32,417 nucleotides of DNA, from contig WTKA01000074.1 of the NCBI GenBank assembly GCA_011524605.1, forward strand, positions 14,734 to 47,150. Reading direction: 5' to 3'. The notes under the pieces were generated by a model. That model saw only the letters and a program-made list of their open reading frames with translations, had not been told where the DNA came from and did no database searches. The translations under genes were made by a program, and so were the position numbers. The DNA comes from Hyphomicrobiales bacterium (lineage in GTDB: Bacteria; Pseudomonadota; Alphaproteobacteria; Rhizobiales; WTKA01). Positions 1-32,417 of the stretch are shown piece by piece; within the stretch, counting starts at the first letter, position 1; the number at the start of each line of letters is the position of its first letter.

Positions 1-1
1 T

Positions 2-205
2 TTTGGTTTTGCTCCCTATTCAGGTGGGCCTTTAAGCTATATTGATATGATGGGTGTCGATGTTTTTGTGAAAAAATGTAAAGCTTTTGAACGCAAACAT
101 GGTAAGCGTTTTAAGCCAAATAAGCTTCTTGTTGAAATGGCAAAAAATAACGAAACATTCTACGGTCGTTTCAATCCCCATGCAGCCCTTGAAGCTGCGG
201 AGTAA
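2..205 (+). CDS. fadB: 3-hydroxyacyl-CoA dehydrogenase, FadB/FadJ type (3' end only)
   Basis: Partial gene: only the last 67 codons are in the window and the start lies upstream. The peptide opens with GFAPYSGGPLSYIDMMG and continues with KRFKPNKLLVEMA and ETFYGRF. This matches the extreme C-terminus of the multifunctional fatty-acid oxidation alpha subunit (enoyl-CoA hydratase / 3-hydroxyacyl-CoA dehydrogenase), where the second dehydrogenase C-terminal domain ends. The family acts in cytoplasmic beta-oxidation, turning enoyl-CoA into 3-ketoacyl-CoA. The stop at 203-205 is followed after about 150 nt by a strong terminator at 352-390. The FadB versus FadJ choice cannot be made from this fragment. 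Confidence 0.8.
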   Translation, partial: FGFAPYSGGPLSYIDMMGVDVFVKKCKAFERKHGKRFKPNKLLVEMAKNNETFYGRFNPHAALEAAE

Positions 206-304
206 TTTTTTGTAGTTTATTAGGGATTATCCCAGCCTTATTGTTTGGAAATTTTATTTTTATATCAGCTGGTTGGGATTGATTGTTCCAATAAAATATT
301 GAGG

Positions 305-346
305 CTATAGCCTAAGATTGATATGAGAGAATTTCTTAGGCTATAG
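305..346. repeat. 12-bp perfect inverted repeat (hairpin)
   Basis: CTATAGCCTAAG at 305-316 is exactly complementary to CTTAGGCTATAG at 335-346, with an 18-nt loop. No T-run follows on either strand, so this alone is not a typical intrinsic terminator. It sits just before the stronger hairpin at 352-390 in the fadB 3' region. The GGCTAT core recurs in the acs terminator at 1483-1525. Confidence 0.6.
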
Positions 347-351
347 TTGCA

Positions 352-390
352 AAACGCTCTATATTTTCCTACCGATATAGAGCGTTTTTT
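352..390 (+). terminator. Rho-independent terminator of the fadB-like gene
   Basis: A 13-bp perfect stem (352-364 with 375-387; AAACGCTCTATAT on the left arm), a 10-nt loop and a run of T to 390. The T-run overlaps the stop codon of the convergent minus-strand gene (389-391). The hairpin is symmetrical enough to serve both directions, but the minus-strand T-run is only four bases. Confidence 0.85.
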
Positions 391-1336
391 ATGCTTTAAA
401 TCTTTTTGTTTCATGTTCGCCCATGAAATATCCCCCCATAATTTCTATAAAATGAAATGTGCCAAAGCGGCCTTTAAGCATCCATCCTATGCCAAAACTG
501 ATTAAAATGATGGCTTCAATGATGAAAGTGAAGTTGAATAGGTTTGGAATAAAGCTAGGCAATAGGTTTAGTCTTGCTAAAATTGCCCATATAAATGTTG
601 CGCTAATGATCGCTGATAATATCTTATAAAGCTTATTACGACGGCGTTTCATTTGTCTATTATGTTCAGTTGATTGATCTTCTTTCGTCCAGCGGGTAAA
701 GACAAATGCAATATGCAATAAAAGGCAAAACATGAAAATGAAAGCGCTAATGAGATGGACAGTGCCAGAACTTGGAAATTGTAGAAATAAAGCGTCAACA
801 TCTTTAATATTTTGCACATGATTTAAAACACAAGTCATAACATCCTTAATGCCATTGCAGCCACTATTGGTAAAATCAACAAAAAGCCTCAATTCTCCAG
901 TTGCCGTTTCACATCCCATGCCGCTGGTGGGAAAGAGCGCAATGCCAAGGGCAAAAACGCCTGTAATTGTTGCTAAATTGGCTTCAGCCCGACATTGGCC
1001 TTGATAGGTAAATAAATAAAGCCCAACAAAAACGAGGGATCCAACAAAGACCTCCCCCCAAAATTGCTCATAATAAAAATGGCTTAAAGACTCATGGAAA
1101 CAAACATCCATGCCGCCTAAAGGCTTGCTGAGTTGGGAAGCAAGAAACATTAAGATAGGCAGCATGAAGGCCACTATACCAATTAAAAAAGCGGAACGCT
1201 TTTGTTGTGACCAAAGATGACTATTATCATAATAGATATAATCAGGCTCTGGTTGATAACGGTTTTTGCTAAATTGGAAAGGATTAACACCCCAATAGTA
1301 AAGGCGGCTCCCTTTTTGCTTATTTTGATTGTTCAT
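389..1336 (-). CDS. Polytopic membrane protein of unknown function (DUF998-like topology)
   Basis: 315 residues with a charged, aromatic N-terminal cytoplasmic stretch (1-48) and about six hydrophobic segments near 49-69, 94-112, 118-137, 190-214, 234-257 and 264-286. The block 'SLSHFYYEQFWGEVFVGSLVFVGLYLFTY' followed by ANLATITGVFALGIALFPT resembles uncharacterised DUF998-type membrane proteins, which carry an SISxYY...VGxLxxxGxFLxxY...ALFPT pattern. That family match is from memory and tentative. The loop between segments 3 and 4 has Cys at about 142, 159 and 168, possibly exported. It is transcribed alone, convergent with the fadB-like gene. No enzymatic motif is visible and no function is proposed. 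Confidence 0.65.
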   Translation of the reverse strand: MNNQNKQKGSRLYYWGVNPFQFSKNRYQPEPDYIYYDNSHLWSQQKRSAFLIGIVAFMLPILMFLASQLSKPLGGMDVCFHESLSHFYYEQFWGEVFVGSLVFVGLYLFTYQGQCRAEANLATITGVFALGIALFPTSGMGCETATGELRLFVDFTNSGCNGIKDVMTCVLNHVQNIKDVDALFLQFPSSGTVHLISAFIFMFCLLLHIAFVFTRWTKEDQSTEHNRQMKRRRNKLYKILSAIISATFIWAILARLNLLPSFIPNLFNFTFIIEAIILISFGIGWMLKGRFGTFHFIEIMGGYFMGEHETKRFKA

Positions 1337-1482
1337 AATATGAAGCTTTCCTTAAATATATAATTTAGAAAAATATACTTAAAGTAATTTTTTAAAAAAA
1401 TATATCTTTTAAGAGAGTTGCGCCTCATTTTCCCTTAGGGATTTTGCGGGAATAGTGCTTTTAAGCCATATTAAAGCCAAAA

Positions 1483-1525
1483 ATATAGCCTGAACAATAA
1501 TCAAAATGAATTGCTCAGGCTATAT
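1483..1525 (-). terminator. Rho-independent terminator of acs
   Basis: Read on the minus strand, a 16-bp stem (1510-1525 with 1483-1498) has one G.U wobble, an 11-nt loop and a following T-run (A-run at 1478-1482 on plus). It lies 31 nt after the acs stop. The stem base carries the ATATAGCCTGA / TCAGGCTATAT pair, related to the stems at 305-346 and 14196-14231. Confidence 0.8.
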
Positions 1526-1556
1526 GTATAAGATTAGAATAGATGCTTACTCTAAG

Positions 1557-3506
1557 TTATTTTGTCATGCGGTTAGCGATTAGATCATCAACAACGGCCG
1601 GGTCAGCTAAAGTTGATGTATCCCCTAAATTACTCAGTTCATTTTCTGCTATTTTTCGCAAGATACGGCGCATAATTTTTCCAGACCTTGTTTTTGGTAA
1701 GCCGGGAGCAAATTGAATAGCGTCCGGGGAGGCAATAGGGCCAATTTCTTGGCGCACCCAGTTGCGTAATTCTATTTTCAAATCATCAGAGGTTTCTTCC
1801 CCTGCCATTAAAGTAACATAGCAGTAAATGCCTTGTCCTTTAATATCATGGGGAAAGCCAACAACAGCCGCTTCAGAGACTTTAGGATGGGCAACAAGGG
1901 CAGATTCTACTTCAGCTGTGCCCATACGATGGCCTGAAACATTGATAACATCATCAACACGACCGGTAATCCAATGATAGCCATCCTCATCACGGCGGCA
2001 TCCGTCGCCTGTGAAATAGACCCCGTCATAGGTCGAGAAATAGGTTTGAATAAAGCGTTCATGATCACCATAAACTGTCCGCATTTGCCCCGGCCAAGAT
2101 CGCTTTAAAATGAGATTGCCTTCACAAGCCCCCTCTTTCTCATTGCCCTTATCATCAACAATCGCTGGCTCAATACCAAAAAATGGTCGTGTTGCAGACC
2201 CTGGTTTTAAATCTGTTGCCCCTGGCAATGGCGTTATTAAAATGCCGCCCGTTTCTGTTTGCCACCATGTGTCAACAATTGGGCATTTCCCGTCGCCAAC
2301 AAGGTTATAATACCATTCCCAAGCTTCTGGGTTGATCGGTTCACCAACTGACCCTAAAACTCTTAACGATTGCCGCGATGTTGACTTAACATAATCATCA
2401 CCTGCCCCCATAAGTGCCCTAATTGCTGTTGGTGCTGTGTAAAAAATATTAACATCATGCTTGTCAATCACTTGCCAAAAACGCGATGCATCAGGATAAG
2501 TAGGCACGCCTTCAAACATCAGCGTCGTTGCTCCATTGGCAAGCGGGCCATATACAATATAGCTATGACCTGTGACCCAGCCCACATCAGCGGTACACCA
2601 GTAGATGTCGCCATCATGATAGTCAAAGACATATTGATGCGTCATAGAGGCATAAACAAGATAGCCCCCTGTTGTATGCAAGACCCCTTTCGGCTTGCCT
2701 GTTGAGCCTGATGTATATAATATGAACAGAGGGTCTTCCGCATTCATTTCCTCTGCTGGGCAATCTGTTGATTGATGTGGCACGATATCGTGATAATAAA
2801 TATCACGCCCTGCTTCCATATGGACATTGCCGCCAGTCCGTTTAACAACAAGGCAATTTTTTATACGTTGGGCAACTTGTTCATCTTCCGCTGCTTTATC
2901 AAAATTTGCTTTTAACGGTACATTTTTTCCGCCGCGAACACTTTCATCAGCGGTAATAATATAATGGCTATCACAATCAATGATACGCCCTGCTAAGGCA
3001 TCTGGAGAAAAACCGCCAAACACGATTGAATGCACAGCGCCAATGCGCGTACAAGCAAGCATTGCATAGGCTGCTTCTGGGATCATAGGCATATATAATG
3101 TGACGCGATCCCCTTTTTTAACACCCATTTTCTTAAGCGCATTGGCAAGTTTGCAAACATGTTCATGAAGTTCTGCGTAGGAAATATATTGGCTCTCGTT
3201 TGGGTTATCCCCTTCCCAAATGATAGCAGTTTGGCTGCCACGATTAGCTAGGTGGCGATCAATACAATTAGAGGAAACATTTAGTGTGCCATCTTCATAC
3301 CATTTAATAGCAAGATCTTTTTTGTCATAGGAGACATTTGAAATTGTTTTATAGGGTTTAATCCAGTCTAGCCTTTGCCCTTGTTCACGCCAAAAATCAT
3401 CATTATTTTCTATGGAATATTTATAAAGATCTTGATAGGTTTTATCATCTAAATAGGCGTTATCAGCCCACGATTTTGATACTTTATATCTTTGGCTTTC
3501 GGACAT
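1557..3506 (-). CDS. acs: Acetyl-CoA synthetase (AMP-forming)
   Basis: Converts acetate, ATP and CoA to acetyl-CoA via acetyl-AMP in the cytoplasm; EC 6.2.1.1. At 649 residues it is full length for the family. Visible motifs are the adenylate-forming signature [11 protein letters not shown] (264-274), DTWWQTETG (412-420, with the acetate-pocket Trp at 414), the hinge region [13 protein letters not shown] (515-527), and the C-terminal [11 protein letters not shown] with Lys610, the conserved catalytic lysine and acetylation site in this family. A clear Shine-Dalgarno GGAGGG at 3512-3517 fixes the start. A perfect minus-strand TATAAT at 3528-3533 is a possible -10, though very close to the ribosome site. 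It ends in a strong terminator. Confidence 0.97.
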
Positions 3507-3836
3507 TTTTTCCCTCCAATTATTTTAATTATACTCTTTTTACAGGAATTGATTTGAAAATAAAATCACAACTTTCGTTGCAGTTAATTATTTTATTATT
3601 CATCAATTTTCGCTGATATTAGGCCTATCAGAAGGCATTATGTTTCTTAATATAAAATTAAGAATAAAATTCAAATTCAAAATATAGCTTTGATTTTTGC
3701 TTTACGAATCCATTTAGTTCACTTAATGTTCTTTTATTGTTCCTCTTTGTTCGGGTTTGTTCCCGGGAACATTGAGAGCCATAAGAAATTGGAAATTCAA
3801 ATTTTGGTCTTAACCAGATATAAAACGGAGAAACCG
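3507..3836. other. 330-bp divergent intergenic region
   Basis: No gene is supported here. It holds the acs leader (Shine-Dalgarno at 3512-3517), a short inverted repeat CTGATA/TATCAG at 3613-3631, the GTTC-box array at 3728-3770, and a good Shine-Dalgarno (ACGGAG) just before the start at 3837. An open frame that runs from 3690 into the downstream gene has no ribosome site at its upstream ATG, and its first 49 residues look like translated intergenic sequence. Confidence 0.6.
3728..3742 (+). promoter_or_regulatory. Candidate LexA (SOS) operator, GTTC-N7-GTTC
   Basis: GTTC at 3728-3731 and GTTC at 3739-3742 are separated by exactly seven bases. This is the direct-repeat LexA box known from alphaproteobacteria. 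Two more GTTC elements follow at 3749-3752 and 3759-3762 with 6-bp spacers, so four sit on one face of the helix. The last forms the perfect 12-bp palindrome GTTCCCGGGAAC (3759-3770). The box lies about 95 bp upstream of the 162-aa gene and about 220 bp upstream of divergent acs. LexA control is inferred from the motif alone. Confidence 0.5.
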
Positions 3837-4325
3837 ATGTCAAATTTAGCAACTTTTCGTTTCGCACGCTTTGATGATTTTACACCGATGCTGACTTTAG
3901 CTCAAAAACTGGGTCTTCCGACTTCTCCTATTCATGATGTGATAAAAGGAGAGGGCTGTAAGGGAGATGTTTGGCTTGTTGCGGAATATGAAGGAAGCTT
4001 GTTAGCTTTTTGTCATTGCAAGCGCGCTCGTCAAGCTAATCCTTTATTGAAAATGCAAATCTTTGCTGTTGGCGATGATTGGCTTGAGCATGGTTTTGGT
4101 TGGGCTATGATGCGTTATGCAGAAGCTGTTGCAAAAACCTATGGCGCGCGATTAATTTGGCTTGATGGCGTGACAGAATATAACTGGCAGCCATGGGGAT
4201 TGCCTCACATTAGTGGGAATGAAAATATGATTTCTGAGCAGGTATATAATCCAAAAGCTGCACCTGTTCGAGAAGCGCGCTGGCATGCAACGCCAACTCA
4301 ATCAACATTGCGTGAGGCCGCTTAA
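3837..4325 (+). CDS. Small GNAT-like protein, function unknown
   Basis: 162 residues starting MSNLATFRFARFDDF; ACGGAG sits 6-7 nt before this ATG, so I prefer it over an upstream in-frame ATG at 3690. The order fits an acetyltransferase fold: an N-terminal R-F-x-D-F strand/helix, a central pair of strands (VWLVAEYEGSLLAFCHC, about 46-62), then LEHGFGWAMMRYAEAVAKTYGARLIWL (about 83-109). HGFGWAMM could stand where the acetyl-CoA pyrophosphate loop (Q/RxxGxG/A) normally is. The C-terminus after about 120 is rich in Trp/Pro and unlike standard GNATs. The family assignment is tentative and the substrate unknown. A LexA-type box upstream suggests damage-inducible expression. Confidence 0.6.
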   Translation: MSNLATFRFARFDDFTPMLTLAQKLGLPTSPIHDVIKGEGCKGDVWLVAEYEGSLLAFCHCKRARQANPLLKMQIFAVGDDWLEHGFGWAMMRYAEAVAKTYGARLIWLDGVTEYNWQPWGLPHISGNENMISEQVYNPKAAPVREARWHATPTQSTLREAA

Positions 4326-4416
4326 TGTTTTGACATAAAAAGAGCAAAGCTGATTATTCCTTCATTGTTAAAAAGAGTATATAAGAAGAGAGTGGTAAAA
4401 TGAGTAGGGAAGAAAA

Positions 4417-5880
4417 ATGGCTGCATCTCAATATTTTAAACGTGAAGCTATTTTTTTAAATGGTAGCTGGCGGCAGGCTAATAGTAATAAAAGCATCGAT
4501 GTTTTTAATCCAGCTAACGGGCAAAAAATTGGTTATGTTCCTAATGCTGGAGAAGAAGAAACAAGAGAAGTAGTTAAGGCTGCAAAGCTGGCTTTTGAAG
4601 ACTTTCGCAAAACAACAGCATTGGAACGTGCTAATATTTTAAGAAAGCTTCATGATGAGATCATGCAAAATCAAGAGGCTCTGGCTGAATTACTTACATT
4701 AGAGCAAGGGAAGCCTTTAGCAGAGGCAAGAGCAGAGATATCTATAGCTGCCTCTTATCTTTTGTGGTTTGCAGAAGAGGCGAGAAGAGTTTTTGGCGAT
4801 TTAATCCCTTCTCCCCATTCTGGTCAAAAATTAATGGTATCAAAACAGCCCATTGGTGTTGTGGCTGCGATAACACCGTGGAATTTCCCTTTTTCAATGA
4901 TTGCCCGCAAAGTTGGCCCTGCAATTGCAGCAGGATGTAGTGTGATTGTAAAACCATCAGAATTAACACCTTTTTCTGGCCTTGCTTGGGGGGTGATTGC
5001 TGAAGATATTGGTCTGCCTAACGGGGTGATTAATATTATAACAGGGGAGGCGGAGGCCATAGGGCATGTGTTAACAAGACACCTAGATGTAAGAAAGCTA
5101 ACATTCACAGGCTCTACCCGTGTGGGAAAGCAATTGCTTGAAAAGTCAGCAAGCACAGTCAAAAAAATATCAATGGAATTGGGGGGCAATGCACCCTTTA
5201 TTGTTTTTGAAGATGCAGATTTAGATAAAGCTGTTGAAGGCGCAATAGCAGCAAAATATCGTAATAGTGGGCAAACATGCATATGTACGAACCGCTTTTA
5301 TGTTCATGCTTCCATATATGATGATTTTGTAGAAAATTTCACAAAAGAAACTAAAAAACTAAAAGTCGGCAATGGCTTTGATCTAGATATTACACAAGGC
5401 CCACTAATCAATGAAGTAGCTATTGAAAAAGCAAAGCGGTTTGTTGAGGATGCAAAGCAAAAAGGCGGTGTGATTTTAACTGGAGGCAAGCCTTATCTTC
5501 ACTCTTTGGAGACGGGTTATTTTTTTGAACCAACAGTTATCGCAAATGCAACGAAGGATATGTTGTTTTCTAAGGAAGAAATTTTTGCGCCTATTGCTCC
5601 TATTTATAAATTTGAGAGTGAAGCAGAAGTTATAGCCTTAGCGAATGATACGGATTATGGATTAGCTGCTTATTTTTATACCCAAAATCTAGGCCGCAGC
5701 TTTCGTGTCTCCGATGCTTTAGATTATGGCATGATTGGTGTTAATGCCGCAATGTTGACCAAGGTTGAGGCGCCTTTTGGGGGCGTGAAAGCATCAGGGC
5801 TTGGCAAAGAAGGTGGTTCGCAAGGGATAGATGAATATCTTGAAAGCAAATATATATGCTTAGGTGGCTTAGAGGCTTAG
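4417..5880 (+). CDS. gabD: Succinate-semialdehyde dehydrogenase [NAD(P)+]
   Basis: Oxidises succinate semialdehyde to succinate, the last step of GABA degradation feeding the TCA cycle. 487 residues, normal for GabD. ALDH motifs in order: TPWNFPFS with Asn156, VIVKPSE with Lys179, FTGSTRVGK (230-238, dinucleotide loop), MELGGNAPF with the general base Glu254, and NSGQTCIC with catalytic Cys288 and a neighbouring Cys290. A similar Cys pair acts as a redox switch in some SSADH enzymes. The stretch KISMELGGNAPFIVFEDADL is close to enterobacterial GabD. AGGGAAG precedes the ATG. It is transcribed alone; no gabT or transporter is next to it, so substrate preference rests on similarity. Confidence 0.88.
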   Translation: MAASQYFKREAIFLNGSWRQANSNKSIDVFNPANGQKIGYVPNAGEEETREVVKAAKLAFEDFRKTTALERANILRKLHDEIMQNQEALAELLTLEQGKPLAEARAEISIAASYLLWFAEEARRVFGDLIPSPHSGQKLMVSKQPIGVVAAITPWNFPFSMIARKVGPAIAAGCSVIVKPSELTPFSGLAWGVIAEDIGLPNGVINIITGEAEAIGHVLTRHLDVRKLTFTGSTRVGKQLLEKSASTVKKISMELGGNAPFIVFEDADLDKAVEGAIAAKYRNSGQTCICTNRFYVHASIYDDFVENFTKETKKLKVGNGFDLDITQGPLINEVAIEKAKRFVEDAKQKGGVILTGGKPYLHSLETGYFFEPTVIANATKDMLFSKEEIFAPIAPIYKFESEAEVIALANDTDYGLAAYFYTQNLGRSFRVSDALDYGMIGVNAAMLTKVEAPFGGVKASGLGKEGGSQGIDEYLESKYICLGGLEA

Positions 5881-5921
5881 AGGGCTATCACTTTAACCCT
5901 AGCTTCTATGATTTTCTATTT

Positions 5922-7283
5922 TTAATAAGCATGATTTGTATAAATATTTGAAATGTCACGCTGCCATTGATTTTCATAAAGACGTAAGAGTTTATCAGCT
6001 TCCGTTTCTTTATTTTTTACAATTTCTTTTAAATCATCGAGGAAATGCGCTTCGCTTTCCCCACGACTATCTAGATTATTGCGGCTTGTTAGGCCATGGC
6101 TTGAAATTTCCAAAATATGCTGGGCAATATCAGAGAGTTCAAATTTGCCAATTTTTGCTTTCAACCCTTTTTCGGTTACGTCGATACGTAGTTGGTTGCG
6201 TTGCTCTGCAGTCCAATTTTTTGCAACATCCCAAGCAGCATCCAAGGCCGTGTCATCATAGAGTAGGCCAACCCAAAAAGCAGGTAATGCGCATAGGCGT
6301 TTCCATGGCCCGCCATCAGCGCCGCGCATTTCCATATAGCGTTTAATGCGTGCTTCTGGGAAAATCGTTGTGAGATGGTCTGACCAATGTTGTTCTGTAA
6401 CAGGCGTTTTTTCAAAACCTGCGAGCTTGCCATTAAAAAAGTCGATAAATCGATTGCCAGTCACATCTTGATAATTGCCTTTGTCATAGATGAAATACAT
6501 AGGGACTTGCACTGCGTAATCTGTGTAGCGTTCAAAGCCAAATCCATCCTCAAACACAAAATCCAGCATGCCTGTTCTATCAGCATCTGTATCAAGCCAA
6601 GCTTGAGATCGGAGCGATAAAGCGCCGCTAGGCTTGCCCTCTTTAAAAGGAGAATTTGCAAATAAAGCAGTTGCCAAAGGCTGCAAGGCTAAAGAGGCAC
6701 GAAGTTTTTTCACCATGTCATTTTCAGAGGCAAAATCCACATTCACTTGCACGGTGCAAGTGCGATACATCATATCCAATCCCTTTTGCCCGACTTTGGG
6801 CATATAGTTCGACATGATTTTGTAGCGCCCTTTTGGCATTTTAGGGATATCTTCTCGTTTCCAGTCTGGTGTGTAGCCCATACCTAAAAAGCCAATATCT
6901 AAAGGGTCTGCAGCTTCACGAAGTTGCGCTAAATGAGTATGAACCTCAGAACATGTTTCATGTAAATTTTTTAAAGGTGCGCCTGAAAGTTCAAATTGAC
7001 CCCCTGGCTCTAAAGAGATTGCCCCGCCTGAAACAGGATCTGTTAATCCGATAATGTTCCCTGCTTCAAAAATCCCTTCCCAGCCTGTTTGCTCTTGCAT
7101 AGACTCAAGAAGCGCTTTTATGCCATTGCTGCCTTCGTAGGCGATGGGGGTATGGGCTTGGTGGCGAAAAGGAAATTTTTCATGTTCTGTACCAATGCGC
7201 CATTTTTGCTTTGGTTTACAGCCAGCTTCTAACCATTCAACAAGTTGATTTTTTGTGCTGATAATTTGCTCTTCACTTGCCAT
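5922..7283 (-). CDS. gshA: Glutamate-cysteine ligase (plant/alphaproteobacterial type)
   Basis: Joins L-glutamate and L-cysteine with ATP to give gamma-glutamylcysteine, the first step of glutathione synthesis; EC 6.3.2.2. 453 residues, the usual size for the GCS2 class of rhizobia and plants rather than the E. coli class. RIGTEHEKFPF (29-39) and SLEPGGQFELSG (90-101) are the nucleotide/metal and substrate signatures. AAGGA lies 8 nt before ATG 7283. It is downstream of rsmE with an 82-nt gap and probably cotranscribed. It is convergent with gabD; the 41-nt gap between them shows only a weak hairpin. Confidence 0.95.
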   Translation of the reverse strand: MASEEQIISTKNQLVEWLEAGCKPKQKWRIGTEHEKFPFRHQAHTPIAYEGSNGIKALLESMQEQTGWEGIFEAGNIIGLTDPVSGGAISLEPGGQFELSGAPLKNLHETCSEVHTHLAQLREAADPLDIGFLGMGYTPDWKREDIPKMPKGRYKIMSNYMPKVGQKGLDMMYRTCTVQVNVDFASENDMVKKLRASLALQPLATALFANSPFKEGKPSGALSLRSQAWLDTDADRTGMLDFVFEDGFGFERYTDYAVQVPMYFIYDKGNYQDVTGNRFIDFFNGKLAGFEKTPVTEQHWSDHLTTIFPEARIKRYMEMRGADGGPWKRLCALPAFWVGLLYDDTALDAAWDVAKNWTAEQRNQLRIDVTEKGLKAKIGKFELSDIAQHILEISSHGLTSRNNLDSRGESEAHFLDDLKEIVKNKETEADKLLRLYENQWQRDISNIYTNHAY

Positions 7284-7365
7284 GGTCTATTTCCTTAAAA
7301 TTTCACTTAAAGATAAGTCGTTATATTTGCCTATCATGGCTTATTTCAATGGGCAAAATATTTAT

Positions 7366-8160
7366 TTATTCAGCATTTAAATTTTGTTCAAAACAAGGTG
7401 AATACCAATCCCCTATTTCAGCTTGTATCAAGGCAAGGGCTGCAACACATGCTGTATCCGCCCTTAGAATACGAGGGCCTAGGGATATAATATTCGTTTT
7501 TTCCATTCTTAAAAGTAGATTGCGTTCATTTTGAGAAAAGCCGCCTTCAGGGCCAATGATAAGCGCTGGTGCTAGGCCTTCATTTTGAGAAAGGTTTTTA
7601 AAGCTATTATCAGTATCAGCTTTTTCATCACAAAAAAGAAAATGATGATTATCTTTTAAGTCACCAAGAATTTTTTCAAGCTTGCCCATGTCATGAACTT
7701 TAGGGATTGATAAAATACGACATTGTTCCGCCGCTTCAATGGCATAGCGTTGCCATTTTTCTGTATTAATTTTAGGAATTTGCCCATGTTGCATTTGAAC
7801 AGGATAGATATCACTTACCCCCATTTCAACAGCCTTTTGCACCTGATATTCTGCTCTTGCTGTTTTTAATGGCGCGCATATCAGAGCCAGCTTATGCGTT
7901 TTAGGTTGTTGGTCCGTATGCTCTTTTAAAAATAAAGCAATTTTTTTGTTATCGCGCGTAATTTCTGCCTTAAATGCACCATCTCTGCCATTGAAGATCG
8001 TGATCATGCTGCCCGTCTCGACACGCATCACATGGGATAAATAATGGCTGTCTTGTTTGTTTAATATAATGTTTTGCCCTTCAGACATGGGCGTATCAAT
8101 ATATTGACGAATTTCTTGACGATCAAAACGTGGCAAATTTAAAATCCTTGTTTGCATCAT
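7366..8160 (-). CDS. rsmE: 16S rRNA (uracil(1498)-N(3))-methyltransferase
   Basis: SPOUT methyltransferase that methylates U1498 of 16S rRNA in the assembled 30S subunit. 264 residues with an N-terminal PUA-like region (about 1-85) and the C-terminal trefoil knot. Knot signatures are LIIGPEGGFS (200-209) and SLGPRILRADTA (226-237), both textbook for RsmE. Two consecutive ATGs open the gene and either may be used; an in-frame TAG upstream rules out a longer protein. No Shine-Dalgarno precedes them, but a GAGG-led six-codon ORF (MHSHFL) on the same strand ends in a TGA that overlaps the ATGATG, which could couple translation. It is divergent from ubiA. Confidence 0.93.
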   Translation of the reverse strand: MMQTRILNLPRFDRQEIRQYIDTPMSEGQNIILNKQDSHYLSHVMRVETGSMITIFNGRDGAFKAEITRDNKKIALFLKEHTDQQPKTHKLALICAPLKTARAEYQVQKAVEMGVSDIYPVQMQHGQIPKINTEKWQRYAIEAAEQCRILSIPKVHDMGKLEKILGDLKDNHHFLFCDEKADTDNSFKNLSQNEGLAPALIIGPEGGFSQNERNLLLRMEKTNIISLGPRILRADTACVAALALIQAEIGDWYSPCFEQNLNAE

Positions 8161-8228
8161 AAAAAATGGCTATGCATAAAGCACTTACCTCTTCTTACAA
8201 TTCCCATTGAGATAAGCCAAGGGTGAAT

Positions 8229-9182
8229 ATGAAACAAAAACGCGATGATATTAAGCCTGAACAATATTCAGGCATATTATATTATATGCCTTCCCCATGG
8301 CGTTCTTATGCAGAATTAATGCGGCTGGAAAAGCCCATAGGTTGGTGGCTTTTGTTGCTACCCTGTTGGTTTTCAACGCTTTTAGGCGGGCTATATAGTC
8401 AGCAAACATTTTTATCAATAATAGATGAATTGGTCTTATTTGCTTTAGGTGCAATCATTATGCGGGGGGCTGGTTGCGTTATTAATGATTTGGCAGATAG
8501 AAAATTTGATGGGCAGGTTGAGCGCACAAAAAATCGTCCCCTCCCTTCAGGTCGTGTGAAGCCTTATCAAGCTTTAATCTTCTTTATTATTTTATTATGC
8601 ATAGGTCTTTTAATTTTATTGCAATTTGATCGGCAAACGCAAATCATTACAACAGCTTCATTGATTTTAGTCATTGCCTATCCTTTTGCAAAAAGGGTGA
8701 CACATTGGCCGCAACTTATTTTAGGACTTGTTTTTAATTGGGGTGTATTTGCTGGGTGGAGCGCAATAGTTGGCGCTGATTGGTATATTGCTTTGATTTT
8801 ATACCTTGGCTGTATTGCTTGGACAATTGGCTATGACACAATTTATGCCCATCAAGATAAGGAAGACGATATTCAAATTGGCGTACGCTCAACTGCGTTG
8901 CTTTTTGGCGAGAATACAAAAAAATATATTTGTATATTTTATGCTTTATTTTCTTTTTGCATTGCAGCTAGTTTTTATTTTGCTTTATGGCATGATCTCA
9001 CTCAGTCCTATTTCCGTCTGATAGGCGTTATATTGACTTATATTTTATTTGTTGCGCATCTTAGTTGGCAAATTCGCCATATTGATATTTCAAATTCAAC
9101 TCAATGTTTGGTACTTTTTAAGTCAAATAAGCAGCTTGGGTTAATACTTTGTTTGGGATTGTGTTTGTTATATATAATGTGA
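8229..9182 (+). CDS. ubiA: 4-hydroxybenzoate polyprenyltransferase
   Basis: Integral membrane prenyltransferase that attaches the polyprenyl tail to 4-hydroxybenzoate in ubiquinone synthesis. I choose ATG 8229 because AAGGG lies 6-7 nt before it; an in-frame GTG at 8223 would add two residues. 317 residues with multiple hydrophobic segments. The first Asp-rich motif is NDLADRKFD (86-94, Mg-diphosphate binding), followed by RTKNRPLPSG. The second is YDTIYAHQDKEDD (202-214). Both are intact, so the enzyme should be active. It supplies the quinone used by the respiratory chain that ends in the oxidase encoded further downstream. Confidence 0.94.
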   Translation: MKQKRDDIKPEQYSGILYYMPSPWRSYAELMRLEKPIGWWLLLLPCWFSTLLGGLYSQQTFLSIIDELVLFALGAIIMRGAGCVINDLADRKFDGQVERTKNRPLPSGRVKPYQALIFFIILLCIGLLILLQFDRQTQIITTASLILVIAYPFAKRVTHWPQLILGLVFNWGVFAGWSAIVGADWYIALILYLGCIAWTIGYDTIYAHQDKEDDIQIGVRSTALLFGENTKKYICIFYALFSFCIAASFYFALWHDLTQSYFRLIGVILTYILFVAHLSWQIRHIDISNSTQCLVLFKSNKQLGLILCLGLCLLYIM

Positions 9183-9273
9183 TTATAAGCTGTAAAATAG
9201 CATTTAACTAAATTACGGTTCACAAAAAATGATAATAGGTTTTAAATATAGCTTCGGGGTTAAAGATTGAATT

Positions 9274-9846
9274 ATGAATTCAGCTTGGGATAAAATTAGA
9301 TTTATTGCCCAGTGGGTATCAGCACCTTTGAGAACAGGCGCTATAACCCCTTCTTCAAGAGCACTTGCCCATGCTATGGTTGATAACATCCCAGAAGGTC
9401 AAGGCCCGATTATTGAGCTAGGTCCTGGAACAGGGGTTATGACGCAAGTGATGATTGATAGGGGCATTGCACCAGAGCGGATCTATTGTATTGAATATAG
9501 CGAAGAATTTGCAAAGAAATTAACAAATCAATTTCCAAAGGTGAATATCATCAATGGCGACGCTTATAACCTTGAAAATTTGCTCGGTGAGCAGTTAAGC
9601 CAAACGCCAGCGATTGCAACCATGTGTAGTCTGCCTTTATTCACGCAGTCATTAGAGCAAAGGCAGAAACTTTTTAATCAAAGTCAAAAATTATCCGTAG
9701 AAGGCTCACCCTTTATTTTATTTTCTTATGCGCATAAATCGCCAATTCCTTGCCCCTTAGGATATAAGCTTATCAAATCTCCATGGGTGAGAAAAAATAT
9801 TCCACCGGCCCGTTCTTGGACTTACACAGCATTAGAAAATCAGTAG
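9274..9846 (+). CDS. pmtA: Phospholipid N-methyltransferase (rhizobial PmtA type)
   Basis: SAM-dependent methyltransferase of 190 residues. Motif I is IIELGPGTGVMTQ (46-58), followed by the acidic strand IYCIEYSEEF. Distinctive blocks are the N-terminal PLRTGAITPSSRALA, the SLPLFTQ block near 119-125, and the C-terminal PPARSWTY. These match the soluble rhizobial/Agrobacterium PmtA class, which methylates phosphatidylethanolamine stepwise to phosphatidylcholine. That class resembles rRNA dimethylases, the main alternative. It lies 7 nt before coaE, so the two are probably cotranscribed. No clear Shine-Dalgarno is seen at the start. Confidence 0.68.
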   Translation: MNSAWDKIRFIAQWVSAPLRTGAITPSSRALAHAMVDNIPEGQGPIIELGPGTGVMTQVMIDRGIAPERIYCIEYSEEFAKKLTNQFPKVNIINGDAYNLENLLGEQLSQTPAIATMCSLPLFTQSLEQRQKLFNQSQKLSVEGSPFILFSYAHKSPIPCPLGYKLIKSPWVRKNIPPARSWTYTALENQ

Positions 9847-9853
9847 GTAAAGC

Positions 9854-10468
9854 ATGTATGTTCTTGGCTTAACAGGCTCCATGGGAATGGGGAAAAGTAC
9901 AACAGCTGTGATGTTTAGGCAGCATAATATTCCAGTCTATGATGCAGATGATATGGTGCATCAGCTTTATCAAACATCCGCAATTCGGCCTGTTCAGGAA
10001 ATATTACCCCATGTGATTGAGAATAGCCAAATTAATCGTGATAAATTAAAGCAGCATTTAGCTGAACATCCTGGTGATCTGCAAAAAATTGAAGCGATCA
10101 TTCATCCTCTTGTTCGCAAAGCGCAATTAAATTGGATGAATATTCAGGCAATGAAAGCTGAGAGACTTGTTGTGCTAGATATTCCGCTCTTGTTTGAAAC
10201 TGGTGGTGAAAAGCTCTGTGACGCTGTCATTGTCGTAACAACAGATGAAAAAACACAAATAAAACGGATTATGCAACGCAGAAAAATGACACTAAGCGAA
10301 GTTGATATTTTACTTTCAAGACAGATGAGTGATGCTGAAAAGCGGGCTAAGGCGGATTATATTATTGATACGAGTATTTCTCTAGAGGATGCCGCAAGCC
10401 AAGTTATTGACCTCCTAAAAAAATCCGCTGATTTTGTGCCAAGCAATCGCTGGAAAGAAGCTGTTTGA
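9854..10468 (+). CDS. coaE: Dephospho-CoA kinase
   Basis: Phosphorylates the 3'-hydroxyl of dephospho-CoA, the last step of CoA synthesis; EC 2.7.1.24. 204 residues, normal size. The N-terminus carries the P-loop GLTGSMGMGKST (5-16), then VYDADDMVHQLY (29-40), LDIPLLFETG (lid region) and the C-terminal ADYIIDTS, all typical of CoaE. It follows the pmtA-like gene closely. In related genomes coaE is often next to dnaQ; here it is not. Confidence 0.93.
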   Translation: MYVLGLTGSMGMGKSTTAVMFRQHNIPVYDADDMVHQLYQTSAIRPVQEILPHVIENSQINRDKLKQHLAEHPGDLQKIEAIIHPLVRKAQLNWMNIQAMKAERLVVLDIPLLFETGGEKLCDAVIVVTTDEKTQIKRIMQRRKMTLSEVDILLSRQMSDAEKRAKADYIIDTSISLEDAASQVIDLLKKSADFVPSNRWKEAV

Positions 10469-10554
10469 AGATTTCTTTCAAGGAAAGCCATAAAGGGACG
10501 GGCACTATTTATTGTGATATATAATAATCTGATCTGACAGGAATTTAAAGAAAT

Positions 10555-11403
10555 ATGATTGATTTTAAAATGCTGGCCGTTGATTATAAAGATCAAAATT
10601 GCGCTGAAAATTTCACTAAATCTTTGCAGGAAACAGGCTTTGCCGTTTTAAAAAATCATCCAATCTCGCCTGCATTGATTGAAGATATGTATGAAGCTTG
10701 GCAAATATTCTTTAATTCAGAGGGTAAAAATGATTATCTGTTTGATCCTCAAATACAAGATGGCTTTTTCCCTTTTCGCTCAGAAAATGCGAAAGATAAT
10801 CCTATTAAAGATCTTAAAGAATTTTACCATATCTATCCCCATGGACGCATCCCTAAAGAGATAGAAGATTTATCGCGTCAATTTTATGATGCATTAGTGT
10901 CTCTTGGCGGGGAATTATTGGCTTGGGTTGATGCTTATAGCCCATTAGATATTAAGCAAAAATATAGTATGCCCTTGGCGAAGATGATCGAGGAAAGCCC
11001 ACAATCTTTATTGCGTATTTTGCACTATCCCCCCATTTCATCCGATGAAAACGAGGTTGGTGCTGTTCGAGCAGCAGCGCATGAGGATATCAATCTTATA
11101 ACTTTATTAGTCGCGGGGAGTGAGCCAGGGCTTGAGGCGCAAGATAGTCAAGGTCATTGGCACAAAGTGCCTTGTGATAGCGGCATGATAGCGGTTAATG
11201 TTGGTGATATGCTCGAAAAAACATCAGCAGGTTTTTATCCTTCAACGACGCACCGCGTTGTTAATCCTGCTAGGCAAGATAATCGTCCACGCTATTCAAT
11301 GCCCATGTTTATTGCGCCTAGGCCTGAAGTCTTGCTTGATGAGCATTATACTGCTCAATCTTATTTAGCAGAAAGACTTGCTGAAATTGGCTTAAAAGCT
11401 TAA
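10555..11403 (+). CDS. 2-oxoglutarate/Fe(II)-dependent oxygenase, isopenicillin N synthase family
   Basis: 282 residues. The N-terminal DIOX_N-like part includes the block ETGFAVLKNHPIS (26-38). The C-terminal double-stranded beta helix carries the iron triad His176-x-Asp178 (AHEDINLITLL) and His233 (TTHRVVNP), and the co-substrate motif R246-Y-S248. All catalytic residues are present. Family members oxidise small molecules, and the substrate cannot be read from sequence. A gene encoding a methyltransferase-like protein follows 28 nt later, so the two are probably cotranscribed. An E. coli YbiY-like or plant-like role is not assumed. Confidence 0.85.
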   Translation: MIDFKMLAVDYKDQNCAENFTKSLQETGFAVLKNHPISPALIEDMYEAWQIFFNSEGKNDYLFDPQIQDGFFPFRSENAKDNPIKDLKEFYHIYPHGRIPKEIEDLSRQFYDALVSLGGELLAWVDAYSPLDIKQKYSMPLAKMIEESPQSLLRILHYPPISSDENEVGAVRAAAHEDINLITLLVAGSEPGLEAQDSQGHWHKVPCDSGMIAVNVGDMLEKTSAGFYPSTTHRVVNPARQDNRPRYSMPMFIAPRPEVLLDEHYTAQSYLAERLAEIGLKA

Positions 11404-11431
11404 ATATAGAAAAAACTAGACAGCAGGCGTT

Positions 11432-12295
11432 ATGAGTAACCCCATTTTATTTGATAAATCCTTATTAAGGCGGCGGCTAAGCCAATTACCAAGCAGAAAA
11501 ACGCGCAATGCATTTCTTGATGAAATGATGCAAGAAGATATATTAGAACGCCTTATCTTTATTGAAAGAGAATTTGAAAAAGCCGCGCTGATATCTCCTT
11601 TTTTAGATCTGAAAACAGCTTTAAATCAGCATCCGAAAATTAAAAGCCTTATTTGCGCCGCCCCCATTATTCATTCTCAGGCTAACATTATTGCGGAAGA
11701 AGAGCTTTGGCCTTTTGCTGCTCAGTCATTGTCGCTTATAATTTCAATGCATGGGTTGGCTTGTATGAATGATTTGCCAGGCGCATTGATTCAAATGAGA
11801 CAGTCTTTAAAGCCTGATGGGCTGTTGCTTGCCGCTTTTCTTGGTGGGGATAGCCTTTATGAGCTTAGAGATGTTTTATTAGAAGCAGAAAGTGTAATAA
11901 AGGGCGGTGCTGCGATGCGCGTGCATCCCATGGTCGAGGTTAAAGAGGCTGGAGCGTTATTACAACGTGCAGGCTTTGCTCTTCCTGTTGCAGATGTGGA
12001 AACTTATAAGGTTTCTTACGATAGCCTGTTTCATTTGCTCCATGATTTGCGCTCCATGGGGCTAACAAATATTTTGAATGAGCAGGTTTCAAGCGGACTA
12101 ACGAAAAATATTCTTTTTAAAGCCGCGCAAATTTATCAAGAAAAATATGGCTTGGAGGAGCAGGGGAAGATTGCTGCTACATTTCAGGTTATTTGGCTTT
12201 CTGGCTGGTCCCCACATGAAAGTCAGCAACAGCCGTTAAAGCCAGGGTCAGCAACCCATAAGATGGCAGATTTTTTGAAGCCATCTGATGAATAA
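11432..12295 (+). CDS. BioC/NDUFAF5-like methyltransferase-fold protein
   Basis: 287 residues. The N-terminal FDKSLLRRRLSQ, then a Rossmann methyltransferase core with SLSLIISMHGLACMNDLPGALIQMRQSL (about 97-124) and PDGLLLAAFLGGDSLYELRD (about 127-146), match the alphaproteobacterial group related to human NDUFAF5 and to BioC. NDUFAF5 is an assembly factor that hydroxylates an Arg of complex I subunit NDUFS7. The usual glycine-rich SAM motif I is hard to see: the expected place (around 50-58, EKAALISPFLD) has no GxGxG. The cofactor and activity are therefore uncertain. Complex I assembly would fit a window rich in respiratory genes, but that is inference. Confidence 0.7.
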   Translation: MSNPILFDKSLLRRRLSQLPSRKTRNAFLDEMMQEDILERLIFIEREFEKAALISPFLDLKTALNQHPKIKSLICAAPIIHSQANIIAEEELWPFAAQSLSLIISMHGLACMNDLPGALIQMRQSLKPDGLLLAAFLGGDSLYELRDVLLEAESVIKGGAAMRVHPMVEVKEAGALLQRAGFALPVADVETYKVSYDSLFHLLHDLRSMGLTNILNEQVSSGLTKNILFKAAQIYQEKYGLEEQGKIAATFQVIWLSGWSPHESQQQPLKPGSATHKMADFLKPSDE

Positions 12296-12311
12296 AAGCA
12301 ATCTGCCAAAT

Positions 12312-14105
12312 TTAACTATTAATATGGGTTGTTGCCATTGTGTAGTAGCGGCCTTTTGCATCCATTAGATTTTGATGATTACCACTTTCAACAAGCTTTC
12401 CTTTTTCAAGCACAAAAATATTATCGGCGTTTTTGATGGTTTGCAAGCGGTGAGCAATGATTAAAACAGTGCGCTTACCATGTAAATCATCGAGTGTTTT
12501 TTGAATGATTATTTCAGTTTCATTATCAAGCGCGGAAGTTGGCTCATCTAGAAGGAGAATAGGGGCTTTAGATAGCAGAGCGCGGGCTAAAGTAATCCGT
12601 TGTCTTTGCCCCCCAGACAGGCTGTCTCCTGCTTCGCCAACAAGGGTGTTAACACCGTTCTCTAATGTTTGTACATAGCGATCCAAGGCAACCTCTTTCA
12701 AAACCTGCATTATTGCTTCATCAGAGATATTCTCTTGACCGTAGCAAATATTATCGCGAATACTCATATCAAATAAAATCGGAGATTGGGTGACTAGAGC
12801 GCTCGCAGCTCGTGAATTATGCAGGGGAAGTTGTGAAATATCCTGACCATCAATGAGAACCTGGCCCTGATCTGGATCATAAAAACGCATGATAAGATTG
12901 AATATTGTTGTTTTGCCAGAGCCTGAAGTCCCAACAAGAGCAGCGCGGCTGCCCGCTCGAATGGTTAGGGAGAGATTATTAAAAAGATTTTGATCTGCTT
13001 CATAGTCAAAGAAAATATTATTGAGCTGAATATCCCCTTTTGTGAGCTTTTTGGTGGGGAGATCAGAGTTTTCACTAACATTTGGAATTTGATCTAAAAT
13101 CGTAAAGACGCGATTAGAGGCCGAGACCCCTTCTTGCAATGATGTTTGCAAAATCGCTAAAGATTTTAAAGGTTGATATAAAAGCATGACAGCTGTTAAA
13201 AAGCCCGTAAATTCGCCTGCTGTTAAAGAGCCGTCTATCCCTTGTCTCCCTGCGATATAAATTGCTAGAGCAAGACCAAAAGCAACAATGATTTCAGTGA
13301 TGGGCGAAGAAGCAGAGCGAATTCGAATCGCATTAATGCGGTGCGTAAAAGCATCGTTGATGGCAATTGTAATGCGAGCAAGCTCAAATTTTTCCATACC
13401 ATAAGCTTTAATCACGGGGATTGCACTCATTGTTTCAGAAAGAAGTGTTGAGGTATCAGCTGTTTTTTCCATTGTTTTTTTTGTTTCTCTACGCATTTTT
13501 TTACGTTGAGTGCCAAGAAAAACAATGGCGATAGGTAGCATAATTAAAATGCTGATGGATAGCTGCCAGTTAAGATAAACCATGTTGGCGAGCAGAACGA
13601 CTACTTTTAAAAAATTTTTCCCTAAGGCGACAAGAACCCTGGCTGCACTATCGCGAATAATTTCAGTGTCATGTAAAAAACTAGATTGCAAACGGCCTGA
13701 ATGAATGCTTTGCAGCCATCTAAGATCAGCTTTAGAAATTGCTTCAAAAATTTCAATTCGAATATCAGCAACGATACGAAATGCAACATAGGCCTCGGTA
13801 TTTGTCGCAATATATTCTGATAAGGCTTTTACGCCCATAATGAGAATAATCGCCAAGGGCAAATAGGTTAAAGCGGTTGTGTTTCTTTCAACAAATAAAT
13901 CATCAGTTATGCGCTGAATCAAGAGAGGGATAGCGCTTGTGGTTAGGGCAACAAAGAGCAGGGCAGTAAAAGAAATAAATAATATTTTCTTATGCGGTAA
14001 AATATAAGATTTTACCATGCGTTTCATGATTTGTTTGCTCGATAACCTATGCACATCTAGGCTATCTTGGCGCATGATCGGGCTTTGTGAAGTCTTAGAT
14101 GTCAC
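12312..14105 (-). CDS. MsbA-like ABC exporter (fused permease and ATPase)
   Basis: 597 residues in the inner membrane. The N-terminal exporter domain (about 35-330) has six predicted membrane segments. The C-terminal ATPase (about 355-597) has Walker A GTSGSGKTT (392-400), Q-loop Gln440, signature LSGGQ (496-500), Walker B ILLLDEP (516-522) and switch His552, all intact. Half-transporters of this type form homodimers. The type and its position beside the DUF4170 gene, which in Rhizobiales is often near lipid A/Kdo genes, suggest lipid A or another lipid as cargo. That is inference from family and context; a drug exporter is the alternative. Confidence 0.88.
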   Translation of the reverse strand: MTSKTSQSPIMRQDSLDVHRLSSKQIMKRMVKSYILPHKKILFISFTALLFVALTTSAIPLLIQRITDDLFVERNTTALTYLPLAIILIMGVKALSEYIATNTEAYVAFRIVADIRIEIFEAISKADLRWLQSIHSGRLQSSFLHDTEIIRDSAARVLVALGKNFLKVVVLLANMVYLNWQLSISILIMLPIAIVFLGTQRKKMRRETKKTMEKTADTSTLLSETMSAIPVIKAYGMEKFELARITIAINDAFTHRINAIRIRSASSPITEIIVAFGLALAIYIAGRQGIDGSLTAGEFTGFLTAVMLLYQPLKSLAILQTSLQEGVSASNRVFTILDQIPNVSENSDLPTKKLTKGDIQLNNIFFDYEADQNLFNNLSLTIRAGSRAALVGTSGSGKTTIFNLIMRFYDPDQGQVLIDGQDISQLPLHNSRAASALVTQSPILFDMSIRDNICYGQENISDEAIMQVLKEVALDRYVQTLENGVNTLVGEAGDSLSGGQRQRITLARALLSKAPILLLDEPTSALDNETEIIIQKTLDDLHGKRTVLIIAHRLQTIKNADNIFVLEKGKLVESGNHQNLMDAKGRYYTMATTHINS

Positions 14106-14195
14106 GAAAAAACCTGCCGCTTTTAGAAATGATATGAGCCAGCCATTTTAATATATTTAATATTTAAGCATGGCTTTGGGCAGCAAAAAAGAAAT

Positions 14196-14231
14196 AGCCT
14201 GATAGCATTATCAAAAAATACTTGTCAGGCT
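14196..14231 (-). terminator. Probable terminator after the DUF4170 gene
   Basis: On the minus strand AGCCTGA (14225-14231) pairs with TCAGGCT (14196-14202), followed by a T-rich stretch (complement of the A-rich 14185-14193). It lies 11 nt after the stop of the DUF4170 gene. The 7-bp stem is short and the loop long, so strength is uncertain. Confidence 0.55.
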
Positions 14232-14241
14232 CATTGGATTA

Positions 14242-14478
14242 TCATTCTTGCTCAGCTGTTGGATCTAAATAATAATGAAGAGGCACAATAAAATAGCGCA
14301 TCATAGCATTATCCACGGTGGATTGTGCTGCAGATTTCCAAGCATCATAGGCTTGGTGATAGTCAGCAAATATTCCAATGATATCCAATTTATCAGTGTT
14401 TTTAAAATTAATATTTTCTAACTGCTCTAATTCGCCGCCAAAAACAATGTGAAGGGGTTGCGTAGATGTTTTAGACAT
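14242..14478 (-). CDS. DUF4170 domain protein
   Basis: 78 residues, no signal peptide or membrane segment. LHIVFGGELEQLENINF, DKLDIIGIFADYHQAYDAWKSAAQ and TVDNAMMRYFIVPLHYYLDP are close to the conserved blocks of the small cytoplasmic DUF4170 family of alphaproteobacteria. Members have no known function; their genes often sit near Kdo transferase/lipid A genes. AGGA lies about 8 nt before the ATG. A hairpin follows the stop. Confidence 0.85.
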   Translation of the reverse strand: MSKTSTQPLHIVFGGELEQLENINFKNTDKLDIIGIFADYHQAYDAWKSAAQSTVDNAMMRYFIVPLHYYLDPTAEQE

Positions 14479-14559
14479 GAATAAATTCCTTATAAATTTC
14501 TTATAAATTCCCTATCATATAAGATAATAATATTAGATCTGCAATCAAATAGACCATTT

Positions 14560-15096
14560 TTACTGTAAATTGCTTACAGCTGATTTGAGCTCTGCAAGGG
14601 ATATTTCAAAAGCAATTGAAATATCAGGTGATAATGAATAGGTGAAAATCGCAGATCTACCTGCAAAAAATCGATTTAAAAGATCACTCGAGAGGGGTGT
14701 TTCTGTGATGCATCCGCCAGGCCAGCATTTAATGAAAGGCGTGTCGCCAACTTCCACACCATCAATATTTAATTTAAGCTTGTTGGGTAGAAAAACACCT
14801 AAAGGTGTCGTGACACGCATAAAAAAGCTGCCGTCATCTAAAAGCCTACCAATGGTAACGCCGATGCGCGCATTTTGGCGTTCTTTATTTTGGCTTTTTT
14901 GGACAAGGGCGCAAATTTCAGCGCTTGCTCCTGTTGGTGTTTCACACATGACATCCCAAGGCCCTACTCTACTTTTTAAAATTGACTGGGCGTTTGAAAG
15001 TTGCGGGGAAATAAAAAGAGCTAAAAAGGCGATGATAAAGATGATTCTATGCGTATTTTTTTTTCTCAATAAAGGGGTGTAGATCATTTCTAGCAT
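14560..15096 (-). CDS. Invasion-associated locus B (IalB) family secreted protein
   Basis: I choose the ATG at 15096 (MLEMIYTPLLRKK), with AAGGA about 10 nt upstream; the frame stays open to 15177 but the extra 27 codons look like translated leader. 178 residues. A basic N-terminus and hydrophobic stretch (17-31), ending near SNAQ (34-37), form a signal peptide. The mature part begins VGPWDVMCETPTG and has four Cys (51, 62, 124, 129), the pattern of IalB-family proteins that can make two disulfides. In Bartonella IalB aids red-cell invasion, but the family is general in free-living Hyphomicrobiales, so no virulence role is implied. It is divergent from the oxidase genes. Confidence 0.8.
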   Translation of the reverse strand: MLEMIYTPLLRKKNTHRIIFIIAFLALFISPQLSNAQSILKSRVGPWDVMCETPTGASAEICALVQKSQNKERQNARIGVTIGRLLDDGSFFMRVTTPLGVFLPNKLKLNIDGVEVGDTPFIKCWPGGCITETPLSSDLLNRFFAGRSAIFTYSLSPDISIAFEISLAELKSAVSNLQ

Positions 15097-15417
15097 TATC
15101 AAATTATCCTTAATTATAATAAAGGGACTATTATTTTTGAAAAAAGAGCATCTATTTAGGATATAAAATCCTTTCAACCCGTATAATAGCTTTTTAAACT
15201 CAAAAATTTATACAATATTTAAAATATTTCTAGCCTATCTTATAAACTTCTCGTATGAGAATTAGCTATAACAATGGCAAGGTGTGACGTAAAGGCTAGT
15301 TGAAAAAATAATATTGAAGTGATAGTGATTTCTCTAATTTTGGAAATTTGTCTTTTAAATACATTGCCAAGATAAACCGCATACAGCAAATACTTGATTT
15401 GAAGGGTTCACATAAAT
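15097..15417. other. 321-bp divergent intergenic region upstream of ctaC
   Basis: AT-rich, no gene supported. It must contain the promoters of the oxidase genes (plus) and of the IalB-family gene (minus). A GAAGGG about 12 nt before ctaC is the only ribosome-site-like element. I could not identify a convincing -35/-10 pair or a recognisable regulator site. Confidence 0.5.
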
Positions 15418-16329
15418 ATGTCTGCAATGACTTCCCTATTCAGAGTGGTTTTAACTGCTCTCACAATGATAACAATATTCACTGGTTTGGCATTCGCTCA
15501 AAATGTCGGTATGCCAGTTGACAAGCAAACTGGTTTCCAAACCCCTGTTACGGGTGTGATGGAATTTATCGTGGATTTTGAAGGGGCGCTCAACTATCTC
15601 ATCATCTTCATAACGCTTTTTGTCTTTGCTCTTTTAGCCTATGTGATGGTCAAGTTCAGAGCCAGTAAAAATCAAGAGCCATCTAAGCGCACGCATAATA
15701 CTTTGCTTGAAGTTGCCTGGACTGCAATTCCTGTTTTAATTTTAATGGTAATGGCTATTCCTTCATTTCAGCTGTTATGGGATCAAAAAATTACACCAGA
15801 TGGCGAGCGTGAATATGCATACGCTGGTAAACTTCCTGCACCAGAAGTAACAATTAAAGCGATTGGCATTCAATGGGCTTGGGAATTTGAATATCCAGAC
15901 GAAGAAGAGCTTGCCTTTTCATCTTATATGAAAGCAGATGATGAGCTTGAAGAGGGTGAGCCTCGTTTGTTAAGTGTTGACAATCAGGTTGTCGTACCAG
16001 TGAATACCACTGTGCGCTTGCTGGTAACTTCTTCAGATGTATTGCACGCTTTTGCAATGCCTGCTTTTGGTGTGAAGGTTGATGCTGTGCCAGGGCGTAT
16101 TAATGAAACATGGTTCAACGTTAAAAAAGAAGGCATTTACTATGGTCAATGTTCTGAAATTTGCGGTAAAGATCATGCTTTCATGCCTATAGCCGTGCGT
16201 GTAGTGTCAAAAGATATTTATAACCAGTGGCTGAATGTAGCTAAGGTTGATATTGATGAAGCTGGTACGCTTCTAAAGCAGCTTGTTGCTGAAAACCAAA
16301 TTAAAACAGAGCGTCTAGCACGCCGTTAA
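15418..16329 (+). CDS. ctaC: Cytochrome c oxidase subunit II
   Basis: Carries the CuA centre that takes electrons from cytochrome c. 303 residues: a signal peptide (about 1-27, ending FAQ), two membrane helices (about 58-80 and 98-120), then a periplasmic cupredoxin domain. CuA ligands are intact: His210 (VLHAFAMP), Cys245 and Cys249 in CSEIC with Glu247, His253 and Met256. The aromatic electron-entry patch QWAWEFEYP is at 152-160. It is the first gene of the aa3 oxidase run, 23 nt before ctaD. Confidence 0.97.
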   Translation: MSAMTSLFRVVLTALTMITIFTGLAFAQNVGMPVDKQTGFQTPVTGVMEFIVDFEGALNYLIIFITLFVFALLAYVMVKFRASKNQEPSKRTHNTLLEVAWTAIPVLILMVMAIPSFQLLWDQKITPDGEREYAYAGKLPAPEVTIKAIGIQWAWEFEYPDEEELAFSSYMKADDELEEGEPRLLSVDNQVVVPVNTTVRLLVTSSDVLHAFAMPAFGVKVDAVPGRINETWFNVKKEGIYYGQCSEICGKDHAFMPIAVRVVSKDIYNQWLNVAKVDIDEAGTLLKQLVAENQIKTERLARR

Positions 16330-16340
16330 TCGATAATTAA

Positions 16341-18053
<1,713 letters not shown>

Positions 18054-18060
18054 TAAGATT

Positions 18061-18100
18061 ATTAAATGCGCTGCTTTAAATATTAAGTGGCGCATTTAAT
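18061..18100. promoter_or_regulatory. 11-bp perfect hairpin between ctaD and ctaB
   Basis: ATTAAATGCGC (18061-18071) is exactly complementary to GCGCATTTAAT (18090-18100), with an 18-nt loop. No T-run follows on the plus strand, so a role in mRNA processing or in setting the ctaD/ctaB ratio is more likely than termination. The right arm abuts the in-frame GTG (18087) and precedes the ATG at 18102. Confidence 0.55.
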
Positions 18101-18122
18101 CATGAATTTATTAAGAGTAAAA

Positions 18123-19085
18123 ATGACAGAAGACGTATCCAATTCAAATAAAGATTATGTGCCGAGCTATTATCCGCAGACTTCTGGGTCAGTTGGTGAT
18201 TTTTTTGCGCTATTGAAACCGCGTGTTATGTCATTAGTTATTTTTACTGCTCTTGTGGGTATTATTTTAGCACCCCAAGATATTGACCCATTTCTTGCTT
18301 TCATTTCTATTCTTTGTATCGCTTTGGGTGCTGGCGCTTCAGGTGCATTAAATATGTGGTATGAAGCAGATATTGACGCAGTGATGAAGCGGACAGAAAA
18401 TCGCCCTATTCCAAAAGGGTTGGTAGAGCGTCGCCAAGCTTTAGCCTTTGGCTTAATATTATCTTTCTTCTCTGTTTATGTTTTAGGCTTTCTAATTAAC
18501 TGGGTTGCAGCGGGATTACTTGCCTTCACAATTTTTTTCTATGCGGTTGTTTATACAGTATGGCTTAAACCAAACACGCCGCAAAACATCGTTATTGGCG
18601 GTGCGGCGGGGGCGTTGCCGCCTGTTGTTGGCTGGGCTTCAGTGACAGCTGATGTTTCGCTTTTCCCAATCATTTTATTTGCCATTATTTTTATGTGGAC
18701 GCCACCGCATTTTTGGGCATTGGCTTTGTTTAAGCAAACAGATTATGGTCGTGCAAATATCCCCATGATGCCAAATGTACGTGGTGAGGCTTCAACGCGC
18801 AAACAAATTTTTTACTATGCCCTTTCGCTTCTTCCTTTATCTCTTATGCCAACGCTGCTTGGTTATTCTGGTGTTGTTTACGGCTTAGTGGCTACTGTTT
18901 TAAGCCTGTTATTTATTAAATATGCTTATGCGGTTTTGAAGGAAAATGAAGCAAGCAATAATCAAGCTGCAAAAGGGCTGTTTAAATATTCGCTTTTCTA
19001 TTTAGCTATCATCTTTTTATTTTTAGTATTAGATCATCTTTTCTTCCAAGAGATTGTAGATCCGCTTGTATGGAGCTTTTTTTAA
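18123..19085 (+). CDS. ctaB: Protoheme IX farnesyltransferase (heme O synthase)
   Basis: Adds a farnesyl group to heme B to make heme O, the precursor of heme A for CtaD; integral membrane UbiA-superfamily enzyme. I choose ATG 18123 ([11 protein letters not shown]) because AAGAG lies 5 nt before it. In-frame GTG 18087 and ATG 18102 lie in or beside a hairpin and lack ribosome sites. 320 residues. The signature [19 protein letters not shown] starts at residue 77, and [13 protein letters not shown] is typical of CtaB. The stop is immediately followed by the ATG of the next gene. Confidence 0.94.
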
Positions 19086-19301
19086 ATGACTAAAGAACCT
19101 CAAACGATACAGGAATTTAATCAAAAGCGGACACACCGATCTTTTATGATTGCTTTCATTGTTATCGCGCTCGTTGTTTTTGTCTTTGCAGTTACTCTGA
19201 TTAGAGGGCCTGCTCTTATTGCAGAGCGCCCTTCTTATGGCATCGGGGGCCCTACACTCACAGAAGATAGCGTAGCTCCAGAAGCCGGGAATGGTGAATA
19301 A
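19086..19301 (+). CDS. ctaF: Small single-span protein of the oxidase operon (CtaF/CoxF)
   Basis: 71 residues: a polar N-terminus with RTHR, one membrane helix (about 18-39), and an acidic, Gly/Pro-rich tail. It starts directly at the ctaB stop and overlaps ctaG by one base (TAATG), so the three are translationally coupled. A small one-helix protein in this slot is normal in Hyphomicrobiales and is usually called CoxF/CtaF. Its role in oxidase assembly is presumed from position and not established. Confidence 0.8.
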   Translation: MTKEPQTIQEFNQKRTHRSFMIAFIVIALVVFVFAVTLIRGPALIAERPSYGIGGPTLTEDSVAPEAGNGE

Positions 19302-19858
19302 TGTCTGAAATTCTATGTAGCCAAAATGATAATACAGCGAAAAAGCGTAAGACAGCACTTTATATTTTGCTATTTGGTATAACAATGCTCGCTATTTCTT
19401 ATGCTGCTGTCCCTTTATATGATTTATTTTGCCGTGTGACAGGCTATGGCGGCACGACATCCGTTGCTGAGGAAGCAAGCGGTGTTATATTAGATCAAAA
19501 TATAGGTGTTCGTTTTGATTCAAATACAGCTAATGGTCTTGGTTGGAATTTTAAACCTGTTACAAAAGAAGTTGATTTGAAAATTGGTGAAGTCATAACA
19601 ATTGAGTATGAAGCGACTAATCTTTCTAATGAAGTAAGTACAGGAACAGCGACCTTTAATGTGAGCCCTGAAGCGGCAGGCTATTATTTCAATAAGATTG
19701 AATGCTTTTGTTTTACAGAGCAACTGCTGCAGCCTGGTGAAACAGTTAGAATGCCTGTGAATTTTTTTGTTGATCCAGAAATTGTTGATGACATTGACGC
19801 GAATTGGATTAAAACAATAACACTCTCTTATACATTTTTCCCTAAAGATGATGTATAA
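19301..19858 (+). CDS. ctaG: Cytochrome c oxidase copper chaperone CtaG/Cox11
   Basis: Delivers copper to the CuB site of CtaD. 185 residues: a short cytoplasmic N-terminus, one membrane helix (about 18-38), then the conserved YDLFCRVTGYGGT (Cys44) and a periplasmic immunoglobulin-like domain. The copper site is the CFC pair Cys135/Cys137 in NKIECFCFTEQ. Length and motifs are complete. The ATG overlaps the upstream stop codon. Confidence 0.96.
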   Translation: MSEILCSQNDNTAKKRKTALYILLFGITMLAISYAAVPLYDLFCRVTGYGGTTSVAEEASGVILDQNIGVRFDSNTANGLGWNFKPVTKEVDLKIGEVITIEYEATNLSNEVSTGTATFNVSPEAAGYYFNKIECFCFTEQLLQPGETVRMPVNFFVDPEIVDDIDANWIKTITLSYTFFPKDDV

Positions 19859-19922
19859 GCACATAAACAAAGCTCCTCATTGGGGTTAATAATAGTCTGC
19901 TCGTTATAACGGAGATAAAATT

Positions 19923-20801
19923 ATGGCAAGCGCGCACGAAACAAATCATGATTATCATATCGTGAACCCAAGTCCATGGCCTTTTGTTGGCTCAATGGGC
20001 GCTCTTATCATGGCAATTGGTGCTATTTTATTTATGCGTCAAACATCAGGTGCTGATTCTATAGAGATTGCAGGATATGAAGTTGCCACTTCTCCTTGGC
20101 TATTTGTTCTTGGTTTTGCAATTGTCTTAATCACAATGTTTGGCTGGTGGCGTAATGTAACCCATGAAGCTGAGGTAGAAAAAGCGCATACACCTGTGGT
20201 GCAGCTACATTTGCGTTATGGTATGATTTTATTCATTTTCTCAGAAGCAATGTTCTTTGTCGCTTGGTTCTGGGCTTATTTTGATGCCAGCCTATTTGCA
20301 GGAGAAGCGATTCAGCCATTACGGGTTGAAGCAACTGGTGGTGTATGGCCGCCCGTTGGTATTGAAACATTCGATCCTTGGCATTTGCCCTTAATGAATA
20401 CGCTTATTCTGTTAACTTCAGGTACTACAGTTACAGCGGCGCACCATTATCTTGTTGAAGGTAAAAAAGACTTATTTAAAAGATGGATGTGGGCAACAGT
20501 TGTTCTAGGTCTTATCTTCACTTACACTCAAGCGGTTGAATATCAGCATGCAACATTCGCATTTTCTGAGAATATTTACGGTGCTACATTCTTCATGGCA
20601 ACTGGTTTCCACGGCTTCCATGTTATTGTAGGCACGATATTCCTCTTCATTTGTTTAATGCGTGCTTATGCTGGTCATTTCAAGAAAGATCATCATTTTG
20701 GCTTTGAAGCAGCTGCATGGTATTGGCACTTTGTTGATGTTGTTTGGCTCTTCCTATTTGCTGTTATCTATGTTTTAGGTGCAGGGGCTAGCGCACACTA
20801 A
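19923..20801 (+). CDS. ctaE: Cytochrome c oxidase subunit III
   Basis: Seven-helix core subunit that stabilises subunit I and its proton uptake path. 292 residues, starting with the typical HDYHIVNPSPWPF. Further typical blocks are LRYGMILFIFSEAMFFVAWFWAYF (about 98-121), WPPVGIETFDPWHLPLMNT and FHGFHVIVGTIFL. GGAG is about 8 nt before the ATG. A strong terminator follows at 20820-20847, making this the end of the main oxidase transcript. Confidence 0.97.
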   Translation: MASAHETNHDYHIVNPSPWPFVGSMGALIMAIGAILFMRQTSGADSIEIAGYEVATSPWLFVLGFAIVLITMFGWWRNVTHEAEVEKAHTPVVQLHLRYGMILFIFSEAMFFVAWFWAYFDASLFAGEAIQPLRVEATGGVWPPVGIETFDPWHLPLMNTLILLTSGTTVTAAHHYLVEGKKDLFKRWMWATVVLGLIFTYTQAVEYQHATFAFSENIYGATFFMATGFHGFHVIVGTIFLFICLMRAYAGHFKKDHHFGFEAAAWYWHFVDVVWLFLFAVIYVLGAGASAH

Positions 20802-20819
20802 CGAATTAAGTTGACGTTG

Positions 20820-20847
20820 AAAGGCCGGGTATATCCCGGCCTTTTTC
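20820..20847 (+). terminator. Rho-independent terminator after ctaE
   Basis: A 10-bp perfect stem (AAAGGCCGGG 20820-20829 with CCCGGCCTTT 20835-20844), a 5-nt loop and a T-run. It is by far the most GC-rich hairpin in the window. It sits between ctaE and surf1, so surf1 depends on read-through or its own promoter. Confidence 0.92.
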
Positions 20848-20863
20848 AATTAAAGGGCATAAG

Positions 20864-21583
20864 ATGAAATATAAGCTCAATCTATTAGCAGTAATTATTT
20901 TTGGTATTACAGGCGTTGCAATTTTAATGAGCTTAGGCTTTTGGCAAATGAATCGTCTTGATTGGAAAGAGGGCTTATTAGCTGATATCCAGCTGCGCCT
21001 CTCTCAACCAGCTGAAATATATTCTCCTTTAAATAATAATCCTGATGAACTTGTTTATGGACGATATCAGGTAAAAGCACGCCCTCTAGTAGGAAAAAGC
21101 CTTTATTTCTATGGGCAAGGAAATGAAAGTCAAGGGGTAGGCTATCATATATATCATGGCTTTGAGCTTGAAACCGGCAAAGTTGCAGTTTTTCGGCTTG
21201 GTTTCCTTTCTTTTAGTGAAGTCGAAAACAGGGCTAATCCCACAAATGCAATTGATCAAGTAAACAGCTTCAAAGATTATGAAGGAGGATTTTTACCTCT
21301 ATTAAATAAAGGCTCTTTCATACCTGAAAATGACCGTGAGAAAAATGTTTGGTATTGGCACGATGTTAATGAAATTGCAGAGCATTATAATGTCGATAAA
21401 GAACAGTTATTACCGCTTACCTTTGTCCCAAAGAAGAATTTTGGTTATTCTGCATCTCCATTTCAGATCCAAATTCCAAATACGCATTTTCAATATATGC
21501 TCACATGGTTTTCTTTGAGCTTTATATGGGGGCTTATGTCAATTTTTCTTTTGATCAAGCAAATAAAACGACCAAAGGCTTGA
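20864..21583 (+). CDS. surf1: SURF1 family oxidase assembly protein
   Basis: Membrane protein that helps insert heme a into subunit I. 239 residues in the usual layout: an N-terminal membrane helix (about 8-26) running into SLGFWQMNRLDWKEGLL, a large periplasmic domain with the conserved VYGRYQV and LVGKSLYFYGQG blocks, and a C-terminal helix (about 212-233, with HFQYMLTWFSL before it). AAAGGG precedes the ATG. In several related genomes I recall a DUF983 gene between ctaE and surf1; none is present in the 62-nt gap here. Confidence 0.93.
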   Translation: MKYKLNLLAVIIFGITGVAILMSLGFWQMNRLDWKEGLLADIQLRLSQPAEIYSPLNNNPDELVYGRYQVKARPLVGKSLYFYGQGNESQGVGYHIYHGFELETGKVAVFRLGFLSFSEVENRANPTNAIDQVNSFKDYEGGFLPLLNKGSFIPENDREKNVWYWHDVNEIAEHYNVDKEQLLPLTFVPKKNFGYSASPFQIQIPNTHFQYMLTWFSLSFIWGLMSIFLLIKQIKRPKA

Positions 21584-21644
21584 CGGAATGGGGTTGAACT
21601 GCTTTTGCTATTTCTGAATTAAATTATCCTTAAAGGACAGACTG

Positions 21645-23048
21645 GTGCGTTATATATCTACACGGGGTCAATCACCTGAAATTTCTTTTGATGAAGCAGC
21701 GTTAAGAGGGCTTGCGCCTGATGGTGGGCTTTATATGCCAAAAGAATGGCCGCGTTTTTCAACAGATGACCTAATATCCATGCAAGGCTTAAGCTATGTA
21801 GAGGTAGCAAAACGTGTGATTAGGCCTTTTGTCGGTGATTCAATTGAAATATCCGTTTTAGATCGTATCATTAGAAATGCTTATTCTAAATTTTATCATC
21901 AAGCAATTTGTCCTCTAACCCAAATAGAGAGCAATGATTGGATTATGGAACAATTCCATGGCCCAACGCTTGCATTTAAAGATGTAGCCATGTGTTTTTT
22001 AGCGCCGCTATTAGATCATTTGCTTGAGGTGCGTCAATCCCGCTCAACGATCGTTGTTGCCACATCTGGTGATACGGGTAGCGCGGCCGTTGATGCTTTT
22101 AAGGGTGCGGAAAATATTGATCTTTATGTATTATTGCCCAAAGGGCGTGTGAGTGAAGTTCAGCAGCGACAGATGACCACTTCCAATGCTTCTAATGTGC
22201 ACCCGCTTTTAATTGAAGGCACTTTTGATGATTGCCAAAACCTAGTAAAATCAATGTTTTCTCACGATACCTTCAGAGAAAAGATTAAGCTTTCCGGTGT
22301 GAATTCCATTAATTGGGGGCGTATCGTAGCGCAATCCGTTTATTATGTTTATGCGGCTATTCAACTTGGAGCGCCACATAGACCTGTTAGCTTTTGTGTG
22401 CCGACAGGTAATTTTGGCAATATTTTTGCAGCCTATGTTGCAAGGCAAATGGGCATAGAAATTGAAGAGCTAATTATTGCCTCTAATCAAAATGATATTT
22501 TGCCAAGAACCCTTGAAACGGGTCGTCATGAAATGAATGGTGTGCAGCAAAGCCAATCACCATCTATGGATATTCAAATTTCCTCTAATTTTGAGCGCTT
22601 TCTATTTGAGCTTTCAGGGCGCGATGCGCATATGATCTCAGGCTTAATGAATCAATTGAAACAGTCAGGCAGTTTTAACTTGCCTGAGACTATATGGTCA
22701 AATCTGAAAAAAGAAATGAAAGCAGATCGTGCTAGTGAAGCTGAAATGGCGAAGCGTATTCAGTCTGTTTACGATAAATGTGGATATTTGCTAGACCCAC
22801 ACACAGCTGTTGGTTATGATGTTGCGATAAAACAACGAATAAAAAAGGAAACGCCACTTGTCACACTTTCTACAGCACATCCAGCCAAATTCCCAGATGC
22901 AGTAGAAAAAGCTTCAGGACAGATTCCAAATCTGCCTAATTTCCTTTCTGATTTGTATGAAAGGGAAGAGGCTTATGAAATTTTGCCGAATGCGCTAGAT
23001 GCTGTTGAAACTTATATTTTAGAAACAGCAAGGTCTATTCAAGGCTAA
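21645..23048 (+). CDS. thrC: Threonine synthase
   Basis: PLP enzyme converting O-phospho-L-homoserine to threonine; EC 4.2.3.1. 467 residues, the long bacterial/fungal class. The N-terminus MRYISTRGQSPEISFDEAALRGLAPDGGLYMP is typical. The PLP lysine is Lys112 in GPTLAFKDVAM, and the phosphate-binding loop is TSGDTGSAAV. The start is GTG at 21645 with AAAGGA about 7 nt upstream; no ATG fits. It lies 61 nt after surf1 and 42 nt before the M16 peptidase. Confidence 0.96.
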   Translation: MRYISTRGQSPEISFDEAALRGLAPDGGLYMPKEWPRFSTDDLISMQGLSYVEVAKRVIRPFVGDSIEISVLDRIIRNAYSKFYHQAICPLTQIESNDWIMEQFHGPTLAFKDVAMCFLAPLLDHLLEVRQSRSTIVVATSGDTGSAAVDAFKGAENIDLYVLLPKGRVSEVQQRQMTTSNASNVHPLLIEGTFDDCQNLVKSMFSHDTFREKIKLSGVNSINWGRIVAQSVYYVYAAIQLGAPHRPVSFCVPTGNFGNIFAAYVARQMGIEIEELIIASNQNDILPRTLETGRHEMNGVQQSQSPSMDIQISSNFERFLFELSGRDAHMISGLMNQLKQSGSFNLPETIWSNLKKEMKADRASEAEMAKRIQSVYDKCGYLLDPHTAVGYDVAIKQRIKKETPLVTLSTAHPAKFPDAVEKASGQIPNLPNFLSDLYEREEAYEILPNALDAVETYILETARSIQG

Positions 23049-23090
23049 AGTTTTATTGTTGCAAGCGGACTTGAGGAGTATGATAAACTT

Positions 23091-24353
23091 ATGTCCATTG
23101 CCCTAACAACTTTAGGAAATGGCGTTCGTGTTGTAACGCATGAAATGCCAGATTTATATACAGCAAGTTTAAGCATTCAGATTAATGCTGGCTCGCGTGA
23201 TGAAAGGGCTGATCAGCACGGTCTCTCCCATTTGCTGGAGCATATGGCATTTAAGGGTACACATTCTCGTAGTGCTCTTGAAATTGTTGAGAGTATAGAA
23301 GCGGTTGGTGGCGATTTAAATGCAGCAACAAGCGTTGAAAGCACGACTTATTATGCACGCGTTTTAAAAGAAAATATTGATTTAGGCATTGATATTCTTG
23401 CTGATATTTTGGGTAATTCAAAAATTGATAGCAAAGAGCTAGAGCGCGAACAGCATGTTATTTTACAAGAAATTGGCGCAGCTCATGACACCCCCGATGA
23501 CATGGTTTTTGACCATGCACTTGAAACCGCTTTTGATGGCCAAGCAATAGGCCGCCCTATCTTAGGCACAGAGGAAGCGGTTACTGGCTTTCAAAAAGCG
23601 CATATTACAGAATATTTAGAAAGTCATTATCATGCACCTTCTATGATAATTGCAGCCTCTGGAGGGGTGAAGCATGATCAGCTTGTTGGCTATTGTGAAA
23701 ATTTATTTTCAACTTTTAAGAATTTAAGCGCGCCACAAAGAGATGTTGCTCGCTATACTGGCGGCAGCTATATTGACGATAAGCCATTAGAGCAGGTGCA
23801 CCTTATTTTAGGCTTTGAAGGTATTGCCTATCATGATGAGGATATTTATGCCGCTCAGATTTTGTCAGGTATTTTAGGCGGCGGGATGTCGTCGCGTTTA
23901 TTCCAAGAAATTCGTGAAAAGCGCGGTCTTTGCTATTCTATCTATTCTTTTCATTGGTCTTTCAGTGATACGGGTTTTTTTGGTATTTATGGGGCTACAA
24001 GTGAAGAAGATTGCCAGGAGCTTATGCCTGTTACACTTGATGTGATTAAATCTGTGCTTGACGATATTGATGAAGCGGAACTTTCAAAAACAAAAGCGCA
24101 GGTCAAAGCGGCTTTAATGATGACTTTAGAAAATAGCGCAGCCAGAGCTGATCAGCTCGCCAGACATGTACACACATTTGGTCATGTGCGGACGACTGAG
24201 GATATTTTACAGAGTGTGAATAAGGTGGGAAAAAATGAAATTATAGCGGTGGCAGAGCGGATTTTTTCATCTCCCCCTACTTTATCAGCCATTGGCCCTG
24301 TGCAAAAGTTAATGCGCGCTGATTCGATAAAAGATTATCTATCAAAGGCTTAA
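23091..24353 (+). CDS. M16 family zinc peptidase (mitochondrial processing peptidase-like)
   Basis: 420 residues. The inverted zinc motif HLLEH is at 47-51 (ligands His47, His51; catalytic Glu50), with the distal ligand Glu127 (QHVILQEIGA). The second half has the glycine-rich GILGGGMSSRLFQEIREKRGLCYS typical of MPP-beta and its bacterial relatives. All active-site residues are intact. The bacterial substrate is unknown. A GAGGAG site lies about 12 nt before the ATG, rather far. Its position between thrC and a GNAT gene is conserved in Hyphomicrobiales as far as I recall. Confidence 0.93.
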   Translation: MSIALTTLGNGVRVVTHEMPDLYTASLSIQINAGSRDERADQHGLSHLLEHMAFKGTHSRSALEIVESIEAVGGDLNAATSVESTTYYARVLKENIDLGIDILADILGNSKIDSKELEREQHVILQEIGAAHDTPDDMVFDHALETAFDGQAIGRPILGTEEAVTGFQKAHITEYLESHYHAPSMIIAASGGVKHDQLVGYCENLFSTFKNLSAPQRDVARYTGGSYIDDKPLEQVHLILGFEGIAYHDEDIYAAQILSGILGGGMSSRLFQEIREKRGLCYSIYSFHWSFSDTGFFGIYGATSEEDCQELMPVTLDVIKSVLDDIDEAELSKTKAQVKAALMMTLENSAARADQLARHVHTFGHVRTTEDILQSVNKVGKNEIIAVAERIFSSPPTLSAIGPVQKLMRADSIKDYLSKA

Positions 24354-24406
24354 AGTTTTGCGCCATCAATTTAAAGATAAAATTATGAAATGAAAGGGCT
24401 GGCTTG

Positions 24407-24985
24407 ATGTTTGCCTTTATTAAAAAATCAAGACCAGAGCGCCCCTTTTTAAATGGTCAGAGCATTTATTTAAGAAGGCCTCATGAACTGGATTTTGAAA
24501 GCTGGCAGCGCATAAGAAAAAACTCAAAGGCAGAACTCAAACCCTTTGAGCCGACTTGGCAGGATGATGAGATTGCCCTATCAGGGTTTAAACGACGTTT
24601 GAATATTTATAAAGTCCATCAATTGCGAAAAACCGGCATGAGTTTTTTTATATTTCACAAGCAAAGCCATGCTCTTTTAGGCGCAATCACCCTTTCAAAC
24701 ATCCGTTATGGCGAAGTTCAAACCGCTGCTTTAGGCTATTGGCTTGGCACAGAATATACAGGCCATGGCTATATGCGAGAAGCCTTGCTATTATTAAGTT
24801 TATATAGCTTTGAAACACTGGGATTAAACCGCTTAGAAGCTGCTTGTATTAAAGAAAATGAGCGCTCTCAAAAACTATTACAGCATATGGGGTTTACCGC
24901 TGAAGGTATTTTGCGTTCTTATTTTCGCATTAATGGCGAATGGCGTGATCATATTTTATACTCTAAATTAAAGAAGGATGTTTAG
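24407..24985 (+). CDS. GNAT N-acetyltransferase, RimJ/RimL-like
   Basis: 192 residues from ATG 24407 (a TTG codon directly before it is an alternative). IYLRRPHELDFESWQRIRKNS at the N-terminus, the central GAITLSNI, LGYWLGTEYTGHGYMREAL (acetyl-CoA loop) and the C-terminal NERSQKLLQHMGFTAEGILRSYFRINGEWRDHILYS are typical of the RimJ group, which acetylates protein N-termini (RimJ: S5; RimL: L7/L12). The actual target is not determinable. Nudged against the M16 gene (53 nt), it is probably in one transcript with thrC and the peptidase. Confidence 0.9.
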   Translation: MFAFIKKSRPERPFLNGQSIYLRRPHELDFESWQRIRKNSKAELKPFEPTWQDDEIALSGFKRRLNIYKVHQLRKTGMSFFIFHKQSHALLGAITLSNIRYGEVQTAALGYWLGTEYTGHGYMREALLLLSLYSFETLGLNRLEAACIKENERSQKLLQHMGFTAEGILRSYFRINGEWRDHILYSKLKKDV

Positions 24986-25147
24986 GGTTAATATTTTCTT
25001 ATAAAATATGGTTTAGTCTTTATTAAATTGCATGTTTATTTTTTGAAATTTGGATATTTCTCTTCTTTGGTAGAGGGGATCTGTCATATCCATTATTATG
25101 TAACTTAAACTGCAACGATTTAAGATTGAATTTTATAAGAGATTATC

Positions 25148-26443
25148 ATGAGGAAAATTATTGCTGCTATTAGAGTATTTGCTTTTATATCGATAGCAAT
25201 CGCTTTTTCTTCTATACTATATCTTTATTTAGGGCTAGATGTGGTTATCTCTGGCTTATCAGGCGCTTTAGCCTTTTTTCTTTTAGCTTATATTGCCGCC
25301 TCTTTCAGATATTCGAATGAATTTGAAAAGTTACGTGCGGAATTATTAGAATATCACAAGGACACTGATGAAATTATTCGTCGCATGGCCGAAATTAGAT
25401 CAGAGAATAATGATTTGAAAATACAAATCGATCAATTTGAAGATAAGCTGCTATCGTTAGAAAATCTCTACAGTAGCGATGGTAGAAATAAAAATAGCGA
25501 TAAAATTTCAAGAAAGCTTAGAGATAATGTGAAGGCTGTCATTGGTTTAAGCGCTAAGGGCGCAGAGGTTAATGTGCATGATAAACATCAAAGCTCGCCT
25601 ACAAATATATCAAGGCTCAAAGATCCGAGCGAAAAAGCTGTATTAAGTAATAATGAAGACGGTGCCGATGATCCCAAGCAAAAAATAGCTGAGCTTATGG
25701 AAAAAGGTGATGGTATTGATATTGCCTTGCAGCCTATATTAGAGATACCTCATAGGCGTTTAAAATATTATGATGTTCAGCCTCAGTTGATAGAAGAGGA
25801 TGGGCGTAAACAATGTATTTATGCGTATCGTGGAGGGCTGGATCAAGATAAAATTTATGCTGATCTGGATGCTGATTTAATCCCAAAAATTATTCATATT
25901 ACGCGTAAAGTTTGTGAAGAAATAAAAAATACAAAAGTTTTTTACCGCCTTTCATCGGCCTTTTTAGAAGACCCTGCTTATCACGCTCAGATTATAGCGG
26001 CTTTAATGGCAAATCGTATTATTGCGTCTCAGCTTATATTTAAAATTGATCATGCCACTTATAAAAATGCGACTGATAGCTCAAAGAGGTTCATGAATGA
26101 TATTTCTGATTTAGGCTATGCTATATGCCTAACGGCTATTCAAAGCTTTGATTTTGATATTGAGGATTTAGATAAGCAAAATATCAATTTTTTAAATATT
26201 CATAGCCAAGCGCTTATTGCATCAAGCGCGGATGCAAAATCACTACAACATTTTAGAGGGCTGATAGAAAATCTCAAAATGGTTGATATCAAAATAATTG
26301 CTGATCGTGTTGAAAATGAAACGAGCATTCTAGAATTATTAGATTTAGATATTAGTATTGCACAAGGTAATTATCTTGCGCCAGCTCGCCTTGTGAAGCC
26401 AGAATTGATAGAGGGCAAAGAACCAAGCTATCATACGGCCTAG
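25148..26443 (+). CDS. Membrane-anchored, degenerate EAL-domain protein
   Basis: 431 residues: two membrane helices (about 8-28 and 31-52), a coiled coil (about 56-108), a low-complexity linker, then an EAL-like domain (about 185-425) seen in IALQPILEIPHRRLKYYDV, ANRIIASQLIFKID and the terminal AQGNYLAPARLV. Residues needed for cyclic-di-GMP hydrolysis are missing: the EAL triplet is DVQ, and no DDFGxG or catalytic Lys/Glu set is visible. It is therefore probably not a phosphodiesterase; a binding or scaffold role is possible. EAL-like genes occupy this place in other Hyphomicrobiales. Its TAG stop is formed by the first bases of a dispersed repeat (26441). Confidence 0.75.
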   Translation: MRKIIAAIRVFAFISIAIAFSSILYLYLGLDVVISGLSGALAFFLLAYIAASFRYSNEFEKLRAELLEYHKDTDEIIRRMAEIRSENNDLKIQIDQFEDKLLSLENLYSSDGRNKNSDKISRKLRDNVKAVIGLSAKGAEVNVHDKHQSSPTNISRLKDPSEKAVLSNNEDGADDPKQKIAELMEKGDGIDIALQPILEIPHRRLKYYDVQPQLIEEDGRKQCIYAYRGGLDQDKIYADLDADLIPKIIHITRKVCEEIKNTKVFYRLSSAFLEDPAYHAQIIAALMANRIIASQLIFKIDHATYKNATDSSKRFMNDISDLGYAICLTAIQSFDFDIEDLDKQNINFLNIHSQALIASSADAKSLQHFRGLIENLKMVDIKIIADRVENETSILELLDLDISIAQGNYLAPARLVKPELIEGKEPSYHTA

Positions 26444-26538
26444 GCTCAGGACTTGATTATTTAGTCCATTCTACACCAATAGATTTATCCTATGAGCGGA
26501 CAAGAAAGCGCAGGAACTGCTGGTAATTTCAAGCTTTT
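26441..26538 (+). repeat. Dispersed intergenic repeat, copy A
   Basis: 98 bp starting TAGGCTCAGGACTTGATTAT and ending TTTCAAGCTTTT. It differs from copy B (28913-29010) at 8 positions by my count, about 92% identity with no gaps. Its first three bases are the stop codon of the EAL-like gene, and it ends 6 bp before the stop of the convergent NadB-like gene. No matching inverted right end is visible, so this copy looks truncated. Confidence 0.85.
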
Positions 26539-26544
26539 ACGTTA

Positions 26545-27729
26545 TTATTGCTCAGATAAAGTTGCGCAAAAGTCAGTAATCTTTGAAAAATTTGTATATT
26601 TCAAACTTTTACCATCGCTTTTTTGATGCAGCTGATCATAGGCTATAAGCATTGCCGCAAGGGCGGAATTGCCAAGGGCTGGTACTGGTTTTAAGATCGC
26701 ATAGGCTTTTGTAAGCTTGTTTAATATCTCTTCATCAATGGCTTGCTTTGCATTGGGATGTAAATAATTTAATGCCGTTTTATGAACGCCATGAACAAGC
26801 TTTTGCGCATTTTCAGGCATGAAGACAAAGCGATCACTTACCTCTAAATCACGGGTAACTTTATAATATTGCTTTGATGAGTTCTCAATATCATCAGCCA
26901 CATGAATACACATTACAAGTGTTTCCAGTGCAGCTAATCGGCGTCCAAAAGAACGGTCATTACTTGCAAAATATGCCGCTTCTCCGCACGCCCATAATTT
27001 ATCGACCGTTGTTCTACCTTGCCCATCAACAACAGCACCGCCAATATGATATAAAGATTGTTCCGTTGATGGGCTCATTGCTATTTGCCCAAGGGCTGCT
27101 AATCTAGCTCCCGCACGGGCAGCTAGGGCTATACCAATACCTGTGATACCTGCTTGTTTCATATCTGCTTGAAAAAGAGAGGATATCCCGCCTGTTGCTA
27201 AGACAACAGCTTGCGCTGGAATAGTGACTTGATGCGCTGGCGTTTCTGCATGGTGTGCCATCAGGCCGGTTGCAAAGCCACCGTCAATAATAATTGTATC
27301 TGCAATATAGCCTTCAACAAAACGAATATTCTCAGTAGCGCGTGCCCTATTAAGTAGATTGCTATGAATAGTATTCACGCTGCAACTGCCTTCACAGCCA
27401 AATTCATTGAGCTTTTGTTGAGTATTCTCTAGGTTTTTATAAAGATATTGAGCATGGGGTGTGGGATCATTCGATAATTCATCTAATATCTCAGGATCAA
27501 AAGGAGAAATATTGAGATCGCTGGACGCGTAATATTCAGTGGCTATTTTTGTTGTTAATATTGTAACAGGACGAATAGGCGCCACGCAAAGCGCTGTTAA
27601 TAGGCCTGCAATGCCAGCGCCGATAACGACAACATCATCAATGCCATCAGATGGAAAGGGAGGGAGAGTGCCATAGGTCTTTTCTGTGGGCTCGAATTCT
27701 AAATCTTCATTTTCAAACAAATCAGACAC
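26545..27729 (-). CDS. NadB-like FAD protein lacking the capping domain
   Basis: 394 residues against roughly 500-540 for L-aspartate oxidase. The N-terminal FAD motif VVVIGAGIAGLLTAL (33-47), VVLATGGISSLFQ (175-187), and YHIGGAVVDGQGRTTVDKLWACGEAAY (227-253) are recognisable NadB blocks, as is a helical C-terminus. The region between MSPST (218-222, where NadB has FHPT) and YHIGG (227) is only four residues. NadB has more than 100 there, including its RGEGA and PRDVVAR substrate residues. The S/GANRLASNSLLE block is also altered (NDRSFGRRLAALETLV). The frame is intact, so this is probably an expressed but non-oxidase flavoprotein, or an old gene remnant. Confidence 0.75.
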   Translation of the reverse strand: MSDLFENEDLEFEPTEKTYGTLPPFPSDGIDDVVVIGAGIAGLLTALCVAPIRPVTILTTKIATEYYASSDLNISPFDPEILDELSNDPTPHAQYLYKNLENTQQKLNEFGCEGSCSVNTIHSNLLNRARATENIRFVEGYIADTIIIDGGFATGLMAHHAETPAHQVTIPAQAVVLATGGISSLFQADMKQAGITGIGIALAARAGARLAALGQIAMSPSTEQSLYHIGGAVVDGQGRTTVDKLWACGEAAYFASNDRSFGRRLAALETLVMCIHVADDIENSSKQYYKVTRDLEVSDRFVFMPENAQKLVHGVHKTALNYLHPNAKQAIDEEILNKLTKAYAILKPVPALGNSALAAMLIAYDQLHQKSDGKSLKYTNFSKITDFCATLSEQ

Positions 27730-27914
27730 AGCTCATCCTTAATCTAAAATTACCTTTTATTGATATGCTTCCCTATAAATAAAGCGGTAAAAAGTCAAAT
27801 AGAAAGCGTTTTGCTTATCCTTGCTTTTATCATATATATCATCAGGACTATGACTATTCTGTGTGGTTGGTTTGATTTAAATGGAAGACTGAGAATTAAT
27901 AGAGGATTTGTAAT

Positions 27915-28910
27915 ATGCATTTGAATATAAAACTAACAATAATAGCTAGTCTTTTATTTGCTTTTTTTCCTCTCCAAGCAGATGCTCAAGATTTACAACT
28001 TGGTTTGCCAATTCAATGTGAGCCAGAGGACGGTTGTCTCATTTGGCAATATGTAGATCAAAGTCCCGACGATAAATATTTTGATTATAAATGTAGTATT
28101 CAAAGTTATGATGGCCATAAGGGTACTGATTTTCGCGTTACCTATCCTGCCATGCAAAAAGGGGTTCCAGTGCTTGCTAGCGCTCAAGGCAAGGTATTAG
28201 GGACGCGTAATAATATGCGGGATGTTTTCGTAGATGACATTGGCGTACAGGCGGTTAATGGCAAAGAATGCGGTAATGGCCTGGTTTTAGATCATGGCAA
28301 TGGTTGGCATACGCAATATTGCCATTTAAAGCAGGGTTCTGTAATGGCAGAAACAGGGGATATTATTCAAAAAGGTCAGCAAATTGGTTTGGTTGGCCTT
28401 TCTGGTAAAACCAGCTTTCCCCATGTCCATTTTAGCGTGAAAAAAAATCAAAAAGTGGTAGATCCTTTTGATCCTGATAATGAAGCGTCCTGTAAGCCTT
28501 CATCTATCACTTTGTGGGAAGACAGAGCCCACCCAGTTTTAGCCTATCTAGAGCGCCCCATTGTTGGTATTGGTTTTAAAGGCCAGCAAATATCTATTTC
28601 AGAAGTAAGAAAAGGACTTGAAAAGGAAAGTAATGGCTCTCAGCAAGATCCAGTTATTTTACTTTATGCTGAAATCGCTAATATTCATGAAGGCGACCGT
28701 ATTCAGCTCACAATTTTTGACCCTGAGGGTAAAGTTTTTCAACAAAATATATCTAAGCCGTTTGATCGGAAAAAAGCAGTTTATCGGACATATCTTGGTA
28801 AAAAGCGTCGGGTTGCTTGGATGAAAGGCCGCTATCGAGGGGTTGTTAGCGTTAAAGCAAAGACAGGCGAAATGATTTCTACCGATAGCGCCTTTTTGCA
28901 AATTGATTAG
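27915..28910 (+). CDS. Secreted M23 family metallopeptidase
   Basis: 331 residues. The signal peptide (about 1-24) ends ADAQ. The LytM/M23 domain (about 62-185) has zinc ligands His68 and Asp72 (HKGTDF) and His172 (HVHF), plus catalytic His137 (CHLK) and His170. All are present, so a peptidoglycan DD-endopeptidase in the periplasm is likely. Cys pairs (35/41, 60, 119, 136) may form disulfides. The C-terminal 120 residues form a beta-rich domain of unknown role (IQLTIFDPEGKVFQ). GAGGA precedes the ATG by about 9 nt. Copy B of the repeat begins two bases after the stop. Confidence 0.88.
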   Translation: MHLNIKLTIIASLLFAFFPLQADAQDLQLGLPIQCEPEDGCLIWQYVDQSPDDKYFDYKCSIQSYDGHKGTDFRVTYPAMQKGVPVLASAQGKVLGTRNNMRDVFVDDIGVQAVNGKECGNGLVLDHGNGWHTQYCHLKQGSVMAETGDIIQKGQQIGLVGLSGKTSFPHVHFSVKKNQKVVDPFDPDNEASCKPSSITLWEDRAHPVLAYLERPIVGIGFKGQQISISEVRKGLEKESNGSQQDPVILLYAEIANIHEGDRIQLTIFDPEGKVFQQNISKPFDRKKAVYRTYLGKKRRVAWMKGRYRGVVSVKAKTGEMISTDSAFLQID

Positions 28911-29095
28911 CTTAGGCTCAGGACTTGATTATTTAGTCCATTCTGCACCAATAGATTTACACTATGAACAGAAAAGAAAGCGCTGGAACTACTGGTAATT
29001 TCAAGCTTTTTTGACGCATTCATGGTTTAAATATATGGTGCCCATTGGTTTAATTCAAACAGAATTAAACTAAATTAATAGGCCCTGAGCCTAAG
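28911..29095. mobile_element. MITE-like element with inverted ends (repeat copy B)
   Basis: The left end CTTAGGCTCAGG (28911-28922) and right end CCTGAGCCTAAG (29084-29095) are exact 12-bp inverted repeats. The similarity continues inward to about 35 bp per end (28911-28945 and 29060-29095), with roughly 78% match. The left 98 bp (28913-29010) are the same sequence as copy A. The total of about 185 bp, the lack of coding capacity and TA at both borders suit a miniature element mobilised by an IS5-family (IS427-group, TA target) transposase; that parentage is inference. Confidence 0.6.
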
Positions 29096-29514
29096 GCGCC
29101 AATGGTTATGCCTTGCGCTAAAAATACGATAAGCCAATGCCCTGCGTCTATAATTGTTAACAACCAGGGCTTCATCTGAAAGCGGTGGTTAACAGCCATA
29201 GGGGCAACAACAAAACCCGCCCAAGCAAATAAAGAGGTGATGATACCATTGAGAATTGTTATCTCTCCAATATGTTCCATTAGGCCTGCTAATGTCAAAG
29301 CAAGAACCAGCTGGGCGATGAAAGCAACAATATAAGGCATGGGAGATTGTTTAATGGCGGCGCCATTTGCATCTTTGGGTCTTATATCATTTTCTGTTAA
29401 GCCTGTAGAAGCCATCCATGGTTTAGCAAAGAGAGAATACCAAACAGCACCTATCATCATAGATAAGATAACAGCGGGCAAAATAGGAAGCAGGTTGATA
29501 CCTTCTACAATCAT
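29065..29514 (-). CDS. DUF1761 family membrane protein
   Basis: 149 residues from ATG 29514, which has AAAGG 7 nt upstream; the in-frame ATG at 29556 lacks a ribosome site. Four hydrophobic segments (about 6-27, 60-81, 85-105, 124-141). ILSMMIGAVWYSLFAKPWMASTGLTENDI is the DUF1761 signature (GxxWYS...KxWM...G). Function unknown. The last nine codons and stop (LGSGPINLV) lie inside the right end of the MITE-like element, so the present C-terminus was probably made by its insertion. Confidence 0.82.
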   Translation of the reverse strand: MIVEGINLLPILPAVILSMMIGAVWYSLFAKPWMASTGLTENDIRPKDANGAAIKQSPMPYIVAFIAQLVLALTLAGLMEHIGEITILNGIITSLFAWAGFVVAPMAVNHRFQMKPWLLTIIDAGHWLIVFLAQGITIGALGSGPINLV

Positions 29515-29584
29515 TTGAGAGCCTTTAATCGTAATTAATATATATTTTTTAGTCATTTATAGATATAAGAAAAATTCAATCATT

Positions 29585-29599
29585 CTAGGCTGAGCCTAA
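29585..29599. repeat. Palindrome resembling two fused MITE ends
   Basis: TAGGCTGAGCCTA (29586-29598) is a perfect inverted repeat around one central base. It reads as the first six bases of the repeat's left end (TAGGCT) directly joined to the last seven of its right end (GAGCCTA). It lies in the 125-bp gap between the divergent DUF1761 and TIGR02301 genes. It may be an excision or deletion scar, or an operator palindrome. Confidence 0.5.
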
Positions 29600-29639
29600 T
29601 GACCATAATTTTTATAGTTTAACTTAAGAGATTAATGAA

Positions 29640-30014
29640 TTGCAAGCTATACGACTTTTTATGTTATGCCTTTTCTTGTCTTCAGCGCCATATAGCCATA
29701 GTGCAGATCTTGCCTTTTGGGATGAGCTACAGGCATTATCTAAAGAAATTGGCACTATTAGCTATTTAGATGAAATTTGCTCAGACGAAGAAGAAGATCC
29801 TATTGCTTGGAAGCAGTTTTTTGACAATATACGCGCTGACCCTGTTTTGTCTCTAGTGCAGAAAAAAATATTGCTAGCAATTTATGAGGAAGCCTATATT
29901 AGCTATCAAGATAGCTATCGGCAATGCACACCAAATGCGTTAGATATATTATTAGAAAAATCTCTTATCGTTTCTAATCTTCTTCAGGAGATGGAAATTG
30001 AATATATAAATTAA
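29640..30014 (+). CDS. TIGR02301 family secreted protein
   Basis: 124 residues from a TTG start (AAGAG about 9 nt upstream; an in-frame ATG at 29661 would shorten the signal peptide). Signal peptide 1-22 (SHSA). The mature helical part has LQALSKEIGTISYLDEIC (30-47), W57 and YEEAYISYQDSYRQCTPNAL (86-105), with two Cys (47, 100). This is the pattern of the small TIGR02301 family of Hyphomicrobiales. Function unknown. It lies 39 nt before alkB and close to a NUDIX gene, an association I recall from related genomes. Confidence 0.75.
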   Translation: MQAIRLFMLCLFLSSAPYSHSADLAFWDELQALSKEIGTISYLDEICSDEEEDPIAWKQFFDNIRADPVLSLVQKKILLAIYEEAYISYQDSYRQCTPNALDILLEKSLIVSNLLQEMEIEYIN

Positions 30015-30053
30015 AATTATTTTTCGAATATTATCTGGCCTTAAAGGAAAGAA

Positions 30054-30638
30054 ATGCGTCATTTACCAAAATATCTTTCTTTAGAAGAGCAAAACCAACT
30101 TTTAGAAATGATTAGGGAAATCACAAGCGATGCACCCTTGTTCATTCCAACGATGCCGCGCTGGGGCACTGCCTTTTCTGTCAGGATGACAAATTGTGGG
30201 GATTATGGCTGGGTTGCAGATAAATCGGGTTATCGCTATCAAAGCTTTCATCCTGATACGAAAAAGCCATGGCCTAAAATCCCTACGCAATTATTAGATA
30301 TATGGCATGATTTGGTCGGGGAGCAGTGGCGCGCTGAAGCTTGTTTGATCAACTATTATGCGCCAAACGCAAAGATGGGTTTGCATCAAGATAATGATGA
30401 AGCAAATTTTGACGCACCCGTTTTATCAATCTCGCTTGGTGATGACTGTATTTTTAGGCTAGGGGGCTTGAAACGCTCAGACCCCACTCAATCTTTCACA
30501 TTAAACTCTGGCGATATTATTTTGCTAGAAAAAGAAAGCCGTTTAAAATTCCATGGTGTAGATCGCATTAAGCCAAATACATCAATGCTATTATCTAAGC
30601 CAGGACGGCTGAATTTAACAATGCGCGTGGTGAATTAG
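30054..30638 (+). CDS. alkB: DNA oxidative demethylase AlkB
   Basis: 2-oxoglutarate/Fe(II) dioxygenase that removes 1-methyladenine and 3-methylcytosine lesions from DNA. 194 residues. Iron ligands are His111-x-Asp113 (GLHQDNDE) and His167 (FHGVDRI); 2-oxoglutarate is bound by Arg185 (GRLNLTMR), with Arg191 nearby. NYYAPNAKMGLHQD and PVLSISLGDDCIFRLGG are family hallmarks. The core is complete. AAAGGA lies 5-6 nt before the ATG. Its stop overlaps that of the convergent phosphoesterase (shared bases 30635-30638). No LexA-type or Ada-type box was noticed upstream. Confidence 0.94.
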   Translation: MRHLPKYLSLEEQNQLLEMIREITSDAPLFIPTMPRWGTAFSVRMTNCGDYGWVADKSGYRYQSFHPDTKKPWPKIPTQLLDIWHDLVGEQWRAEACLINYYAPNAKMGLHQDNDEANFDAPVLSISLGDDCIFRLGGLKRSDPTQSFTLNSGDIILLEKESRLKFHGVDRIKPNTSMLLSKPGRLNLTMRVVN

Positions 30639-31549
30639 TAATAGTGCACTAGATTTTCTGTAATGGGGCTAATGATTTCTTTTTGATCTGTGAAGCCCAT
30701 AAATTCGCAAGTCAATTTCCATTGCTCATCGGCAAAATCAACTTCATATATATTATAGCCGCCTGCTTCTGGATCTTGGCTTTGGGGGGCACAAGAGGCA
30801 GAGCGCACCCCTATGACTGGGATGCTATGACTTTGCGAAGTTAGATGTGTGCATTGATGTCGATGATTATGGCCATATACAACTAAATGCGGGGCAAGCT
30901 CTTGCAGGGCTTCGGTCATTTGAATTTCATCGCGTAATATACGATGTTTCTTTGTTAAGCCTGCAAGGGGCGGGTGGTGGAGCATTACCAATTGAAACCA
31001 ATTTTCCTTTGAATAGCGCTTAAATAAGGCTGCAAGTCGTTCTAGCTGGGCTGCACCAATTTTCCCTTGCGCATTAAAGGGGCGTGTCGCTATGGCGCTT
31101 GAAAGGCAAAAAACCGCAATCCCTTTTTCTGGGGTATTAGGCAGCGAAATTTCATGCACGAAAGGAAAATCATCTTGTTCGCTTTGCCCTTTTATCCATG
31201 GATTCCACTGCTCAAGCACCCTATTAAGTGCGCCTGGTACATAGGCGTCATGATTGCCTGGTACAAGGGAGATATTGGCATGGCTCTCAATTTCTGAAAG
31301 CCATGTTTTTGCCCAATTAATTTCGGCTTTACTAGCAAAATTTGTTAGATCCCCTGAGCATAAAATATGATCTGGCTTTTGTGCTAGCATATGCTCTGTC
31401 ACTGTTTCTAATGCATTTTTTTGATGCACAAATTGACGGCGCTTTTTCCAAAATAAATAGCCTGTTATTCTCTTATTCAACAATTGATAAGGATATAAAT
31501 TGGGCATATGAGGCATATGTATATCTGAGATGTGAACCAAGCGGCGCAT
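30635..31549 (-). CDS. Calcineurin-like metallophosphoesterase
   Basis: 304 residues, cytoplasmic. The five metallophosphatase blocks are present: D9-x-H11 (HISDIHM), GDLTN with Asp67, GNHD (98-101), VMLHHPP, and GHNHRHQ near 226-232. These bind a two-metal centre that hydrolyses phosphoesters. It resembles the Icc/CpdA-like branch, but the substrate (cyclic nucleotide, UDP-sugar or other) cannot be told. AAGGA sits about 7 nt before the ATG. It is convergent with and overlaps alkB by 4 nt, and is divergent from the NUDIX gene. Confidence 0.9.
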   Translation of the reverse strand: MRRLVHISDIHMPHMPNLYPYQLLNKRITGYLFWKKRRQFVHQKNALETVTEHMLAQKPDHILCSGDLTNFASKAEINWAKTWLSEIESHANISLVPGNHDAYVPGALNRVLEQWNPWIKGQSEQDDFPFVHEISLPNTPEKGIAVFCLSSAIATRPFNAQGKIGAAQLERLAALFKRYSKENWFQLVMLHHPPLAGLTKKHRILRDEIQMTEALQELAPHLVVYGHNHRHQCTHLTSQSHSIPVIGVRSASCAPQSQDPEAGGYNIYEVDFADEQWKLTCEFMGFTDQKEIISPITENLVHYY

Positions 31550-31712
31550 AATATGTCCTTATCAAAAATAATAAGCGTTAATTTTTTTCTTAAAAAGATG
31601 CTTACAAAAGTGCAAACATTGAATTCAAGTAATTATAACTAAATACTGCTAAACTTATATGTAAATAATAATTTTTAGCAACCATATCAGGGAAAAATGA
31701 CTTAGCGCAATA

Positions 31713-32189
31713 ATGGAGAAAACGCGAAACCCTATCAAATGGCTTATTTTTTTGCTTGCCCGGATTTATTTTCGATTAAGCCGCGGCATGACGATGGGGG
31801 TGCGCGCTGCTGTTATCAATAGGCGCCGTGAAATTTTACTCATAACCCATACATATGCTTCGGGGTGGCAATTGCCCGGTGGGGGAGTTGAGCCTGGGGA
31901 AGCAACGCTTGATAGTTTGAAGCGTGAATTATTAGAGGAAGCAGGTGTTACTGCTATTCGCAATCCTAAGCTATTTAATATTTATAATAATTCAGCTGAT
32001 TTCCCAAGGGATCATGTCTTATTATATCTGGTAACGGATTTTGATTTAGAAGGCTTTCCTAAGCCAAATCGTGAAATTAATGGACATGGCTTTTTCCCGC
32101 TAAATGATTTGCCAGAAAACACCACAATTGGTACAAAAATGAGAATAGCAGAGCTGTTAGGAAAGCGTAAAATTTCCCAAAACTGGTAA
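31713..32189 (+). CDS. NUDIX hydrolase
   Basis: 158 residues. The full Nudix box G57-x5-E63-x7-R71-E72-L73-x-E75-E76-x-G78-V79 is present (GGGVEPGEATLDSL then KRELLEEAGV). The first 25 residues are hydrophobic and basic (IKWLIFLLARIYFRLSRG), which may be a membrane-associating segment. The family cleaves nucleoside diphosphates linked to other groups; the substrate is unknown. No Shine-Dalgarno is visible at this ATG, so the start is uncertain and could be inside the hydrophobic stretch. Copy C of the repeat begins one base after its stop. Confidence 0.88.
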   Translation: MEKTRNPIKWLIFLLARIYFRLSRGMTMGVRAAVINRRREILLITHTYASGWQLPGGGVEPGEATLDSLKRELLEEAGVTAIRNPKLFNIYNNSADFPRDHVLLYLVTDFDLEGFPKPNREINGHGFFPLNDLPENTTIGTKMRIAELLGKRKISQNW

Positions 32190-32190
32190 C

Positions 32191-32296
32191 TAGGCTCAGG
32201 ACTCAATACAATAATTGACTGCATTGGAAGAAAAATAGTTTGGTTCAAGGAGAAAAACGCAGATAATACTTTTGTATTTTCAAGGCTTTTCAACGC
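32191..32296 (+). repeat. Dispersed intergenic repeat, copy C (diverged)
   Basis: Starts TAGGCTCAGGACT like copies A and B and ends TTTTCAACGCA, matching the TTTTTTGACGCA end of B. The middle aligns only with gaps and many changes. A 10-bp inverted repeat TTTCAACGCA / TGCGTTGAAA (32287-32296 and 32352-32361) follows from its end. The rest of the window (to 32417) holds no supported gene. Confidence 0.6.
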
Positions 32297-32417
32297 AGAA
32301 GCAGGCTATTTTAATCCAACCCTAAAGGGCAGCGCCTAATTTTTGTATTTATGCGTTGAAATCTCCTCATTGGCAGTTAGCCAATTCGATCAATTTCGCC
32401 TAAAACTATAAAAATTA
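32297..32417. other. Non-coding tail of the window
   Basis: No gene supported. A minus-strand frame enters from beyond the window end and stops at 32377-32379 (last residues GEIDRIG); 12 codons are too few to call. GCGCCTAA at about 32332-32339 could be a worn right end of repeat copy C, but the match is poor. Confidence 0.3.

Follow-up and report, generated by a model that had tools for sequence, protein, structure and literature searches.

A helically phased GTTC array as a probable LexA operator of an orphan GNAT-family gene in a Hyphomicrobiales bacterium

Introduction

Which regulator would read a row of evenly spaced GTTC elements lying between divergent genes for acetyl-CoA synthetase and a small acetyltransferase-like protein, and which of the two genes would it serve? 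The locus is part of a 32,417-nt stretch of a Hyphomicrobiales genome (contig WTKA01000074.1), which was analysed whole and is called the window here. The original prediction described four GTTC elements ending in a perfect palindrome, saw in the first pair the spacing of an alphaproteobacterial LexA operator, and offered three possibilities: that the downstream gene is a new member of the SOS regulon, that another regulator binds the array cooperatively, or that the array acts on the divergent acs gene. According to PMC3323433, the LexA motif of Alphaproteobacteria is GTTC-N7-GTTC, and parE, comM and a splB homologue are among the SOS genes of this class.

Results

The array comprises five GTTC elements

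The region between acs and the GNAT gene holds GTTC at 3717, 3728, 3739, 3749 and 3759, in steps of 11, 11, 10 and 10 bp. The original observation was right and understated: the four elements with steps of 11, 10 and 10 bp are present, as are the exact GTTC-N7-GTTC pair at 3728-3742 and the perfect 12-bp palindrome at 3759-3770, which the fifth GTTC opens, and a further element 11 bp upstream, at 3717, had been missed. That element is important, since the better of the two exact GTTC-N7-GTTC boxes depends on it: the pair that it opens (3717-3731), which overlaps the one already described. The putative GTTC half-sites of 3739-3762 face the same side of the helix as the two boxes. The features of the locus are as follows.

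1557..3506, minus strand: acs (acetyl-CoA synthetase), divergent; judged not to be the target of the array
3717..3731, plus strand: predicted LexA box 1, GTTCACTTAATGTTC (N7), followed by TT; 20.9 bits; exact match to GTTC-N6-TGTTCTT
3728..3742, plus strand: predicted LexA box 2, GTTCTTTTATTGTTC (N7); 14.5 bits; half-site 3728-3731 common to box 1
3739..3762, plus strand: three GTTC at 10-bp steps (3739, 3749 and 3759; N6), candidate extra LexA half-sites
3759..3770, no strand: 12-bp palindrome GTTCCCGGGAAC that closes the array; sole copy in the genome
3827..3830, plus strand: GGAG, ribosome-binding site, read from the sequence
3837..4325, plus strand: orphan 162-aa GNAT-fold acetyltransferase (PF00583), candidate SOS gene
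4417..5880, plus strand: presumed aldehyde dehydrogenase, 91 bp after the GNAT gene on the same strand

A phased array of five elements goes far beyond what chance would produce. Shuffling of the window predicts 0.37 occurrences of GTTC-N7-GTTC against the two observed, and at least two were found in 5 of 100 shuffles; phased GTTC triples were absent from 13 Mb of simulated sequence matched in dinucleotide composition, and a rough analytic estimate puts the full array at about 3e-6 per genome. The palindrome is another matter. We rejected GTTCCCGGGAAC as a significant feature on frequency, as the window contains 14 perfect 12-bp palindromes where about 10 are expected.

The window boxes match the SOS sites of the same genome

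The source genome (2.3 Mb in 164 contigs) encodes both LexA (TIGR00498) and RecA (TIGR02012), each above cutoff. A pattern search finds GTTC-N7-GTTC 26 times genome-wide, and it stands 51-107 bp before lexA (whose own box is GTTCACATTATGTTC), recA, dinB, comM, parE and a PA0069/SplB-like radical SAM gene, with two overlapping boxes each at recA and the radical SAM gene. The PA0069-rSAM assignment rests on an NCBIfam match above cut-off, while ParE, DinB and YifB/ComM are named from best NCBIfam matches, some on partial sequence. These box-bearing genes agree with published SOS targets of Alphaproteobacteria, among which PMC3323433 names parE, comM and splB, and the genome therefore has an ordinary alphaproteobacterial SOS regulon. 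Among 15 loci examined that carry an SOS site with one mismatch, no site of uvrA or ssb was identified, because 14 of the 15 sit inside coding sequence.

The agreement extends beyond the GTTC cores. The longer pattern GTTC-N6-TGTTCTT has nine exact matches in the genome: seven are at SOS genes (parE, comM, lexA, dinB, the SplB-like gene and, twice, recA), one lies within the ribosomal-protein gene rplX, and the ninth is the window site at 3717. Using only the eight other SOS sites of the genome, and so leaving the window boxes out, we also derived a weight matrix and scanned the window with it; the genome-wide counts given here come from pattern searches. The two boxes took the first and second places, and the third-best place reached 10.1 bits; leave-one-out scores of the true SOS sites run from 14.6 to 27.1 bits. 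Three GTTC at two successive 11-bp steps occur at only three places genome-wide: ahead of the GNAT gene, of recA and of the SplB-like gene. The reversed control of this pattern has no match in the genome. Box-to-ATG distances for the GNAT gene (120 and 109 bp) are near those of recA, and box 2 fits the Caulobacter LexA consensus, (T/A)TGTTC(N6)TGTTC (PMC13384398). The GNAT gene thus has an operator-like site upstream, in a genome whose lexA and recA carry the same operator, and the match reaches past the GTTC core. The LexA reading of the original prediction is well supported by this sharing of box, extended motif and matrix score with the genome's own SOS sites.

The downstream gene encodes an orphan GNAT-family protein

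The 162-aa product, which begins at the ATG at 3837, had been called GNAT-like by inspection, and the family is borne out by a PF00583 match over residues 43-114 (E 8e-7; 29.8 bits against a gathering score of 20.7). The position of motif A, (R/Q)xxGx(G/A), reads LEHGFG, a weakened form in which the glycines are kept and L takes the place of R/Q. Codon-position GC resembles that of the neighbouring genes. The protein has no PADLOC match and no NCBIfam match at E <= 1, and a structure predicted from its sequence alone was of poor quality (pLDDT 45).

No orthologue was found by peptide patterns among 84,980 species genomes, nor in 60 relatives, genome contigs, plasmids, phages and viral contigs. 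Weak similarity, at 26-35% identity and short of orthology, occurs in 4 of 398 genomes of the order and 1 of 385 of the class, the source organism being the sole representative of its family in the collections sampled. GTTC-N7-GTTC is absent near these five weak homologues; one of them (L150) has scattered GAAC-N7-GAAC far upstream. No GNAT protein is named among the alphaproteobacterial SOS genes in the passages of PMC3323433 consulted, and the word acetyltransferase is absent from the main text of PMC4211646 and PMC13384398. The suggestion of a new SOS member is therefore the likely status of this gene, which is probably a lineage-specific one.

The product of the next gene on the same strand is presumably an aldehyde dehydrogenase of the succinate-semialdehyde type; the gene has its own promoter-like sequence (4330-4357). 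Elsewhere in the window, a second GNAT-like protein of 193 aa (24404-24985), RimJ-type by eye, is encoded without a LexA-type box, and a tandem repeat of ATAAATTCCTT (14481-14515; 3.2 copies, 11-bp period) lies directly downstream of a gene for a small secreted-type protein (14560-15177, minus strand).

Phased arrays occur elsewhere in the order

From 3739 onward the array follows an N6 spacing rather than the canonical alphaproteobacterial N7. It is possible, as far as sequence comparison goes, that the GTTC elements of 3739-3762 are extra LexA half-sites, and the segment 3739-3752, GTTCCTCTTTGTTC, is the dinB box GTTCCTCTTTTGTTC minus one T. Four-element GTTC arrays, with an N7 step followed by N6 or N7 steps, were found in 10 of 398 genomes of the order, several of them as simple repeats. 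Four of these genomes, three belonging to a single genus and the fourth to another family, have an array with steps of 11, 10 and 11 bp at a distance of 115-166 bp from the dnaE start:

L183, L184, L185 and L188, about 1501-1536 in each: four GTTC (steps 11, 10, 11), tandem LexA-type boxes before dnaE

Phased arrays with a 10-bp step therefore exist at a replication gene elsewhere in the order, and so such mixed arrays accompany replication and repair genes. This raises the question of whether alphaproteobacterial LexA can use 10-bp half-sites beside its canonical 11-bp box.

Other GTTC arrays came to light in the same survey. In a genome of another family of the order (L143, about 1501-1573), the gene for an adenosylcobalamin-dependent ribonucleotide reductase (NrdJ, TIGR02504) has its start 47 bp from a triple array. 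In L144 and L145 (about 1016-1526), likewise of another family, a triple array adjoins the gene for a conserved, possibly SOS-linked protein (about 147 aa), which is Cas2-like by eye (MRTYLISYDL...) and has no NCBIfam match. Near the start of a contig in one further genome of the order (L186, 364-433), a perfect tandem of GTTCCCCGAAT repeats GTTC seven or more times at 11-bp steps and could be either an expanded LexA-type array or a simple repeat.

The spacing of the 3' half bears on the proposal that a different cooperative regulator is the main user of the array, or at least of the palindrome and the 10-bp-phased 3' half, the LexA-like spacing of the first pairs being incidental or a second input. 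The segment 3739-3770 does depart from N7 and does end in a perfect palindrome found nowhere else in the genome. Nevertheless, the match of boxes 1 and 2 to the SOS sites of the genome goes beyond their GTTC cores, palindromes of this length are common by chance in the window, and mixed N7/N6 arrays stand before dnaE elsewhere in the order, and we consider a different main regulator improbable.

acs is an unlikely target

The idea that the array serves acs, either exclusively or jointly with the GNAT gene, draws on the divergent arrangement of the two genes and the intergenic region common to both; in its fullest form the GNAT protein would be an AcuA-like lysine acetyltransferase that switches Acs off. 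The acs start codon, however, ends at 3506, 211 bp away from the array, and GTTC-N7-GTTC was found in none of 80 acs upstream regions of other genomes (within 700 bp), on which ground we rejected acs regulation by the array. Nor did any relative of the GNAT protein appear at these 80 acs loci at E <= 1. The lack of an NCBIfam match already described is joined by solved-structure matches that include no AcuA: the PDB yielded nothing beyond an antibody chain and a glyphosate N-acetyltransferase (E 0.57), in libraries that may lack an AcuA entry. These comparisons make acs an unlikely target, and control of acs, with or without an AcuA-like role for its neighbour, very improbable.

The least credible account, chance or the simple tandem expansion of T-rich units of 10-11 bp with no regulatory role, can point to a weak 10-bp repeat reported by TRF at 3737-3763, but the GTTC cores are intact while the spacers have diverged, the array is far rarer than expected by chance, and the SOS genes of this genome bear the same motif.

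Discussion

Our comparison of the array with the SOS sites of its own genome makes it very probable that it is a LexA operator of the 162-aa GNAT gene, which would be repressed by LexA and induced by DNA damage. Damage induction of this gene is probable because its upstream boxes are those found before recA, lexA and dinB. The control mechanism is well known; what is new is the GNAT gene as a candidate member of the regulon. Three results weigh against this reading: the collections searched yielded no orthologue in which conservation of the box would show, the consensus scan gave no confident promoter, and the spacing from 3739 onward is not the canonical one.

We infer the following course of events. 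A LexA dimer would occupy one of the two overlapping GTTC-N7-GTTC direct repeats (3717-3742) and block transcription of the gene at 3837; a consensus scan found no promoter overlapping the array and gave no confident promoter assignment. Upon DNA damage, RecA filaments would form and LexA would cleave itself, and the GNAT protein would be expressed together with the products of recA, lexA, dinB, comM, parE and the SplB-like gene. The further pair of GTTC, at 10-bp steps, may seat a second LexA dimer beside the first, giving tighter repression; alternatively, these elements may be decayed boxes that have lost one base. Under genotoxic stress, the enzyme would then acetylate a small molecule or a protein.

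It is tempting to go further and to read the five half-sites, one per helical turn, as an operator on which several LexA dimers stand side by side across N7 and N6 steps, imposing unusually tight, late-release control on a lineage-specific acetyltransferase whose task in the SOS response would be to detoxify a genotoxin or to modify a protein. This extended form of the proposal is speculative and, in our judgement, rather unlikely. With LexA control of the GNAT gene as such, a regulon that is otherwise conventional for Alphaproteobacteria would gain a probable SOS gene of non-repair type, and this in a lineage that has no close relatives in the collections sampled.

Comparison with known systems

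The window boxes resemble the alphaproteobacterial LexA operator (PMC13384398, PMC3323433) in core, spacing, the T before the second GTTC, the AT-rich spacer and the position before a gene; they differ in that two boxes overlap and two further half-sites follow at 10-bp steps. Box 1 departs from the Caulobacter consensus in having A rather than T before its first GTTC, as does the site of lexA itself in this genome. The triples before recA and the PA0069/SplB-like gene likewise consist of three GTTC at 11-bp steps, whereas the window array extends by two more GTTC at 10-bp steps. The quadruple arrays before dnaE share the helically phased mixture of N7 and N6 spacings, but in them an N6 step links two separate N7 boxes, while the order in the window is N7, N7, N6, N6 and the gene is a different one.

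Two systems offer parallels for the gene rather than for its operator. In Bacillus subtilis, acuA is divergent from acsA (PMC11255334), an arrangement like that of the GNAT gene and acs here; unlike in Bacillus, no acuB or acuC follows, and the acetyltransferase has no detectable relation to AcuA. In E. coli, the GNAT protein YafP is encoded in the SOS-regulated dinB-yafNOP operon (PMC9578287). We rejected a shared origin with YafP, as the two proteins show no sequence similarity (E 11), and the gene described here stands alone, with no adjoining toxin-antitoxin pair. YafP is nevertheless a functional parallel: a GNAT-type protein under SOS control, as is predicted for the GNAT protein of this bacterium.
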